This document shows positions 1-64,000 of a stretch of DNA of 64,000 nucleotides, one piece after another. The stretch is from Parapedobacter tibetensis (GTDB taxonomy: Bacteria; Bacteroidota; Bacteroidia; Sphingobacteriales; Sphingobacteriaceae). The DNA lies in assembly GCF_024704835.1 (NCBI RefSeq), contig NZ_JAMXBE010000016.1, positions 24,586-88,585 on the forward strand, in the 5' to 3' direction. The position numbers and the translations under genes are program-made. Each line of letters starts with the position of its first letter. Within the stretch, counting starts at the first letter, position 1. The notes under the pieces were generated by a model. That model saw only the letters and a list, made by a program, of their open reading frames with translations. It was not told where the DNA came from and made no database searches.

Positions 1-543
1 CTTAACTGCGAAGCATTCATGAACGCCTTTGAAAGCAGGCAAACTTGTGAATAATGATTATTTTAATCATGTCGGTTTCATAGGAGATGGATGTATGAGT
101 GTTTTGAATAGCGATAAATGTAATTAGGAATAATAATAAACTAATTGTTCATTTTATTCACTTGAAATGGTGTTTGCTTGCAAAGCAAGAGAGAAACCCT
201 GCACACCAATAGCCCACATCGTGGCATTCGCCCTGCGTATACATGGATGCCAAAATCAGTATATCGCTGAGTACTATACTACAACGTTTTCGTAATTTTA
301 TGTGTAAACGATTAACGTTTTCAATTGCGTTTCAGTATTATTGTTCATTCAAAATGTTGAGACTCGTTTAAACGCATGTTATTCACAAACGAGATACTTA
401 ATGGTTCGAAGCTAAAACTAATTATAAACCCACTTCATATGAGAAATTTTCCTAGGCATAGAAGCGTGCCGCCTCGACTTTGTTTGAAATGGTTACGTTC
501 AAAATAACAAGAATAGTAAGACGAATGTAGACAACAGAATTTT
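1..543. other. Intergenic region upstream of the GH88 gene
   Basis: No convincing complete gene. Frame 1 is open from the window edge to a TAA at 52-54 and could be the last codons of a truncated upstream gene, but 17 codons are too few to identify. A small hairpin (arms 54-60 and 64-70) follows that stop. At 303-323 there is an imperfect inverted repeat, TGTAAACG and CGTTTTCA separated by five bases, of the kind bound by LacI-family regulators. The rest is AT-rich and probably carries the promoter of the GH88 gene; I could not find a clean TAnnTTTG box close to its start. Confidence 0.35.
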
Positions 544-1764
544 ATGAAGCAAAAGAAGAAAATGGTGAAAGTAAGGTGGAGTTTAATACTGCTCTTAATG
601 ACGGCGGCAACCGTAAACGCTCAACGGTCTAACAAGTTGGAATTAACCCAGGATTTTGTAGACAACAATCTGAATAATGCCATCGCGCAGTACCATACCC
701 TGATGGAGCGTGTGCCCGCGGGGGTACTTCCCCGAACGTACCTAAAGGCCAATGATTCATTGGTGACTGCCAAAAGCAATTCTTGGATATCCGGATTTTA
801 TCCCGGTACGCTGCTGTATTTGTATGCATATAGCCAGCAACCGGACTTGCTGGAGGAAGCCAAGGAGCGATTAAAGTTGCTCGAAAAAGAGAAAAACAAT
901 AAAGGTACCCATGATTTGGGCTTCATGCTCTACTGTGGTTTCGGTAATGCCTTGCGCCTTACTGACAATGCGGATTACGAAGAGATCTTACTGACGGGAG
1001 CAGAATCGTTGGCTTCGCGGTACAATCCCACCGTCAAGTGCATCCGTTCATGGGATCACAATGGCGACAAATGGAAATTCCCGGTCATCATTGACAACAT
1101 GATGAACCTGGAGTTCCTGAACTGGGCCTCGCGCGTATCAGGCAATCCAAAATATGCGGAGATTTCAAAAACACATGCCAATACAACACTGAAAAACCAT
1201 TTCCGTGCGGATAATAGCTCTTATCATGTCATTGATTATGATTCGGAAACAGGGGCCGTACGCAATAAGCATACTCATCAAGGGGCTGATCATGAATCGG
1301 CCTGGGCTCGTGGACAGGCATGGGGCCTTTATGGTTATACCCTGATGTACCGCGACACCAAGGATAAAGCTTACCTTAACCAAGCGATAAAGATAGCCGA
1401 CTTCATCCTTGGAAACCCCAACCTACCAGAGGATAAGGTGCCTTACTGGGACTACAGCGTTGCTCCGGGAGCGGACGTACCACGTGATGCTTCAGCGGCG
1501 GCTATCACCGCTTCTGCATTGCTGGAACTTTCTGGCATGGCGAAAGGGTCGAAAAGCACGCGTTACCTGCGTGCGGCGGAGCAGATGCTAACCAGTTTAT
1601 CATCGCCATCATACAAAGCACCCATCGGTACCAACGGCGGATTTATACTGACGCATTCTACCGGTAATTTCCCGAGCAAAAGTGAAATCGACGTGCCTTT
1701 GTCATATGCAGATTATTATTATGTAGAAGCATTGATGAGATACAGACAATTGATGGCTAATTAA
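544..1764 (+). CDS. Glycoside hydrolase family 88, unsaturated glucuronyl hydrolase
   Basis: A GH88 enzyme removes the 4,5-unsaturated uronic acid that polysaccharide lyases leave at the non-reducing end of oligosaccharides from glycosaminoglycans or related acidic glycans. The protein has 406 residues, the usual family size, with an N-terminal signal peptide ending near Ala-Gln at 26-27, so it should be periplasmic. The (alpha/alpha)6-barrel motifs are visible: HDLGFM (Asp124) and IDNMMNLE (Asp184) match the two catalytic aspartates of the family, and the GADHESAWARGQAWG signature follows. Met7 is an alternative start. It stands alone and its stop codon overlaps the stop of the converging MutS-like gene by 4 bp. 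The family is clear; the natural substrate cannot be told from sequence. Confidence 0.9.
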   Translation: MKQKKKMVKVRWSLILLLMTAATVNAQRSNKLELTQDFVDNNLNNAIAQYHTLMERVPAGVLPRTYLKANDSLVTAKSNSWISGFYPGTLLYLYAYSQQPDLLEEAKERLKLLEKEKNNKGTHDLGFMLYCGFGNALRLTDNADYEEILLTGAESLASRYNPTVKCIRSWDHNGDKWKFPVIIDNMMNLEFLNWASRVSGNPKYAEISKTHANTTLKNHFRADNSSYHVIDYDSETGAVRNKHTHQGADHESAWARGQAWGLYGYTLMYRDTKDKAYLNQAIKIADFILGNPNLPEDKVPYWDYSVAPGADVPRDASAAAITASALLELSGMAKGSKSTRYLRAAEQMLTSLSSPSYKAPIGTNGGFILTHSTGNFPSKSEIDVPLSYADYYYVEALMRYRQLMAN

Positions 1765-3083
1765 TCCGACTTGCTTTCCGCTAATAACGCAAATACCCCT
1801 TCATTTTCCAGTATCCATAAACCAATGCGGTCATCGGTGACACCTTCACGCAGGCGGTAATCAAACACGGGCTTCCCTTCCTCCATACGGGTGGGGAGGT
1901 AGTTGAATGCTATTTTTTCGTTCGTAGCCAGCGCATGGGCAACCTCCACGATATGAGTGGAAATGATGAAGAATCCCCTATCAAGCTCCGAAAATGCTTG
2001 CACAATGCGGAGTGAACCATCATAAGCATCTTTTACATTGGTGCCGCGGAACAATTCATCGAAGATGACCAATAGGCGGTTGGATTGCTGGATTTGTTCG
2101 GCCACGAGCTTGACGCGCTTCACCTCATTGTAGAAATGGCTATATCCCTCATTGATATTGTCCGCAAGGTTGATGGTCGTGATCAGCCCATCCAGAATAG
2201 TTGTTTTCATCCGCATGGCCGGCACGGGAAAGCCCAAGTGGGCGAGATAAACGGCGATGCCTACCGCCTTCATCATGGTGGACTTACCCGACATATTGGC
2301 GCCAGTGATGAAGCTCACATGACGGCTGGCATCCAGTGAAAGGGTATTCGGCACGGGATCGTCCAGCAATGGATGGTAAACCCCTTCCAACTCAAGGATT
2401 TCGCCATCCTGGAATTCAGGAAAAATGAGTGCCATGGTTTTGGAAGCTCTGGTTACCGCGTAATAGGCATCCAGCACATAAATTTGGTTAAGTAGCATGA
2501 GCGCCTCTTCATGGTATTTCTTTCGCAATAGGAAATCCACCCGCTCAACAGCATAGCGCCTCACCCGTTTCTTAGGAGCACCCACATGCTTGGCAAGCAA
2601 GGGATCTTTGGTTAATTGCTGAAGCGATTCCCGGAGATTAGCCAATAATGGAGTATCATTGCCTGCGGGATAGGTTTCGCAGAGCTTTGTAATAAATGCC
2701 AACGTGTCGAATACTTCCGCTACGCCGCGGCGCTTGGTATAATAGGCTTGATTGGGCGAAAAAAAATGTTTTACAGCGTTACGAATACCCCTATAAATCG
2801 AAAATGACGTAGGCCGATCGGGTCGCTTCAGGTAGTAATCTACAAAATCCAGTGTGGTTTTGTCAAACGTGAGTTCCTCCATATTATCCATCAAGAATTT
2901 GATGGTGGAGGCCCGCTCCTGGAGCTGGCGGCGGTCTGTGAGCGGTTTATGGAATAAGTCGCGCAAGGCATCCTCCCCGCCATAGGTGATGGTTTGGTTG
3001 AAACACGCGAATACACTGCCCGTCCCTTCATCAAGAAGTTGTAAATCAACCATGGTTTGTCTATCCACATAAAAGTCGCCCAT
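1761..3083 (-). CDS. MutS-related DNA mismatch repair-like ATPase
   Basis: The 440-residue protein carries the MutS core and ATPase (domains III-V) but lacks the N-terminal mismatch-recognition and connector domains of true MutS. Walker A is GANMSGKS at 261-268 and Walker B is LLVIFDE at about 337-343, followed by the FRGTN switch typical of MutS ATPases. Such short MutS-like proteins are common in Bacteroidota. Without domain I it is unlikely to recognise mismatches; a role in recombination or other DNA transactions is inference. A TACCTTTG promoter box lies only 4 bp before the ATG, which supports this start and implies a very short leader. Confidence 0.85.
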   Translation of the reverse strand: MGDFYVDRQTMVDLQLLDEGTGSVFACFNQTITYGGEDALRDLFHKPLTDRRQLQERASTIKFLMDNMEELTFDKTTLDFVDYYLKRPDRPTSFSIYRGIRNAVKHFFSPNQAYYTKRRGVAEVFDTLAFITKLCETYPAGNDTPLLANLRESLQQLTKDPLLAKHVGAPKKRVRRYAVERVDFLLRKKYHEEALMLLNQIYVLDAYYAVTRASKTMALIFPEFQDGEILELEGVYHPLLDDPVPNTLSLDASRHVSFITGANMSGKSTMMKAVGIAVYLAHLGFPVPAMRMKTTILDGLITTINLADNINEGYSHFYNEVKRVKLVAEQIQQSNRLLVIFDELFRGTNVKDAYDGSLRIVQAFSELDRGFFIISTHIVEVAHALATNEKIAFNYLPTRMEEGKPVFDYRLREGVTDDRIGLWILENEGVFALLAESKSD

Positions 3084-3087
3084 ATCA

Positions 3088-3095
3088 CAAAGGTA
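3088..3095 (-). promoter_or_regulatory. -7 promoter element of the MutS-like gene
   Basis: Reads TACCTTTG on the minus strand, matching the Bacteroidota TAnnTTTG -7 box, 4 bp upstream of the ATG. It implies a near-leaderless transcript. Confidence 0.5.
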
Positions 3096-3188
3096 ATGGT
3101 TTAGGGTAATTAAATCCGGGGTAATAATTCATCCCAACTTAATGTTGAGCTAACACAAGTGTAATAGTATTGCAAAAAAAACTTAATC

Positions 3189-6038
3189 ATGCGATATATT
3201 TTTACATGGTGTTTATTCTTGTTGGCCTCTGTGGGAGGTTTTGCCCAGCAAAATGGGCTCATTTCCGGAAAAGTTGTTGACGGCGCAACCCGCTTGTCAT
3301 TGCCGGGGGCAACCATTAAGCTCAATGTGGGCAACCGCTATACTATTTCGACCCAGTCGGGAAATTTCGAGTTTTTAAATGTACCGTCCGGTACTTATGA
3401 AGTAAGCATCAACTATTTGGGCTACCAACCGGCTACCGCAATCGTTACGGTAACTGGCCGGCAAAATGTGGTGGTTGATTTTGAGTTGGATGCAGGTGGT
3501 ACTCAATTGGATGAGGTAATGGTGATGGGCGATAGGTTGCGCGGACAAGCAAGCGCCCTCAACCAACAGAAAAACAACGCCAACATCACAAACGTCATCA
3601 GTTCTGACCAGGTAGGCCGTTTCCCTGATGCCAACATCGGCGATGCGTTGAAACGGGTACCCGGTATTACCATGCAGAATGATCAGGGCGAAGCGCGTAA
3701 CATTATCATCCGCGGCTTGGCGCCTTCGCTGAACTCCGTGATGTTGAATGGCGACCGCATCCCTTCTGCCGAGGGCGATAACCGGAACGTACAGATGGAC
3801 CTCATTCCTTCTGACATGATCCAGACCATCGTAGTCAATAAAACACTTACACCTGATATGGATGCCGATGCTATCGGGGGGTCGGTAAACCTGATAACCC
3901 GTGCTGCGCCCAATGGACAGCGGATATCTGCCACATTGGCCGGAGGGTATAATCCCATCCGCGAAAAAGCGGCCTATACTGGGGCCTTTATTTACGGAAA
4001 TCGCTTTGCCCAAGGCAAAATCGGCATGGTGCTGAGTGGGTCATACAACAACAATGACTATGGTTCGGATAACGTCGAGGCCGCATGGAAAGAAGACGAT
4101 TTCGGCAATGTCTATGTGGAGGAGCAGGATATCCGGAAATACGATGTACGTCGGACAAGACGCAGCCTTTCCGCAGCCTTCGACTTCAACCTTAGCCCCA
4201 GCCACTCGCTGTATTTGAATGGGATGTACAATTGGCGCGACGACTGGGAAAACCGCTTCCGTTGGAATGCGAAGGACATTGAACCCCTTTATGATGCGAA
4301 TGACAACATCATCGGATACCAAGGGGCGATGTCTTTGCAAACCAAGGGAGGGATAAACAACAACCGAGTAAAACAACGCAGGTTGGAAGAACAGAAAGTA
4401 CAAAATTACGCCATAGGCGGCAACCACTTGTTTGGCAGTGCACTGGATGTAGATTGGTCGGCCAACTTTTCAAGGGCCAGCGAATACCGGCCGAACGAAC
4501 GCTATATCGAATACGAGATACCGTATGATTCGGATGAACCCGATGAACCGGGTGTCGCTTTCAATAAGGATTTTGGGGCTTCGCGACAACCGCTTCTTAC
4601 GTTTATAAACGATCCCAGCCTATCAGATTATGATCTTGACAAGGTAACTGAACAGTACGGAAGAACGACGGAAGAAGAATTTGGCGCGAAGCTCAATTTC
4701 CGTATTCCGCTCAGTGTGGTGCCCGATCAAAAGGGGCGTCTGCGTTTCGGTGGCCGGCTGCGCTTGAAAAGCAAAGACCGAAACAATATTTTCCATGAAT
4801 ATAGTCCGATAGGGGATATTGATTTTGATTTCGACCAGATACCGTTGAATAACCTTGCGGGTATGAACTGGGTTCCTGACAATAAGTATGCTATTGGCAT
4901 ACTGCCTTCCAAGGATTTTCTAGGCAATCTGCCGCTTACCGATGCCAGCCAATTTGAGTCAGAGGCCGACCCATCCGAATACCTCGCGGCCAATTACCAT
5001 GCAAAGGAGACCATTTTAGCCGGATATCTCCGTTGGGATCAAGATTTGAGCAGGAAATTTTCCATGATTGCCGGTGCACGTGTCGAGCGGACGGGCATTA
5101 CCTACACGGGTAACATCATCCAAGACGAAGAGGCACTGGAAGGGGTGCGGGAGGTTAAGAATGATTACGTGAATATCCTGCCCAATTTGAGCGTTAAATA
5201 CAACGCTGCCTCCAATTTCGTACTGCGTGCGGCGTTTACCACAGGGATTGCCAGACCAGATTACTATGCACTCGCTCCGTACATCGACTCCCGCCCTTCA
5301 GACGAAGAGCTGTTTGCAGGCAACCCCGAATTATCGGCCTCTTATGCCTGGAACTTTGACTTGATGGGTGAATATTATTTTCAGTCCATCGGGTTGATCT
5401 CTGGTGGCGCCTTCTATAAAAGTATAAATAACTTCATCTATATCAAACGTGATGAACAATACACCACTGACAAATTCTCCCGTGATTTTGGCGGATTGAG
5501 CAATCCCATCTCCACCGGTGAAAACTGGACGTTCGTGCAGGCCCAGAATGGCGACAATGTGCAGGTTTACGGCCTTGAGGTGAGCGTACAGCGGCAATTG
5601 GATTTCTTTGATAGTAAATTTCTCAAAGGTTTTGGGGTATACCTCAATTATACCTTCACCGATTCGGAAGCCAAAGGCATTACCAACGAAGATGGAGAGG
5701 AACGCGATGGGCTGAGCCTACCCGGCTCGGCGCCTCATATGTTTAATGCCTCCTTATCATGGGAAGATCAACGGTTCAGCGCAAGGCTATCGCTCAACCA
5801 TGCCGCGGCATATCTGGACGAGTTGGGCGGCGATGCTTTTGAAGACCGGTATTACGACAAGCAGACCTTTTTGGATGCCAATGCTTCCTACCGCATAACC
5901 AAAGCGCTACGTGTGTTTGCCGAGGCCAACAACCTGACCAACCAGCCACTCCGCTACTATCAGGGCATCGCATCCCGTACCATGCAGATGGAGTATTACC
6001 GGCCACGCTATAACTTAGGCCTGAAACTGGATTTATAA
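3189..6038 (+). CDS. TonB-dependent receptor with carboxypeptidase-like regulatory domain
   Basis: Outer-membrane active-transport receptor of 949 residues. It begins with a signal peptide ending at Ala19-Gln20, then a CarboxypepD_reg-like beta-sandwich (about 23-100), a TonB-box-like stretch (LDEVMVMG), a plug domain with the RFPDANIGDALKRVPGI motif, and a 22-strand-type barrel ending in an aromatic/charged C-terminal strand. The plug resembles the TonB-dependent receptor subfamily first described in Xanthomonas and Caulobacter (TIGR01782 type). The phytase lipoprotein gene starts 35 bp downstream on the same strand, so the two probably form an operon. The substrate may be phytate or its breakdown products, which is inference from that neighbour. 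Confidence 0.92.
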   Translation: MRYIFTWCLFLLASVGGFAQQNGLISGKVVDGATRLSLPGATIKLNVGNRYTISTQSGNFEFLNVPSGTYEVSINYLGYQPATAIVTVTGRQNVVVDFELDAGGTQLDEVMVMGDRLRGQASALNQQKNNANITNVISSDQVGRFPDANIGDALKRVPGITMQNDQGEARNIIIRGLAPSLNSVMLNGDRIPSAEGDNRNVQMDLIPSDMIQTIVVNKTLTPDMDADAIGGSVNLITRAAPNGQRISATLAGGYNPIREKAAYTGAFIYGNRFAQGKIGMVLSGSYNNNDYGSDNVEAAWKEDDFGNVYVEEQDIRKYDVRRTRRSLSAAFDFNLSPSHSLYLNGMYNWRDDWENRFRWNAKDIEPLYDANDNIIGYQGAMSLQTKGGINNNRVKQRRLEEQKVQNYAIGGNHLFGSALDVDWSANFSRASEYRPNERYIEYEIPYDSDEPDEPGVAFNKDFGASRQPLLTFINDPSLSDYDLDKVTEQYGRTTEEEFGAKLNFRIPLSVVPDQKGRLRFGGRLRLKSKDRNNIFHEYSPIGDIDFDFDQIPLNNLAGMNWVPDNKYAIGILPSKDFLGNLPLTDASQFESEADPSEYLAANYHAKETILAGYLRWDQDLSRKFSMIAGARVERTGITYTGNIIQDEEALEGVREVKNDYVNILPNLSVKYNAASNFVLRAAFTTGIARPDYYALAPYIDSRPSDEELFAGNPELSASYAWNFDLMGEYYFQSIGLISGGAFYKSINNFIYIKRDEQYTTDKFSRDFGGLSNPISTGENWTFVQAQNGDNVQVYGLEVSVQRQLDFFDSKFLKGFGVYLNYTFTDSEAKGITNEDGEERDGLSLPGSAPHMFNASLSWEDQRFSARLSLNHAAAYLDELGGDAFEDRYYDKQTFLDANASYRITKALRVFAEANNLTNQPLRYYQGIASRTMQMEYYRPRYNLGLKLDL

Positions 6039-6073
6039 TTTTTTTAACCAATAATAACCGATAGATTTGACCA

Positions 6074-7132
6074 ATGAATAGGTATCTTAAACTAATGACA
6101 GGCATTGGCTGTATGGCCTTAGCCCTATATGGATGCGAAGGCGGACTCGCTCCCGTGCGGGAAGATGCCATCAAGCCGGCAGTGGTAACCCAGCCAACGC
6201 CACACGACACAGACGACCCGGCCATCTGGATAAATCCATTGGATCCGTCCAAAAGTCTCATCATCGGTACGGACAAAGATTCAGATGGTGGATTATATGC
6301 CTATGACCTCAACGGCAATATTGTAAACCAAGTGGCCGATTTGAAACGGCCTAATAATGTGGATATAGCCTATGGATTGCGATATGGCGATACATTGGTG
6401 GACATCGCCGTAGTTACCGAGCGGAAGGCCAATCAAATCCGTATTTTCAGGTTGCCAGATTTGGCTCCCATCGATGGAGGGGGCATTCCGGTATTCGATG
6501 GTGAGCAAGAACGCGACCCCATGGGTATAGCACTGTATACCCGTAAAGCCGATTCGACTATATTTGCTATCGTTGGAAGGAAGTCGGGGCCGAAGGACGG
6601 ATACTTGTGGCAGTATCGCCTGGACGCATCAGACGGACACCTGAAAGCCGAAGTGGTACGGAAGTTCGGTACATTTAGCGGCCAAAAAGAAATTGAAGCC
6701 ATTGCGGTGGACAACGAGCTGGGATACGTGTATTTCTCAGATGAGGGGGTGGGCGTAAAGAAATATCATGCCAATCCCGATGCGGGAAATGGTGAATTGG
6801 CTTTGTTTGCCACCAGCGACATGAAGGACGACCATGAGGGTATCGCTATTTATAAGCTGAGCGATAGCACCGGCTATATCCTAGTATCCAACCAACAGGC
6901 CAACACTTTTGTAGTATATGCCCGGGAAGGTGCCGGCGATAACCCTCACCAGCACGAACTTATTGCCGAAATACCCGTATCAGTCGTGGAGTGTGATGGT
7001 GCTGATGTGACCGCCGTAAATTTGGGCAGCCAATTTCCCAAAGGTGTATTAGTGGCTATGAGTAATGGCATGACATTTCATTATTACGATTGGCAGGAGT
7101 TACAACAATGGATTGATACGAATAAGTTGTAA
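6074..7132 (+). CDS. Beta-propeller phytase (3-phytase) lipoprotein
   Basis: Hydrolyses phosphate from myo-inositol hexakisphosphate in a calcium-dependent six-bladed propeller. The 352-residue protein has a lipoprotein signal with Cys21, so it is anchored in the envelope, possibly at the outer membrane next to the receptor encoded just upstream. Family hallmarks seen are the HDTDDPAIW motif (about 44-52), the ERDPMGIALY stretch, the EIEAIAVD...VYFSDE segment and the DDHEGIAIY segment, which hold metal- and phosphate-binding residues. Beta-propeller phytases next to TonB-dependent receptors are a recurring pair in Bacteroidota and Xanthomonadales, which suggests coupled phytate hydrolysis and uptake. 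Identification is firm; the pairing with the receptor is inferred from spacing. Confidence 0.93.
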   Translation: MNRYLKLMTGIGCMALALYGCEGGLAPVREDAIKPAVVTQPTPHDTDDPAIWINPLDPSKSLIIGTDKDSDGGLYAYDLNGNIVNQVADLKRPNNVDIAYGLRYGDTLVDIAVVTERKANQIRIFRLPDLAPIDGGGIPVFDGEQERDPMGIALYTRKADSTIFAIVGRKSGPKDGYLWQYRLDASDGHLKAEVVRKFGTFSGQKEIEAIAVDNELGYVYFSDEGVGVKKYHANPDAGNGELALFATSDMKDDHEGIAIYKLSDSTGYILVSNQQANTFVVYAREGAGDNPHQHELIAEIPVSVVECDGADVTAVNLGSQFPKGVLVAMSNGMTFHYYDWQELQQWIDTNKL

Positions 7133-7205
7133 TCACTGGCTGCCTATTTGATAAACTTGTTACGGATTTTTCGTAAATAAATTCGGTTGTTTCGGATAAT
7201 TACTA

Positions 7206-7213
7206 TAATTTCG
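7206..7213 (+). promoter_or_regulatory. Possible promoter of the GLPGLI/receptor unit
   Basis: TAATTTCG, a TTCG variant of the -7 box, with a TTG at 7187-7189 in the -33 region, 24 bp before the GLPGLI start codon. Spacing is slightly short. Confidence 0.3.
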
Positions 7214-7237
7214 TAGAATTATTGAAAAATCGAATTT

Positions 7238-8134
7238 ATGGAAAGGAAAAAGGTAATTAGCTTGTTATTGATTGGTGTTTCAATGGCATGCGCGGTGGTG
7301 GCCCAGGAAAGTGAACCAGCGCTCGCCCGTGTGATTTATGAATTCACACATATCAATGACACGCTCCAACCAGACAAACCTCATAACGAGGAAATGGTGC
7401 TATACATCGGGCAGCATGCCTCGCTGTATGGCACCTACTCCAGTGAGCGGGTGAACCAGCAAATTAAGAAACAAATGGAGGATCCGGCATTTGACGGCAA
7501 CCTCACCATCACGGGTAGTGGGCGCTCTACACAGGAATCTTATTACACACGACCCGCCGAACAACTGTTTAAACAACTTTACAGCCTTGCCGGGGAACAG
7601 TACCTTATAGATGAAGACTACCCCTCCATTGATTGGCGGATAACCGAAGAAACCAAAGTGGTCGGTGGATATACTGCCCAAAAGGCAACGAGTCACTTCA
7701 AAGGACGAGATTATGTGGCTTGGTTTACCACCGAATTACCATTCCAAGATGGCCCATGGAAGCTAAAAGGATTGCCTGGACTTATCCTCGAAGCCACAGA
7801 CAGTCGGAACGAGGTGGTTTTCCAATATGCAGGTTTTGAAACCCTGGAAGAAGGGGAGGCTACCATCGCTTTGCCTGAAAATGCGATCGCCACTAATAAA
7901 AAGGCCCTCAACAAGTTGGTAGAAGCCTACAAGAAGAATCCACAGGCGGCGATGAGCGCTCGCTCACAAGCAGGCGCCCGAAGTGCCGGAGGGGGAAACG
8001 CGGTTAGCTTCGGAACAGGTGGCGTAAGCGACGGACCCGCCATGGATCCTTCCCGTATCAAAAGCATCAACGTGAAAAAGGATTCCTCCCAGACCTCGTC
8101 GGTGACGAATAATCCGTTGGAGCTGAAAAATTGA
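7238..8134 (+). CDS. GLPGLI family protein
   Basis: Member of the Bacteroidota family named for its motif, which is present exactly as GLPGLI at residues 178-183 inside KGLPGLILEA. The protein has 298 residues with a signal peptide ending near Ala22-Gln23, so it is exported. The family has no established biochemical function. The C-terminal third is low-complexity and rich in Ala, Gly and Ser. The gene for a TonB-receptor-like protein starts 41 bp downstream. GLPGLI genes are frequently found beside such receptors, and this pair follows that pattern, suggesting a shared outer-membrane transport role. Confidence 0.9.
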   Translation: MERKKVISLLLIGVSMACAVVAQESEPALARVIYEFTHINDTLQPDKPHNEEMVLYIGQHASLYGTYSSERVNQQIKKQMEDPAFDGNLTITGSGRSTQESYYTRPAEQLFKQLYSLAGEQYLIDEDYPSIDWRITEETKVVGGYTAQKATSHFKGRDYVAWFTTELPFQDGPWKLKGLPGLILEATDSRNEVVFQYAGFETLEEGEATIALPENAIATNKKALNKLVEAYKKNPQAAMSARSQAGARSAGGGNAVSFGTGGVSDGPAMDPSRIKSINVKKDSSQTSSVTNNPLELKN

Positions 8135-8175
8135 GTGTTGGCTGGCAACGCCTTCAAATAACAACGTGTATAAAA

Positions 8176-10854
8176 ATGCTTAAGGAGGCGCTTTTATTAG
8201 TCTTCATGTTGTTGGCAACAACTGCTTTTGCCCAACCCTACCAAATCCATGGTGCCCTCAAAACCCAGGACGGTAATCCCGTACCTCATGCCAGTGTGAC
8301 CATTCGTAACACGCAGGACCGAATCGTGGCCTTCAAATCCAGTGATGCCTCCGGCAATTTTGCCATCGCCCTGCCCGCTCCGGTTAAGCCGAATAGCCTG
8401 CGCTTGCAGATCAACCACCTCGGCTATGCAAAAATAGACCTCCCACTCTCAATCGACAGGAACCGATATGAGATTACTATGGAAGAGAAGGCGATTGATC
8501 TTTCAGAGGTGGAAGTAAAAAGCCGGCCGCGCATCGATTCGCGCGGAGATACGCTCAGCTACGATGTAGCGTCCTTTGCCAAGGCCGAAGACCGCAGCAT
8601 CGGCGATGTGCTTAAGCGCATGCCGGGGATGGAAGTAAGTGAAAGTGGGCAAATCAAGTACAATGGCCGAAATATCTCCAACTTCTACATTGATGGCGAC
8701 GACCTATTGGACGACAAATATAGTGTCGGCACTAAAACCATCCCCTACGCCATGGTACAGAAACTGGAGGTTCTCCAGAACCACCAGCCTTTGAAGGTGC
8801 TCAAGAACAAAACACTCAGCGATAAAGTGGCACTCAACCTCATCATCAAGGACGAGGCCAAGCTGAAGCTTACCGGACAGGCGAAGCTGGGGGCAGGATT
8901 GCCGCAGCAGTATGACGGCGAACTCAACAGCATCCTCTTCAACAAGAAATACAAGATGCTCAATGTGGCCAAGGGCAACAATGTGGGCGATGACTTGGCG
9001 GCTGACTTTACGGCCTTCAATTTCTCCGACATGCTCGCTGGCGCAGGCAACTCCCGGCCGCAGTTGTTGCTCTCATCAGGAACCGCGGGCAATCCTGCCC
9101 TGCCCAAGCAGCGGTATTACTTCAACAACTCAGGCTCGCTCAATGCCAATAACCTAGTGAATCTGAAAAGTGGCCTGCAACTCAAATCAAACATCAACGG
9201 GCTGCTTGACCGCAATAACATGGCGTATAACAGCCTGAGCGAGCTTTATCTCAGCAGCGATACCATACGCTATTCGGAGCGACAGGATATCGATAAAAGT
9301 CCGTTCCTTACCGATGTAAGCCTATCGGCCATGGCCAATAAAGATGACTACTATTTCAGCAACGTGCTGAAAATGAAATACTCAGGCGAAACAGGAGCAT
9401 CTTCTCTGCTCAGTAACGACATGGATATGGATCAACGGTTGCGCCACCGCGTCCGCGACTTTTCCAACACTCTGGCATATACCCCTGCATTGAAAAACGG
9501 GAATGTCATTAACATCCAATGGTACCTCAATCATTATAACCAGCCGCAGACGCTTGCGATCGCCCCGGGTATCAACCGAGATGTGCTCAACGATGGGGAA
9601 CCTTTCGCTGGTATCCGCCAATTTGCGGAAACCCCCACGTGGTTCAATCGTGCGTCCTTGGCTTACCGGCTCACCAAGGGTATCGTCAAGCAGCGCTACC
9701 GGGTGGGGGTGCTCAATGAATGGCAACGGCTCCGATCATCTCTACGCCTCATGCAGAACGACGGCAGCGAGACACCATATGTCGGCAGCGACGACAACAA
9801 CTTGCACTGGAACCGCCAACAGCTATTTGCCGAGGGCACTTATGAATATAAAAAGGGGCCGTGGGAATCGTCACTCATGCTGCCGCTTACCGCACAACGC
9901 GTAGCCTATGAAGATGCCACCTTTGCCCTCAGTGAACGAGAAATACGGGTGCTCTTCAATCCTTCGTTCAGGGTGAAGCTGATGACCAATGTAGAGGATT
10001 ACTTCTCGGTCAGTTATAATTTTTCAAACCAGATGGGCAACATCAACGGCGTATTCCGTGGGGCCCTGCTGGCTAATTACCGACGTATCCGAGCGAATAA
10101 TGCTGCTCTGCAGGAGCAAAGTGGCCATAATATAGGCCTGCGGTACAATTTTCAGCGTGCCATCAGCATGCTGTTTATGAATGCAGGCATCACGTATAGC
10201 AAGTCCACAGCAAACACTATTGCCTCCAGCGTGATCACTGACAATATAGCGCGTACGGTATTGCTACCCTTTGATAACGATGTGAGCAGCCTAAGCGCTA
10301 ATGGAGGCATTAGCAAATACATCTTCGCTCTCGGTGCTACGGCCAGCCTCAAGGCCTCATGGAGCACCACGAAGTTCAATCAATTGCTTAATGGTGAGTC
10401 GCTGCCTTTCGACAATATTTCCTTCACGCTCAATCCCGGTTTCGAAGCCCGGCTTTTCGGCCGCATCAGCATCAATTACAGTGGCACCGGTACCTGGACC
10501 ACCAGTAGACTAGTAGATCAGGAAGCAACTGCGACAATCCATGACCAACAGTTACGTATGGTTGATCAATCGGTAGGGATTACTTGCTCCCCGTTTACAC
10601 ATACATTTATCCGTGTAAATGGGCGGCACCAGTATACGGGCCAACAGCAAACAGCAGACATCAGTTATTTCTTCGCCGATGCCAACATCCGGCATAGGCT
10701 CATCAAGTGGCGTACCGATATAGAGTTTGAGCTCACCAACTTGGCCAATGTCACCTCCTATGAAACTTATCACCTCTCGGCCAACCAGTTTGCCTATAGT
10801 CATTACAATCTACGTGGAAGGATGGCAGTGTTGAAATGCACATTCAGCCTGTGA
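8176..10854 (+). CDS. TonB-dependent receptor-like outer-membrane barrel, GLPGLI partner
   Basis: Outer-membrane protein of about 892 residues. I chose the ATG at 8176 because it gives a clean signal peptide (MLKEALLLVFMLLATTAFAQ); the frame is open further upstream to an ATG-less extension at 8131 that would spoil the signal. A CarboxypepD_reg-like domain comes first, then a plug-like region (DVLKRMPGMEVSESG, then YIDGDDLLDD), then a long beta-barrel ending in TFSL. It belongs to the shorter receptor-like proteins that accompany GLPGLI genes. An obvious TonB box was not seen, so whether it uses TonB is open. It follows the GLPGLI gene by 41 bp and probably shares its transcript. Confidence 0.88.
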   Translation: MLKEALLLVFMLLATTAFAQPYQIHGALKTQDGNPVPHASVTIRNTQDRIVAFKSSDASGNFAIALPAPVKPNSLRLQINHLGYAKIDLPLSIDRNRYEITMEEKAIDLSEVEVKSRPRIDSRGDTLSYDVASFAKAEDRSIGDVLKRMPGMEVSESGQIKYNGRNISNFYIDGDDLLDDKYSVGTKTIPYAMVQKLEVLQNHQPLKVLKNKTLSDKVALNLIIKDEAKLKLTGQAKLGAGLPQQYDGELNSILFNKKYKMLNVAKGNNVGDDLAADFTAFNFSDMLAGAGNSRPQLLLSSGTAGNPALPKQRYYFNNSGSLNANNLVNLKSGLQLKSNINGLLDRNNMAYNSLSELYLSSDTIRYSERQDIDKSPFLTDVSLSAMANKDDYYFSNVLKMKYSGETGASSLLSNDMDMDQRLRHRVRDFSNTLAYTPALKNGNVINIQWYLNHYNQPQTLAIAPGINRDVLNDGEPFAGIRQFAETPTWFNRASLAYRLTKGIVKQRYRVGVLNEWQRLRSSLRLMQNDGSETPYVGSDDNNLHWNRQQLFAEGTYEYKKGPWESSLMLPLTAQRVAYEDATFALSEREIRVLFNPSFRVKLMTNVEDYFSVSYNFSNQMGNINGVFRGALLANYRRIRANNAALQEQSGHNIGLRYNFQRAISMLFMNAGITYSKSTANTIASSVITDNIARTVLLPFDNDVSSLSANGGISKYIFALGATASLKASWSTTKFNQLLNGESLPFDNISFTLNPGFEARLFGRISINYSGTGTWTTSRLVDQEATATIHDQQLRMVDQSVGITCSPFTHTFIRVNGRHQYTGQQQTADISYFFADANIRHRLIKWRTDIEFELTNLANVTSYETYHLSANQFAYSHYNLRGRMAVLKCTFSL

Positions 10855-10937
10855 GGATTAATCTTCTCGATGGATGAAGTTAGCCTCAAAAACATTTTAT
10901 ACCGACGGGTATATTTTGTTACCTTCGCTTGCAAACA

Positions 10938-12188
10938 ATGAAGCAGATTATGACAAGAGTAGTCATCACCGGATTGGGAGCCGTTACACCCATAGGAAAC
11001 GACGTGAAAACATGTTGGACAAATGCAATTCATGGTGTAAGTGGAGCCAGAACAATCACCCGATTTAATGCGGAAAAATTCAGGACCAGAATAGCCTGTG
11101 AGGTGACGGATTTTTCGCCCGAAAAGTACCTTGATACAAAAGAAATCAAACGTAGTGACCTGTTTACCCAGTACGCCCTATATGCTGCTTCCGAGGCAAT
11201 GGAAAATTCCGGATTGGATGTGTCAAAAATGGATCCATTTGATATCGGGGTAATCTGGGGGGTGGGACAAGGCGGAATGGACACGTTTGAACAGGAGGTG
11301 ATCAGTTATGTTGAGGGGAAATATACACCCCGGTTCAACCCTTTTTTCGTACCTAAACTGATTGTCAATATGGCGTCAGGGATGATTTCCATGAAGTTTG
11401 GGCTGCAGGGAATCAATTATACCACCGTTTCAGCATGTGCTACGTCCAATACGGCCATCATGGACGCCTTTAACTACATCAGGATGGGCAAAGCAAAAGT
11501 GTTCGTAACTGGCGGTTCCGAAGCGCCCATCACCCCGGCGTCTGTAGGAGGTTTTTCGGCCATGAAAGCAATGTCGATACGGAATGATGATCCGCTGCAT
11601 GCCAGTAGACCATATGATAAAGACCGTGATGGGTTTGTGATGGGAGAAGGTTCAGGCGCTTTAATTTTGGAAGAATATGAGCATGCGAAAAGGCGTGGAG
11701 CCCATATTTATGCAGAAATTGTGGGTGCGGCAATGACGGCCGATGCGTATCACATGACCGCCCCGCATCCCGAAGGAATTGGGGCCTCAAAGGCGATGGA
11801 ACTAGCCCTGAACGAAGCAAGCATCTACCCGGCTGAAGTGGATTACCTGAACCCACATGCTACATCAACTCCCATTGGCGATATCAGCGAATTATATGCT
11901 GTAACCAGAACATTTCAGCAAACGGAAAATCTCAGCATCAGTGCTACAAAGTCCATGACCGGGCATTTGTTGGGTGCAGCTGGAGCCGTAGAGGCTATTT
12001 TTGCTATAAAATCCATCAATGACAGCATCATTCCGCCCACCATCAATATGGAGCATTTAGATGAGGCTATCCCCGAAAGCATCCATATTGTGGCAAATGA
12101 AGCGTTGGAGCGCAAAGTAGATGTGGCCATGAGCAATTCATTTGGCTTTGGCGGACATAATGCGAGTGTTGTATTCAAGAGAATATGA
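10938..12188 (+). CDS. fabF: Beta-ketoacyl-ACP synthase II (FabF-like)
   Basis: Condensing enzyme of type II fatty acid synthesis: it extends acyl-ACP with malonyl-ACP in the cytoplasm. With the ATG at 10938 the protein has 416 residues. The Cys-His-His triad is visible: active-site Cys167 in VSACATSN, His307 in NPHATSTPIGD and His343 in KSMTGHLLGAAG. Pro rather than the usual Ala precedes the first His. Other starts are TTG 10929 and ATG 10950. No acpP, rnc or other fatty-acid genes are adjacent, so this is a stand-alone copy, perhaps an additional KAS II rather than the housekeeping one. A KAS from a secondary lipid pathway cannot be excluded. Confidence 0.88.
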   Translation: MKQIMTRVVITGLGAVTPIGNDVKTCWTNAIHGVSGARTITRFNAEKFRTRIACEVTDFSPEKYLDTKEIKRSDLFTQYALYAASEAMENSGLDVSKMDPFDIGVIWGVGQGGMDTFEQEVISYVEGKYTPRFNPFFVPKLIVNMASGMISMKFGLQGINYTTVSACATSNTAIMDAFNYIRMGKAKVFVTGGSEAPITPASVGGFSAMKAMSIRNDDPLHASRPYDKDRDGFVMGEGSGALILEEYEHAKRRGAHIYAEIVGAAMTADAYHMTAPHPEGIGASKAMELALNEASIYPAEVDYLNPHATSTPIGDISELYAVTRTFQQTENLSISATKSMTGHLLGAAGAVEAIFAIKSINDSIIPPTINMEHLDEAIPESIHIVANEALERKVDVAMSNSFGFGGHNASVVFKRI

Positions 12189-12213
12189 TGGTTGTATAGG
12201 CTAAGTTTACGCG

Positions 12214-13002
12214 GTGAAGGTAAATGTAATATCCACGGTTGTTATAGTCGCTTTGGCCGCAGGCCTTACCAATGGTTCCTGCTACCATGATGGGGGAAAC
12301 ATCCAGGCGGCGCCTGATAAAGATACATTAACCACATTGAGTATAGATACTACCCGTTCAGGCGCTTACCGGAAGATGGTGATGCACCATTACCGCGTGG
12401 CTGGGCTTGCCAATAGCGGGTTGGACAGTGCAGTGTTTTACACAGCTTATACCGGATACCTCAACCTAAAAGCCAAGGGAAGAACTACCTCTCCGATATT
12501 GACCATTGTTGATTTTAATTTGCCCAGCACCACGAATCGGATGTGGATCATTGACGCGGATAAGGATAGTCTTTTGCTGAGCACCTGGTCTGCCCATGGC
12601 AAGGGTAGTGGCACGGAGATGGCCGCGATATTTTCCAACATACCGGGTTCGTTGCAGACTAGCTTGGGCTTTTACCTTACTGCCGAGGAATACATCGGCA
12701 AAAACGGTCGCTCGCTCAAACTTGATGGCCTTGATGTGGGTTATAATACCAATGCGCGCAAACGCTATGTGGTCATGCATGGAGCCGATTATGTGAGCCA
12801 GGATACCATTGATGCGTATGGCCACTTGGGCAATAGCGAAGGATGCCCCGCGGTTTCACATGATGTAAACCATCAGGTGATTGACTGGGTCAAAGGAAGA
12901 TCGGTATTGTTTATTATTGGGCCCTCGAAAGATTACCATTCGGTATGGTTGGATGAAGAGGTGGCAATGAACCAACTACTTGAGCCACGGAATAGTGATT
13001 AA
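12214..13002 (+). CDS. L,D-transpeptidase-like (YkuD_2) murein-linked protein
   Basis: A 262-residue exported protein of the murein L,D-transpeptidase catalytic domain family (YkuD_2 type). The signature pair is present: His189 in VMHGADYVS and Cys211 in HLGNSEGCPAVS, the expected catalytic Cys in the SxGCP motif. The N-terminus is a hydrophobic signal, with Cys23 as a possible but non-canonical lipidation site. The start is GTG at 12214; no earlier ATG is in frame and the signal peptide begins directly there. Family members are expected to act on peptidoglycan cross-links or anchor proteins to it, but this subfamily is poorly characterised. It is flanked by fabF and the converging rmuC, 5 bp away. 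Confidence 0.8.
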   Translation: MKVNVISTVVIVALAAGLTNGSCYHDGGNIQAAPDKDTLTTLSIDTTRSGAYRKMVMHHYRVAGLANSGLDSAVFYTAYTGYLNLKAKGRTTSPILTIVDFNLPSTTNRMWIIDADKDSLLLSTWSAHGKGSGTEMAAIFSNIPGSLQTSLGFYLTAEEYIGKNGRSLKLDGLDVGYNTNARKRYVVMHGADYVSQDTIDAYGHLGNSEGCPAVSHDVNHQVIDWVKGRSVLFIIGPSKDYHSVWLDEEVAMNQLLEPRNSD

Positions 13003-13007
13003 GAGTG

Positions 13008-14372
13008 TTATTCGGTATCATCCAACAGATTACCATCAATCTGCTTACTTGCTCGCGCACCCAATTGCTTCAGCTTCTCCACTTTCTTGATGACATTGCC
13101 GGGGCCTGTCCCCAGCTTCTTGGTGGCTTCTTCATGCGAGCGTACTGCCTTATTCAACTGTTCGCCCACTTTGCCCATGTCTTGTAGAAAACCCACGAAT
13201 TTGTCATAGAGCGCCCCTGCCTCCTTCGCGATTTCAAGCACATTGCGCGTTTGCCGTTCTTGTTTCCACATGCTGGCAATGGTGCGTAAGGTAGCCAGTA
13301 GGGTAGATGGGCTTACAATCACCACCTTGCGGTCCCAAGCATCGCTGAAAAGGTCGGCTTTATAGGTGATAGACATGCTGAAGGCCGACTCAATGGGCAT
13401 GAACAGCAAGACGAAGTCGGGCGAATTGATTTGGTACAGGTCTTGGTAGTTTTTGGCCGATAGACCTTTTACATGGTTTTCCATGGATTGAACGTGTTGT
13501 TTGGCAAAGGCTTCGCGGTCTTCGTCGGTGTCCGCATTCACCCAACGTTCATAGGCCAGAAGCGACACCTTGGAATCGACAACCAAATGTTTTTCATCCG
13601 GCAGGTCAATGATGGCATCGGGTTGTAAGCGGCGACCATCTTCATCCGCCATGGAGGCCTGAAGCCGGTATTCTCGGTCTTTGACCAGTCCGGAACGCTC
13701 CAACACCCGTTCGAGGATGACCTCTCCCCAATTGCCCTGCTTTTTGCTATCGCCCTTGAGCGCACGGGTAAGGTTATTAGCCTCGTCTTTGATACGGAGG
13801 CTTTGCTCCATCAGTTCCTTCACCATACCCTTAAGCGAATTTCGTTCGTCAGATTCGGCTTTATAGGTCTTGTCGACTTTTTCTTCAAACAGCTTGATTT
13901 TTTCCTTAAGTGGATTCAATATGAGATCGAGGGATTTGCTATTGGTCTCCGTGAATTTCAAGGTTTTCTCTTCTAAGATTTTATTGGCAATAACCTGGAA
14001 TTCGATGTTAAACTGTTGCTTGATGGTTTCTATTTCCGCTTTTTGTTCCTGAAGTTTTTCCTGCTGTGATGTATAGTAGGCTTTTGCACTTTCCAGCGAT
14101 TTCTCGGCCTGTGCTAGCCGTTCGCGTTCCTGTTGCAGTTCGCGGATGAGGCGTTGCTGCTCATCGCGGAGCATGGTGGTGATGCTTTCCTTTTCGGTAA
14201 CGAGATTTTCGGTCTGTTGCTCCGCACGGGCCAATTGGAGGGCTAGGGATTCTTTTTCAGTTCGTAACCTATCAAGCTCCTGTGTGTTTGCAGTAGACCG
14301 AGGTCGCTTGGCAAACAGAATAACCGCAACAATAAGGATGATAAGGGCAATAATAACAGGATATAGTTCCAT
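13008..14372 (-). CDS. rmuC: DNA recombination protein RmuC homologue
   Basis: RmuC limits DNA inversions at short inverted repeats and is thought to be a nuclease-fold protein. The 454-residue protein has one N-terminal membrane segment (about 4-20), a long coiled coil (about 28-160) rich in Glu, Gln and Lys, and the conserved RmuC core with KKQGNWGEVILERVLERSGL, the LQPDAIIDLPDEKHLVVDSKVSL nuclease-like segment and the LLFMPIESAF motif. The length is normal for the family. A TATCTTTG promoter box lies 7 bp before the ATG. The role in this organism is inferred from homology. Confidence 0.92.
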   Translation of the reverse strand: MELYPVIIALIILIVAVILFAKRPRSTANTQELDRLRTEKESLALQLARAEQQTENLVTEKESITTMLRDEQQRLIRELQQERERLAQAEKSLESAKAYYTSQQEKLQEQKAEIETIKQQFNIEFQVIANKILEEKTLKFTETNSKSLDLILNPLKEKIKLFEEKVDKTYKAESDERNSLKGMVKELMEQSLRIKDEANNLTRALKGDSKKQGNWGEVILERVLERSGLVKDREYRLQASMADEDGRRLQPDAIIDLPDEKHLVVDSKVSLLAYERWVNADTDEDREAFAKQHVQSMENHVKGLSAKNYQDLYQINSPDFVLLFMPIESAFSMSITYKADLFSDAWDRKVVIVSPSTLLATLRTIASMWKQERQTRNVLEIAKEAGALYDKFVGFLQDMGKVGEQLNKAVRSHEEATKKLGTGPGNVIKKVEKLKQLGARASKQIDGNLLDDTE

Positions 14373-14379
14373 GGTAAGG

Positions 14380-14387
14380 CAAAGATA
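14380..14387 (-). promoter_or_regulatory. -7 promoter element of rmuC
   Basis: TATCTTTG on the minus strand, 7 bp upstream of the rmuC ATG. It fits TAnnTTTG and implies a leader of only a few bases. Confidence 0.5.
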
Positions 14388-14402
14388 GGAAAATGAGCGG
14401 TG

Positions 14403-15584
14403 TCAAATCAATTTTTGATACGTCTTCCACCAAAGATCAGGCATTTCCCCCGCTACTGCAGTTTGGTAATCCTCATACCTGCAAGGAATGAGGTGGTGGC
14501 GTTCGTTTGCCGATTTAGCCCCCGAATAGGGCACCTGCATCCACCAGCGATCTGACTTCTTGCTCTTCAAAAAGACCAATTCGTATGCATCGTCATGCAA
14601 GGTGGCCCGGTAAATGATATAGGCGGATTTAGGAATGGGGGGAGTATCGTTTTTACGGCTATAGAAGCCATCGATGAAACACCAAATCATCTGCGATAAG
14701 AGGCTAGCTGTCTGTTCGCGACTGTCAAGTAAGGGATTATATTCATAGAAACCTATCGAAGAGAGGTTGTCACTCATGCCTGCATACCGACAGATTTGAC
14801 AAGCCTCGTCGCCAAATAGCCCATTGGGTGTAGCATGGGCATTCCCCGGTGCATCCGAAAACCGGATGGCACCCACATCAAAGCTAACCATGTCTGCTGC
14901 CCGGATGATGGGTTCTATTTGGTCTACCTTATCCGCGATAAACCCAAGACGCGTGGTGTTAAAATATAGTTTGTCATACATCGCAATGGATTCCTTGCTC
15001 GCAAAATAAGTTTGGTAAGCTAGGTTATTCAAATTGAACAGGTAATCGGGCTCATGCAGGATAATGTGATTGAGATACGTCAGTGAATGGAGGGGGGCAT
15101 TTTCCGTATTTTCTTGGTCGATATCAAACCGCGAATCCACAATGGCTACTTCAACCTTTTTCTCCAGCTTTTCATAAGCGAGATATTGGGCATAGGTGAT
15201 GTCTTGTCCGCCGCCGATAATGATAGGGATGATGCCCGATTTAATAAGTTCTTCGGCCGCGGTTTTTACAGCGGCGTAGGTGTCCGTTACCGTTTCACCT
15301 GCCTTGATGTTCCCCAAGTCCGCCAACTGCAGCTTGTATTCGCCTTGATAGAGCGTATAGAGATGCTTGCGTACAGCGTCTGCTGCCGCGGCACAACCTA
15401 GGTTGCCGATAGCCATACGGTCGTCCTGTACTCCTAGTAGCGCCATGTCTGGTCGCTTATCCTCCATGTCGGGGAAATTTTTATCGTATACCTCGATAGA
15501 TGCTCCGATTTGCGAGTTGAAAAATCCGGTATCTGGAGTAATATCCTGGAGGGAAATGGGGGAAAAGAAAACGGATAGGGACAT
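14403..15584 (-). CDS. Arginase/formimidoylglutamase-fold protein lacking metal ligands
   Basis: A 393-residue ureohydrolase-fold protein, about 80 residues longer than typical arginases. In active family members, six residues in GG(D/G)H, DAHxD and SFDxDxxDP bind two manganese ions. Here the corresponding segments read GGGQD (124-128), DSRFD (150-154) and SFDVG (234-238), so two His and one Asp are replaced by Gln, Arg and Gly. The other acidic residues remain. Databases usually name such proteins formimidoylglutamase, but hydrolysis is doubtful here. The start at 15584 is preferred over 15647 because a TATTTTTG promoter box lies between the two. It is followed 30 bp later by rmuC on the same strand, and no histidine-degradation genes are adjacent. 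Confidence 0.8.
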   Translation of the reverse strand: MSLSVFFSPISLQDITPDTGFFNSQIGASIEVYDKNFPDMEDKRPDMALLGVQDDRMAIGNLGCAAAADAVRKHLYTLYQGEYKLQLADLGNIKAGETVTDTYAAVKTAAEELIKSGIIPIIIGGGQDITYAQYLAYEKLEKKVEVAIVDSRFDIDQENTENAPLHSLTYLNHIILHEPDYLFNLNNLAYQTYFASKESIAMYDKLYFNTTRLGFIADKVDQIEPIIRAADMVSFDVGAIRFSDAPGNAHATPNGLFGDEACQICRYAGMSDNLSSIGFYEYNPLLDSREQTASLLSQMIWCFIDGFYSRKNDTPPIPKSAYIIYRATLHDDAYELVFLKSKKSDRWWMQVPYSGAKSANERHHLIPCRYEDYQTAVAGEMPDLWWKTYQKLI

Positions 15585-15604
15585 GGTCGTTATATGTTGC
15601 TTGG

Positions 15605-15612
15605 CAAAAATA
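15605..15612 (-). promoter_or_regulatory. -7 promoter element of the arginase-fold gene
   Basis: TATTTTTG on the minus strand, 20 bp before the ATG at 15584. Its position argues against the upstream in-frame start at 15647. Confidence 0.5.
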
Positions 15613-15829
15613 TTTGACAAACTTACATAAAATGCTTGCATGGGCAAAGGGGATAGCTATTTTATAGGGCGCTATCTACCATTGAAAGCAAATTTTTGGA
15701 TGAAACCTGCAGGAGCTGCCGCTTGATCTCATTGATGCTATAAAGAATATAAAGTAAAAATCAATATTTATGCAGATGAAATCTCCATTTATTACCTTAC
15801 TTTTGGAAGCATTATATCAACTATATATA

Positions 15830-16801
15830 GTGGTTTTAGTAACAGGCGGAACAGGTTTTCTTGGCGCTGTACTCATCAGGCGACTCATTGATTCAGGGAT
15901 TGATGTCCGGGCGACAAAACGGATTTCATCTACTGTGCCCGCTAGTTTGAGCGGCTTGGCACGCCTGCAGTGGGTGAATGCCGATATCAATGATTTTTTT
16001 GCATTGGAAGATGCTTTCCAAGGAGTAACCAAGGTGTACCACTGCGCGGCCATGATTTCATACCAGAAGGCAGACCGCAAGCGGATGACGAAGGTGAATG
16101 TGGATGGGACGGCCAACGTGGTGACATTAGCAACGGAGCGGCAAGTACGGTTGCTACATGTTAGTTCTATCGCCGCGGTCGGACGAGGTAAGGACGGTCG
16201 GGAAACCACGGAAGACGATTTATGGGAATTTAGCAAAGACCAGTCGGGCTATGCAATTGTAAAATATGAGGCCGAAATGGAAGTATGGCGGGGCATCGCC
16301 GAAGGGTTGGACGCCGTGATCGTAAACCCGGCACTTATCATTGGCCCCACGGCGGGTACGGAGGGCAGTGGATCCGTCTTTTCCTTGCTGCATAGGGGGC
16401 TTAAGTTTTATACAGGTGGCTCTGTGGGCCTTATTGATGTGGAAGATGTAGCTAAGGCTATGGTTGCACTTATGGCAGATACATCCATCAGTGGAGCGCG
16501 TTATTTGCTCAGCAATGTAAACATGACACACAAGGAGTTATTGGAAAAATGTAGCGTCTACCTCAATCGTCCGGCTCCCCATATACAGGCGACACCCTTT
16601 ATGCTAGGTGTTGCATGGCGCGCGGCCAAGCTCATGGCAGCATTTACGGGCAAAACACCATTACTCACCAAGGAATCTGCAAAGGCATCAAACCGCAAGA
16701 TGCGCTTTTCAAATAAAAAGATAGTGGATGCTATAGGCATCACATTCAAACCGATAGACAACACGTTGCGTGAAATATGTGCGGCATTAATAAACAGCTA
16801 A
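15830..16801 (+). CDS. NAD(P)-dependent epimerase/dehydratase (extended SDR)
   Basis: Extended short-chain dehydrogenase/reductase of about 323 residues. The Rossmann nucleotide-binding motif is TGGTGFLG right at the N-terminus and the catalytic pair is YAIVK (YxxxK). The family resembles dihydroflavonol reductase-like and nucleoside-sugar epimerase proteins; the substrate is unknown. I prefer GTG 15830, which gives MVLVTGGTGFLG, the usual beginning of this family. An ATG at 15770 would add 20 mostly hydrophobic residues that the fold does not need. The SerB-like gene begins 6 bp after the stop, so the two are probably co-transcribed. Confidence 0.85.
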   Translation: MVLVTGGTGFLGAVLIRRLIDSGIDVRATKRISSTVPASLSGLARLQWVNADINDFFALEDAFQGVTKVYHCAAMISYQKADRKRMTKVNVDGTANVVTLATERQVRLLHVSSIAAVGRGKDGRETTEDDLWEFSKDQSGYAIVKYEAEMEVWRGIAEGLDAVIVNPALIIGPTAGTEGSGSVFSLLHRGLKFYTGGSVGLIDVEDVAKAMVALMADTSISGARYLLSNVNMTHKELLEKCSVYLNRPAPHIQATPFMLGVAWRAAKLMAAFTGKTPLLTKESAKASNRKMRFSNKKIVDAIGITFKPIDNTLREICAALINS

Positions 16802-16807
16802 GAAATC

Positions 16808-18100
16808 TTGAACAACTATTACATCATCGATTTTGACAGTACCTTCACTCAGGTGGAGGCGTTGGATGAATTGGCCCGTATTTCCTTGGCCAACCATCCA
16901 GCCAGGGAGTTGATATATGAGGAAATCGAACGGCTCACCAACCTATCAATGAATGGCCAATTGTCCTTTAGGGAGAGTCTCGCCGGAAGGGTAAAGTTAT
17001 TGGAAGCCAATCGGGAGCACCTCAGGAAGTTGGTGACTGTGCTCAAGAAGAAGGTATCACCTTCATTTCTACGCAACCGGGAGTTTTTCCGGAAGCATAG
17101 CGACAGTGTAATGATCGTATCCGGCGGGTTCAAAGAATTCATCGTGCCCGTAGTAAGCCCATACCACATCAAACCGGAAAATATCTATGCCAATACGTTC
17201 ATATTTGATGAGCAAGACAACATTATTGGATATGATGAAAGTAATCCCTTATCGGAAGAAGGGGGCAAGGTGAAATTGCTTAAGCAACTGCAATTGCCAG
17301 GCATGATCTACGGCATTGGTGATGGCTATTCGGATTTCCAACTAAAGGAATCGGGTTTGATTGAGCGCTTTTTTGCGTTCACCGAAAACATTGAGCGCAA
17401 AAGCGTATCGGAGAAGGCCGATCACATAACTCCAAGTTTCGATGAGTTTCTGTATGTGAATGACTTACCACGTGCCATATCCTACCCCAAAAACCGCATC
17501 CTTTGCCTCATTGTGGGCGATGTGCCTGAAATCGCGCCCCACATCCTCAAGCGTGACGGTTTTTCCATCCGGGTGAAGCAGACGTTTGAAGAGAAATATG
17601 TAAAGGATGTGGGCATGATGCTATTGGGCAAAGACGTCAAGCTCGATGACGGTCAGCTGGCCAGAGCGGATAAGCTCAAGACCATCGGTTACTTGGGCGA
17701 CAGTAAGTACGGGGTGAACCGCGACATCTGCAATGATAAGGGAATCGTACTTTTTGACGATAAAAAGGATAAGAAGCGCAACTGTGAGTTCATCCCGCGC
17801 CGCATGGCTGATTTCATCAACAATGGCGACACGTATATGAGCCGCAATTTCCCGAACCTGATATTGCCCAAAGTAGAGCGGGCACATCGTCTGCTTCATA
17901 TCCATCGAAATGTACCAGGCATCATGGCGCAAATCAATAAGGTCTTTGCCGAAAACGAGATTAATATTGTGGCACAATTCCTAATGACCAAAGGTAATAT
18001 CGGCTATGCCGTAACCGATGTGAATATCGAATACGATAATCGATTGCTCAAGCAGTTGAGGCAAATCGAGAATACCGTGAAGTTTAGGGTGTTGTATTGA
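16808..18100 (+). CDS. SerB-type HAD phosphatase fused to a SerA remnant with ACT domain
   Basis: A 430-residue chimera. Residues 1-215 are a phosphoserine-phosphatase-like HAD-IB domain: DxDxT motif DFDST (Asp8, Asp10), motif II Ser105 in VSGGF, and motif III GDGYSD at 171-176. Residues about 228-318 resemble the N-terminal substrate-binding part of D-3-phosphoglycerate dehydrogenase. The NAD-binding Rossmann domain of SerA is missing, and from about 338 the sequence resumes as the SerA tail (NFPNLILP) and its ACT domain, 357-430, with HRLLHIHRNVPG. In SerA the ACT domain binds serine, so feedback control of a serine phosphatase is a plausible inference. The start is TTG 16808; no ATG is available. 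The 3' end overlaps the converging cyclo-ligase gene by 17 bp. Confidence 0.85.
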   Translation: MNNYYIIDFDSTFTQVEALDELARISLANHPARELIYEEIERLTNLSMNGQLSFRESLAGRVKLLEANREHLRKLVTVLKKKVSPSFLRNREFFRKHSDSVMIVSGGFKEFIVPVVSPYHIKPENIYANTFIFDEQDNIIGYDESNPLSEEGGKVKLLKQLQLPGMIYGIGDGYSDFQLKESGLIERFFAFTENIERKSVSEKADHITPSFDEFLYVNDLPRAISYPKNRILCLIVGDVPEIAPHILKRDGFSIRVKQTFEEKYVKDVGMMLLGKDVKLDDGQLARADKLKTIGYLGDSKYGVNRDICNDKGIVLFDDKKDKKRNCEFIPRRMADFINNGDTYMSRNFPNLILPKVERAHRLLHIHRNVPGIMAQINKVFAENEINIVAQFLMTKGNIGYAVTDVNIEYDNRLLKQLRQIENTVKFRVLY

Positions 18101-18671
18101 AATACCAAATCCGGTATGGCGTTACACAGGCATCAAGTGCAATATCATATTGATTGGTATCACTAATGATGTCTATAGCATCGAACAAGGATAATCCAAT
18201 TTTAATTGTATCGGCTCGGCACTCGGCCAAAAAACGATCATAAAAACCCCCGCCGTATCCTACACGGTTGCCCAGCTTGTCAAAGGCAAGCAAGGGAACA
18301 AAGATAGCGTCTATTTCGTTTGTGGATACAGGTATCCCGTTTTCAGGCTCCGGAATACCCCAATGATTTTCCTTTAAAACCGTATCAGCATCCCATATGA
18401 AATGGTGCATGCCGCTGGTCTCGTCATTGCTTTTTGCTATGGCTATGCGTATCCTTGGGTTCGTTTTCCTTAGCCAGCCGGCAATTGCATGGGTGTCCGG
18501 TTCATGATTGCCTGTTATGGGAAGAAAGAGATGGATGGTTAAGTAGGGCTTAAGGCTCAATTGTTTGACCTGCTGCATCAGTTGCTGATTCAACGAATGA
18601 AATTGCTCAATAGCGAGGTTCATCCGTTTTTCACGGTATATCTTGCGCAGTTCGTATTTGGTATGTTGCAT
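18084..18671 (-). CDS. 5-formyltetrahydrofolate cyclo-ligase
   Basis: ATP-dependent conversion of 5-formyl-THF to 5,10-methenyl-THF in cytoplasmic one-carbon metabolism. The protein has 195 residues, the usual size. The conserved GVGYGGGFYDRFLA motif that binds substrate and nucleotide is present (written NRVGYGGGFYDRF here), and the N-terminus has KYELRKIYREKR, typical of the family. I chose ATG 18671 over the in-frame GTG at 18692, because a TACATTTG promoter box starts at 18692 and overlaps that codon. The gene converges with and overlaps the SerB chimera. Confidence 0.9.
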   Translation of the reverse strand: MQHTKYELRKIYREKRMNLAIEQFHSLNQQLMQQVKQLSLKPYLTIHLFLPITGNHEPDTHAIAGWLRKTNPRIRIAIAKSNDETSGMHHFIWDADTVLKENHWGIPEPENGIPVSTNEIDAIFVPLLAFDKLGNRVGYGGGFYDRFLAECRADTIKIGLSLFDAIDIISDTNQYDIALDACVTPYRIWYFNTTP

Positions 18672-18691
18672 AGGGAGTACTGTTCTATTCA

Positions 18692-18699
18692 CAAATGTA
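18692..18699 (-). promoter_or_regulatory. -7 promoter element of the cyclo-ligase gene
   Basis: TACATTTG on the minus strand, 20 bp before the ATG at 18671. It overlaps an in-frame GTG that would otherwise be a candidate start. Confidence 0.45.
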
Positions 18700-18749
18700 C
18701 ACTACTGACATGGTATGGGGAAATAGGTATGTAACGATATCGATAGCCC

Positions 18750-18789
18750 AAAAAAACATCGGCCTTGAGGCGGGGAGCCCCAAGACCGA
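18750..18789 (-). terminator. Intrinsic terminator of efp
   Basis: A 13-bp stem with arms 18759-18771 and 18777-18789 and a 5-base loop. In the minus-strand RNA all mismatches become G-U pairs. The stem is followed by seven U (18750-18756). It sits just after the efp stop codon. Confidence 0.75.
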
Positions 18790-18822
18790 ATAATCAACCT
18801 AAACCTAAAAATTTGAATTCTT

Positions 18823-19383
18823 TTATTTCACGCGCTCGATGTAATCTCCCGAGCGTGTATCAACTTTTACCTTGTCTCCTTGATTCACGAAAAGCGGCAC
18901 ACGTATCTCTACTCCAGTTTCTACTGTAGCAGCTTTCAATGCATTTGTAGATGTATCTCCTTTTACGGCAGGCTCGGTATATGTTACCTCTAATTCAACT
19001 GTCGTAGGTGCTTGTGCCATGATAGGTTCATCGCTTTCTAATGCGACAATCACCTGCATACCTTCTTTCAAAAAGTGTGCCGAACTTCCAAAAAGCTGTT
19101 TCGGGACATTGAACTGTTCAAAAGTATTGTTGTCCATCACGACGAAAGCGTCTCCTTCCTCATAGAGGTATTGGTAGTCGCTCGTCTCTACACGGGCAAT
19201 CTCTACCTCCTCATCCGTACGGAAACGGTACTCTACCAGCTTCCCTGTTTTCACGTTTCGCATTCTAGCTTGGTAAAACGCCCGGAGATTTCCCGGTGTA
19301 CGGTGTAAAAATTCTTCCACGGTCACCAATTCGCCATTGAAACGCAAAATGTTACCGGTTTTTACTTCTGAAGCTTTGGCCAT
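18823..19383 (-). CDS. efp: Elongation factor P
   Basis: EF-P binds between the P and E sites and rescues ribosomes stalled at polyproline. The 186-residue protein has the normal three-domain layout, ending in the conserved GDYIERVK-type OB domain. The tip of domain I, which carries the modified Lys34 in E. coli (PGKGQ) or Arg32 in the EarP type, reads HRTPGNLRAF here, so Asn32 occupies the modified position and Arg34 lies two residues on. The usual beta-lysylation or rhamnosylation would not apply to Asn. A TTTG-N20-TATTTTTG promoter lies upstream and an intrinsic terminator follows. It ends the HD-lpxD-lpxC-lpxA-ABC run but has its own promoter. Confidence 0.95.
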   Translation of the reverse strand: MAKASEVKTGNILRFNGELVTVEEFLHRTPGNLRAFYQARMRNVKTGKLVEYRFRTDEEVEIARVETSDYQYLYEEGDAFVVMDNNTFEQFNVPKQLFGSSAHFLKEGMQVIVALESDEPIMAQAPTTVELEVTYTEPAVKGDTSTNALKAATVETGVEIRVPLFVNQGDKVKVDTRSGDYIERVK

Positions 19384-19414
19384 ATCTATCTAACACAGTT
19401 TCTATGATGTGGTG

Positions 19415-19446
19415 CAAAAATACAAAATATGTTATCCATATACAAA
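19415..19446 (-). promoter_or_regulatory. Promoter of efp
   Basis: Minus-strand TTTG (19443-19446) and TATTTTTG (19415-19422) separated by 20 bp, matching the Bacteroidota -33/-7 consensus. The ATG follows about 31 bp downstream. This is the best complete promoter in the window. Confidence 0.6.
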
Positions 19447-19565
19447 TAGGGTGTATGACAAAACATAACGTTACTTGTGATTTCCAGCGGGTCGAGATTG
19501 TGTGTCAAACGAACAACGTGTAGAAAAAAAACACAGGTATATCGGCGGTAAGGAAGGCTGTCTGA

Positions 19566-20186
19566 TCAAGTTTTGTGGTCCGTAATGTGAATGGCATGTT
19601 CACAAAAGGCATATTCCTTTTCCTGGTTGGAGCAGACAATCAATAGACGGCCCGTCTTCGTTTTATCCACGAGATGCAGATACCAATCAACACCATGCTT
19701 GTCTAGGTTGGTGGTAGGCTCATCCAGCAAGATCATCGGCACATCCGAGCAACAGGCCAACCCCAGTTTCAACCGTTGTTTCATGCCAGATGAAAAATGC
19801 CGAATTTGTTTATCCATTGCATTTTGCAAACCAAGTAATTCCATCAATGTACGTTCATTGTAGCCCATCAGGTAACTTTTATGAGTAAAATGAAACCTGA
19901 TTTGTTCGATGAGCGTAAATTCCTCGATCAGTTCCATATATGGTACGGCAAGCGAAATGAACCGATAAACGTTATCAGGTTCAATCATATTGCCGTTCCG
20001 TATATAGCGGATATGGCCCATGGATGGCGTAAGGCTTGAGGCAATGACCTGAAGTAAAGTAGACTTACCGGATCCATTGGGTCCCAAGATGGCATAACTC
20101 TGCCCGGCCGCGAAATGGTAATCCAAATGCTGGAAAACCCAATCGCGATTGAATCGTCTGCCGATGTTTTCAAGGTTGATTTCCAC
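19566..20186 (-). CDS. ABC transporter ATP-binding protein
   Basis: A compact 206-residue nucleotide-binding subunit with Walker A GPNGSGKST at about 35-43, a signature reading FSSGMKQR, and Walker B MILLDEPTTNLD. It resembles CcmA- and Nod-type export ATPases. No membrane partner is encoded next to it. It lies between lpxA and efp on the same strand, 62 bp after lpxA, so a role in envelope or lipid export is possible but rests on position only. The permease must be elsewhere. Confidence 0.8.
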   Translation of the reverse strand: MEINLENIGRRFNRDWVFQHLDYHFAAGQSYAILGPNGSGKSTLLQVIASSLTPSMGHIRYIRNGNMIEPDNVYRFISLAVPYMELIEEFTLIEQIRFHFTHKSYLMGYNERTLMELLGLQNAMDKQIRHFSSGMKQRLKLGLACCSDVPMILLDEPTTNLDKHGVDWYLHLVDKTKTGRLLIVCSNQEKEYAFCEHAIHITDHKT

Positions 20187-20248
20187 AATTCATCTACCAA
20201 GAGGGTGGTTTAAAAGTCGTATGGTTTATTAGCTACCTTCGGACATAA

Positions 20249-21043
20249 TTAAAGTACACCCTTGTTTTGGCCAAATCCTTTCATCACACCCCTATTGGAA
20301 TTCCGTACGAAATCAAGTATCTCGTCGCGTATTTCCGTAGGTTTATATTCAGCTTCGATAATGTCCAATGCCTTAGTGAGGTTGTTGTTTTTGACAAATA
20401 GTACGCGGTATATATCCTGTATCTCATTAATCTGGCTAGAAGAAAATCCTCTTCTTCGCAAACCCACGGAATTGATGCCAACATAAGACAAAGGTTCACG
20501 TGCGGCTTTTACGAAAGGGGGAACATCCTTACGGACCAAAGATCCTCCTGCAATAAAAGCGTGCGAGCCAACATGACAGAATTGATGAACGGCCACCATA
20601 CCTGCCAATACGACGTAATCTCCCACGGTGATATGGCCAGCTAGTGTACTACTATTCGAGAAAATACAATTATTGCCCACAATGCAATCATGGGCGATGT
20701 GGCTGTAGGCTTGGATGAGGCAGTTTTTGCCAATCACAGTCTTCCATTTATCCTTGGTGCCTCTGTTTACGGTAACGCATTCCCTGATTGTCGTGTTATC
20801 TCCAATTTCCACAACAGTTTCCTCTCCGTCAAATTTGAGGTCTTGGGGAATGGCTGAGATGACAGCACCGGGAAATATGCGACAATTCTTGCCTATACGA
20901 GCCCCGTCCATGATGGTCACATTGGAGCCAATCCAAGTGCCTTCGTCGATGACGACGTCCTTATGGATGGTTACAAATGGCTCAATAACCACATTTCCTG
21001 CAATTTTGGCCTGTGGATGTATATAAGCTAATGGCTGTATCAT
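20249..21043 (-). CDS. lpxA: UDP-N-acetylglucosamine O-acyltransferase
   Basis: First step of lipid A synthesis: transfer of a 3-hydroxyacyl chain from ACP to the 3-OH of UDP-GlcNAc in the cytoplasm. The 264-residue protein shows repeated hexapeptides of a left-handed beta-helix through about residue 180, then an alpha-helical C-terminal domain. The catalytic His is in HIAHDCIVGN (His118, equivalent to E. coli His125). The start codon overlaps the lpxC/fabZ stop by 4 bp (ATGA), indicating translational coupling. Confidence 0.96.
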   Translation of the reverse strand: MIQPLAYIHPQAKIAGNVVIEPFVTIHKDVVIDEGTWIGSNVTIMDGARIGKNCRIFPGAVISAIPQDLKFDGEETVVEIGDNTTIRECVTVNRGTKDKWKTVIGKNCLIQAYSHIAHDCIVGNNCIFSNSSTLAGHITVGDYVVLAGMVAVHQFCHVGSHAFIAGGSLVRKDVPPFVKAAREPLSYVGINSVGLRRRGFSSSQINEIQDIYRVLFVKNNNLTKALDIIEAEYKPTEIRDEILDFVRNSNRGVMKGFGQNKGVL

Positions 21044-22458
21044 GATGCTTGCCCCTCTTTTACTTTTACAATTTGTGCCATCAGCTCGGCTTCAACGACC
21101 ACCTTCTCGCCAACCATGCCTATGCCTTTCATCTGTGCGATGCCTCTACGGATTGGTTCCAACAAGTCACATCGGAATATAATCGTATCCCCCGGATTTA
21201 CCTGCGCCTTAAAGCGGGCATTCTCTATTTTTAGGAAGAGTGTCAGGTAATTCTCGGGATCCGGCACGGTGCTAAGCACCAATATCCCACCCGTTTGGGC
21301 CATGGCTTCAATTTGCAATACACCAGGAAAAACGGGTGCGCCCGGAAAATGACCCATGAACAAATCTTCGTTCATCGTCACATTTTTTAATCCCACCACG
21401 TGTGTCTTAGTCAATTCTAAGATCTTGTCGACCATCAGGAACGGCTGCCTATGCGGCAGGATTTTCATGATCTGGATGGTGTCATACAAAGGAGGCATAT
21501 TGGGATCATACAGCTTTGCATATTTACGGCCCTTTTCCTTCCTTTCCTTTCTAATGTGCGCCTTTATTTTTTTGGCAAACGCCACATTGGCAGCATGGCC
21601 CGGTCTTGCGGCCATGATATGGCCTTTAATGGGGCGGCCCACCAAAGCAAGATCACCTATCATGTCTAGCAGTTTATGGCGTGCAGGCTCATTTTGGTAG
21701 CGGAGCTCGATATTGTCTAATATTCCCTCCTTGGCTACATCTATATCTTCGCGATTGAATAATTTGGCGAGGTTTCGCAATTCCTCCTTGCTTACTTCCT
21801 TATCTACCACCACGATGGCATTATTGAGGTCGCCCCCTTTGATGAGGTCATTTTGCAACAACATCTCCAATTCATGGAGGAAGCAAAATGTACGTGAAGA
21901 AGATACATCACGCGAAAACTCATCAATGCCACTGATGGATGCATGCTGGCTGCCCAATACGGGTGAATTGAAATCTATCATGCAAGTGAAGCGGTATCCA
22001 TCCAATGGCATGGCTACCATCTCTACTTTCCTTTCCGGCTCCGTATGGTGAATGTTATGGGGGATCTCATAATAATCGCGGTCTGCCGTTTGATCCGTAT
22101 AGCCAGCCTGTTCCAATGCCTTCACAAAAGGTGCCGAGCTGCCATCCATAATGGGTACTTCAGGCCCATCGATATCGATGAGTACATTGTCTATCTGCAA
22201 GCCTACCAACGCCGCCATTAAGTGTTCGATGGTGCTTACACTTGCTCCGTTTTGAGAAATGGTGGTTCCTCGCGAAGTATCCGAAACATTATCGGCATCC
22301 ACTAAGATAGTGGGGTGGTTTTCAAGGTCGACGCGTCTGAATTTAAACCAGTGGTGTTCAGGTGCAGGTTTCAGGGTCATGGTTACGGGCTTGCCAGTAT
22401 GTAGGCCCACGCCCGAGATGGTAATTTCCGATTTGATCGTTCGTTGTTTTACGTTCAT
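21040..22458 (-). CDS. lpxC/fabZ: Bifunctional LpxC deacetylase / FabZ dehydratase
   Basis: A natural fusion of UDP-3-O-acyl-GlcNAc deacetylase and 3-hydroxyacyl-ACP dehydratase, typical of Bacteroidota. In the 472-residue protein, residues 1-310 are LpxC with zinc ligands His79 (STIEHLMAA), His261 and Asp265 (RHKLLDMIGD), and His280. Residues about 320-472 are FabZ with the catalytic pair His370 (GHFPG) and Glu384 (LQIEAMAQTGG). The first half commits lipid A synthesis; the second half makes unsaturated acyl-ACP for fatty-acid elongation, so one polypeptide covers both uses of 3-hydroxyacyl-ACP. It lies between lpxD and lpxA in one run. Confidence 0.97.
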   Translation of the reverse strand: MNVKQRTIKSEITISGVGLHTGKPVTMTLKPAPEHHWFKFRRVDLENHPTILVDADNVSDTSRGTTISQNGASVSTIEHLMAALVGLQIDNVLIDIDGPEVPIMDGSSAPFVKALEQAGYTDQTADRDYYEIPHNIHHTEPERKVEMVAMPLDGYRFTCMIDFNSPVLGSQHASISGIDEFSRDVSSSRTFCFLHELEMLLQNDLIKGGDLNNAIVVVDKEVSKEELRNLAKLFNREDIDVAKEGILDNIELRYQNEPARHKLLDMIGDLALVGRPIKGHIMAARPGHAANVAFAKKIKAHIRKERKEKGRKYAKLYDPNMPPLYDTIQIMKILPHRQPFLMVDKILELTKTHVVGLKNVTMNEDLFMGHFPGAPVFPGVLQIEAMAQTGGILVLSTVPDPENYLTLFLKIENARFKAQVNPGDTIIFRCDLLEPIRRGIAQMKGIGMVGEKVVVEAELMAQIVKVKEGQAS

Positions 22459-22505
22459 CGTTGTTATTTGGCTCGTCCGATATCGGATTTAAAGCGCTTG
22501 TTTTT

Positions 22506-23546
22506 TTATTTCGTTTCTTCTTTGGTTAATAATAATTGCTCTAATTCCTCAAGGCGGCGTTCCAGTTCCGGCAACCGCGAATAGATGACCTGTGAGCGCA
22601 TCTGCGCATTATACGGAGTGGCGGGGCTTCCCGACCATTTTTTGCCTTCTTCAACGATGGATCGATTGATGCCCGACTGGGCCTGTATCTTACTGCCGTT
22701 GGCGATGTTGATATGGCCTACGATCCCCACTTGGCCTCCTACAATAGCGTTGTCGCCAATTTTGGTGCTGCCGGAAATGCCCGACTGGGCAGCAATGACC
22801 GTATTTTTGCCAATCTCCACATTGTGTGCTACTTGGATAAGGTTGTCGAGTTTCACTCCTTTGCGAATAATGGTAGAGCCCATTGTAGCCCGGTCTATTA
22901 CGCTATTGGCGCCAATCTCTACGTTGTCTTCGAGTATGACGTTGCCAATTTGGCTGATTTTATTGTATGTCCCATCTTCCTGAGGAGCAAAGCCAAAACC
23001 ATCACTGCCGATGACCGTTCCTGAATGCACAATGACCCGTTCACCAATGACACAATCAAAATAAACAGACACACCAGCAAAAAGCGTCGTGTTGTTTCCT
23101 ATTTTAACATTATCACCAATATATACATGGGGATACACTTTGCAATGGTCGCCAATGACCACACCCTTATCGATATAAGTGAAAGCACCAATATAGACGT
23201 CTTTGCCAATTTTCGCAGTCGGATGAATAAAGGAAGGCTCTTCTATGCCCGTTTTATCCAAACGCATCTTGTTGTACATTTCCAATAGTGTCGAGAATGC
23301 TGAATACGCATTTTTTGCACGGATGATGGTACATTGAACGGGCTTATCCACCTTTAAGTCTTCATTGACAATCACCACAGAAGCCTTTGTCGTATACAAG
23401 TACTGCTCATATTTTGGGTTGGATAAAAAGGATAAACAACCACTTGATGCTTCTTCGATTTTGGCCAATTGTTCCACGATCACATCAGGATCTCCCTCAA
23501 GAGTTCCCTTTACAAGTGTTGCGATTTGACGTGCGGAAAATTGCAT
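22506..23546 (-). CDS. lpxD: UDP-3-O-(3-hydroxyacyl)glucosamine N-acyltransferase
   Basis: Third step of lipid A synthesis, N-acylation of the deacetylated sugar. It has 346 residues: an N-terminal uridine-binding domain (about 1-100), a left-handed beta-helix of hexapeptides (about 105-300), and a C-terminal helix rich in Leu and Glu. The catalytic His lies in LIQVAHNVEIG. I chose ATG 23546; the in-frame TTG at 23552 lies inside a TACATTTG promoter box (23550-23557), so it cannot be a start on a transcript from that promoter. It is separated from lpxC/fabZ by 47 bp. Confidence 0.95.
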   Translation of the reverse strand: MQFSARQIATLVKGTLEGDPDVIVEQLAKIEEASSGCLSFLSNPKYEQYLYTTKASVVIVNEDLKVDKPVQCTIIRAKNAYSAFSTLLEMYNKMRLDKTGIEEPSFIHPTAKIGKDVYIGAFTYIDKGVVIGDHCKVYPHVYIGDNVKIGNNTTLFAGVSVYFDCVIGERVIVHSGTVIGSDGFGFAPQEDGTYNKISQIGNVILEDNVEIGANSVIDRATMGSTIIRKGVKLDNLIQVAHNVEIGKNTVIAAQSGISGSTKIGDNAIVGGQVGIVGHINIANGSKIQAQSGINRSIVEEGKKWSGSPATPYNAQMRSQVIYSRLPELERRLEELEQLLLTKEETK

Positions 23547-23549
23547 CTG

Positions 23550-23557
23550 CAAATGTA
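23550..23557 (-). promoter_or_regulatory. -7 promoter element of lpxD
   Basis: TACATTTG on the minus strand, only 3 bp before the lpxD ATG. A transcript starting about 7 bases downstream would be leaderless or nearly so. Confidence 0.45.
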
Positions 23558-23611
23558 TAAGTTAAAATAGTATAAACAAATTCTATTACTGGCTATCAAT
23601 CAATTGAATGA

Positions 23612-24847
23612 TCATGACACCGTCAATAGCTCTTTCGGAAAGGAAACAGCAAATTTTTGGACTTTTTTTGACAACGTCTCCAGATTGGACAAATCAGACG
23701 CTTCTGCAATATCCTGTATGCTGTCATCTTTCATTAAAATTTTGATATTACTGGCATTTGGTTCGTATGCACTGTTCTCAATCGATTGCGTCCATACATA
23801 ATAATCCACCTTAGAGGCATCGATTCCGAAGAATGTTACAGCCCTGTTTTTCAAATCATCTACTTGCCCTTCCTTTGGAGCTGTACCAAATAACTCGGTA
23901 TGGTATAGTGCCCTTGCCATAAGCCTTGAACAAAGCATGCTTAAAATATCATCGGAATGATGTGCCCAAGTCTTTACAGCAGACAAAATATCCGTGTCAT
24001 CCAAACGAGAAAAATGCACTAAATGTGACACATCTTCCGTGAAATTTTCCCGGGTAATCTTATTGCGCAAAAAATGTTCCAAGGATGGAGCTGCAAAAAG
24101 AGAAGTTCCATTTTCATACAGTTCCTTAGCACGTTGGAGTATCTTAAGCAACATTTGTTCGGCGCTGAGTACAGTCTTGTGCAGGTACACCTGCCAATAC
24201 ATCAGTCGCCTGGCAATCAAGAATTTCTCAACGGAGTAAATGCCCTTTTGTTCCACAACGAGCTCGTTGTCAATGACGTTGAGCATTTTAATGATGCGGT
24301 CGAAGCTGATGACCCCTTCAGATACCCCTGTAAAAAAGCTATCGCGACTGAGATAATCCATCCGATCGATGTCAAGTTGACCGGAAACCAATTGATGCAA
24401 GAATTTTTTTGGATAACGGTTATTAAAAATGGTGATGGCCAAATCCAATCTGCCACCGAATGTAAGATTGAGCTCATCCATCATGAGCGCTGATAGCAGC
24501 TCATGAGAAACTCCTTCGACCAAGGTTTGCTCCAGTGAATGCGAAAAAGGGCCATGGCCAATATCGTGCAGCAAAATAGCTGATAACACGGCTTCTTCCT
24601 CCTCCGGTGTAATGGTAATGGCTTTGCTGCGTAGGGTTTCTATGGCCAATGACATGAGGTGCATAGCGCCCAACGCATGCTGAAAGCGAGTATGCAACGC
24701 ACCGGGGTAAACCAAATGGGTCATGCTCACCTGCTTGATATAACGTAACCGTTGGAAATAGGGGTGTTGTATCAGGTCAAAAATAAAACCGGAAGGAATG
24801 GAGATAAATCCATAAACTGGATCGTTTATTATTTTTTTCTTGTTCAA
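23612..24847 (-). CDS. HD-domain phosphohydrolase
   Basis: A 411-residue metal-dependent phosphohydrolase of the HD superfamily, related to dGTP triphosphohydrolases and SAMHD1-like proteins. The metal-binding set is visible: His57 in TRFQHALGAMH, His94-Asp95 in LLHDIGHGPFSHS, plus His98 and His103, with a later Asp in GQLDIDRMDYLSRDS. The last segment, DIDRMDYLxRD, is typical of this subfamily. A nucleotide substrate is likely but not proven. It begins the envelope block and is divergent from porX; a TATCTTTG box lies 64 bp upstream of its ATG. Confidence 0.87.
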   Translation of the reverse strand: MNKKKIINDPVYGFISIPSGFIFDLIQHPYFQRLRYIKQVSMTHLVYPGALHTRFQHALGAMHLMSLAIETLRSKAITITPEEEEAVLSAILLHDIGHGPFSHSLEQTLVEGVSHELLSALMMDELNLTFGGRLDLAITIFNNRYPKKFLHQLVSGQLDIDRMDYLSRDSFFTGVSEGVISFDRIIKMLNVIDNELVVEQKGIYSVEKFLIARRLMYWQVYLHKTVLSAEQMLLKILQRAKELYENGTSLFAAPSLEHFLRNKITRENFTEDVSHLVHFSRLDDTDILSAVKTWAHHSDDILSMLCSRLMARALYHTELFGTAPKEGQVDDLKNRAVTFFGIDASKVDYYVWTQSIENSAYEPNASNIKILMKDDSIQDIAEASDLSNLETLSKKVQKFAVSFPKELLTVS

Positions 24848-24910
24848 CGTTATTTTTTCTGCTGATAAACAGCCTGAGCAACATGAGCTCCGATAGGTTT
24901 ACCAATGTTG

Positions 24911-24918
24911 CAAAGATA
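24911..24918 (-). promoter_or_regulatory. -7 promoter element of the HD hydrolase gene
   Basis: TATCTTTG on the minus strand within the 230-bp divergent region shared with porX. On the plus strand the same region has TAAGTTCG at 24973-24980, a weaker candidate for porX. Confidence 0.45.
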
Positions 24919-25077
24919 AGGGACAAGCCTGTTAATTTTTGTTAAAAATAACAGTTTGGCTAAACTTTTCACTAAGTTCGTGCCTATTACGACAAAGCTA
25001 CGTGGATTTTGATACCATGTATACCATCAGCTTACGTCAAACACAATAAATAAAAATTAGAAAGAACGGGATAAAGG

Positions 25078-26631
25078 ATGCAAGAAACGAAAATACTATG
25101 GGCGGATGATGAGATCGATTTGCTGAAACCACACATTATGCTACTCAATGAGAAAGGCTATGATGTGAAAACGGTGACCAATGGCAATGATGCGGTAGAT
25201 GCATTTAAAACGGGGTTCTATGATTTGGTGTTTTTGGATGAAAACATGCCGGGACTCACTGGATTGGAAACGCTCTCCGAGTTGAAAAACATCAACCCTG
25301 CTGTGCCGATGGTATTGGTAACCAAGAATGAAGAAGAACACCTGATGGAAGATGCTATCGGCTCAAAAATAGACGATTACCTCATCAAGCCCGTTAACCC
25401 AAAACAAATCTTGCTTACCATCAAGAAACTGACAGAAAACAAACGGTTGGTTAGCGAAAAGACTTCTATGGCTTACCAACAGGATTTCAGGAATTTGGGC
25501 ATGATCCTTAATGATAATTTGGACCATGAGCAGTGGGCGGATGTTTATAAAAAGCTGATTTATTGGGAGATATCACTTGAAAAGCTTGAGGATGCCGGCA
25601 TGCATGAGGTGCTTACCCTGCAAAAGGCCGAAGCCAATATGCAGTTTTCCAAGTTTGTGGAAAAAAATTACCTCAAATGGATCAATGAACCGGAGAAAGG
25701 CCCCATCATGTCGCATCAATTGATGCGCAAGAAGGTGTTCCCGACGTTACAAGATAACAGGCCCACGTTCTTTTTCGTCATTGACAACTTACGTTATGAC
25801 CAATGGCGTGTGATTAATGAGGTAATCACTAATTATTTCAGGCTTGAAGAAGAGGAAAGTTACTATAGCATACTACCTACTGCAACTCAATATGCCCGCA
25901 ATTCGATATTCAGTGGGGTGATGCCTTTGGAAATGGAGAAGAGATTCCCTAACCTATGGCAGAATGATGAGGACGAAGGGGGAAAAAATTTGCATGAGGA
26001 AGAGTTCCTTGCCGACCACATTAAGCGAACTATGCGTAAGGAATGCAAGTATTCTTACCATAAAATTTTAACGCTTGAACAGGGGCGGGATGTGGCAGAA
26101 AATTTGAGTAACCTTATGGGTAACGACCTCAATGTGCTGGTATATAATTTTGTAGACATGCTTTCGCATGCGCGTACCGATATGGCCATGATCCGTCAGT
26201 TGGCCAATGATGAGGCCGCATACCGCTCGCTTACACTTTCATGGTTCGAACATTCCCCGTTGCTGGATGCGCTGAAATGGCTTGCGCAAAAACGGGTGCG
26301 GGTGATTATCACTACCGATCATGGAACCATCCGGGTAAAGCACGCCAGCAAAGTCATCGGCGACCGCAATACCAATACCAATCTGCGCTATAAGCAAGGC
26401 AAGAATCTCAATTACATCGCCAAGGATGTTTTCCATGTGAAGAATCCGCATGATGCATCATTGCCTAAGCTCCACGTCAGTTCCAGTTTCATCTTTGCCA
26501 AAGAAGACACATATTTTGTATACCCCAACAATTACAACCACTTTGTCAATTATTTCAATGAAACTTTCCAACATGGTGGCATATCATTAGAAGAGGTGAT
26601 TATCCCGTTTGCCACGTATACCACCAAATAG
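25078..26631 (+). CDS. porX: PorX-type response regulator with PglZ domain
   Basis: PorX is a response regulator that, with PorY and a sigma factor, controls type IX secretion genes in Porphyromonas and gliding Bacteroidota. Its C-terminal alkaline-phosphatase-fold domain has been reported to act as a phosphodiesterase on nucleotides. The 517-residue protein has a receiver domain (about 1-125) with Asp10/Asp11, phospho-acceptor Asp54 (VFLDENMPG) and Lys83. A helical linker follows, then the PglZ domain (about 200-517) with Asp236 in FVIDNLRYDQ, Thr270 in LPTATQYARN, and TTDHGT as metal-binding motifs. No PorY kinase is nearby. tsaE follows 22 bp later. Confidence 0.93.
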   Translation: MQETKILWADDEIDLLKPHIMLLNEKGYDVKTVTNGNDAVDAFKTGFYDLVFLDENMPGLTGLETLSELKNINPAVPMVLVTKNEEEHLMEDAIGSKIDDYLIKPVNPKQILLTIKKLTENKRLVSEKTSMAYQQDFRNLGMILNDNLDHEQWADVYKKLIYWEISLEKLEDAGMHEVLTLQKAEANMQFSKFVEKNYLKWINEPEKGPIMSHQLMRKKVFPTLQDNRPTFFFVIDNLRYDQWRVINEVITNYFRLEEEESYYSILPTATQYARNSIFSGVMPLEMEKRFPNLWQNDEDEGGKNLHEEEFLADHIKRTMRKECKYSYHKILTLEQGRDVAENLSNLMGNDLNVLVYNFVDMLSHARTDMAMIRQLANDEAAYRSLTLSWFEHSPLLDALKWLAQKRVRVIITTDHGTIRVKHASKVIGDRNTNTNLRYKQGKNLNYIAKDVFHVKNPHDASLPKLHVSSSFIFAKEDTYFVYPNNYNHFVNYFNETFQHGGISLEEVIIPFATYTTK

Positions 26632-26640
26632 TAAAAATTG

Positions 26641-26648
26641 TATTTTTG
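26641..26648 (+). promoter_or_regulatory. -7 promoter element of tsaE
   Basis: TATTTTTG, 5 bp before the tsaE ATG at 26654, overlapping the end of the porX region. It would give tsaE its own near-leaderless transcript. Confidence 0.4.
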
Positions 26649-26653
26649 CAGGG

Positions 26654-27067
26654 ATGGTCATTGAAGTTGAAAGTTTGGCGGCGCTGCCTGAAACGGCTGA
26701 CCAATTGCTGGCTATTGCCAATGAGCAGCGCGTTTTTCTCTTTTATGGTGCGATGGGGGCAGGCAAAACTACGCTCATTAAGGCGATCTGCCAGCAACTG
26801 GGTGTGATGGATGCCACTGCGAGTCCTACCTTTTCCATCGTGAATGAATACACATCGCTGGAAGGGTCTGTTTATCACTTTGATTTTTACCGCATAACCT
26901 CTGAACAGGAAGCCTATGATATGGGCTATGAGGAATATTTTTATTCTGGCAGGTACTGTTTCGTGGAATGGCCGGAGAAAATATCCGGATTGTTGCCTGA
27001 TGATGCGATCACAATACGGATAGAAGTGTTGCCGGATGGCAGCAGGAAGATTTTGGTAATCCGCTGA
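26654..27067 (+). CDS. tsaE: tRNA threonylcarbamoyladenosine biosynthesis ATPase TsaE
   Basis: TsaE is the P-loop ATPase that works with TsaB, TsaC and TsaD to put t6A at position 37 of ANN-decoding tRNAs. The protein has 137 residues from ATG 26654. Walker A is GAMGAGKTTL, SPTFSIVNEY is the switch segment, and DFYRITSEQEAYDMGYEEY and CFVEWPEKI are characteristic of the family. An earlier in-frame start at 26609 would overlap porX and add residues with no homology. A strong hairpin terminator follows the stop codon. Confidence 0.93.
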   Translation: MVIEVESLAALPETADQLLAIANEQRVFLFYGAMGAGKTTLIKAICQQLGVMDATASPTFSIVNEYTSLEGSVYHFDFYRITSEQEAYDMGYEEYFYSGRYCFVEWPEKISGLLPDDAITIRIEVLPDGSRKILVIR

Positions 27068-27075
27068 TAGCTTTT

Positions 27076-27135
27076 AAACCTCATAGGTTTTGCGTGTGGC
27101 CTTTCGCACGGGGAAACCTATGGGGTTTTGTTTTT
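27076..27135 (+). terminator. Hairpin terminator after tsaE, built from a palindromic repeat
   Basis: Outer arms 27076-27090 (AAACCTCATAGGTTT) and 27114-27128 pair over 15 bp with one wobble. An inner GTGTG/CGCAC stem closes a small loop, and TTTTGTTTTT follows. Each outer arm is itself nearly palindromic; the same motif recurs at 28561 and, diverged, at 58098. Confidence 0.7.
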
Positions 27136-27202
27136 CAAAAAAATCAACCACCCATGCAACCTTTTTACGAATATTGCCATCATACTAATAAACACACCAG
27201 AA

Positions 27203-27748
27203 TTGGAACAGACGATTACGATCGATAGTTTGTACGAAGGCTGCAAGGAAGGTAGCCGCCAGGCACAGGAAAAGCTATATCGTGCATTGGCATCCAAAAT
27301 GCTGGGCGTGTGTATGCGTTATGCAAACAACACCTTTGAGGCGGAAGATATGCTCCAAATGGGATTTATGAAGGTCTTTGGCAATATTGAAAGCTATCGG
27401 GGAGAAGGATCGTTCGAAGGATGGATCCGGAGAATCATGGTGAATACGGCGATAGCAGCTTATCGTAAAAACATGCGGGGCGGACATGCAGTGGAAATCG
27501 ATGAGACTCATGATGGTATGCAAACATTTGCCATGGACGCATTGGAGTGCGAAGATTTGTTGCAGATTATCCAAACACTTCCAGCCGGTTATCGTATTGT
27601 ATTCAATATGTACGCCCTGGAAGGGTATTCGCATAAAGAAATCGCAGAAGCACTGCATATCAGTGAAGGAGCATCCAAGTCCCAACTATCAAGGGCAAGG
27701 GCATGGCTCAAGGAAAAAATAAAAGGAGGCACATATGAATCCAAATGA
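27203..27748 (+). CDS. RNA polymerase ECF-type sigma-70 factor
   Basis: An extracytoplasmic-function sigma factor of about 181 residues. Region 2 shows the YANNTFEAEDMLQMGFMKVFGN helix that recognises the -10 element, and region 4 shows LPAGYRIVFNMYALEGYSHKEIA with a helix-turn-helix. I start it at TTG 27203; the longer frame reaches back to 27128, inside the tsaE terminator, so cannot be all translated. The next gene overlaps by 14 bp and encodes a single-pass membrane protein with the usual features of a cognate anti-sigma factor. The regulon is unknown. Confidence 0.88.
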   Translation: MEQTITIDSLYEGCKEGSRQAQEKLYRALASKMLGVCMRYANNTFEAEDMLQMGFMKVFGNIESYRGEGSFEGWIRRIMVNTAIAAYRKNMRGGHAVEIDETHDGMQTFAMDALECEDLLQIIQTLPAGYRIVFNMYALEGYSHKEIAEALHISEGASKSQLSRARAWLKEKIKGGTYESK

Positions 27749-28553
27749 AGATAAGGGATTTGATCGCCAGATGCGCGATAAGTTCGAAAACTTTAAACCG
27801 GAAGTTCCCACAGGTTTATGGGATAAGATTGAGGCCCAGTTGGACGCGCAGGATGGGCACCATATGGTATCGATGGCCCGAGGACGCCGTCGGTTGCCCA
27901 CGTGGTGGCTGGCTGTGGCCGCTACATTGCTTGTGGTGTGTGGCATGGCCTATTGGTATAGTCGTCCACTGGAAGTAACTTACCTGCAAGGCAAGGCGGT
28001 AATTCAGGAGGAAGATAGCAGGAAGCCAGTCGCAACATATATACCGGAGGAAAAGCCAGCGACAACAGTTGACCCGTTGGATGTTGAACGGTTGAAGCGG
28101 TTATTTGCCAAAAAAAGATCAAGGATTGAAAGAAACGAGAACACCAGGGGTGTGGAGAAAACGCGTGAAGTAGCGAAAGAATCGCCAAACGAGACGGATC
28201 CTTCTCAATGGGTTACTACTAAGGACGTGTTAGAAACCGAGAAGCCTGCTGAAGGAAAGATAGGGGCCGTTGCCTCAGATAAGCCCGAGGATGGAACCAT
28301 CGTTTCGGAAAATGTGGTGGCTAATGTGCCGGATATAAAACCACCGGTAATCTTGGAGGATGAGGAGGAGACGATGTTAGCCTCAACTGATGGGAAACAA
28401 CCCTTTGGTCTCAGCAACATTCTGAATTATGTGGTAGGTACAGTGGACCAACGTGAGGAAAAGCTGGTTACCTTCTCCAATGACAATGAAGGATCGCTGA
28501 AATTGGACTTTAATTTTGGATTGGCCAAAAACAAGAAGAAGAAAATAAAATAA
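27735..28553 (+). CDS. Probable anti-sigma factor, single-pass membrane protein
   Basis: A 272-residue protein with a short cytoplasmic N-terminal domain (1-55) containing the KFENFKPEVPTGLWDKIEAQL motif common to Bacteroidota anti-sigma partners. One transmembrane helix follows (about 56-75), then a charged, low-complexity periplasmic region rich in Lys and Glu. The ATG lies 14 bp inside the end of the sigma gene and is preceded at 5 bp by GGAGG, a strong Shine-Dalgarno sequence that is uncommon in this phylum and suggests coupled translation. Anti-sigma function is inferred from position and topology. Confidence 0.75.
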   Translation: MNPNEDKGFDRQMRDKFENFKPEVPTGLWDKIEAQLDAQDGHHMVSMARGRRRLPTWWLAVAATLLVVCGMAYWYSRPLEVTYLQGKAVIQEEDSRKPVATYIPEEKPATTVDPLDVERLKRLFAKKRSRIERNENTRGVEKTREVAKESPNETDPSQWVTTKDVLETEKPAEGKIGAVASDKPEDGTIVSENVVANVPDIKPPVILEDEEETMLASTDGKQPFGLSNILNYVVGTVDQREEKLVTFSNDNEGSLKLDFNFGLAKNKKKKIK

Positions 28554-28560
28554 GAAAAGA

Positions 28561-28575
28561 AAACCTCATAGGTTT
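28561..28575. repeat. Palindromic AAACCTCATAGGTTT element
   Basis: An isolated 15-base copy identical to the left arm of the tsaE terminator, 7 bp after the anti-sigma stop codon. It is itself a weak hairpin and may be half of a degraded terminator. Confidence 0.5.
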
Positions 28576-28665
28576 ATTGAAGGAAAAAACATACAATACA
28601 TTAGTAACTCAGCGTAGCGCTCATGAGTGCCGCTAAAGACGAACACAAACGAATAATTTAAACAG

Positions 28666-29574
28666 ATGAAATCTATTAGCCTTACAGTGTTATGCTGCGC
28701 CACCGTTCTGATGGCGCCTGCACAGGAGAAAAAACGGATAGACAGCCTTCGAAGGGGAGGAGGATTCCCTGCCGATACCGTCATCATGGAAGACGTAAAG
28801 ACTGGGGAGAAGCGTAAAGTACGTATCATCATACCAGGCAAGGATGAGGGAATGATTACTATTGAAAAATCAGAGAAGGCCTATAAGCTTGATTCAAATG
28901 AAACCAATGGAAAAGAGCATGTGAAAGTAACCACTTCTCATCCTAAAACATCCTATCCCATTTATGGCATCACATTTTCGCGAATTGACCTCGGATTGGC
29001 TAAGCTACTGGATAATGGAAGCTTCTCCTTATCAGACAATAACCGAGATTTCAGGTATCGCCCCGGCAAGACGGTCAACTTCGGATTTGACCTATTGCAG
29101 GCAGGCTATCGCTTCAATGACAACTTCCGTATATTCCTGTCAGGCGGTTTTGACTGGACCTATATCCGCTTACGAGAAAACATTGATTTCCTCGAAAACA
29201 CTACTCCGCTGACTTGGGAACACGCCGAGGTGGATTATTCAAAAAACCGCCTCACATCCACTTACCTCCGGTTGCCCCTTACGTTTGAATTGCGCAGTAA
29301 ATATTATAACGGACTCGGCCGCCTGCGATTTGCATTTGGCCCAGAAGGCGGCTTCCTACTCAAAGGGACACAGCGGTTCAAAAGTGGAGAATTGGGCAAG
29401 CAGAAATTTAAGGATAATTATAATTTCACCCAATTCCGGTACGGTGCATTTGCCCGGTTTGGAGTGGGCGCATTCGGCATCTATGCCAAGTACTATTTTA
29501 ATGATATCTTTGAAAATAGCCCGAATCAAGAAGGTTTACAGAACTTTACCTTTGGGCTGATGCTTGGGTTTTAG
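28666..29574 (+). CDS. Outer-membrane beta-barrel protein (porin-like)
   Basis: A 302-residue exported protein with a signal peptide ending near Ala18-Gln20, a Lys/Glu-rich N-terminal third, and then alternating aromatic and polar strands (for example FGFDLLQAGYRF and LRLPLTFELRSKYY) ending in FGLMLGF with a terminal Phe. This is the pattern of small outer-membrane barrels in Bacteroidota. It lies 112 bp downstream of the sigma/anti-sigma pair and may be a target or partner of that system, but that is inference. The transported molecule is unknown. Confidence 0.75.
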   Translation: MKSISLTVLCCATVLMAPAQEKKRIDSLRRGGGFPADTVIMEDVKTGEKRKVRIIIPGKDEGMITIEKSEKAYKLDSNETNGKEHVKVTTSHPKTSYPIYGITFSRIDLGLAKLLDNGSFSLSDNNRDFRYRPGKTVNFGFDLLQAGYRFNDNFRIFLSGGFDWTYIRLRENIDFLENTTPLTWEHAEVDYSKNRLTSTYLRLPLTFELRSKYYNGLGRLRFAFGPEGGFLLKGTQRFKSGELGKQKFKDNYNFTQFRYGAFARFGVGAFGIYAKYYFNDIFENSPNQEGLQNFTFGLMLGF

Positions 29575-29903
29575 TTGGCCAAGTCCGGGCAAGGAGTGCA
29601 GCATACTGAGCATCATTAATCTCCATTCCTGTCCGGCAATTTAATAATCTCCAATGGACGAGGGTTAAAAACAAAATAGGCTCCACAGAGTGACACAGAG
29701 GCTGCAATGATATAGAACGTAATGGAAATGAGGACGGCGAGGTGCATTCAGTGCTGCCCTTTATTTCCTGTTGAAGGCCAATTTCTACCCCCAGTTGCTC
29801 CGTTATCAAGGATTGAGCGAACTTGCTTTCGAGCACGAAGCAAAAGTGGATAAGGATGCGTTGAGGTACATGGGAGATGATTGAATTTGCTTTTTATTTC
29901 TAT
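29575..29903. other. Non-coding stretch with a possible gene fragment
   Basis: No complete gene. On the plus strand, 29732-29884 is open with a protein-like reading (GAFSAALYFLLKANF, then YQGLSELAFEHEAK) bounded upstream by an in-frame TGA and with no start codon. It looks like a short remnant of a decayed gene. I do not recognise the family. The rest is featureless apart from likely terminator sequence of the barrel gene. Confidence 0.3.
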
Positions 29904-30140
29904 ATGGAAACGTTGCCTATTGCCATTGATCTAGAGGGGGTGAAGGAGCGGGTCGATCAGGGTGAAACCACATGGATACTGGCACATGAAGGCACCTTGA
30001 ACATCATTCGTGAGGCAGGCATTCCGGTGGCAGAATCCTATGAACATCCAACGTTCCGAATTACGCGGTTGACCGGACGATTCCTGAATCCCCATACCCA
30101 CGAAAGTGCTTGTGGGAAGCTCTTTTTGATTAAAATCTAG
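29904..30140 (+). CDS. Small hypothetical protein
   Basis: A 78-residue reading frame, not recognised. From ATG 29904 it begins METLPIAIDLEGVKERVDQG and ends in GKLFLIKI. Composition and codon use look like a real protein: there is no membrane segment, and there are one Cys and several charged residues. An upstream ATG at 29877 in the same frame overlaps the end of the fragment described before it, so this may be the C-terminal part of a larger broken gene. The function is unknown. Confidence 0.4.
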   Translation: METLPIAIDLEGVKERVDQGETTWILAHEGTLNIIREAGIPVAESYEHPTFRITRLTGRFLNPHTHESACGKLFLIKI

Positions 30141-30193
30141 CTGCTAACTGTCCTGGTGATCTTTAGACTTCCCAACTTCCGGACTATCCCCTA

Positions 30194-30201
30194 TATTTTT
30201 G
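30194..30201 (+). promoter_or_regulatory. -7 promoter element of the orphan ABC ATPase gene
   Basis: TATTTTTG, about 50 bp before the ATG at 30254. No clear -33 TTTG at the ideal distance. Confidence 0.4.
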
Positions 30202-30253
30202 TTAACTTCGTGCCGTCTGCATGATTTCGATTTTTTTAACAGCTATACAACCC

Positions 30254-31291
30254 ATGAGCGCCTCTTCTTGTACATTACCAAACGATACCTATCAGGATGG
30301 TCTCCCTTTGATTCATGGGAAAAACCTGAGTCGTTCTTTCCATGGCAAGGAACCAATTGTAGCCATTAGTGGGTTGTCATTTGGTATTAGCGAAGGACAA
30401 ATTACGGCCATCATCGGCGAAAGCGGGAGTGGCAAAAGTACATTGCTTCGCTTGATTTACGGGGTGCTGGGGCCGGATGATGGCGAGGTGCGATATCGGG
30501 GATGGCGAGTGCCCAATCCAAAAGAAAAGCTCATTCCCGGACATGATGCCATGCGGATGGTATCGCAGGGTTTCGATGACCTCAACACCTATGCCAATGT
30601 GTGGGACAACGTAGCCTCGCAATTGTCTAATACGGATTTGGAGGCCAAATACAGCAAAACTGCACAGATCTTAAAAAGACTGCGTATGGCCCATCTTGAT
30701 AAGCAGCGCATTGCGGACCTGAGCGGAGGCGAGAAACAACGCGTGGCTATAGCGAGGGCATTAGTCAACGAACCGGAAGTGCTGCTAATGGATGAACCCT
30801 TCAACCAAGTAGACGCTTCGTTTCGTGAAGTGCTGCAACGCGACATTATAGATATCGTAAGGGAAACGGGCGTTACCGTGGTGCTGGTTTCGCATGATCC
30901 TGCTGAAGTGTTATCCATGGCCGATAAATTGCTGGTATTGAAGGAAGGGCATTTGATGGCGGCGGGTAATCCTGCCGTACTTTATCGGCAACCACCTAAT
31001 GCTTATACGGCGAGACTGCTTGCCAAAAGCAATATCCTAAGCCAGGAAGAGGCGACGCAACTGCGTATCGAAGCCAGCGCTAACATTGCCATCCACCCCG
31101 AATGGATGGATTTGCACGAAAACCCTTCGTCACCATTTGAAGTATTGGACGTGCGGTTCAAAGGGTTTTATGAGGAACTACTGGTGGGGGATGGGCATTT
31201 GCAAGTAAGGGTAATCAACCACGCTAAGGACGCTTTTCCGGTGGGAACTTTTGTAGATATCCAAGTCAAGCATGCTTATCCCTTTCATTAG
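30254..31291 (+). CDS. ABC transporter ATP-binding protein (PotA/importer type)
   Basis: A 345-residue ATPase with Walker A GESGSGKST, signature LSGGEKQR, Walker B VLLMDEPFNQVD and the switch His in VSHDPAEV. A C-terminal extension of about 100 residues resembles the TOBE-type regulatory domain of importer ATPases such as PotA and CysA. No permease or binding protein is adjacent, so it is an orphan and its substrate is unknown. I prefer ATG 30254; ATG 30221 adds 11 residues and is possible. The last 4 bp overlap the end of the converging tolC-like gene. Confidence 0.85.
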   Translation: MSASSCTLPNDTYQDGLPLIHGKNLSRSFHGKEPIVAISGLSFGISEGQITAIIGESGSGKSTLLRLIYGVLGPDDGEVRYRGWRVPNPKEKLIPGHDAMRMVSQGFDDLNTYANVWDNVASQLSNTDLEAKYSKTAQILKRLRMAHLDKQRIADLSGGEKQRVAIARALVNEPEVLLMDEPFNQVDASFREVLQRDIIDIVRETGVTVVLVSHDPAEVLSMADKLLVLKEGHLMAAGNPAVLYRQPPNAYTARLLAKSNILSQEEATQLRIEASANIAIHPEWMDLHENPSSPFEVLDVRFKGFYEELLVGDGHLQVRVINHAKDAFPVGTFVDIQVKHAYPFH

Positions 31292-32622
31292 TTTTCGCCA
31301 TCCAATATCATCTCCCCGTTATAGTAATCTACGATGCGCTGCCGGAGGTGCCATTGGTAACGGGCAATCACCAGGTTGGCATTGGCATTGTCCATCTTGT
31401 TCTTGGCAATGAGGAATTCCACGGAGTTGATGTCTCCCGTATTAAAGCGCACTTCGGCTATCCGGAACGATTCAGTATAATGTGCCACCTGCTCCACTAA
31501 ATTTTTATAGCGCTCCTTTGCTGCGTCTAAGTTGAATAACGCTTGGCTTGTGGTTTGTTGTAGCTCATTGCGGCGTGTCTGAGCAATATTCTCTGCGTCT
31601 GACAAGTTAAGCTTGGCTTGAGCAACATTATTCCGTACTTGAAGCCTTGATAAAATCGGTATGGAAAGCGTAAAACCTAACGACCGACCAAGGTTGTTCT
31701 GCACTTGATCATAGTAAGTGCCTAGACCGTCTTGTGAATAGTTACTAGATAATCCAGCCCCCATAGATAATGAGGGAAAATAAGAAGAACGTGTAGCTTT
31801 AAGTCCGAATTCCGCTTGTTTTTTCCAATGATCGGCAGCCTTGATGATGCCCAAACGATCTGAAGCTGTTTGGTAAAGTTGGTCGGCATCTGCTACTTGG
31901 GCTTCCGATAGGGGCAGTTCTTGTAGTGAGGTTAGTGAGGTCGCCCCATCATAAGGTAAATTCAAGAGCTTGAATAAGCTAACTAGGGCCTCATTGAGTG
32001 TGTTTCTTGCATCGTTAAGATTGTTGAGGTCGCTTGCATACTGCCCCTTGAGGTCATAGTAGTCGCCCGGCGAAATGGCCCCTTCTTCGTTGAGCACTGT
32101 ACTTCGTTTAACCTGCTCATGTGTCACTTCCACCTGATTTTCGATTTGGGATACCATATCGCGGGCCGTTAATGCTTGGATATACGCTGATGTGACACCA
32201 AGTGCTATCCGTTCCCTCATCAACTGTTCTTCCAATTGGGAAGCACGGTAGGCATATGTCTGCTGGGTAATGCTACGGAACATCCGTAACCCATCGAATA
32301 ATACCAGTGAACTGTTGAGGCTTTGATTGCCGGAGGTAAAACTTTGCTCCACGTATTGATTAGTGGTAGGGTTAATGGTTCGTCCTTGGCTATAGCTATG
32401 GCGCAATTCAGCTCCCAGTGTGGGAAGCAGGTTATGCTTCGTTTGCCGCAAGTTGATGGCTTCACTTTGGGAACGTATACGGCTTTGCTGAACATCTAGG
32501 TTATTTTCAAGAGCCAATTCAATACAACGTTCAAGGGTTAAGGTGTCTTGTGCAATAGCGATTTGGCCAACTAAGGAAAGGAACGCCCCCAAACAAATTA
32601 TATAACGGATACTATAGAACAT
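31288..32622 (-). CDS. TolC family outer-membrane efflux protein
   Basis: A trimeric outer-membrane channel subunit for tripartite efflux or type I secretion. The 444-residue protein has a signal peptide ending at Ala24-Gln25 and two repeats of long heptad helices with short strands (for example LELALENNLDVQQSRIRSQ-type segments and RIAEVRFNTGDINSVEFLIAKN), the OEP family pattern. No membrane-fusion or inner-membrane pump gene is adjacent. It lies downstream of the LytTR regulator on the same strand, with a 177-bp gap that holds two direct repeats, so separate regulation is likely. Confidence 0.9.
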   Translation of the reverse strand: MFYSIRYIICLGAFLSLVGQIAIAQDTLTLERCIELALENNLDVQQSRIRSQSEAINLRQTKHNLLPTLGAELRHSYSQGRTINPTTNQYVEQSFTSGNQSLNSSLVLFDGLRMFRSITQQTYAYRASQLEEQLMRERIALGVTSAYIQALTARDMVSQIENQVEVTHEQVKRSTVLNEEGAISPGDYYDLKGQYASDLNNLNDARNTLNEALVSLFKLLNLPYDGATSLTSLQELPLSEAQVADADQLYQTASDRLGIIKAADHWKKQAEFGLKATRSSYFPSLSMGAGLSSNYSQDGLGTYYDQVQNNLGRSLGFTLSIPILSRLQVRNNVAQAKLNLSDAENIAQTRRNELQQTTSQALFNLDAAKERYKNLVEQVAHYTESFRIAEVRFNTGDINSVEFLIAKNKMDNANANLVIARYQWHLRQRIVDYYNGEMILDGEN

Positions 32623-32721
32623 TTCGTTGCTTTATTTTTGGCATAGGATGTACATAGTTTGCGCCAAAATTATAACTATAAGATAATAAGCAAATTGCGT
32701 GTTAGTGTTTTGCTGGTTTGC

Positions 32722-32758
32722 GTTCGATATCGTGCAGTAAGTGTTCGAAAACGGACAG
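32722..32758. promoter_or_regulatory. Paired direct repeats upstream of tolC
   Basis: GTTCGATATCGTGCAG (32722-32737) and GTTCGAAAACGGACAG (32743-32758) match at 12 of 16 positions and start 21 bp apart, two helical turns. They lie about 100-135 bp before the tolC-like start. A regulator-binding site is plausible; which protein binds is unknown. Confidence 0.4.
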
Positions 32759-32799
32759 TTAGCTCGTGGCTGTATGATAGAGGCTTGTCTGTCCAGGGA

Positions 32800-33483
32800 T
32801 TATTTTTCTGTCAAAAGCCGAATTTCGTGCATGTAGGAGGCCCCTATGGGTAGTATGCTGCCATTGACGGTGAGTTGATGGCGTTCTATCTTATTTATCT
32901 TTGCTGAAGCGACAATAAACGAACGGTGGATGCGCAGGAATTTATCAGGTGGAAGCAATGCTTCACATTCCGTGATCGTCATCCGGCTAAGAATATGGTG
33001 GTCACCCAGCACGAAGTTGACATAATTGCCTGTTGCTTCGAGGTAGTCAATCTCCTGATAGGATAACTTCACCTGTTCGTATCCGGTCTTTACAAAGATG
33101 TATGCTGATTTCGTGTCATTTGTATTGCGTAGTTGCAGCCATTCATGCGCTTTATTACACGCTTTGAGGAAGCGGGGTAACGAAAAGGGTTTGAGCAGGT
33201 AATCCACAGCGTCTAATTCGAAGCCTGCAACCGCATGCTCGGAATACGCGGTAGTAAAGATCACAAGCGGTTTTTTATTGAGACTCCTAAAAAACTCAAT
33301 CCCTGAAATGTCTGGCATCTTAATATCGAGAAACAGCAGGTCCACCGGATGCTGCCGCAAGTAATCCATCGCTTCGAATGCATTGGTAAAGGTCGCCTGT
33401 AAATCCAAGAGGGGCACCTTGGCCGCGTGGCTGCTTACCACGTCAAGCGCAATCGGTTCGTCGTCTATGGCAATAGCGGTCAC
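32800..33483 (-). CDS. LytTR-family response regulator
   Basis: A cytoplasmic response regulator of 227 residues. The receiver domain (about 1-120) has acidic residues Asp7/Asp8, phospho-acceptor Asp53 in FLDIKMPD, and the conserved Lys in LLKPFS. The C-terminal LytTR DNA-binding domain (about 130-227) contains YLEATGNYVNF and FLRIHRSFIVA. The start is GTG, overlapping the stop of the TlpA-like gene by 4 bp. The kinase gene is two genes upstream in the same run, so the pair is split by the thioredoxin gene. Targets may include the tolC-like gene, which is inference. Confidence 0.92.
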   Translation of the reverse strand: MTAIAIDDEPIALDVVSSHAAKVPLLDLQATFTNAFEAMDYLRQHPVDLLFLDIKMPDISGIEFFRSLNKKPLVIFTTAYSEHAVAGFELDAVDYLLKPFSLPRFLKACNKAHEWLQLRNTNDTKSAYIFVKTGYEQVKLSYQEIDYLEATGNYVNFVLGDHHILSRMTITECEALLPPDKFLRIHRSFIVASAKINKIERHQLTVNGSILPIGASYMHEIRLLTEK

Positions 33484-34961
33484 TGTCTAAGGTATTTTTT
33501 TATTTGTGAATACAACATTTCTTTTTCACTTGGCCGCTTAGCGGATTCGTCCACTAAATTACCATTTTTATCAAATAAAAAATAACTAGGATAGCGGCCA
33601 TGCAGGTTTTTGTCATTGGGCAGCAATTCGCTCCATATGGCCTGTATATCCACCTTGTTTTTGCGAAGGTGGATTCCTGTTATCCCGTTCACCTGGATGT
33701 ATTCGCGCCATTTGGTGTCCTTGTTGTCGTCATCCATATCCAGGTAGATGAAAACTACATCGTTGTCCTCGAAGCGCTCCTTGAGTTGTGGTACATGGCG
33801 CATCTCCATTTTGCAGGGTCCACACCACGTTCCCCAGATGTCCAAATACACCACTTTCCCGTGGAATTGCTGTACAAACGTGTTGATGCTCGAAAACGTT
33901 CTGTAGTCCTCCGGAATCACAATTTGATTATTGGGCTTCGTTAGTTGTTCCGCCAACCGTGCCCTTTTGCTTGTCAACGCCTCCAGATACACGCTATTGC
34001 TGAACGACGTGCGCAATTCATCCAGCAAACACTCCCCTTCGGAAAGGTGGCCATCCTCATAGTTCTCCTGAATTTGCTTGGCGAGGTATTCCTCGGCGGT
34101 CTGGGCATCAAACGCACGTTTCACAGCTAGCCATTCTATATAAGCCTCTCCATTCCGTTCATACACCGCATCCAGGCTATCAAAGCTACTTACACCATAT
34201 ACCGAGTCCAATAGCTCGGCAAACCGTGCCGGATTATCCCGGTTAGCAAACGCCCGCGTTTCGAGAAAACCCAAATACGTATCGATAAAGGCATAATACA
34301 TCGGTCCCCTTAGGTACGATCGGGGCTGCGGCGTCTCTCCTTTCATCATATCCAAGACAAAAGCGCTCCATACCTCAGTAGGCCAGTCCGCTGTGCGCAC
34401 ATAAAGATCAAGATAAGCCAAGAAATGGTCATGTAGTTCGGCTTTCAGAAATTCTTTTTCACGGGCACTTAGCGGGCTAGCATCGATCTGTTCCACTTTT
34501 ACAGCTAGCTGTACTGTATATGGCCGAATAACACTATCCTGCATCTCATTAACGTCAACTCGCTTCTTTTCGCTATAAAAATCTGGGCTGGCGTTCAATT
34601 CCAGCTCATGGAGTAGCCTATTGGCATTGGCCATGGGGCCTCCGAACGTAATGCTGCCGTTGGCGGCGTCCAGTTCAACAGACAACCCGGCGCCTGGCCG
34701 CATCCACAGGAAAGCCTCATAATCCCCCCATCGGAGATAGCCTATTTTTTCTTCATCCAGCGGCAACATCATATCAAAGCTTCCATCCTTGCTTGCAACC
34801 AATGGCTTGTTCTCGTCTTCGAAATACCCAAAGACAAACGGCACATTCACGGTCACTGTTTCCCCTATCGGTAAGTTTTTAATATGTCCCTTCAGGTCAA
34901 ATTGCGCGTACGAAAATAAGTAGCCGTACACTGCAACAACGCTCAATATGATTCTTTTCAT
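33480..34961 (-). CDS. TlpA-like thioredoxin-domain protein in a two-component operon
   Basis: A 493-residue exported protein with a signal peptide ending at Ala19-Gln20, an N-terminal beta-rich domain like DUF4369 (about 21-110), a long helical middle and a C-terminal thioredoxin fold. The redox motif WCGPC is intact (Cys380, Cys383) with the family context IWGTWCGPCKMEM, and PSYFLFDKNGNLV gives the cis-Pro loop. It should act as a periplasmic thiol-disulfide reductase. It is coupled to the regulator (4-bp overlap) and lies 6 bp after the kinase gene, an unusual place that suggests it takes part in signalling or in the response. Confidence 0.88.
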   Translation of the reverse strand: MKRIILSVVAVYGYLFSYAQFDLKGHIKNLPIGETVTVNVPFVFGYFEDENKPLVASKDGSFDMMLPLDEEKIGYLRWGDYEAFLWMRPGAGLSVELDAANGSITFGGPMANANRLLHELELNASPDFYSEKKRVDVNEMQDSVIRPYTVQLAVKVEQIDASPLSAREKEFLKAELHDHFLAYLDLYVRTADWPTEVWSAFVLDMMKGETPQPRSYLRGPMYYAFIDTYLGFLETRAFANRDNPARFAELLDSVYGVSSFDSLDAVYERNGEAYIEWLAVKRAFDAQTAEEYLAKQIQENYEDGHLSEGECLLDELRTSFSNSVYLEALTSKRARLAEQLTKPNNQIVIPEDYRTFSSINTFVQQFHGKVVYLDIWGTWCGPCKMEMRHVPQLKERFEDNDVVFIYLDMDDDNKDTKWREYIQVNGITGIHLRKNKVDIQAIWSELLPNDKNLHGRYPSYFLFDKNGNLVDESAKRPSEKEMLYSQIKKYLRQ

Positions 34962-34967
34962 CTTTCC

Positions 34968-36377
34968 TTAGGATATTACGGTCAAATGCACAAAAAATTC
35001 CTGCGTAGTTTCCCGTATCACCAGGTCATGCCTATCGGGATACAGCATCGCCAATCGCTGCTTCACGTTTTCCAGCCCAATGCCCGAGTGGCGCCCCTCC
35101 GGATCGGATTTCGGCTTGCGATGGATGCTGTTATGCACATCGAAATACAGCTTGCCTTCCGATTCGTACAAACTGATTTTTATCCACGATTTTTCCTGCA
35201 GGCTGATGCCGTGCTTGAACGCATTTTCCACAAAGGGGATGAGCAGCATCGGTGCGATGTACGTACCTTCCAATGCATCGTTGATATCGCACTCCACGGT
35301 GATACCCGTAGTAGTAGCGGTGCGCAATAGCTGCAGGTCAATGTAGTTGCGGAGATAGTCAATCTCGCGCGCCAATAGAATGCTATCCTGGTTGTTTTCA
35401 TGCAGCATAAAGCGCATCATGTCGCCCAATTTCTGAATACCGGTAGCCGCACGTTCGGCATCTTCCTGAAGCGCGGTACCATACAGGGTATTCAGGATAT
35501 TGAACAGGAAATGGGGATTAATCTGCGAACGCAGAAAACTGAGATCGGCCGATGTCTGCCCAAGCTCCATTTTGAGGTTCACCAATTGCGTAATGCGTTC
35601 CCGTTGGCGTTGGTATACAAAATTAGCCAGTGGAAGCATAATCAGGTTGATGCATATCCATATCACAAAATATACCTCTTCGTCAGACCGGATCACACTT
35701 AAGAAGAACAGGCCGAAGGGAATGAAGGCAACGAATGATATCCCGATGGCGATAGCGATATACAGTAGGAACGTATGCTTCCGTTTCTCCTTAAGTGGCA
35801 GCAACCAATACATATTCATGGCATAGATCACATATACATACGGCACCACACTCACCCAGAATGCCGCGAGTGAGCCACTAACTGCAAAAAGCATTGGAGC
35901 AATCAGCGCTCCCGCGCCCAGCACCACCAGGCTTTCTTTGGCGATACGTGTAGCCAGTGTATTTTGGGTTTGCTGCAGGTAACGGATCAGCCGCTTGATG
36001 CCTTCATAGGCAAAGAGGAGTAGAAACACGAGCAATGCGCCCCCCAACGACTCACCTCGCTTCAGGTGAATAACAAACTGGCCCTCGCCCCAATGATGGT
36101 AGTCCCGTACCCAGATGCTGGTGGTGAGCCCCAGCCAAACCAAGAAGAAAAGCAGCAGCGTGAAGGCGATACCACCTTCGATTTTACGGGGCTGGAAAAA
36201 CGTTGGTGAAATCCATTGAGTGAATACCATGAAAGTCCCATAGATGACCGTAGTATAAGCCATCAGGGCAAAAACAGTATGTCTGCCTTCATGATGGATA
36301 CCATTACTATACATAAATATGAGAATGAAAATAAAAATGGCCGTAGCCAAAATGGATTCGATGCGATTGAGTTTCAT
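34968..36377 (-). CDS. LytS-type sensor histidine kinase
   Basis: A membrane histidine kinase of the His_kinase (LytS/YehU) family, about 469 residues from ATG 36377. The N-terminal half has six to eight membrane helices (to about residue 250). The kinase domain follows: the phospho-acceptor His is His289 in LRSQINPHFLFNILN, and an HATPase domain has PFVENAFKHGI (N box) and GIGLENVKQRL (G box). The frame is open to 36407, but those 10 residues are not hydrophobic and ATG 36377 gives a normal N-terminus. It is the first gene of the kinase-TlpA-LytTR run. Confidence 0.9.
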   Translation of the reverse strand: MKLNRIESILATAIFIFILIFMYSNGIHHEGRHTVFALMAYTTVIYGTFMVFTQWISPTFFQPRKIEGGIAFTLLLFFLVWLGLTTSIWVRDYHHWGEGQFVIHLKRGESLGGALLVFLLLFAYEGIKRLIRYLQQTQNTLATRIAKESLVVLGAGALIAPMLFAVSGSLAAFWVSVVPYVYVIYAMNMYWLLPLKEKRKHTFLLYIAIAIGISFVAFIPFGLFFLSVIRSDEEVYFVIWICINLIMLPLANFVYQRQRERITQLVNLKMELGQTSADLSFLRSQINPHFLFNILNTLYGTALQEDAERAATGIQKLGDMMRFMLHENNQDSILLAREIDYLRNYIDLQLLRTATTTGITVECDINDALEGTYIAPMLLIPFVENAFKHGISLQEKSWIKISLYESEGKLYFDVHNSIHRKPKSDPEGRHSGIGLENVKQRLAMLYPDRHDLVIRETTQEFFVHLTVIS

Positions 36378-36381
36378 GTCC

Positions 36382-36413
36382 AATTGATTTGCTACAATGT
36401 TAGGCAATCAATT
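36382..36413. promoter_or_regulatory. Inverted repeat upstream of the kinase gene
   Basis: AATTGATTTGC (36382-36392) and GCAATCAATT (36404-36413) form an imperfect inverted repeat 5 bp upstream of the kinase ATG. It could be an operator or a 5'-UTR hairpin. Confidence 0.3.
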
Positions 36414-36523
36414 AGGTTGGCACAATAAATTGGGATGAAACCGGGGGAAGGTGGGATGAATGGAGGAGGTGTTCCATGTCGGGTACATGAGCAAAAGGAG
36501 AATTAATGGTTTAGGCTTTCATC

Positions 36524-37603
36524 CTACCATAATTCAGCCTTGCGCTTTTCGAGGGTTGCCTGCACATACGTATCATGCATACCGTCAATAATGGCGATCT
36601 CCGCGTCGCGGCCTTTTCCTGAGCGATGCATAGCTATGGATTGGTTGTCCTTGAGGTCCACGTCATAGGCATCGCGCGCACTCATCAGCTTCACGAATAC
36701 TGGGAGACACTCAAAGAAGATAAAAAGCAGCATGATGAAGGTGATGGACCAATAATTTGCCGTATGTATGCTTCCATCTGCATGGTATTTCAAGTCGCCT
36801 AGTGCTGCATTCCGGTCAGCGAATCCGGCGATGTTCACAGCGCTGTCGAGCTGGGCACCTGTCAGCAGTTGTTCATCCAACAATCCATCAAATTGTTTGC
36901 GCTGCTGAATGAAGGCTTCCTGTCGTTGAATGGATGCGCGCAGGGTATCCAAGTATTGCTCCTGTTTCTCGAGGTCCGCCTGTCGTTGTTTGGCATAGGG
37001 GCCGTAACCGATAATACCTGAGGTTTCAGGAGTCTTGTCGCCAAAAGTTTCCAGTTTCAACTTCATGCGGTCGGTTTTGATGGCCGATTCCAATGAATCC
37101 CGCTCGGTCTTCAACTCCGTTAGCTTATTCAATTCAATGCGGTATTTGCTTTCGAAAGCGTTGTTGAGCGTGTCTATCTTTGCACGTTGCAGATCCAGGT
37201 AAGTCACCCGAAGTTGCTCTCGGATTTCTTTGTCAAACACTTTGAGCTCCAATGGCCGGGCAATGACGATGCCAATGAGTATGGCCAAGAGTATGCGGGG
37301 TGTGGCTTGTAGTAGCTGTCGGCCACCCGAAGCATTTTTGTTGATACTTGACACGATATAGCGATCCATATTGAAAATGGCTAACCCCCACAGCATGCCA
37401 AACAGGACAGCGTATAGGATGGCAAAAGCACCGCCGCTGAACACAAAATATAAGGCATAACCACCAGACAGGGCGGCAAACAGCCCCGTGAAGAATATAG
37501 TAGCTCCAATACCCACGTACTTATTATGCTCGGCGGGGTATTTTTCCAGTGTCTGCTGGTGTACACCGCTGCAAAACCAAAAGAAACGGGTTAGCTGTCT
37601 CAT
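36524..37603 (-). CDS. DUF4407 domain-containing membrane protein
   Basis: A 359-residue member of the DUF4407 family, whose function is unknown. Three membrane helices lie in the first 120 residues (around 28-50, 55-80 and 105-120), followed by a long coiled coil (about 125-245) rich in Glu, Lys, Arg and Gln. A fourth helix (LLFIFFECLPVFVKLM) precedes a charged cytoplasmic tail. The NMDRYIVSSI motif after the second helix is characteristic of the family. It has its own 5' region and no obvious partner. Confidence 0.85.
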   Translation of the reverse strand: MRQLTRFFWFCSGVHQQTLEKYPAEHNKYVGIGATIFFTGLFAALSGGYALYFVFSGGAFAILYAVLFGMLWGLAIFNMDRYIVSSINKNASGGRQLLQATPRILLAILIGIVIARPLELKVFDKEIREQLRVTYLDLQRAKIDTLNNAFESKYRIELNKLTELKTERDSLESAIKTDRMKLKLETFGDKTPETSGIIGYGPYAKQRQADLEKQEQYLDTLRASIQRQEAFIQQRKQFDGLLDEQLLTGAQLDSAVNIAGFADRNAALGDLKYHADGSIHTANYWSITFIMLLFIFFECLPVFVKLMSARDAYDVDLKDNQSIAMHRSGKGRDAEIAIIDGMHDTYVQATLEKRKAELW

Positions 37604-38117
37604 CTATGCGTGGATTATGGTAATTTAGATGAATTGGAAGCCAAGTTGTTACATCCCTTTGAAATTCATCGGTGCAATATTAAGTTTTATGGGATTGATG
37701 GCCACATGGATGGGACGAAAGGGCAGAAATGCGGGACGAATTTTGATGCCATTATGTTAAAAAACGTTAATGATTATGGATTGTCCATGCACATGGGCTA
37801 TATTTGTACCTTCATAATTTAGGTTTATAATTGGTTAGTTAAGGCTTCCAACCTCCCCGGTTGGGAGCCTTTTTTGTGTCATTAAATGGCGACAATTTAC
37901 CGTCTTTCTAAATCCCAAGCTTTACGTTCATTATTGCAGCACGTGGAAGAATTTTGCTGATAAATGGCCAAGGTGAATCCATCATAATGTATAGGAAGCT
38001 GTTTTAAATTTATGTTATTAAAAGATTATTAGATAATATTTTATACAGCATATACAAAAGTTTTTATATATTCGAATCTATCTAATCATACGTATTAATA
38101 AAAAAAACCAGATTGTT
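37604..38117. other. Gene-free 514 bp between DUF4407 and yegP-like genes
   Basis: No convincing protein-coding gene on either strand. A promoter-terminator pair at 37799-37876 would make a short RNA (separate entry). The 3' 140 bp are very AT-rich and hold the promoter region of the yegP-like gene, without a clear TAnnTTTG box. Confidence 0.5.
37799..37876 (+). ncRNA. Candidate small RNA with promoter and intrinsic terminator
   Basis: TATATTTG at 37799-37806 matches the -7 box, with a TTG at 37781-37783 near -33. About 30 bp after the expected start lies a 13-bp hairpin (arms 37841-37853 and 37859-37871, one G-U pair, 5-base loop) followed by a U-run. No reading frame fits between them and no plus-strand gene ends just upstream, so the hairpin is not explained as another gene's terminator. 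Expected RNA about 60 nt. Confidence 0.45.
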
Positions 38118-38465
38118 ATGGGAAAATTTGTGATTAAAACCCGAAAGAACGGAGAATTCCAGTTTGTTTTGAAGGCAGGTAATGGTGAAGTGATTTTAAC
38201 CAGCGAGGGGTACACAACAAAAGCCGCTTGCGAAAACGGTGTTGCATCGGTCAAGAAAAACGCAACAGATGACAGCCGTTATGAAAGAAAAACCGCTAAA
38301 AATGGTAGCCCTTTCTTCAATTTGAAGGCCAGTAACGGCCAAATTATCGGTACGAGTGAAATGTACAGCGCCACTTCTGGAATGGAAAACGGCATCGCTT
38401 CCGTAAAGAAGAATGCGCCTGATGCCGTCATTGTAGATGAGACGGCTCTAGGTAATACAGCGTAA
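38118..38465 (+). CDS. YegP family protein (DUF1508)
   Basis: A 115-residue protein made of two tandem DUF1508 repeats, about 1-50 and 55-104. Each follows the pattern FxxKxxxxGxxxFxLKAxNGxxIxTSExYxxxxxxENGIxSVKKNA. The family is small, soluble and widespread, sometimes stress-induced, and its function is not established. It has its own AT-rich upstream region and is followed by a hairpin at 38474-38516. The two repeats and length are normal for the family. Confidence 0.92.
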   Translation: MGKFVIKTRKNGEFQFVLKAGNGEVILTSEGYTTKAACENGVASVKKNATDDSRYERKTAKNGSPFFNLKASNGQIIGTSEMYSATSGMENGIASVKKNAPDAVIVDETALGNTA

Positions 38466-38473
38466 GCATGTCA

Positions 38474-38516
38474 CCAAATACTGATGCTTCACTCATTTAG
38501 GGGCATCAGTATTTGG
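38474..38516. terminator. Perfect 14-bp inverted repeat after the YegP gene
   Basis: Arms CCAAATACTGATGC (38474-38487) and its exact complement (38503-38516) around a 15-base loop. There is no U-run on the plus strand, so this is either a weak terminator or an mRNA 3'-stabilising hairpin. Confidence 0.5.
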
Positions 38517-38769
38517 AAATAAAATATTATGGAATAAAACACACCCCAATAGCAAACATATCGAAGCCTAAACCAACGGTTTAAAAATCGGAATATGCTG
38601 TAGGATATAAGAAAATTTGTTCGTTTCTGGATACATTGTTTTGGTATTCGGGCATGGCTGATAGCTTCTTCCATTGGGCATCCTTACCAAACGTATACCA
38701 TTTCCATTGACGAGGTTCGCGTGGTAAGAGCCGCGCTTAATTAATAGCAAGCGAAACATGGATATTCGT
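38517..38769. other. Stretch without recognisable gene
   Basis: The minus strand is open through much of this interval but the reading (for example GSYHANLVNGNGIRLVRMPNG) matches nothing I recognise and has no clear start. It may be decayed sequence next to the HxlR/aldo-keto reductase scar. Confidence 0.25.
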
Positions 38770-39003
38770 TTATCCGGGAAATACAATTTGGTTCTCCGTA
38801 AATTTACAAAGCTGATCCAGCAGGTCACTTAGTTGATCGCCCGTAGGGGTGAGCACGTATTCTACCCGTATAGGCACTTCACTAAAATCATCATTCCGTG
38901 TGATGAGTTTATGCTGTTCAAGTAGCTTTAGTCTATCGGCCAAAATGTTGTCACTTATATGTTTAAGATCCTCCTTGATGCTAGAAAACCGGGTATTACC
39001 ATC
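38770..39003 (-). pseudogene. 5'-truncated HxlR-family transcriptional regulator
   Basis: The C-terminal two-thirds of an HxlR-type winged-helix regulator: TRFSSIKEDLKHISDNILAD is the recognition helix region, then RLKLLEQHKLITR and VPIRVEYVLTPTGDQL are the wing and C-terminal helix. The usual N-terminus, with the conserved Cys and about 30 further residues, is missing. The open frame continues a few codons to an ATG at 39028-39030, but those codons are antisense to the aldo/keto reductase fragment and are not HxlR sequence. The break is at about 38990-39000. Confidence 0.7.
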
Positions 39004-39132
39004 ACGTTGGTAGGGGCACGTAATACCCAACAGGCTGTGCAGGATGCTAGGGCCGTTGACGCTAGCCTTACATCGGATGAGCTAGGATTTATCACAGCAG
39101 AATTGAATAAGTTGGAGTTGGTGAGGCAGTAA
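38983..39132 (+). pseudogene. C-terminal fragment of an aldo/keto reductase
   Basis: Plus-strand reading RKPGITITLVGARNTQQAVQ, then DARAVDASLTSDELGFITAE, ending LNKLELVRQ and a stop at 39130-39132. This is the C-terminal NADP-binding end of aldo/keto reductases (the GARNxxQ motif binds the cofactor phosphate). Everything upstream, some 250-280 residues, is missing. It abuts the truncated HxlR gene head-to-head, with a few bases shared at the joint. HxlR regulators often sit divergently next to the oxidoreductases they control, so a deletion that removed both 5' ends is the simplest explanation. Confidence 0.7.
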
Positions 39133-39159
39133 CGCATACACCAACACAAAACTTATTCT

Positions 39160-39167
39160 TAACTTTG
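39160..39167 (+). promoter_or_regulatory. -7 promoter element of the M3 peptidase gene
   Basis: TAACTTTG, 25 bp before the ATG at 39193. Confidence 0.45.
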
Positions 39168-39192
39168 GTTCCGAAATATAGCATTCCATTAT

Positions 39193-41295
39193 ATGAAGTT
39201 TAACCAAATCTTACCATCATTCATGATTATTTCCACCGTATTGGTGTCTTGTGAACAAAAAACCGAAAATCCATTATTGGCAGCATACGATACGCCATAC
39301 GGGGTGCCGCCATTCGACAAAATCAAAAATGAACACTTCAGCCCTGCGTTTGACGAAGCTCTCAAGCAACACGAAGCGGAGATCGACTCCATCGCGAACA
39401 ATTCCGAAGGCGCCACGTTTGATGACACTATTTTAGCATTGGACAATGCAGGGCAGTTGTTGAAGCGCGTATCGTCCGTATTTTATAATCTCAATTCGGC
39501 AAACACCAATGGGGATATCCAAGCATTGGATAAAGAGTTGGCACCGAAACTGTCGGCTCACAGCGATAACATATCCCTTAATGCGCAATTGTTTTCCCGG
39601 GTCAACGCTGTATGGGAGGCCCGCGAAAATCTGAACCTAAACGACGAACAACTCATGCTGTTTGAAAAAACCTACAAGAGTTTTGTTCGCAATGGGGCCA
39701 ATTTAAGCGAGTCAGACAAAGAAACATTGCGCGAAATCAATGGACAACTGGCGGTGTTGACCACCGAGTTTGGACAAAATGTATTGGCCGAAACCAACGC
39801 CTATGAATTGGTTGTCGAGCGGGAGGAAGACCTGGCCGGATTGCCGGACGGACTGGTTGCCGCTGCTGCTGAAACCGCTAAAAATAAAGGGCATGAAGGT
39901 AAATGGGTGTTTACTCTTTCAAACTCCAGCGTGATGCCTTTCCTGCAATATGCAGACAACCGGGATTTGCGCAGACAGGTATGGGAGGCCTATAAAAACC
40001 GTGGAGGCAATGGTAATGACAGGGATAACGGCGAGACTCTGGTCAAGATTGCGAATCTCCGTTTGCAGAAAGCCAATCTATTGGGCTACCCCACACATGC
40101 ACATTACGTGCTGGAGGAGGCAATGGCCGAAAATCCAGACAATGTGCAAAAACTCCTGAACGATCTATGGAAGCCAGCCATTGCCAAAGCCAAAATTGAA
40201 GCCTATGATATCAAAAAGGAAATCGAAGCGGCCGGAGGAGATTTTGACCCGGCTCCTTATGATTGGCGATATTATGCAGAGAAAATCCGGCAGAAGCGCT
40301 TTTCGCTCAACGAAGATGAACTGAAACCCTATTTCAGCTTGGATCAGGTAAGGCAAGGAGCTTTCGAGGTGGCGACAAAGCTATATGGAATCACGTTCAA
40401 GGCTCTTGAAAATATGCCCGTATACCATGAGGAAGTATCGGCATATGAAGTGCTTGATGCCGATAGCAGCCATTTGGGCGTGTTTTATGTCGATTACTTT
40501 CCGCGTGAATCCAAGCGTCCCGGAGCATGGATGAGCTCATTTAGAAGCCAGAGCACCGAAGATGGGCAACGTGTGGCTCCGGTGATTATCAATGTATGCA
40601 ATTTCACCAAGCCCTTTGGCGACAAGCCCGCTTTGTTGACATTCGATGAAACCACCACATTGTTTCATGAGTTCGGGCATGCGCTGCATGGGTTGTTGTC
40701 CAATGTGACTTATTGTGGCTTGGCAGGTACGTCGGTTTCGAGGGACTTTGTTGAATTGCCTTCACAGGTGATGGAAAATTGGGCGGAAGACCCAGCGGTA
40801 TTGAAAGTGTACGCCAAGCATTACCAAACCGGCGAAGCCATACCCGATGAACTGATTGCCAAACTAGAAAGCGCGGGTACCTTTGACCAAGGTTTCGCAA
40901 CCGTGGAGTATTTGGCATCATCACTATTGGATTTTGACTACCACACGATCACAAGCCCCATTACAGTAAACGCCCGTGAATTTGAGGCAGCATCCATGAA
41001 AAAAGCGGGGCTTATCGATGAAATCATCCCACGGCATAGCAGCACATATTTCCAGCATATTTTCTCAGGGGGATACTCAGCGGGGTACTACAGTTACATC
41101 TGGTCTGAGGTGCTGGATGCTGATGCGTTTGCAGCTTTCAAGGAAACCAGTCTCTATGACAAGACCATGGCCGATTCGTTTAGAAAGAACATCCTCGAAC
41201 GCGGAGGAACAGCAAAACCTGCCGTACTTTATCGCAACTTCCGGGGAACCGATCCAAATCCGGTACACCTGATGAAGAAGCGGGGATTAGATTAA
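39193..41295 (+). CDS. M3 family metallopeptidase (peptidyl-dipeptidase Dcp-like lipoprotein)
   Basis: A zinc oligopeptidase of the thimet/Dcp family, 700 residues, the normal length. The zinc site is HEFGH (His492, Glu493, His496), with the downstream Glu in the family SxVMENW motif (LPSQVMENWAED). The N-terminus is a lipoprotein signal ending at the Cys in LVSCEQ, so it is exported, unlike E. coli Dcp. It would cut short peptides in the periplasm. It is intact, although the sequences on both sides of it are gene remnants. A TAACTTTG box supports the start. Confidence 0.93.
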   Translation: MKFNQILPSFMIISTVLVSCEQKTENPLLAAYDTPYGVPPFDKIKNEHFSPAFDEALKQHEAEIDSIANNSEGATFDDTILALDNAGQLLKRVSSVFYNLNSANTNGDIQALDKELAPKLSAHSDNISLNAQLFSRVNAVWEARENLNLNDEQLMLFEKTYKSFVRNGANLSESDKETLREINGQLAVLTTEFGQNVLAETNAYELVVEREEDLAGLPDGLVAAAAETAKNKGHEGKWVFTLSNSSVMPFLQYADNRDLRRQVWEAYKNRGGNGNDRDNGETLVKIANLRLQKANLLGYPTHAHYVLEEAMAENPDNVQKLLNDLWKPAIAKAKIEAYDIKKEIEAAGGDFDPAPYDWRYYAEKIRQKRFSLNEDELKPYFSLDQVRQGAFEVATKLYGITFKALENMPVYHEEVSAYEVLDADSSHLGVFYVDYFPRESKRPGAWMSSFRSQSTEDGQRVAPVIINVCNFTKPFGDKPALLTFDETTTLFHEFGHALHGLLSNVTYCGLAGTSVSRDFVELPSQVMENWAEDPAVLKVYAKHYQTGEAIPDELIAKLESAGTFDQGFATVEYLASSLLDFDYHTITSPITVNAREFEAASMKKAGLIDEIIPRHSSTYFQHIFSGGYSAGYYSYIWSEVLDADAFAAFKETSLYDKTMADSFRKNILERGGTAKPAVLYRNFRGTDPNPVHLMKKRGLD

Positions 41296-41438
41296 TGCCC
41301 ATCCATGTTTTGCCCGACAAAAAGGCGCTCCTGGCCTGTATGGCTGGGGGCGATGAGCGGGCATTTAAATTTAAAGCGGCCGTTCAGTAGAAGTATCTCG
41401 ATGTCAGACCCGAAGATATCAACGAAGCGACCTTCTAG
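41295..41438 (+). pseudogene. Sigma-factor-like gene fragment with in-frame stop
   Basis: An ATG overlapping the M3 stop (TAATG) opens 31 codons reading MPIHVLPDKKALLACMAGGD then ERAFKFKAAVQ and a TAG at 41388-41390. The stretch ALLACMAGGDERAF resembles the N-terminus of ECF sigma factors (LLxxxAxGDExAF). The same frame continues after the stop as KYLDVRPEDINEATF to a second stop at 41436-41438. It looks like a truncated, possibly recombined gene remnant. I cannot name the second part. Confidence 0.4.
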
Positions 41439-41515
41439 TCATTCCGATTGCCAAAATGAAATATTTTTACATGGAATTTGGATGATTTTTACCTCGACGT
41501 CAACACCGCCTCACA

Positions 41516-41523
41516 TAACTTTG
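41516..41523 (+). promoter_or_regulatory. -7 promoter element of the GH105 gene
   Basis: TAACTTTG, 33 bp before the ATG at 41557. It falls inside the longer open frame and so argues for the downstream start. Confidence 0.45.
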
Positions 41524-41556
41524 TGTCGAACACTTGTATGCCTTCGAGGTAAAACT

Positions 41557-42927
41557 ATGTATAAACTTTTTTTCCAACAGATAGCCGTCTTTGCGATCTC
41601 CGCGAGCCTGCTCTTTTCATGCATGAACCCGAAGGAGGATGAGGAGGATGTGACTAACGACGCGAATACCCCGCTCCATTTGCTGAAACCTGAATACCCG
41701 GTAACCTACGGTGAAACAACCCCAGACAACGTGAAGGAGGTGGTAGACCGGGTGCATGCCTATCTTAATGAGACGACACCTGCACGGCTGGTCGACAAAA
41801 ACAGCCAACACCCTGTGGACGATTTGAGCGCTGTGGATACGAATACGGTGTTCGAGCAGGGTGATTTCCGCTTAATCAGCTACGAATGGGGGGTGACATA
41901 CGGTGCGATGCTTACAGCAACAGAAGCCATAGGCGACAACCGGTACCTCCAATACACGCAGAAACGGATCGATTTCATTGCCGATGTCGTTTCGGCTTTC
42001 CAGGCTTCGCTCGGCGAGGGGGCACTCTCCCGGTCGGCCGTACACTCGGTTACCCATCCGGGTGCGTTGGACGATGCCGGTGCGATGTGCGCCGCAATCA
42101 TCAAAGCGCTGCAAACGGGCGCTATACAGAAAGAGGTTACACCGCTGATTGAGAACTATATCGATTACATCCTCCACAGGGAATTCCGGCTCGAAGACGG
42201 TACGTTGGCGCGTAATCGGCCGCTACTTAACACACTTTGGCTGGATGACCTTTATATGAGTTTGCCGGCGTTAGCCCAGATGGGTAAACTGACCGGCGAA
42301 CAGCGCTATTTTGACGAGGTCATCACGCAGTTCTGGTTGTTTGCCGACCGGATGTTCGTCCCGGAAAGGGGACTGTACATGCATGGATGGGTGCAGGGTA
42401 TGGAGCCGCATCCGCATTTCCACTGGGCGCGTGCCAACGGATGGGCGTTGCTTACGAAACTGGAGATACTCTCGGCGTTGCCGGCGACCCACCCGGCGAG
42501 GGAGAAGCTATTGGAACAGTTCAGGGCACACGTTCGGGGCTTAACACGCTTGCAGGATGGCACTGGATTTTGGCACCAGCTGCTCGATCGCAACGACACC
42601 TACCTGGAGACGTCCGCGACAGCGATTTACGCCTATTGCATTGCCCACGGCATCAATCAGGGGTGGCTCGATGTAAAGGCTTACGGGCCAATGGCCTTGC
42701 AAGCGTGGAACGCTGTCAGCACCAAGGTTAATGAAAACGGGCAGGTGGAAGGCACTTGTGTGGGAACGGGCATGGGTTTCGACCCCGCTTTTTATTATTA
42801 CCGGCCGGTGAACAAATTCGCCGCGCATGGATACGGGCCAGTGATCTTGGCAGGTGCGGAGGTATATCGGCTACTCAATAGTGCATCGTATGAAGTCAAC
42901 GACAGCGCATTGATGTTTCTCGACTAA
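41557..42927 (+). CDS. Glycoside hydrolase family 105/88 protein (unsaturated rhamnogalacturonyl hydrolase-like)
   Basis: Family GH105 releases the unsaturated galacturonic acid from products of rhamnogalacturonan or pectate lyases. The protein has 456 residues from ATG 41557, with a lipoprotein signal ending in LLFSCMN. The frame is open back to 41305 but that part overlaps a gene fragment and the promoter box. Family features are TLWLDDLYMSLP, with the Asp equivalent to YteR Asp143, and HFHWARANGWALL, corresponding to the W(A/G)R(G/A)NGW motif. It appears complete. It belongs functionally with the PL11-GH105 gene 1.5 kb downstream as part of a pectin locus. Confidence 0.9.
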   Translation: MYKLFFQQIAVFAISASLLFSCMNPKEDEEDVTNDANTPLHLLKPEYPVTYGETTPDNVKEVVDRVHAYLNETTPARLVDKNSQHPVDDLSAVDTNTVFEQGDFRLISYEWGVTYGAMLTATEAIGDNRYLQYTQKRIDFIADVVSAFQASLGEGALSRSAVHSVTHPGALDDAGAMCAAIIKALQTGAIQKEVTPLIENYIDYILHREFRLEDGTLARNRPLLNTLWLDDLYMSLPALAQMGKLTGEQRYFDEVITQFWLFADRMFVPERGLYMHGWVQGMEPHPHFHWARANGWALLTKLEILSALPATHPAREKLLEQFRAHVRGLTRLQDGTGFWHQLLDRNDTYLETSATAIYAYCIAHGINQGWLDVKAYGPMALQAWNAVSTKVNENGQVEGTCVGTGMGFDPAFYYYRPVNKFAAHGYGPVILAGAEVYRLLNSASYEVNDSALMFLD

Positions 42928-43000
42928 TTTGGAAATGAATCTCCAAGGCGGGCTCATTTTTGCGGTGAGCATCGATAAACATTAGCATCCCACGACGATC

Positions 43001-44424
43001 TTAAGCTTCTTCGTATTTTTTGGTATATTTGGATGGTGAGTAACCGAATTTGGTCTTGAAGCATTTTCGGAAATAATCGGTGTCCGTAAAACCCACCATG
43101 TATGCGATCTCGTTCACATTGAATTTATTGTCTTTGAGCAATTGCTTCGCACGGTTAAGCCGTATTTCCTTAATGATATCGGCGATGCTTGAGCCCGTAA
43201 GGGCCTTCATTTTGCGGTAAAGCTGGGTACGGCTTAAGCCGATGCTGGTGCATATCTCGTCCACGTTCAATCCGGAATCATCAATTCGTTCTTCCACATA
43301 GCCAAGTACTTTCTTGAGCAGTTTTTCGTCCGGCGAAATGGGGTCTATCTTGGAAGGCTCAATGGTGATGTTGGCCTTGAATTTCTCCTGTAATCGAGTA
43401 CGGTTAAGCAGTAGATTCTTGATTTTTAATGACAGTAACTCCAAATTAAAAGGTTTAATAATATAATCATCGGCCCCGGTCTTAATGCCTTCCATTTCAT
43501 ACTCAATAGGTGTCCTTGCGGTAAGAAGGATGATGGGGATATGGCTGGTGAGGACGTCCGCTTTTAACTTGCTGCAAAGGGTAATCCCATCCATCTCGGG
43601 CATCATCACATCGCTGACAATCAAGTCTGGTGTATGTTTGATTGCCGCCGCTAACCCTACCACGCCGTTTGACGCGATGAGAACTTGGTATTGCTTGGAA
43701 AAACAGTCTCGGAGGTATTCCCGCATTTCGGGATTGTCCTCGACGAGTAGCAGGGTAAAGCGCTTGCGTAGATTTTTACCGTTGATAGTTTGGATAGGGT
43801 GGTGTTCGTAGTGCTTTTCTGCTCCGGTGATTGTGGCGTCAGTCGCAGGGAGGGCAGCTGCATTCGGTTGTTCGCTAGGTGCCTGCAGTGCCTTGGGGAT
43901 TTTGACTGTAAATGCCGTGCGGTTTGCGCAGCCCTTTCCGGTAGTGCTCGTTACGGCAATGGCGCCGCCATAGAGCTCAACCAACGACCTGCTATAGGCC
44001 AAGCCCAGGCCGGTACCACCGGCGTTGTTGAAACTGCTCTGCTGGAACGGTTTGAAGATATGGTCCATATCGCCTGCAGCAATGCCGCGGCCATTGTCTA
44101 CTACTTCGATAACAACAAACCCGGGGATGTGATTGTCTTCTACACGCAGGCCAACCTCGACTTGCCCGCCATCATTGGTAAACTTCAAAGCATTTGAAAG
44201 TAGGTTATTTAGTACTTTTTCGATTTTGTCTGCGTCGAAACTGATCCACATCGAAGCGAAACTGAAGTTTGTTTCGAGATGGATGTTCTTCAGCCGCGCC
44301 AGTTGTTGGAACGTGTCAACCGTATCGGCGACGAACCGGACTATATCCCTGTTTTCAAGGGTCAGCCGCTCGTTGCCTGTTTCGATTCGCCGGATATCCA
44401 GTAGTTGGTTTACTAGTTTCTGTG
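43001..44424 (-). pseudogene. 5'-truncated hybrid two-component system regulator (HTCS)
   Basis: Remaining domains in order: the second helix of the dimerisation domain (KLVNQLLDIRRIETG), an HATPase with VEVVDNGRGIA and GGTGLGLAYSRSL, a receiver with VSDVMMPEMDG, and an AraC-type HTH ending in FGYSPSKYTKKY. Intact HTCS proteins of polysaccharide utilisation loci have about 800 more N-terminal residues: a periplasmic propeller sensor, Y_Y_Y domain, membrane helix and the HisKA H-box. All of these, including the phospho-accepting His, are gone. The frame continues to 44644, but that part is antisense to the PL11 gene and not HTCS sequence. The break is at about 44415-44424, head-to-head with truncated PL11. 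Confidence 0.8.
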
Positions 44425-44476
44425 GCGCATTCAGCTGGGTAAAAACATCCGCGAGGGAGCACACTACACCCAGTTT

Positions 44477-46945
44477 ATGGTATATGATCTCGATGGGGAT
44501 GGGAAAGCCGAAATCGCTTGCAAAACAGCGGATGGAACCGTTGACGGTGTCGGCAATGTAATCGGTGACCGCACGAAAGACTGGCGCAATGAGCAAGGGC
44601 GTATATTGGATGGCCCTGAATTCCTCACGGTATTCGAAGGCCAAACCGGCAAAGCGCTGGCTACGGCAGACTATATACCCACCAGGGAACCCGTGGACGG
44701 GTGGGGTACGCCTAGGCGTACCGACAACCGAGGAAATCGGTCAGATCGGTTTTTGGCCGCCATTGCTTACTTGGATGGCCACCTGCCCAGTTTGTTGATG
44801 TGCAGGGGATACTATGTCCGTTCGGTCATCGCAGCATGGGACTTCAGAGATGGTAAACTGACATCGCGTTGGGTGTTCGACTCAAAAGATGGCAACAATC
44901 CTTATTCCGCGCAAGGATTCCATAACTTGAGCATTGCCGATGTGGACGAAGATGGCAAAGATGAGGTTATTTACGGAGCGATGGCAATCGATGATGATGG
45001 CAAACCACTGTATACTACAGGTTGGGGGCATGGGGATGCCCAGCACTTGGGTAACCTGGTGCCCTCGCGTCCCGGACTGGAGATCTTTACCATCCATGAA
45101 AACCCTCCGGTAAATAGTCCGGGTGCCGCACTTCGCGACGCACGTACCGGAGAGGCGCTTTGGCAGGGCGCGTACGGCCAGGATGTAGGGCGGGGCGTCG
45201 GGGCGAACATTGACGGAGATAATCCGGGTGCCGAGCTCTGGTATTTAGGCTCAGGCGGACTGTTAAACACAAAAGGTGAACGGATAGGCCCCATGCCAAG
45301 TTCCGTGAATTTTCTAATCTGGTGGGATGGTGACCTCACAAGAGAATTACTTAATGGCATCACCATTGACAAATACAGGCAGGGACCGATTTTTACCGCC
45401 GACGGGTGTGTATCCATAAACGGAACCAAATCTACACCGGTACTCAGCGCAGATATCTTTGGCGATTGGCGGGAAGAAGTGATCTTTCCCACGGCAGACC
45501 ACCGATCCCTGCGCATTTATTCCACGACGATTCCGACGCCACACCGACTGCACACCCTAATGCATGATCCACAGTATCGGTTAAGCGCAGCATGGCAAAA
45601 CGTGGGGTATAACCAGCCCCCGCACACCGGATTTTACATAGGTGAGGACCTGCCACCAACACCGAAACCTGTGATCGTTACGTCTGGTCTACCTTTTGAC
45701 GGCGACCAACTGCCCAAGAAAGAGCAGGTGCTGCAACAACTTAGGCGGGTGAATGATTATTTCATGGACAAATGGCCCGATGCTGGCAAACGCATCGTCA
45801 CCAATAAGGACCGTCCGGCCAATATCTGGACCCGGGCCGTCTATTACGAAGGGTTAATGGCCTTATACACAATAGATGAGAACAGACGGTATTACGAATA
45901 TGCTGTGCAATGGGGAAACAAACATAATTGGGAAACTGCTTACCAGTCGGTGACTCGCGATGCCGATAACCAGTGCTGCGGCCAGACGTATATCGATCTC
46001 TATCGAATAGATAAGAATCCTGATTACGTTCGTAATATCAAAGATAATGTTGACCGGATGGTGGAAAATGAACGGGCGGACGACTGGAATTGGATCGATG
46101 CCATCCAGATGGCGATGCCCGTTTTTACCAAGCTTGGTGTAACACTCGAAGATACGCGCTATTTCGATAAGATGTATGAGCTGTATAGCCACGCCAAATA
46201 CCGGGAGGGCGGCAACGGCCTTTACAATCCGGAAGACAAGCTATGGTGGCGGGATAAGGATTTCGTACCCCCCCACCGGGAACCCAACGGGGAAGATTGC
46301 TATTGGTCGCGCGGAAATGGCTGGGTGGTTGCCGCTTTGGTGCGTGTATTGGAAGAATTGCCCGAAGCAGACCCGCATTACGCAGAGTACCGGCAGGATC
46401 TGAAAGACATGCTTGCAGCGTTAATTCCGTTGCAGCGCCAGGATGGGTTCTGGAATGTGAGCCTGCATGATCCCAACCACTTCGGCGGAAAGGAAACAAC
46501 AGGCACGGCGCTTTTCGCGTATGGGATGGCGTGGGCATTAAATAAGGGATTGGTGGATGTGGATGTATATTTGCCGGTTATCACCAAAGCTTGGAATGCA
46601 CTAGCGGGCGAAGCTTTGCATGAAAGCGGTTTCCTGGGCTATGTGCAAGGAACTGGTAAGGAACCTAAAGACGGGCAGCCCGTGACCTATTCAAGCCAAC
46701 CGGACTTTGAGGATTATGGTTTAGGCTGTTTTCTGCTAGCCGGTACGGAGGTTTATAAATTGAGCGAAAGCGGATCGGTAGCTGTCTACGCTGAGGACAG
46801 CGTCAGCCGTTACAATACCGTTCGTGTGGATGCCGCCTTTTCGATGCCCGCGATTAAAGTGTATAATTTCCCGCAAAGCGACTTTCCGATTACGGACTTC
46901 GGTGCCGTAAATGGGAGGCAAACAAAAAACAATGATGTCAACTAA
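44477..46945 (+). CDS. Truncated rhamnogalacturonan lyase (PL11) - GH105 - GH28 start
   Basis: Three modules. Residues 1 to about 395 are PL11 rhamnogalacturonan lyase, beginning at the MVYDLDGDGKAEIACKTADG calcium-binding segment; PL11 homology continues upstream of the ATG to about 44420 (LWRIQLGKNIREGAHYTQF) and then hits a TAG at 44414-44416. About 200 N-terminal residues including the signal peptide are lost. Residues about 410-775 are a complete GH105 domain with the RGNGW motif (YWSRGNGWVVAAL). The last residues, FPITDFGAVNGRQTKNN, match the start of GH28 polygalacturonases, then the frame stops. Both ends are therefore cut. Without a signal peptide the product would stay in the cytoplasm if made at all. 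Confidence 0.8.
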   Translation: MVYDLDGDGKAEIACKTADGTVDGVGNVIGDRTKDWRNEQGRILDGPEFLTVFEGQTGKALATADYIPTREPVDGWGTPRRTDNRGNRSDRFLAAIAYLDGHLPSLLMCRGYYVRSVIAAWDFRDGKLTSRWVFDSKDGNNPYSAQGFHNLSIADVDEDGKDEVIYGAMAIDDDGKPLYTTGWGHGDAQHLGNLVPSRPGLEIFTIHENPPVNSPGAALRDARTGEALWQGAYGQDVGRGVGANIDGDNPGAELWYLGSGGLLNTKGERIGPMPSSVNFLIWWDGDLTRELLNGITIDKYRQGPIFTADGCVSINGTKSTPVLSADIFGDWREEVIFPTADHRSLRIYSTTIPTPHRLHTLMHDPQYRLSAAWQNVGYNQPPHTGFYIGEDLPPTPKPVIVTSGLPFDGDQLPKKEQVLQQLRRVNDYFMDKWPDAGKRIVTNKDRPANIWTRAVYYEGLMALYTIDENRRYYEYAVQWGNKHNWETAYQSVTRDADNQCCGQTYIDLYRIDKNPDYVRNIKDNVDRMVENERADDWNWIDAIQMAMPVFTKLGVTLEDTRYFDKMYELYSHAKYREGGNGLYNPEDKLWWRDKDFVPPHREPNGEDCYWSRGNGWVVAALVRVLEELPEADPHYAEYRQDLKDMLAALIPLQRQDGFWNVSLHDPNHFGGKETTGTALFAYGMAWALNKGLVDVDVYLPVITKAWNALAGEALHESGFLGYVQGTGKEPKDGQPVTYSSQPDFEDYGLGCFLLAGTEVYKLSESGSVAVYAEDSVSRYNTVRVDAAFSMPAIKVYNFPQSDFPITDFGAVNGRQTKNNDVN

Positions 46946-46988
46946 AATACCGGGTGAATGCCTGGGAGAAATTTAAAACACTGAAGGA
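46946..46988 (+). other. Short junction after the GH28 stub
   Basis: One plus-strand frame reads KYRVNAWEKFKTLKD and stops at a TAG just before the end of the ABC gene. It looks like the C-terminal tail of another protein joined to the GH28 stub, but is too short to be sure. Confidence 0.2.
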
Positions 46989-48752
46989 CTAGATACCTGC
47001 CGAATGATATTGCAGGTCGTAAAGCCGCTTATAGTAGCCATCCATACGTAGCAACTCTTGATGTGAGCCCATTTCTTTCATCTCGCCTTTATCGAGCACG
47101 ATGATTTTATCGGCCTTTTGGATGGTGGAAAGCCTGTGGGCAATGACGATGGAGGTGCGTCCTTTCATCAGGGTATCAATGGCTTGCTGGATAAGTTCCT
47201 CAGATTCGGTGTCTACTGATGAGGTGGCTTCATCCAGCACCAATATTCTCGGATTATGCACTAAGGCCCGGATGAAGGAGATGAGCTGCGCCTGTCCGGA
47301 GGAGAGGGTAGCCCCGCGCTCTTGCACCTTATAATCATATCCCCCCGGCAACCGCATGATAAATTCGTGTGCCCCCACCTGCTGTGAGGCTTCTACGATT
47401 TGTTCCCGGGTAATCGTTGGATCATTGAGGCTAATGTTGCTGGCCACAGAATCAGAGAATAGAAACACATCTTGCAACACCGTAGCGATGGTACGGCGTA
47501 AATAGTTAAGCTCGTATTCGCGAATAGCTAAACCGTCCAACAGTATCGATCCGCGATTGACCTCATAAAAGCGGCTAAGGATATTGATTGTAGAAGATTT
47601 ACCAGCCCCCGTGGCGCCTACCAAAGCTAATGTCTCGCCGGGGTTTACTTTGAAGTTGATATCCTTCAACACCCACTTATCTTCGTCATACGCAAACCAA
47701 ACATGATCAAAGGTAATCTCCCCTTGGATACGGCTGGGTTGCTTCGTCCCCTTATTCGGTGTTTTCTCATCGGTATCCAGTACGGCAAAGATACGTTCAG
47801 CACTCACCATGCCCATTTGCAGCGTATTGAATTTATCCACCAATTCCCGGATAGGCCGGAAGATCATGTTGATGTACATGATGAAGGCGACAATGACGCC
47901 GGGCGATATTTCCCCGGCTAATACCAATTTTGAACCATACCATACCAATAGCCCCAATGCAATGGCCATGATGATTTCAATGACAGGAAAAAAAATGGAG
48001 AAATACCAATTGGCTCGTATATGCGCATTGCGATGTTCAGCATTCGCTGCTTTAAACTTGCGCATTTCCTGTGCTTCTCGGGCAAAATACTGGATGATGC
48101 TGATGCCAGAAATATGTTCTTGCAAGAAGGTGTTCAAATTGGCAACCCATTTGCGCACGTCCTGGAAAGCCGATTTCATGGCTTCCTTGAAAATGTATGT
48201 GGCGCCAATCATCAAGGGCATTGGAATTAATACGATAAGCGTAAGCTTCCAATCCGTGTAAAACATCACGCCGAGGATAACCACCAATTGGAGAATATCC
48301 CCGATTAGCTGGATAAGTCCCTCGGAGAAGATATTGGCAATGGTTTCCAAATCCGAAACGGTGCGGGTGATGAGCCGGCCTATCGGGGTATGGTCAAAAT
48401 ATTTGAGACGAAGGCTGGTGATGTGGTTGAACACATCGATACGTAAATCTCGAATAACGGATTGCCCGAGGGTACTGGTCATCAACGTGTGAAAATATCG
48501 GATAACAGTTTGCAGCAGCAATAGGCCTAACATCAATAGCAGCATGATCCGAAGGCCAGCTGTATCATTTTGGAGAATAAATTTATCGAGTGTATACTCG
48601 GTGAGCATGGGTAGGGCCGGGGCAGCACCGGCCATGATGATGGTAAGTAGTACGGAAACAATGAAAATGGCCCGATAGGGTCGTACGTACCGCATCATCC
48701 TGCGGAGCAGGTGTGCATCATATGTTTTGCCGGTTACCTGGGGATTGCTCAA
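46989..48752 (-). CDS. ABC exporter, fused membrane and ATPase domains (MsbA-like)
   Basis: A half-transporter of 587 residues: six membrane helices in the first 320 residues, then a nucleotide-binding domain with Walker A GATGAGKSS, signature LSSGQAQL instead of the usual LSGGQ, Walker B ILVLDEATSSVD and the switch His in IAHRLS. It belongs to the MsbA/multidrug exporter family and works as a homo- or heterodimer exporting lipids or drugs. No second half is adjacent. The Gly-to-Ser change in the signature occurs in working family members. Substrate unknown. Confidence 0.92.
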   Translation of the reverse strand: MSNPQVTGKTYDAHLLRRMMRYVRPYRAIFIVSVLLTIIMAGAAPALPMLTEYTLDKFILQNDTAGLRIMLLLMLGLLLLQTVIRYFHTLMTSTLGQSVIRDLRIDVFNHITSLRLKYFDHTPIGRLITRTVSDLETIANIFSEGLIQLIGDILQLVVILGVMFYTDWKLTLIVLIPMPLMIGATYIFKEAMKSAFQDVRKWVANLNTFLQEHISGISIIQYFAREAQEMRKFKAANAEHRNAHIRANWYFSIFFPVIEIIMAIALGLLVWYGSKLVLAGEISPGVIVAFIMYINMIFRPIRELVDKFNTLQMGMVSAERIFAVLDTDEKTPNKGTKQPSRIQGEITFDHVWFAYDEDKWVLKDINFKVNPGETLALVGATGAGKSSTINILSRFYEVNRGSILLDGLAIREYELNYLRRTIATVLQDVFLFSDSVASNISLNDPTITREQIVEASQQVGAHEFIMRLPGGYDYKVQERGATLSSGQAQLISFIRALVHNPRILVLDEATSSVDTESEELIQQAIDTLMKGRTSIVIAHRLSTIQKADKIIVLDKGEMKEMGSHQELLRMDGYYKRLYDLQYHSAGI

Positions 48753-48844
48753 TTTAAACTGCTTTTTTTGACCAAAATAAATTAGCCGGATGCAAAAATA
48801 CGATTTTGCATGGTATCTAAGTTCATCGGTTTGTCAAACCCTAG

Positions 48845-50023
48845 TTACTCCACGAGCTTCAGGAGTTTGGGGAGCTCTTCAACAGACACATCTGCATCAA
48901 CCACCGCTCCATCAGGTTGGATGAGTATGTAGCGGGGGAGCTCTGTCAAGTAAAGCGAATCAATTAATTTTTGCTGCACTCCATTTCGCAATTTGTAGCT
49001 GTGTTTCAAATTCATTGCTTCACTTGCGGATTTCCACCGGCTGAATTTGTTGTCCAATGATAAATATACAACGGCAGTTCCCTGCTGTTCAAGTTGTGGT
49101 AACTTTTCTACGATCTGTTTCATGTTGGCATGCGATGTTTTATCCGTGCTCTTCCAAAAGGATAATAAAAGATACTTGTGGGCATTAAAAGCTTCCCAAT
49201 TAACGGGTTTTAACCCATGGTCCACAGCCACTACCTGCGTGTAGGGGTTTAAGTGCTGTATAGGTGCCCTGATTCGGTCTAACCGTTGGATGAGGTCGAT
49301 TCCGTATTTTGTATGTTGGGATTGGGGCGGTAATGACATGTACAGATCCAGGTAATCCGCAGTATGCCTCCGGTGGTCGTTGGTAGTGTAGGCTAAAAAG
49401 AGCGAGGCAACTAACGGCTTCTTTTGTTGTAAAAATTGTTGGGTTATGTCAATGCCTTCTGCATCTTGATCAGGTGAGGCAGACAGCTGCCCGAAACCAA
49501 CCACTTGGCCTTCAACGTCAGCCTGTTTGTGGTTGAGAGCTTCTTGCCATTCATTCAACAACTGCTGTTCTTCACCACCTCCGGCAATGGAAAATTCAAC
49601 CTTGCTGATGGAACCAGGATGATCAAAGAAGCGATGTTCTAGGCTTAGGTCAGCCTGCCCTTCGAAACATATCGGAATATGTTCGGTCCAGCTCAACCCA
49701 TTGGTGCCTTTCCGCGTAGATTTACCGCTGATTTCCAGGAAGTAGACCTCGTGGAAAGGCAATTCGTCTACAACGAGCATGAAAGCACCGTTTTCCGTTT
49801 CGACAGCGGTCAATGAATCAGTACGTTTGTCATTGAAAAGCTTGATCGCGGTAATTTCTGGGTTGTTTACATCACTGGCTATTCGTAGTGTGCCATATTT
49901 AGGTGTGTAGGCATAGCGGATTTGCGCCGTGGCTTTGGTCTGCTCACGGGGTGATTCCCGGCAGGCAAAAAAAACAGGCAATGCAGCTAGGATCATGATC
50001 CGAATAAATGGAAGTGTATTCAT
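48845..50023 (-). CDS. Thioredoxin-fold lipoprotein lacking the CXXC motif
   Basis: A 392-residue exported lipoprotein (signal ending in PVFFACRES). The N-terminal part resembles the beta-sandwich found before TlpA domains, and residues about 275-390 have a thioredoxin-like layout: KYLLLSFWKSTDKTSHANMK where CXXC would be, AVVYLSLDN, then TELPRYILIQPDGAVV as the cis-Pro loop. Both Cys of the redox site are absent, so it should not be an oxidoreductase. A binding or structural role is possible. It is monocistronic between the ABC exporter and truA. Confidence 0.7.
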   Translation of the reverse strand: MNTLPFIRIMILAALPVFFACRESPREQTKATAQIRYAYTPKYGTLRIASDVNNPEITAIKLFNDKRTDSLTAVETENGAFMLVVDELPFHEVYFLEISGKSTRKGTNGLSWTEHIPICFEGQADLSLEHRFFDHPGSISKVEFSIAGGGEEQQLLNEWQEALNHKQADVEGQVVGFGQLSASPDQDAEGIDITQQFLQQKKPLVASLFLAYTTNDHRRHTADYLDLYMSLPPQSQHTKYGIDLIQRLDRIRAPIQHLNPYTQVVAVDHGLKPVNWEAFNAHKYLLLSFWKSTDKTSHANMKQIVEKLPQLEQQGTAVVYLSLDNKFSRWKSASEAMNLKHSYKLRNGVQQKLIDSLYLTELPRYILIQPDGAVVDADVSVEELPKLLKLVE

Positions 50024-50136
50024 GTTGCGCTGAATTAATGCCCAAATTTAGGTAATTTGACTTAAACGGAATGCAAGGAGGTGGCAATGAGAAGTAATGC
50101 TTTCTTGCTGAAGGCGCTCCCATCATTAAGACAACC

Positions 50137-50898
50137 TTAAAAATAAGGATAGACCACTTCAGTAAGGTACAGGCCGCATGCAGGTACAGAAGCGCCGGCC
50201 ACCGAACGATCCTTACTTGAGATGACGGTGTGTATATAATCGGATGGCTTTTCGCCTCGCCCGATTTCCATTAGTGTGCCCACGATGGCCCTAACCATGT
50301 TGCGTAAAAAGCGGTTGGCCGAAATGCGGAAAACCAACCGCCCATCATCCTCCCACTGCCATACTGCCTGTGTGATGCGACAAATATTGGTGTATACTTG
50401 GGTATTTGATTTGCTGAAACAGGAAAAATCTTCATATTCCAGCAAGATTTTAGCCGCCTTGTTCATGGCCTCCACATCTGGGACGTCGCGGAGCCGCCAT
50501 GAAAAACCATGGAGGAATGGGTCTTTCCGAAAATGCATATGATATTCATAGGAACGGTTCACGGCATCGAACCTAGCATGGGCATCGGGTGCCACAGCGA
50601 TGAACCGCTTGACCGCGATATCAGAGGGAAGCAGCGCATTGAGGCTATGCAAGGCCTTATCGGGTTGGTCAAAAGGACCATCATCCATAACATCGAAATG
50701 TGCATATAGTTGCTTTGCATGCACACCCGTATCCGTTCGGCCACATCCTACTGTGGTGATCAATTGGTGCCAAACGACGCTCAACGCCTTGTCAAGCACT
50801 TCTTGCACGGTCACGGCGTTCCGTTGGATTTGCCAACCATGGTAGCTGCCGCCGTTGAAGGCTATTTCGATAAAAAACCGCCTGCTTGTTGTTTCCAC
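50137..50898 (-). CDS. truA: tRNA pseudouridine(38-40) synthase
   Basis: TruA isomerises uridines 38-40 in the anticodon arm of many tRNAs. The 253-residue protein is of normal length. The catalytic Asp is Asp56 in VGCGRTDTGVHAKQ, and YEYHMHF, FSKSNTQVYTN and the NRFLRNMVRAIVGT motif near the end are family hallmarks. The start is GTG at 50898, preceded at 5 bp by a TACCTTTG promoter box, so the message has almost no leader. Confidence 0.95.
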   Translation of the reverse strand: METTSRRFFIEIAFNGGSYHGWQIQRNAVTVQEVLDKALSVVWHQLITTVGCGRTDTGVHAKQLYAHFDVMDDGPFDQPDKALHSLNALLPSDIAVKRFIAVAPDAHARFDAVNRSYEYHMHFRKDPFLHGFSWRLRDVPDVEAMNKAAKILLEYEDFSCFSKSNTQVYTNICRITQAVWQWEDDGRLVFRISANRFLRNMVRAIVGTLMEIGRGEKPSDYIHTVISSKDRSVAGASVPACGLYLTEVVYPYF

Positions 50899-50903
50899 GG
50901 ATG

Positions 50904-50911
50904 CAAAGGTA
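50904..50911 (-). promoter_or_regulatory. -7 promoter element of truA
   Basis: TACCTTTG on the minus strand, 5 bp before the GTG start. Confidence 0.5.
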
Positions 50912-50924
50912 TGAAATTTGGTTA

Positions 50925-51008
50925 TGGATAATGGTTAATGGCGGGTGGTTAATGGTTGATGATGGTCTGGGAGCTGATGGCTGGAAGCCGATTGCTGATA
51001 GCCAATAG
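50925..51008. repeat. Degenerate intergenic repeats
   Basis: Imperfect copies of ATGGTTAATGG (about 50931-50960), then GAGCTGATGGCTGG and CGATTGCTGATAGCC. A related sequence, in reverse orientation, lies at about 60348-60382 between the lemA and TPM genes. Low-complexity dispersed intergenic repeats. Confidence 0.4.
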
Positions 51009-51050
51009 TAAAAAAACAAAAAAAGCATATCCCAAAGGCACATAAAGCCC

Positions 51051-51058
51051 TATATTTG
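51051..51058 (+). promoter_or_regulatory. -7 promoter element of the DUF4293 gene
   Basis: TATATTTG, 24 bp before the ATG at 51083. Confidence 0.45.
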
Positions 51059-51082
51059 CCCTATTAATAATTATATATCCCT

Positions 51083-51556
51083 ATGATACAACGCATCCAG
51101 AGTATTTGGTTGATTTTGGCTTCAGTTATGATCTTTGCTTTATTCCTTTTCCCTTATCTGCAATATTCGGATATTGGCGGTATGGGCAAAGCGCTATATG
51201 TGAAAGGAGCGTATTATGGTCTAGAGGGGCAAGCCGTTAGGGAGAAATTTTTCATTTTACAAACCGTTGCCACGGTGTTGTTGGGTGCATTTCCTTTATA
51301 TATCATCTTCAAATTCCGTAATCGCAAGTTACAAATCCAACTGATTGTCTTGGAAATTGTGCTCATTGTCTTATTTGGTTTTTGGTTGTACACCTTATCA
51401 AGCGCGGCATTGATCGAAGCTAAGCAATTCCTTTCTGCCCGAAACATCGGTGTAGGCTTTTTCCTGTTGCCAATAAGCATTATATTTATGCTTATGGCTA
51501 TTGGCGGTATTCGTAGGGATGAAAAATTAATTAAGTCGGCCGATCGGTTGAGGTGA
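51083..51556 (+). CDS. DUF4293 family membrane protein
   Basis: A 157-residue integral membrane protein of the Bacteroidota DUF4293 family with four helices (about 7-28, 50-72, 78-100 and 120-145). The beginning MIQRIQSIWLILASVMIFAL is characteristic. The function is unknown. It is followed closely by a small exported protein gene on the same strand and may be co-transcribed with it. Its length is normal. Confidence 0.9.
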   Translation: MIQRIQSIWLILASVMIFALFLFPYLQYSDIGGMGKALYVKGAYYGLEGQAVREKFFILQTVATVLLGAFPLYIIFKFRNRKLQIQLIVLEIVLIVLFGFWLYTLSSAALIEAKQFLSARNIGVGFFLLPISIIFMLMAIGGIRRDEKLIKSADRLR

Positions 51557-51593
51557 TCATATCGTGACGGCGGTTGTTTATTTCAAATCATAT

Positions 51594-52076
51594 ATGATGA
51601 AGACCACATTATTAATACTGGCATTATCGCTTCCATCGGTTACCCTTGTTTTCGCACAAAACAGCAACCTAGAACCCGCTGCCAAGGATTCCAGTGTTGT
51701 TGTTGTGGATGATATCCAGTTTGAAACGGAGCAATTCCATATCGATTCGGCGACCAATACGGCTACGGCAACACTACTGCTGACCAGCCTTAAGGAAAAT
51801 CCGCGTGAACTTAAAATCAACATTTATGGGACGCAGTTGGTGGATGATGACCGGAACGCCTATTATTTTTCGACAATGGCGCTGGGCCGTGTGTTGATGC
51901 GGTTTGAAGATAAGCAAAACTACCTGCATTACCTCTTGCAGCCTGACGCTCCTGTAAAGTTGGTGGTTACCGCTGAAAACATTTCATCGACAGCAGCTTT
52001 TATCCAAGTAGTGAAAATCGTGTTCGAAGACAGCACAGAAAGTGGCCGGTTTTTAGATGCTTACTTGAGCAACTGA
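51594..52076 (+). CDS. Small exported hypothetical protein
   Basis: About 160 residues from ATG 51594 (or 51597), with a signal peptide MMKTTLLILALSLPSVTLVF ending near Ala-Gln. The mature part is beta-rich with a pattern suggesting an Ig-like or DUF-type fold (ATATLLLTSLKENPRELKIN). No recognised family. The frame is open to a GTG at 51564, but that would put ten extra residues before the signal. It lies 37 bp after the DUF4293 gene. Confidence 0.7.
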   Translation: MMKTTLLILALSLPSVTLVFAQNSNLEPAAKDSSVVVVDDIQFETEQFHIDSATNTATATLLLTSLKENPRELKINIYGTQLVDDDRNAYYFSTMALGRVLMRFEDKQNYLHYLLQPDAPVKLVVTAENISSTAAFIQVVKIVFEDSTESGRFLDAYLSN

Positions 52077-52088
52077 TAAACGCCTAAT

Positions 52089-52625
52089 CTACCTGTACCG
52101 AATTTGTTGCCGATCCATCAAGCCCATTTGGTCTTTCATCATTTTGATTTGATCGGCTAACAGCTTATTTTTATCGGCCTTTTTGGCCTCTTGCAGGTAT
52201 TTGGTAGCTTCCCGTTTATTTCGTTTGGCCATGGCTATACCCGCGAGGCTAAGCTTAGCCAACGCTACGTTATGCCCCATATGCAGACCCAAAGACAGCG
52301 CTTTTTTGAAATATTTTTCGGATTGCATGGGTGATTTCTGCGACTCGATCAAACCGATAAGCAAATGATAATATCCATGCTGTGCGCGGATAAGTTGCTT
52401 TTCATAGTTACTGATGTGTCCTAGCCATTTGGCTGCTTTACTCATGTTTTCCTTACGCAGGTAAAACTGAGCAACGAGCATATTTTCATTGAAGAATATG
52501 GTCACAAATGCAATGATGGTAATTAGGATACCCAGTATTCCCCAGCCCCATTCACCGTAAAAGAATAAAGCCACAGTTCCCGCCAACAAAAGGGAGGATA
52601 TGATAATTCGAACAAGATTTGACAT
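52089..52625 (-). CDS. Membrane protein with TPR-like helices
   Basis: A 178-residue protein with two membrane helices at the N-terminus (about 5-23 and 26-45), followed by a helical domain whose spacing (AAKWLGHIS, YFKKALSLG, EATKYLQEAKKAD) suggests two or three TPR motifs. No enzymatic motif. It is likely a small scaffold on the cytoplasmic side. It converges with the small exported gene and is separated from ung by 219 bp without a clear promoter box. Confidence 0.7.
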   Translation of the reverse strand: MSNLVRIIISSLLLAGTVALFFYGEWGWGILGILITIIAFVTIFFNENMLVAQFYLRKENMSKAAKWLGHISNYEKQLIRAQHGYYHLLIGLIESQKSPMQSEKYFKKALSLGLHMGHNVALAKLSLAGIAMAKRNKREATKYLQEAKKADKNKLLADQIKMMKDQMGLMDRQQIRYR

Positions 52626-52844
52626 GTACTATTTCTTTTGTAACACTGTTTCAACAAAAACTATGCAAATATCCGTTTATTTGAGCGCTTAAACAACTTG
52701 TTTTATTGTAGATTTTGCAAAATGTATTTTCCACTATGCATAATTTGTTCCAAACAACAGCGAAGAGATCGACAAAATTGTTTTTCTGCAAAATTGTACA
52801 TAGGTGTATAATTGCAAAAACAAATTTTTCTTAGTTTTGGAAAC

Positions 52845-53516
52845 ATGAGCATACAGTTAGAAAGCAGCTGGAAAGCGGTATTGGAATCCGAATTTGAGCA
52901 GCCTTATATGTCGCAACTCAAAGAGTTCTTACGAACGGAAAAGGCACAATATTCCGTATATCCCCCTAGCAACCTCATTTTTAATGCTTTTAATCATACG
53001 CCATTTGATCAGGTAAAAGTTGTTATCCTCGGGCAAGACCCTTACCACAATGTGGATCAAGCGCACGGTTTATCCTTCTCCGTTCCCCAAGGTGTGGGCA
53101 TACCGCCCTCACTTCGAAATATGTATCTGGAATTACGTGCGGATATTCCCGGACTCCAAATTCCCAACCACGGCGACTTAACTTCATGGGCCGATCAGGG
53201 AGTGTTGCTGCTCAACGCCACGTTGACCGTGCGCGCACATACCGCAGGTTCGCACCAAGGTAAGGGTTGGGAAGCGTTTACGGATAAGGCCATCGCTGAA
53301 TTGTCTGCACGCAGGAGTGGTATTGTTTTTTTATTGTGGGGTAGATATGCCAAGAACAAGGCGGCCATCATTGACTATCATAAACACCATATCCTTACTG
53401 CGGCGCATCCATCACCATTTTCGGCAAACAACGGTTTTTTTGGATGCAGGCATTTCTCCAAGGTAAATGAGTTTTTGGAGAAGCAAGGGTTGGAGCCCAT
53501 CAACTGGGAGGTCTAA
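52845..53516 (+). CDS. ung: Uracil-DNA glycosylase
   Basis: Family 1 UDG removes uracil from DNA in base-excision repair. From ATG 52845 the protein has 223 residues. The water-activating Asp is Asp65 in ILGQDPYHN; the [19 protein letters not shown] stretch carries the catalytic His and the minor-groove loop. The frame starts earlier at a TTG (52812), but UDGs begin near the ATG used here. Confidence 0.96.
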
Positions 53517-53519
53517 GCA

Positions 53520-53990
53520 TTAATACTCCATTGGCACAATGGGTTCTTTTTTACTGGTAGACATGATCATCATCGTCTGGAAAGTTTTCACATATGGTAT
53601 TTTGCTGATCTTTTCCATGATGACCGACTCATAGGCTTTGATGTCTTTCACATATACCTTGAGCATGAAATCACATTGCCCGGTCACATGATGGCATTCG
53701 GTCACTTCCTTGATGCTCCGCACAGCTTCCACAAACTCGGGGATGGCATTGTGAGTATGAAAGTCGAGCGAAACCTGTATAAATGATTTGATACCCAGTC
53801 CCAATTTTTCTTCATCCACGAAGGCATGATAACTTTTGATATAGCCCGAATTTTCAAGTTTCCGTACACGCTCCAAGGTGGGGGCGGGCGAAAGCCCAAT
53901 GTTTGACGCCAGTTGTAGATTGGTAATCCTGCCGTTTTCCTGTAGTAATTTCAGGATTTTGAAATCGGTTTTATCGGGTTGGAATGGCAT
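53520..53990 (-). CDS. Lrp/AsnC family transcriptional regulator
   Basis: A 156-residue regulator with the N-terminal HTH (DKTDFKILKLLQENGRITN, then ASNIGLSPAPTLERVRKLE) and the C-terminal RAM/AsnC ligand-binding domain (VTECHHVTGQCDFMLKVYV). Such proteins form octamers and respond to amino acids. A 15-bp palindrome 44 bp upstream of the start is a possible autoregulatory site. It converges 3 bp after ung and is divergent from sufB. Target genes are unknown. Confidence 0.9.
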   Translation of the reverse strand: MPFQPDKTDFKILKLLQENGRITNLQLASNIGLSPAPTLERVRKLENSGYIKSYHAFVDEEKLGLGIKSFIQVSLDFHTHNAIPEFVEAVRSIKEVTECHHVTGQCDFMLKVYVKDIKAYESVIMEKISKIPYVKTFQTMMIMSTSKKEPIVPMEY

Positions 53991-54033
53991 ACTTTTGATG
54001 TTATTGTCCTTGTAATGAGTATAGATACCGTTA

Positions 54034-54048
54034 CCAAATTATATTTGG
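54034..54048. promoter_or_regulatory. Palindrome, candidate Lrp/AsnC operator
   Basis: CCAAATTATATTTGG: perfect 6-bp arms around TAT, centred about 50 bp upstream of the Lrp-like start codon. Lrp/AsnC sites are typically 15-bp AT-centred palindromes, which fits autoregulation. Confidence 0.4.
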
Positions 54049-54263
54049 CAATAATACAATTTATTTTCCATATTATTCGTTAATGGGTTGTGGTAATCTG
54101 AAATAAGGTAGAGGTAGCACGTGTTATCAGCCATTATCACCAATTTGTAAAAATATATGGAGAAGCGGTGGCTTTAAGTTCAAAACCTCGAAATCAGCTT
54201 GATTTTCTCCTGTTTAACGTAAAATGAACAGGTAATAACTAAGATTTATTGCCACTTAAATCG

Positions 54264-54271
54264 TAACTTTG
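54264..54271 (+). promoter_or_regulatory. -7 promoter element of sufB
   Basis: TAACTTTG, 57 bp before the ATG at 54329. It supports the later start over 54284. Confidence 0.5.
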
Positions 54272-54328
54272 CACTTCTGAAGTTTGACGGTTGCCCGTCT
54301 GCTTGTTTATCAAAATGGGGAAAGCGTT

Positions 54329-55780
54329 ATGAGTACGAAAGATAATGAATTATTGAAGGAGCTGACGCTCGAAGAATACAAATACGGATTTACCACTGAT
54401 ATCGAAATGGATATTGCCCCAATAGGGCTGACCGAAGATACAGTGCGAATGATTTCTGCCAAAAAGAATGAGCCTGAATGGCTATTGGAATGGCGGCTGA
54501 AGGCGTTGCGGCATTTCCTCCAGATGGATATGCCCACTTGGCAGAATTTTGACCATCCAGCGGTATCATTCCAAGATATATCATACTATGCTGCTCCCAA
54601 AGCCAAACCGAAATTGAATAGTTTGGATGAGGTGGATCCCGAATTGCTCTCCACATTTGCGAAATTGGGTATCCCACTGGATGAACAAAAAGTGTTGGCA
54701 GGTGTGGTAGCCGTAGATGCCGTATTTGATAGCGTATCAGTGAAAACCACTTTCCGTGAGAAACTGAAAGAGCAAGGTGTTATTTTTTGCTCGTTTGGTG
54801 AAGCTGTACAGGAACATCCTGAATTGGTAAAACAATACCTAGGCTCTGTTGTGCCACAAACAGACAATATTTATGCTGCGTTGAATTCTGCGGTATTTTC
54901 GGATGGTTCCTTTGTGTATATCCCCAAGGGGGTGCGCTGTCCCATGGAACTCTCGACATATTTCCGTATCAATGCTGAGAATACCGGACAATTTGAACGG
55001 ACGTTGATCATTGCTGATGAGGGGGCCTATGTTAGCTACCTCGAAGGGTGTACCGCCCCGATGCGTGATGAAAACCAATTGCATGCCGCCGTGGTGGAAT
55101 TGATAGCACTTAAAGATGCAGAAATCAAATATTCAACCGTACAAAACTGGTATCCTGGCGATAAGGATGGCAAAGGAGGTATTTACAATTTTGTTACCAA
55201 GCGGGGTATATGCAAAGGCGACAACAGTAAAATTTCGTGGACACAGGTAGAGACAGGTTCGGCTATCACTTGGAAATACCCTGGGGTGATCCTCAAGGGA
55301 GACAATTCTGTGGGCGAGTTTTATTCTGTGGCCCTTACACGCAATAGACAGGTCGCCGATACGGGAACCAAGATGATCCATTTGGGCAAAAACACCAAGA
55401 GCAAAATCATTTCCAAAGGGATATCAGCGGGACACAGCCACAATAGTTACCGCGGGCTAGTCAAGATAGCGGCTGGAGCCGAAAATTCTCGTAACTTCAC
55501 CCAGTGTGACTCACTCTTGATTGGCGACCGTTGTGGGGCGCATACATTCCCATACATCGAAAACAGGAACAAATCTGCCAAATTGGAACATGAGGCCACC
55601 ACCTCGAAAATCGGTGAGGACCAATTGTTTTATCTTACCCAAAGAGGTATCGATCCGGAGAAGGCTGTAGGACTTATCGTAAATGGTTATGCCAAAGAAG
55701 TACTCAATCAACTGCCCATGGAGTTTGCCGTGGAAGCACAGAAATTGCTGGCCATATCATTGGAAGGCAGTGTGGGGTAG
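54329..55780 (+). CDS. sufB: Fe-S cluster assembly scaffold SufB
   Basis: SufB is the scaffold of the SUF iron-sulfur assembly system, working as SufBC2D in the cytoplasm. It has 483 residues from ATG 54329, normal length. Family motifs include [36 protein letters not shown] and the C-terminal [18 protein letters not shown] with the conserved Cys and the Asp-His pair near the SufB-SufD interface. It is the first gene of sufB-sufC-sufD; no sufS, sufE or sufA is in the window. Confidence 0.97.
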
Positions 55781-55916
55781 GTCTAATACTTATTAGTACT
55801 TAGTCAGTAGGCGTTTCGTTAATACTCAGGCGTTAGTGTTAGTGCTTGGGTAAAATTAATAGATAGAGTTGAAGAACAGTATAACGTCTACACGGCGTTG
55901 AGAGATAACAAAAGCA

Positions 55917-56681
55917 ATGTTAAGTATAAAAAAATTACACGCGGAAGTAGAAGGAAAAGAAATCCTTAAAGGGTTGGATTTGGAAATAAATGCCGGAGAA
56001 GTACACGCCATCATGGGACCCAACGGTTCGGGCAAAAGTACATTGGGTAATGTCTTGGCTGGAAGGGAATCTTACGAGGTGACCGAAGGGGAGGTGTTGC
56101 TTGACGGACGAGATCTGCTGGAACTATCGCCTGAAGACCGCGCGCGTGAAGGTGTGTTTTTGGCATTCCAATACCCAGTGGAAATCCCAGGAGTATCCAA
56201 TATCAATTTTTTAAAAACTGCCATCAACGAAATTCGCGAATACAAAGGACTGCCACCCGTGGAAGCTAGGGATTTTTTGAATATGGTGAAGGAAAAGCAG
56301 AAACTCGTGGAATTCGAGGCCAAGCTGGCCAACCGTTCGTTGAACGAAGGATTCTCTGGCGGCGAGAAAAAACGTAACGAAATATTCCAGTTGGCCATGC
56401 TGCAACCCAAATTGGCCATCCTTGATGAAACGGATTCTGGATTGGATATTGATGCATTACGTATCGTGGCAAGAGGCGTAAACCAACTGCGTTCAAAGGA
56501 TAATGCATTCATTGTCATCACTCACTACCAACGATTGCTGGAATATATCGTGCCCGATTTCGTGCATGTTTTGTACAATGGCCGTATTGTCCGTTCGGGC
56601 ACAAAGGAACTTGCATTAGAATTGGAGGAAAAGGGCTATGATTGGATTAAAGAGACAGCTGGTGCGGAAAACGCAATATAA
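55917..56681 (+). CDS. sufC: Fe-S cluster assembly ATPase SufC
   Basis: The ABC-type ATPase of the SUF complex, 254 residues. Walker A is GPNGSGKST; the signature reads FSGGEKKRNEIFQL, distinctive for SufC; Walker B is LAILDETDSGLD, and the switch His is in VITHYQRLL. It drives conformational change in SufBC2D. It lies 136 bp after sufB, a gap with degenerate repeats, and 97 bp before sufD. Confidence 0.97.
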   Translation: MLSIKKLHAEVEGKEILKGLDLEINAGEVHAIMGPNGSGKSTLGNVLAGRESYEVTEGEVLLDGRDLLELSPEDRAREGVFLAFQYPVEIPGVSNINFLKTAINEIREYKGLPPVEARDFLNMVKEKQKLVEFEAKLANRSLNEGFSGGEKKRNEIFQLAMLQPKLAILDETDSGLDIDALRIVARGVNQLRSKDNAFIVITHYQRLLEYIVPDFVHVLYNGRIVRSGTKELALELEEKGYDWIKETAGAENAI

Positions 56682-56778
56682 ACATAAGGGAGACACCATT
56701 GAGCGTGAGGAAGCAACAACTGTGGTAGACGAAGCATTGGCCGAAATAGGTAGCAATGGCGGATTGACCAAACAAACA

Positions 56779-58089
56779 ATGATTACACAAGTTACTGATT
56801 CATTATACAAACAACTGATTAGGGCCTACGAAGAACGGATGCCTACGGAAGAGGGCCCCCATTCATTGGATGAGATTCGTGGACAGGCATTTAAACGTTT
56901 TGAAAAGCTGGGATTCCCTACTGTCAAACATGAGGATTGGAAGTACACCAATGTTCAGCCGCTTATAAGTCAAAATTATCTATTGGATACGTCGACCTCT
57001 CAAGCCGAGGTGGCTATAGGTAAAGCGGCTATTCCTAATTTGGATACATATAGGGTGGTGTTGGTGGATGGTATTTTCAATGCCGAGTTGTCTTCGGGCA
57101 TCGATGTGCCTGGCCTCCATATTCTGCCTATCCAAGAGGCGTTTGACCAGTTATCCTTTGCCAAGTATTTTGCAGAATACGCGGATAAGACGGATAATCC
57201 CTTCGTGGCGTTAAATACTGCATTATTCAAATCAGGAGTTTTTATAACGGTAACCAAAAATAGCGTGCTGGAAAAGCCCATCCACATTATCCATGTAGCC
57301 TCTGCCACGGAGCCTTTGTTTACGCAAACACGCAATCTCTATGTTATTGAAGCCAATGCGGAGGCAGAGCTAATCGAATCATTTATTACTGAAGATAACG
57401 CGGCAAATAACCTGAACAGTCTGGTAAGCGAAATCGTGGTACATGAAAATGCAAAACTGCATCATTATTACTTGCAATTGGCTGGAAAACAAAGTAGTTA
57501 CATTAATCACACAGAAATCTACCAGAAAAAATATAGTCTTTATAACAATTATAATTGCAGTTTTCCAGGATCGGCTTTTGTGCGCAATAACATCAATGTT
57601 CGGTTGGATGACAGCCAGGTTGAAAGTCACTTATATGGCGTTACCCTCACAGCTGGAAACCAGTTTGTAGACAATCACACGGTCGTAGACCACCTCAAAC
57701 CGCACTGTGAAAGCTACGAATGGTATAAAAATATTACACAAGACACGTCCACAGCGGTGTTCAATGGCAAAATATTTGTACGCCTCGATGCACAAAAAAC
57801 CAATGCATTCCAGCAGAACAATAACATGCTCATCGGCGAGAAATCTGCCATATATACCAAGCCGCAGCTTGAGATTTTTGCGGATGACGTCAAATGTAGC
57901 CACGGTTGTACCATCGGGCAGTTCGACAATCAGGCATTGTTCTACCTAAGGTCGCGGGGCATCAGCGAAGCACAAGCGCGCGTGCTCTTGGTCCATGCAT
58001 TTGCTTTTGATGTGACCAACCGTTTTGCCAATGCTACCGTGCGTAAATATGTAGAGCATCTGGTGGAGCAAGGACTTGAAAATGGATAG
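56779..58089 (+). CDS. sufD: Fe-S cluster assembly protein SufD
   Basis: The partner of SufB, 436 residues from ATG 56779. The C-terminal half has the shared SufB/D fold with YEWYKNITQDTSTAVFNGKI and the ADDVKCSHGCTIGQFDNQAL motif holding the conserved Cys and His. The frame is open upstream to 56638, overlapping sufC, but those 47 residues do not look like SufD, whose N-terminus here matches MITQVTDSLYKQLIRAYEER. A hairpin terminator follows. Confidence 0.95.
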   Translation: MITQVTDSLYKQLIRAYEERMPTEEGPHSLDEIRGQAFKRFEKLGFPTVKHEDWKYTNVQPLISQNYLLDTSTSQAEVAIGKAAIPNLDTYRVVLVDGIFNAELSSGIDVPGLHILPIQEAFDQLSFAKYFAEYADKTDNPFVALNTALFKSGVFITVTKNSVLEKPIHIIHVASATEPLFTQTRNLYVIEANAEAELIESFITEDNAANNLNSLVSEIVVHENAKLHHYYLQLAGKQSSYINHTEIYQKKYSLYNNYNCSFPGSAFVRNNINVRLDDSQVESHLYGVTLTAGNQFVDNHTVVDHLKPHCESYEWYKNITQDTSTAVFNGKIFVRLDAQKTNAFQQNNNMLIGEKSAIYTKPQLEIFADDVKCSHGCTIGQFDNQALFYLRSRGISEAQARVLLVHAFAFDVTNRFANATVRKYVEHLVEQGLENG

Positions 58090-58097
58090 TTTGATAT

Positions 58098-58133
58098 AAA
58101 ACCTAATAGGTTTTCAAAACCTCTTAGGATTTT
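58098..58133. terminator. Bidirectional hairpin between sufD and the oxidoreductase gene
   Basis: Arms 58098-58114 (AAAACCTAATAGGTTTT) and 58116-58133 pair with one bulge and one mismatch, with A/T runs on both sides, so it can stop transcription from either strand. It is a diverged relative of the palindromic repeat at 27076 and 28561. The oxidoreductase stop codon lies inside it. Confidence 0.6.
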
Positions 58134-59665
58134 ATGCGATCCACACAGTTCATCCCATCAATTGCCGCTGATACAATGCCTCCGGCATATCCGGCCCCTT
58201 CTCCACAGGGGTATAATCCTTTTACCTGCGGGTGCTGCATGGTGTCTTTATCCCTAGGTATCCGAATGGGGGAAGAAGTGCGCGATTCCACCCCTACCAA
58301 AATAGCTTCATTGGTATAATAACCTTTCATTTTTTTGCCAAATAGCGGAAGTGCCTGCTGCAAGGCATCGTGTACAAAAGGAGGTAACACGTCGGATAAC
58401 AAGGCGCTTTTGGTGCCCGGCTTGTAGGAATTTTCTGGCAAGGAAGTAGACAAGTTGCCTTGTACAAAATCTACCATCCGTTGTGCAGGAGCCACCAATT
58501 TACCGCCCCCAACTACACATGCTCGTTGCTCCACTTCACGCTGGAAATCTAGCAGGGCAAAAGGATAATGTGCTACATCTGAAACATCCTGTAAATTGAT
58601 TTGTACCACAGTGCCCGAATTGGCATACGGGTTGTTGCGCTTGGATGGCGACCAACCATTGACCACCACTTCACCCTTGTCTGTAGCACAAGGAGCAATG
58701 ATTCCACCTGGACACATGCAAAAAGAGAAAACACCCCGTCCGTTTACCTGTTCCACTAGGCTGTAATAAGCAGGAGGAAGGTATTCGCTCCGTACATCAC
58801 AATGGTATTGGGCCTGGTCGATGATGTCTTGGGGATGCTCAATACGCACGCCAAGGGCAAAGGGTTTGGCCTCAGTATGCCAGCGTTTATTGTGGAACAG
58901 TTCATAGATATCTCGGGCAGAATGTCCGGTGGCCACAATGACGGAGTTGGCAGCCAGTTGCTCTCCTGAAGCCAGTGTGACGCCTTGTACTTGTCCGGCA
59001 CACTCCGTAATATCTACCACCTTGCTGTTAAAGTGGATTTCACCGCCGTACTCCAAGATGGTATTACGGATAGCTTGGATGATATGCGGTAATTTGTTGG
59101 TGCCAATGTGCGGGCGGGTATCTACCAAAATGTCCTCAGTGGCACCATGGGCTACTAGCAGTTGCAATACACGCTGAATATCCCCCCGTTTATTGGATCG
59201 TGTATACAGCTTCCCATCGGAATAAGTGCCCGCACCACCCTCACCAAAGCAATAGTTGGAGTCTGGATTGACGATGCCTTCCTTATTTAGTGTTGCTAAG
59301 TCCCTACGTCGCTCCTGCACATTTTTGCCACGCTCAATAACAAGGGGGCGTAGGCCCCGTTCTATGCAGCGCAGGGCCGCAAACAAACCTGCCGGGCCAG
59401 CACCGATGATGATAATAGGCATTGCATCTGCAACATTGGCATGCTGGAAGTGGAAAATATCAGGAACAGGCGTTTCATCGATAAAGAAAACTACCCGGAT
59501 GCGGAACACGGCTAATCTGCTCCGTGCATCGATGGAACGTTTACGGATTTTTATGCTTTTAACACTTGATAGCGCAACATTCAGTTGGGTTGCGCCCTTT
59601 TGGATAATATAAGCATCGTCCGTGATTTTCTCTGGTGGGATACTTAATTCAATCTCTTTTTGCAT
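58124..59665 (-). CDS. FAD-dependent oxidoreductase (NAD(P)/FAD-dependent dehydrogenase family)
   Basis: A 513-residue flavoprotein from ATG 59665. A short N-terminal domain (1-80) precedes the FAD-binding Rossmann motif IIIGAGPAGLFAA, an ERGKNVQERRRDLA stretch, CFGEGGAGTYSDGKLYTR, VIVATGHSARD and the second nucleotide motif near the end (GLYPCGEGAGYAGGIVSAA). This layout is that of a widespread family of uncharacterised FAD-dependent dehydrogenases. The substrate is unknown. The frame is open to 59722 but the extra residues are not conserved in type. Converges with sufD. Confidence 0.9.
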   Translation of the reverse strand: MQKEIELSIPPEKITDDAYIIQKGATQLNVALSSVKSIKIRKRSIDARSRLAVFRIRVVFFIDETPVPDIFHFQHANVADAMPIIIIGAGPAGLFAALRCIERGLRPLVIERGKNVQERRRDLATLNKEGIVNPDSNYCFGEGGAGTYSDGKLYTRSNKRGDIQRVLQLLVAHGATEDILVDTRPHIGTNKLPHIIQAIRNTILEYGGEIHFNSKVVDITECAGQVQGVTLASGEQLAANSVIVATGHSARDIYELFHNKRWHTEAKPFALGVRIEHPQDIIDQAQYHCDVRSEYLPPAYYSLVEQVNGRGVFSFCMCPGGIIAPCATDKGEVVVNGWSPSKRNNPYANSGTVVQINLQDVSDVAHYPFALLDFQREVEQRACVVGGGKLVAPAQRMVDFVQGNLSTSLPENSYKPGTKSALLSDVLPPFVHDALQQALPLFGKKMKGYYTNEAILVGVESRTSSPIRIPRDKDTMQHPQVKGLYPCGEGAGYAGGIVSAAIDGMNCVDRIKS

Positions 59666-59764
59666 GAAATGATGTCGGGTTTTTATCCCGAAGCGTAACA
59701 AAGGTATGGATTTTGCCATCAAAGTGTTAAATTAGTGGCAGTATAGATTTTAATTTCAATCAAT

Positions 59765-60343
59765 ATGAAAAGATTAGTCATCGCTATTGTTGGCCTGTTC
59801 ACCGCTTTATCATTCAGTTCTTGCGGATATAACACATTGGTCAATTTGGAAGAAAACGTAAAAGGCAAATGGGCCCAAGTGGAAAACGCTTACCAACGGC
59901 GGGCAGACCTTATCCCAAACTTGGTAAATACCGTGAAAGGTGCAGCCAATTTCGAGCAGGAAACCCTCACGCAAGTCATCGAAGCTCGTGCCAAAGCTTC
60001 TTCTATCACCGTGGATCCTGAAAACCTATCCCCGGAGGCCATACAGCAGTTCCAGCAGTCACAGGATGCATTATCGCAATCCCTGGGCCGCTTACTGGTC
60101 ACGGTGGAGCGTTATCCTGAATTGAAAGCCACACAGAATTTCCAAGAGTTGCAGGTACAACTGGAAGGAACGGAAAACCGGATCAGTACGGAAAGAAGAG
60201 CATTTAACGAAGCCACACAGGAATACAATTCATCGGTAAGGCGATTCCCCAATAACATCACTGCCGGAATGTTTGGTTTCAAGCAGAAAGGTTATTTCAC
60301 CTCAGAAGCAGGAGCTGAGAAAGCACCGGAAGTGCAGTTTTAG
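59765..60343 (+). CDS. LemA family lipoprotein
   Basis: A 192-residue LemA protein with a lipobox-like signal ending in SFSSCGY. The mature part is alpha-helical; NAYQRRADLIPNLVNTVKGA is the family signature. LemA function is not settled; the genes are often next to TPM-domain genes, as here. The next gene starts 58 bp downstream. The length is normal. It probably begins a four-gene unit with the two TPM genes and possibly DUF58. Confidence 0.95.
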   Translation: MKRLVIAIVGLFTALSFSSCGYNTLVNLEENVKGKWAQVENAYQRRADLIPNLVNTVKGAANFEQETLTQVIEARAKASSITVDPENLSPEAIQQFQQSQDALSQSLGRLLVTVERYPELKATQNFQELQVQLEGTENRISTERRAFNEATQEYNSSVRRFPNNITAGMFGFKQKGYFTSEAGAEKAPEVQF

Positions 60344-60401
60344 TGGGTAGCTATCAGCCGTCGGCAATCAGCTCTCATGTCCCAAATCTCACGTCTAATA
60401 A

Positions 60402-60839
60402 ATGGAAATATTTACTGAAGAAGAACAAGAACGGATTGTACAGGCAATTAACATGGCTGAAAACAACACGTCAGGTGAAATCCGCCTGGCAGTGGAAGCG
60501 CATTGCAAGATTGATGTGTTGGACAGAGCGGCCCAGTATTTTCGCCGTTTGGGAATGGACAAAACGGCCCTTCATAACGGTGTGTTGCTATACATTGCCG
60601 TGGAAGATCACCAATTTGCCGTCATAGGCGATAGCGGAATCAATAGTCGTGTACCAGCTGATTTTTGGGAGGAGACCAAAGACCTCATGTTACAACATTT
60701 CAAACAAAATAATCTAGTACAAGGGCTCATAGAAGGCATTACCCATGCCGGGGAGCAACTGCAGCATTTTTTCCCACGCCAAGATGATGATATCAATGAA
60801 TTGCCCAATGATATTGCGTTTGGGGATGGTAAAGAGTAG
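60402..60839 (+). CDS. TPM domain-containing protein
   Basis: A 145-residue soluble protein with a TPM (TLP18.3/Psb32/MOLO-1) domain: FTEEEQERIVQAINMAENNT, then SGEIRLAVEAHCK, and NGVLLYIAVEDHQFAVIGDSGI, the conserved beta-strand. No signal peptide and no membrane segment. TPM domains have been linked to phosphatase activity in a plant protein; the bacterial function is unknown. Between lemA and a second TPM gene. Confidence 0.9.
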   Translation: MEIFTEEEQERIVQAINMAENNTSGEIRLAVEAHCKIDVLDRAAQYFRRLGMDKTALHNGVLLYIAVEDHQFAVIGDSGINSRVPADFWEETKDLMLQHFKQNNLVQGLIEGITHAGEQLQHFFPRQDDDINELPNDIAFGDGKE

Positions 60840-60846
60840 CGGTAAA

Positions 60847-61656
60847 ATGAAGGGAAAAATGGGCAGAAGGAAAACAATGAGACTTAGACTTATTCATTTT
60901 TTAACGCTATTTGTGCTATTAAGTGGTACAGTGTTCGGGCAAGACTTTCCGGCACAGCCCAATAAGCTTGTCAACGATTATACCAAGACATTGGGAGCGG
61001 CACAGGTAGAACAGCTGGAGCGGAAACTGGTGGCGTTTGACGATAGTACATCCACCCAAATAGCAGTGGTGGTGATGCAGTCGACGGAGGGTCATGACAT
61101 TGCAGACTATGGTACGCGGCTAGCGCAGAAATGGGGTATTGGAGGAAAGGAGCACGACAATGGCATCCTATTGCTAGTGGCTTTGGGTGACCGCGCGGTA
61201 ACCATACAGACCGGATATGGCGTGGAAGGCGCAGTGCCCGATGCCATTGCTTACCGCATTATCGAAAACGAAATCAAACCTGCCTTCCGGCAAGGGGATT
61301 ATTTCGCAGGAATTGACCGGGCTACGGATGCGCTGATGGCGTATACCAAAGGGGAATATACAGCTCCACCAAAGAAGGAAAGCAAGGGTAGGGGATTTGG
61401 TTCCCTCATATTCATTTTTATCATTATTGTGGTGGTTCTTAGCCTATTTGGGCGGGGTGGTGGTGGCCGCGGTGGCGGCAAAGTGATGGATGGCAGAGGG
61501 GCGTCAGACCTGTTGTGGTGGACATTACTCAGTGGCATGGGCCGTGGTGGAGGTGGTTTCGGCGGAGGAAGTGGCGGATTCGGTGGTAGCGGAGGTGGTT
61601 TCGGTGGATTTGGCGGCGGCGGTTTCGGCGGCGGCGGAGCCAGTGGCAGGTGGTGA
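60847..61656 (+). CDS. TPM domain protein with glycine-rich tail (YgcG-like)
   Basis: About 269 residues. The start is at 60847, 7 bp after the preceding TPM gene, with 60859 and 60877 possible; all give a positively charged n-region and the signal peptide RLIHFLTLFVLLSGTVFGQ. Then a TPM domain (about 35-170, with GNDGILLLVALGDRAVTIQ-type strand; here DNGILLLVALGDRAV), a membrane helix (LIFIFIIIVVVLSLF) and a C-terminal tail almost entirely Gly, Phe and Ser. This is the YgcG architecture. Likely membrane-anchored. Confidence 0.9.
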   Translation: MKGKMGRRKTMRLRLIHFLTLFVLLSGTVFGQDFPAQPNKLVNDYTKTLGAAQVEQLERKLVAFDDSTSTQIAVVVMQSTEGHDIADYGTRLAQKWGIGGKEHDNGILLLVALGDRAVTIQTGYGVEGAVPDAIAYRIIENEIKPAFRQGDYFAGIDRATDALMAYTKGEYTAPPKKESKGRGFGSLIFIFIIIVVVLSLFGRGGGGRGGGKVMDGRGASDLLWWTLLSGMGRGGGGFGGGSGGFGGSGGGFGGFGGGGFGGGGASGRW

Positions 61657-61789
61657 AGTTGGAAGTCCGAAAGTCAGTAAGTCCAACGGCGTCAAGAAAG
61701 CTTTGCGCGGTAAGCGCCAGCGCCTTTGCGACCTTTGTGTGAACCAGTTGGAAAGTCAGTAAGTTGGAAAGTCCGAAAGTTAGTAAGCA
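61657..61789. repeat. Imperfect direct repeats before the DUF58 gene
   Basis: Variants of GTTGGAAAGTCCGAAAGTCAGTAAGT occur at about 61661-61686, 61748-61761 and 61762-61788, flanking a GC-rich stretch at 61687-61745. This is a typical degenerate intergenic repeat of Sphingobacteria-like genomes; no gene. Confidence 0.5.
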
Positions 61790-63136
61790 GTGAAGAAATT
61801 CTTTCGTAATTTTTATCTTGATTTATTCCTCACAAGCCGACTGTTTGTAGCATTGGGTACGGTTTCCATATTATATTTACTTGCATTTTTCTTTCCTGCC
61901 ATCGAGGTACTCCCAATAATTTGTTTCTATGTATTATTAGCCTTGCTGCTTATCGATATTTTCATCCTTTATCATAACAAAAATGGAGTATATGCGCATC
62001 GGCAAGCCCCAGAACGACTAAGCAATGGGGATGATAATGAAATCGGCATCTATATAGAAAACCGCTATGGCTTCCAGATTAAAGTGGGAATGATTGATGA
62101 AGTGCCTGTGCAATTCCAACGCCGGAATGTATGGTTTGATACGGAATTAGCGGTGGGAGAGCGGAAAACGATAACCTATCAACTGAGGCCCGTTAAACGT
62201 GGGGAGTATGCATTTGGGATCATCCGGTTATATGTGCAATCACCCATCGCCTTGGTACAGCGGCGATACAATGTAGGCAAATCTGATACATTACCCGTTT
62301 ATCCATCCTTCATCCAGCTAAAGAAATACGAAATGATGGCCATATCCAACCGACTGAGCGATTATGGTGTAAAAAAAATGCGACGGATTGGGCATAGCAT
62401 GGAGTTTGACCAAATCAAGAACTATGTGCCAGGCGATGATTACCGGACACTTAACTGGAAGGCCACAGCCCGGCAAGGGCATTTGATGATCAATACGTAT
62501 ACAGATGAGCGGTCGCAGCATATCTATTGCGTCATAGATAAGTCGCGTGTAATGCGTATGCCGTTTAATCAACTGAGCCTGCTGGATTATGCCATCAACG
62601 CAAGCCTGGCCTTATCAAAGGTGGTGATGCTCAAGGAAGATAAGGCGGGGCTTATTACCATATCCGATAGGAAGGGAGCGGTCGTGCTCGCAGATCGGAA
62701 AACCGGACAGCTCAACCGTATCATGGAGGTGCTATACAAGGAGAAAACCCGTTATTTGGAAACCGATATGGAATTGCTCTATACAACCATCAGACAAACC
62801 ATCAAACAGCGTAGCCTATTGGTATTTTTTACGAATTACGAAAGTCTGTCCGGTATGAAGAGGCAATTCCCTTTTCTCCGGAAAATAGCTCGATTCCATG
62901 CATTAATCGTGGTTTTCTTTGAAAACACGGAATTGGGTACACTGGGTGGTAAAGCAGCAAACGACGTAGAGGAAATTTATCTGCATACCGTCGCCTCCAA
63001 ATTTGCATACGAGAAAAAGCAGCTCGTACGTGAACTTAACATGCATGGGATTCAAACCATCCTTACACCTCCTGAGGATCTTACCGTCAATACGATTAAC
63101 AAATATTTAGAAATTAAGGCAAGGCAATACGTGTGA
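61790..63136 (+). CDS. DUF58 domain-containing protein
   Basis: A 448-residue membrane protein with two N-terminal helices (about 15-38 and 40-62) and the DUF58 domain, marked by YVPGDDYRTLNWKATARQG (residues about 213-231). DUF58 proteins have a von Willebrand A-like fold and are usually encoded with MoxR ATPases; no moxR is in this window. GTG start at 61790. Separated from the TPM genes by 133 bp of repeats; whether it shares their transcript is unclear. Confidence 0.9.
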   Translation: MKKFFRNFYLDLFLTSRLFVALGTVSILYLLAFFFPAIEVLPIICFYVLLALLLIDIFILYHNKNGVYAHRQAPERLSNGDDNEIGIYIENRYGFQIKVGMIDEVPVQFQRRNVWFDTELAVGERKTITYQLRPVKRGEYAFGIIRLYVQSPIALVQRRYNVGKSDTLPVYPSFIQLKKYEMMAISNRLSDYGVKKMRRIGHSMEFDQIKNYVPGDDYRTLNWKATARQGHLMINTYTDERSQHIYCVIDKSRVMRMPFNQLSLLDYAINASLALSKVVMLKEDKAGLITISDRKGAVVLADRKTGQLNRIMEVLYKEKTRYLETDMELLYTTIRQTIKQRSLLVFFTNYESLSGMKRQFPFLRKIARFHALIVVFFENTELGTLGGKAANDVEEIYLHTVASKFAYEKKQLVRELNMHGIQTILTPPEDLTVNTINKYLEIKARQYV

Positions 63137-63313
63137 TGGGATTTAGTCAACGTAGATAAGTTTTGCTTAACCCGTGTCTCCCGCCTTTAAAAATATTGCG
63201 AGAAAAGCTTGATAAGCAAAACATCCCTTCATAAAAATCCGTTTATGAACATAGAGGTTCCATGAAAATATAGCATCTTTGTCAAATTGCACACAATTAA
63301 AAAGAGAACACAT

Positions 63314-64000
63314 ATGATGAAAAAGCTGGTTTTGGTAGCGATAGCGGCATTGCCCATGGCGGTGGTTGCACAGGATGACTTTACGGTTACAGCAAAAGTT
63401 GGCACAGTGAGTGCGCCAGCGAAGGCCTACTTAAGTTATCGTACAGAAGGAGGTTCGGTGTTGGATTCGACGGAGGTGTCCAATGGGGAATTCAAATTTC
63501 ATGGCAGTGTAGCCGGTCCGTCACGGGCCATGGTATTGCTTGCGCATGAAGGAGGAGATATCCGCGAAACTGAGCGTCCAGACCATGTAGAGATTTACCT
63601 TGAGAAAGGGGCAATTAAGATTACGGCCAATGATTCATTGGCAAATGCATCCATAGTAGGTGGGGATACGAATAAAGATTTCAAAGCATACCAGGAAAAG
63701 TTGAAGTCTCCAAAAGCGAAAATGGACAACTTGATAGCCCGTTATACAGCTGCGTCTGATGAGCAAAAGCAAGACGCCAATTTCATGGTTAGCCTTCAAA
63801 CAGAAGCTATGGCCGTACAAGAAGAACAAAAGGGTATTGATTTTGAATATATTCGTGCCAATCCCAAAAGTTTTGTGAGCCTTGATTTACTTATGCCTTA
63901 TGTGGGATCAGAACCAATACAGGAAGTGATAGAACCGGCTTTCAATAATTTATCAGCGACACTCAAGGATTCCGAAAAAGGGAAAGCCATCACTAAGCAA
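63314..64000 (+). CDS. DUF4369/TlpA-type exported protein, partial (cut by window end)
   Basis: The first 229 codons of a gene continuing beyond the window. It has a signal peptide (MMKKLVLVAIAALPMAVVAQ), then a DUF4369-like beta domain (about 23-115, with NGEFKFHGSV, YLEKGAIKITA and ANASIVGGDTN), then a helical linker (QEKLKSPKAKMDNLIARYTA). In Bacteroidota this arrangement is followed by a thioredoxin/AhpC-TSA domain, so a periplasmic TlpA family oxidoreductase is expected; the catalytic part is not in view. ATG 63317 is an equally possible start. Confidence 0.8.
   Translation, partial: MMKKLVLVAIAALPMAVVAQDDFTVTAKVGTVSAPAKAYLSYRTEGGSVLDSTEVSNGEFKFHGSVAGPSRAMVLLAHEGGDIRETERPDHVEIYLEKGAIKITANDSLANASIVGGDTNKDFKAYQEKLKSPKAKMDNLIARYTAASDEQKQDANFMVSLQTEAMAVQEEQKGIDFEYIRANPKSFVSLDLLMPYVGSEPIQEVIEPAFNNLSATLKDSEKGKAITKQ

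Follow-up and report, generated by a model that had tools for sequence, protein, structure and literature searches.

Rhamnogalacturonan loci under HTCS control are known from Bacteroides thetaiotaomicron, where BT4108-BT4124 and BT4145-BT4183 combine regulators of AraC output with pectin lyases and rhamnogalacturonyl hydrolases, and where the operators consist of direct repeats with a mean distance of 21 bp between sites (PMC3878776). Among Bacteroides strains, one pectin PUL was also described in short and long versions, the short ones retaining a SusC/SusD pair and the HTCS (PMC4769552). The window analysed here, a stretch of 64,000 nucleotides of Parapedobacter tibetensis DNA, contains a 5.7-kb block (41296-46988) between M3 peptidase and ABC transporter genes which shares with the B. 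thetaiotaomicron loci the AraC-output HTCS, pectin lyase and rhamnogalacturonyl hydrolase, and a putative operator whose repeats are 22 bp apart; as with the two PUL versions, the difference between related genomes lies in large blocks of a single PUL. However, unlike BT4108-BT4124 and BT4145-BT4183, the block has no SusC/SusD pair and no sensor, its lyase and GH28 are cut and one enzyme gene is whole, and what the short Bacteroides versions keep is here lost or broken. The block is very probably the remainder, left by deletions, of a locus for rhamnogalacturonan-I utilisation similar to that of G002, a genome of the same genus, and it probably represents the ordinary decay of a redundant locus, not a new system. 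No such scar was found in the literature searched, a search that lay mostly outside subscription papers.

The locus of G002 (roughly 40 kb, contig C30, about 316-360 kb) is whole and is composed of GH105a (+), HTCS (-), two SusC/SusD pairs, PL11 (+) and GH105b (+). In the block, GH105a, HTCS, PL11 and GH105b keep this order and these strands, the operator repeat is the same, and the aligned parts are 64-75% identical to G002 at the DNA level. The block differs in its long frames, which are GH105a, an HTCS stump and one frame that runs from PL11 through GH105b into GH28; in G002 PL11 and GH105b are two genes and the HTCS is whole (1242 aa). The GH2 and PcRGLX genes that stand beside GH105a in G002 are missing from the block. 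Comparison with related strains carrying an intact locus had been proposed in the first-pass annotation; in G002, a sister species, both genes are whole.

Table 1. Features of the block and its neighbours (window positions).
Feature	Position	Strand	Basis
M3 peptidase (Dcp-like), whole, left neighbour	39193..41295	+	PF01432 (Pfam); PRK10280 (NCBIfam), under the cut-off
Left edge of block; possible ECF sigma gene shards in one frame (LLACMAGGDERAF ... RPEDINEATF)	41296..41452	+	translation
Putative HTCS operator, direct repeat ATTTTTACA-N13-ATTTTTACC	41463..41493	+	same repeat in relatives' loci
Putative -7 box TAACTTTG	41516..41523	+	22 nt after repeat, as at both sites of G002 and that of G008
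GH105a, unsaturated rhamnogalacturonyl hydrolase-like, whole; sole complete gene of the block	41557..42927	+	PF07470, E 1.2e-87
73-base gap, site of 971-aa GH2 gene in G002	42928..43000		comparison with G002
HTCS stump: HATPase_c, Response_reg, AraC HTH; sensor absent, nearly all HisKA gone	43001..44419	-	Pfam, tblastn
Putative deletion joint	44417..44419		TTT common to both partners, read as Phe (TTT) on the plus and as Lys (AAA) on the minus strand
PL11 rhamnogalacturonan lyase lacking first 192 residues	44417..45658	+	PF21348 73-490/490; 84% to G002
PL11/GH105b in-frame joint, 42 bases	45659..45700	+	comparison with G002
GH105b domain, whole except N-terminal leader	45701..46759	+	PF07470, E 3.6e-83; 79% to G002, 80% to G008
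GH28 stump (VRVDAAFSMPAIKVYNFPQSDFPITDFGAVNG), reduced to the N-terminus; continues the GH105b frame and is cut off after NNDVN	46778..46942	+	NCBIfam NF049892, tblastn
Right edge of block; one frame reads VNAWEKFKTLKD, then a stop	46943..46988		translation
ABC transporter, whole, right neighbour	46989..48752	-	87-91% in 8/8 same-genus genomes

The joint between HTCS and PL11 is confirmed as real in the sequence. By tblastn against three HTCS genes of the same genus, the minus frame matches from KLVNQLLD, i.e., from the Lys codon 44419-44417 (60% to G008 and 59% to G002; against G006 the match, of 57%, starts one residue earlier), just where the first-pass annotation had placed the end of HTCS homology. 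The same annotation had PL11 homology begin at LWRIQLGKN, about 44420; the joint stands, and the start moves one codon upstream, to the Phe at 44417, since the plus frame matches the PL11 of G002 from FLWRIQLGKN over 414 residues, so that both homologies overlap by 3 bases. The bases of relatives from either side diverge at the joint, and a genus-wide DNA search with the block gave alignments that stop at the joint from both sides, with block positions 3115 and 3124 as the last of the HTCS pieces and 3122 and 3126 as the first of the PL11 pieces. An alignment spanning the joint was found in none of the 8 other same-genus genomes; the genomes were sampled one per species, hence the joint was seen once. 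Apart from TTT, an overlap seen against the sequence of relatives and not of the true ancestor, no convincing repeat lies at the joint.

Both partners lost their beginnings. The HTCS stump has HATPase_c (E 2.4e-25), receiver (4.3e-26) and AraC HTH (1.2e-20) domains, while HisKA (PF00512) and the periplasmic sensor (Reg_prop, Y_Y_Y), the latter present in the orthologues of G002 and G008, were not found in it by Pfam at E <= 0.001. The stump starts at residue 767 of the 1242 of G002, inside the end of HisKA (716-781), and has thus lost 766 residues, as was to be expected from the earlier description of a regulator devoid of sensor and H-box. For the lyase that description had estimated a loss of about 200 residues, which comes to 192 of 612 relative to G002; these include the start and the RGI_lyase N-terminal domain (32-122 in the G002 protein), which Pfam did not detect in the fragment, and the RGL11_C domain is incomplete as well (profile positions 73-490 of 490 only). 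The missing HTCS half was not found elsewhere in the own assembly at orthologue-level identity: the sensor half of G002 is 73% identical to G008 and 60% to G006, and own-genome matches are of 23-43% when long (>150 residues) and of up to 46% in short pieces, which speaks against a simple misjoin. The missing PL11 start has a single own-genome match, of 42%, within a whole PL11 on contig C5; this test is weaker than that of the HTCS, because PL11 starts of other genera are only 44-53% alike.

The plus frame does not end with the lyase. At the joint of PL11 and GH105b, 42 bases stand where G002 has 115, which include the stop of PL11, the start of GH105b and a spacer of 22 bases. The GH28 stump matches NF049892 at positions 21-67 of 454 (E 5.3e-9, far under the cut-off, as a stump would be), and by tblastn also the GH28-like starts of Flavobacterium and Sphingobacterium loci (E 1.4e-6 to 0.03). 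Both in-frame joints lie at domain borders. A natural PL11-GH105 fusion behind the long frame was considered and rejected, as all 21 tandem pairs (within 3 kb; 80 loci) are unfused; the 1042-aa open frame of G057, a candidate example of such fusion, was rejected too, because stops divide two separate genes on the same contig (L069). That the plus frame runs through GH105 into the start of GH28, and is cut there too, had not been mentioned in the first-pass annotation.

Since the G002 parts are collinear, with both genes whole and the breakpoints 29.1 kb apart, one large deletion explains the HTCS/PL11 joint. It would have been of the order of 29 kb, with short-homology (illegitimate) end joining and TTT as the overlap, and would have removed the HTCS sensor half along with the SusC/SusD genes and the beginning of PL11. 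To this extent the single deletion proposed earlier, SusC/SusD loss included, agrees with the G002 layout; it does not extend to the whole locus, where further fusions (PL11-GH105b, GH105b-GH28), a cut GH28 and the absence of GH2 and PcRGLX were found. Further deletions would have joined PL11 to GH105b and GH105b to GH28, would have taken all of GH28 beyond its first residues, and perhaps took GH2 and PcRGLX beside GH105a. The number of deletions is uncertain, and the absence of GH2 and PcRGLX may be an old difference in gene content. The gene orders of G008 and G006 are different, so that the G002 layout may not be ancestral, and at 64-75% DNA identity the exact ancestral sequence and the order of events are inferred. 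The remnant may be tolerated because contig C5 carries a second rhamnogalacturonan gene set (PcRGLX, two GH105, PL11, SusC and SusD).

Since synonymous sites are saturated, dN/dS was replaced by relative-rate and conserved-site counts. Among columns conserved at 95% or more, those broken are 0/112 in PL11, 1/52 in GH105b, 0/91 in GH105a and 0/52 in the HTCS (matches with stops, <93% coverage or >98% identity and duplicates excluded); almost no conserved residues being damaged, the losses look recent relative to the divergence of the species. The rate of amino acid change does not clearly exceed that of whole relatives. For PL11 the counts against G002, the nearest, are 20/22, 16/18, 15/23 and 14/21. 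Against L085, from another genus and 74% identical, the counts are lopsided: the block is faster with outgroups L071, L075 and L007 (42/25, 44/23, 45/21), but when G002 serves as outgroup it is slower (20/62). Left out were two PL11 rows on the wrong strand (G018 with 15 stops, G032 with 4) and the HTCS row of G006, out of frame with 24 stops.

The near absence of damaged residues is also what a chimeric assembly would give, if the organism carried the whole locus. This is improbable, even if the assembly is a draft of 85 contigs and the joint occurs in one genome: the assembly is rated 99.82% complete and still lacks the other HTCS half, the joint has no long repeat, and the block holds at least three truncations or fusions in 6 kb, of which one chimera accounts for one at best. 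A misjoin of existing contigs, which the first-pass annotation had held to look the same as a deletion, is therefore disfavoured. Almost undamaged conserved residues, amino acid change that is not clearly accelerated, the intact putative operator and -7 box before GH105a and the two fusions, in frame and at domain borders (under pure decay, a 1-in-9 coincidence for both further joints on frame alone), could likewise mean that the pieces were kept for use. The stump (ATPase-receiver-AraC), sensorless and membrane-free, would then still read the operator of GH105a over a distance of 3 kb, and a ligand-gated locus would have turned into a small regulon of one enzyme, constitutive or cross-phosphorylated; or else selection would have favoured PL11-GH105-GH28 as a three-domain enzyme, with the last truncations coming later. 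We consider this very improbable, both as selection of either product and as a history comprising module and polypeptide together. The stump has neither HisKA nor sensor, its strand has no TAnnTTTG box in 44300-45400, and its frame opens within antisense PL11 with TTG or GTG starts, the sole ATG being at 44251; the lyase has no start and no N-terminal domain, and undamaged residues are equally expected after recent deletion.

It is also conceivable, if rather unlikely, that the block was broken before its arrival, having been acquired horizontally or copied ectopically as a PUL piece, which is compatible with the deletions. The peptidase and ABC genes adjoin tail to tail in five of the eight same-genus genomes (G002, G004, G005, G007 and G008), with 30-148 bases between the matches and the locus in none of the five gaps. 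In G003 they lie on two separate contigs; peptidase orthologues (71-78% identity) occur in 6/8 genomes, the search in G001 and G006 giving above cut-off a 46-47% paralogue only. The G+C content of block windows (0.47-0.56) exceeds most of the flanks (0.39-0.50), which would suit an arrival but also fits ordinary coding sequence, and the lack of any tRNA in the window speaks weakly against it. In G006, GH105b adjoins another Dcp-like gene, and Dcp-Dcp ectopic exchange is a conceivable route of the block.

Decay by deletion offers a base-level view of how a large carbohydrate locus may vanish, a few short-homology deletions turning it into gene stumps. Annotation could label these as response regulator and pectin lyase, functions that neither of them is likely to fulfil. 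The ECF sigma reading of the left edge is only a hint: the first piece reached at best E 0.46 by tblastn (against 30 of the 73 sigma loci in the own genome), the second gave nothing meaningful against own-genome sigma loci, and the whole edge matched only itself in 37 genomes. The right-edge peptide has no relative among the loci compared.

GH105a, 76.5% identical to G002 and 79.2% to G008 at the amino acid level, has a start (LLFSC) that may be read as lipoprotein-type. The putative operator before it, whose spacing of 22 bp is close to the 21 bp or so of HTCS operators before PUL genes, has two sites with 0 mismatches in G002, one of them ~0.77 kb before the PcRGLX start, and recurs with 2 mismatches each in G008 and G006. 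The -7 box consensus is TAnnTTTG. Such a box stands 22 nt downstream of the repeat at four of the five PUL sites and 24 nt at the fifth; among 14 other repeat matches it is at 22 nt in none, and two have it 1 nt downstream. The block also exposes what is predicted to be a common control region, operator plus promoter, of a rhamnogalacturonan HTCS regulon in the genus, with a -7 box set 22 nt from a direct repeat; this prediction is directly testable.

The head-to-head joint claimed by the first-pass annotation at 44417-44420 is present, and the homologies of the hybrid two-component system regulator (HTCS, minus strand) and of the rhamnogalacturonan lyase PL11 (plus strand) meet there. HTCS homology begins in its frame with KLVNQLLD (60%, 59% and 57% identity to three same-genus HTCS genes) and PL11 homology with FLWRIQLGKN (84% over 414 residues to a same-genus PL11 lyase). 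The bases TTT at 44417-44419, where the relatives on either side diverge, form both a Lys codon of the HTCS frame and a Phe codon of the PL11 frame. At a Pfam cut-off of E ≤ 0.001 HATPase_c, receiver and AraC domains and no HisKA were found in the regulator stump, and the lyase stump matches RGL11_C only from position 73 of 490. Both 5′ losses were borne out: compared with the whole genes of the same-genus genome G002, 766 of 1242 residues of the regulator and 192 of 612 of the lyase (about 200 had been claimed) are missing.

The intact relative with which the locus was to be compared is G002, whose contig C30 carries HTCS and PL11 whole, together with two SusC/SusD pairs. The order there is PcRGLX lyase, GH105a, GH2, HTCS (minus strand), fasciclin, SusC, SusD, fasciclin, an ORF without Pfam match, the second SusC and SusD, a 1736-residue PL11 with a CHU_C domain, PorP/SprF, hydrolase, GH2, PL11, GH105b and a further GH105-like ORF (the last assigned by tblastn). 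The CHU_C (type IX secretion) domain PL11 adjoins the PorP/SprF gene (L037:6301-11511). The window retains GH105a, the HTCS end, the PL11 end and GH105b in the same order and orientation, and its breakpoints correspond to 326115 and 355230 of C30. G008 and G006 hold related loci with different gene orders. Of the 8 same-genus genomes, 5 have the M3 peptidase and ABC transporter genes that flank the block side by side, tail to tail; G003 has them on separate contigs, and for G001 and G006 the only peptidase match above the cut-off is a paralogue (46-47%).

Positions of the block, its whole gene and the putative operator sites
Feature	Position	Location
Block	41296-46988	between M3 peptidase and ABC transporter
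GH105a, whole gene	41557-42927	left of joint
Putative operator, direct repeat ATTTTTAC[CA]-N13-ATTTTTACC	41463-41493	upstream of GH105a
Repeat sites elsewhere	G002:C30:316819, G002:C30:351609, G008:C100:48720, G006:C11:24828(-)	

Past PL11 the plus-strand ORF continues in frame through a GH105 domain (Pfam; GH105b) into the N-terminus of a GH28-like enzyme, where it is cut off. For this last stump NCBIfam gives an alpha-galacturonidase model (positions 21-67 of 454, E 5.3e-9), and tblastn aligns it with the starts of GH28-like genes in loci of Flavobacterium and Sphingobacterium. In G002 a 22-base spacer separates the PL11 gene from the GH105b gene, and the two are unfused in each of the 21 tandem pairs (no more than 3 kb apart) that 80 fetched loci contain; the window has lost the PL11 stop, the spacer and the GH105b leader and keeps the frame. 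The passage from GH105b to GH28 is likewise in frame, and its SVAVYAED resembles a signal-peptide end. Two in-frame fusions are expected without selection with a chance of 1 in 9, so they are a mild oddity and no proof of function.

Is the joint a true deletion or an assembly misjoin? It is spanned in none of the 8 other same-genus genomes, where alignments end at it from both sides (genus-wide DNA search). A misjoin would need the missing HTCS half on another contig. The G002 sensor half is 73% identical to that of G008 and 60% to that of G006; its matches in the window's own genome are 23-43% when longer than 150 residues and at most 46% in short pieces, and fall mostly in other large regulator-sized frames, with a few in shorter ones. 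Being low compared with the relatives, they place the missing half on no other contig. The PL11 start gave a single own-genome match (42%, within the whole PL11 of contig C5), a weaker test given that other genera have PL11 starts only 44-53% alike. As the HTCS half is absent and further fusions lie within the same 6 kb, a misjoin is unlikely, and a series of true deletions is, with high confidence, the better reading. The single deletion proposed earlier accounts for the HTCS/PL11 joint (29.1 kb in G002) and fails for the locus as a whole, given the further fusions and the cut GH28. The locus is a new, well documented case of a known process.

Conserved columns (≥95%) are nearly intact in the window: none is broken of 112 in PL11 (93 sequences), 91 in GH105a (10 sequences) and 52 in HTCS (15 sequences), and 1 of 52 in GH105b (52 sequences). 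The relative-rate counts against G002 (window-only/G002-only changes) were 31/38 and 32/26 for GH105a, 28/29 and 23/15 for GH105b, 20/22, 16/18, 15/23 and 14/21 for PL11 and 33/61 for HTCS, with no clear acceleration in the window for these four. Against G008 they were 28/18 and 16/16 for GH105b and 33/52 for HTCS; PL11 against L085, a locus from another genus, was lopsided in both directions depending on the outgroup (42/25, 44/23, 45/21 and 20/62). Judged by these figures, the stumps appear either recent or still under constraint, and the counts fit both alike.

The remnant most likely no longer works as a system: the regulator stump lacks the sensor, HisKA and any TAnnTTTG box on its strand in 44300-45400, its frame opening within antisense PL11 sequence, and the lyase stump lacks a gene start. 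The complete GH105a may or may not be expressed. On C5 there is another set of rhamnogalacturonan genes (PcRGLX, two GH105, PL11, SusC, SusD), a possible reason why the loss is tolerated.

The putative operator recurs at two sites in G002 with 0 mismatches, one preceding a GH2 gene and the other about 0.77 kb upstream of the PcRGLX start, and with 2 mismatches each before SusC in G008 and before GH105b in G006. At ≤2 mismatches the pattern has 19 matches in 9 genomes and a backward-read control 18, so that single weak matches carry little meaning; the window holds 1 match at ≤3 mismatches (expectation 0.18), and at least one turned up in 16 of 100 shuffles. A TAnnTTTG (−7) box lies exactly 22 nt downstream of the repeat at 4 of the 5 locus sites and 24 nt downstream in G006; none of the 14 other matches has it at 22 nt, and 2 have it at 1 nt. 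Judged by sequence, this spacing is what sets the putative locus sites apart from the other matches. HTCS operators of Bacteroides are described as direct repeats whose sites lie 21 bp apart on average (PMC3878776), a layout which the window's putative operator fits. Repeat and box together (41463-41523 in the window) probably form an HTCS regulon motif shared by rhamnogalacturonan loci of this genus.

At the block's left edge (41296-41452) weak similarity hints at fragments that may derive from an ECF sigma gene, and the right edge (46943-46988) reads VNAWEKFKTLKD* and stops at the stop codon of the ABC transporter. In G006 (C11:23631-27046) GH105b adjoins a Dcp-like peptidase paralogue; in the window the block adjoins another Dcp-like gene.
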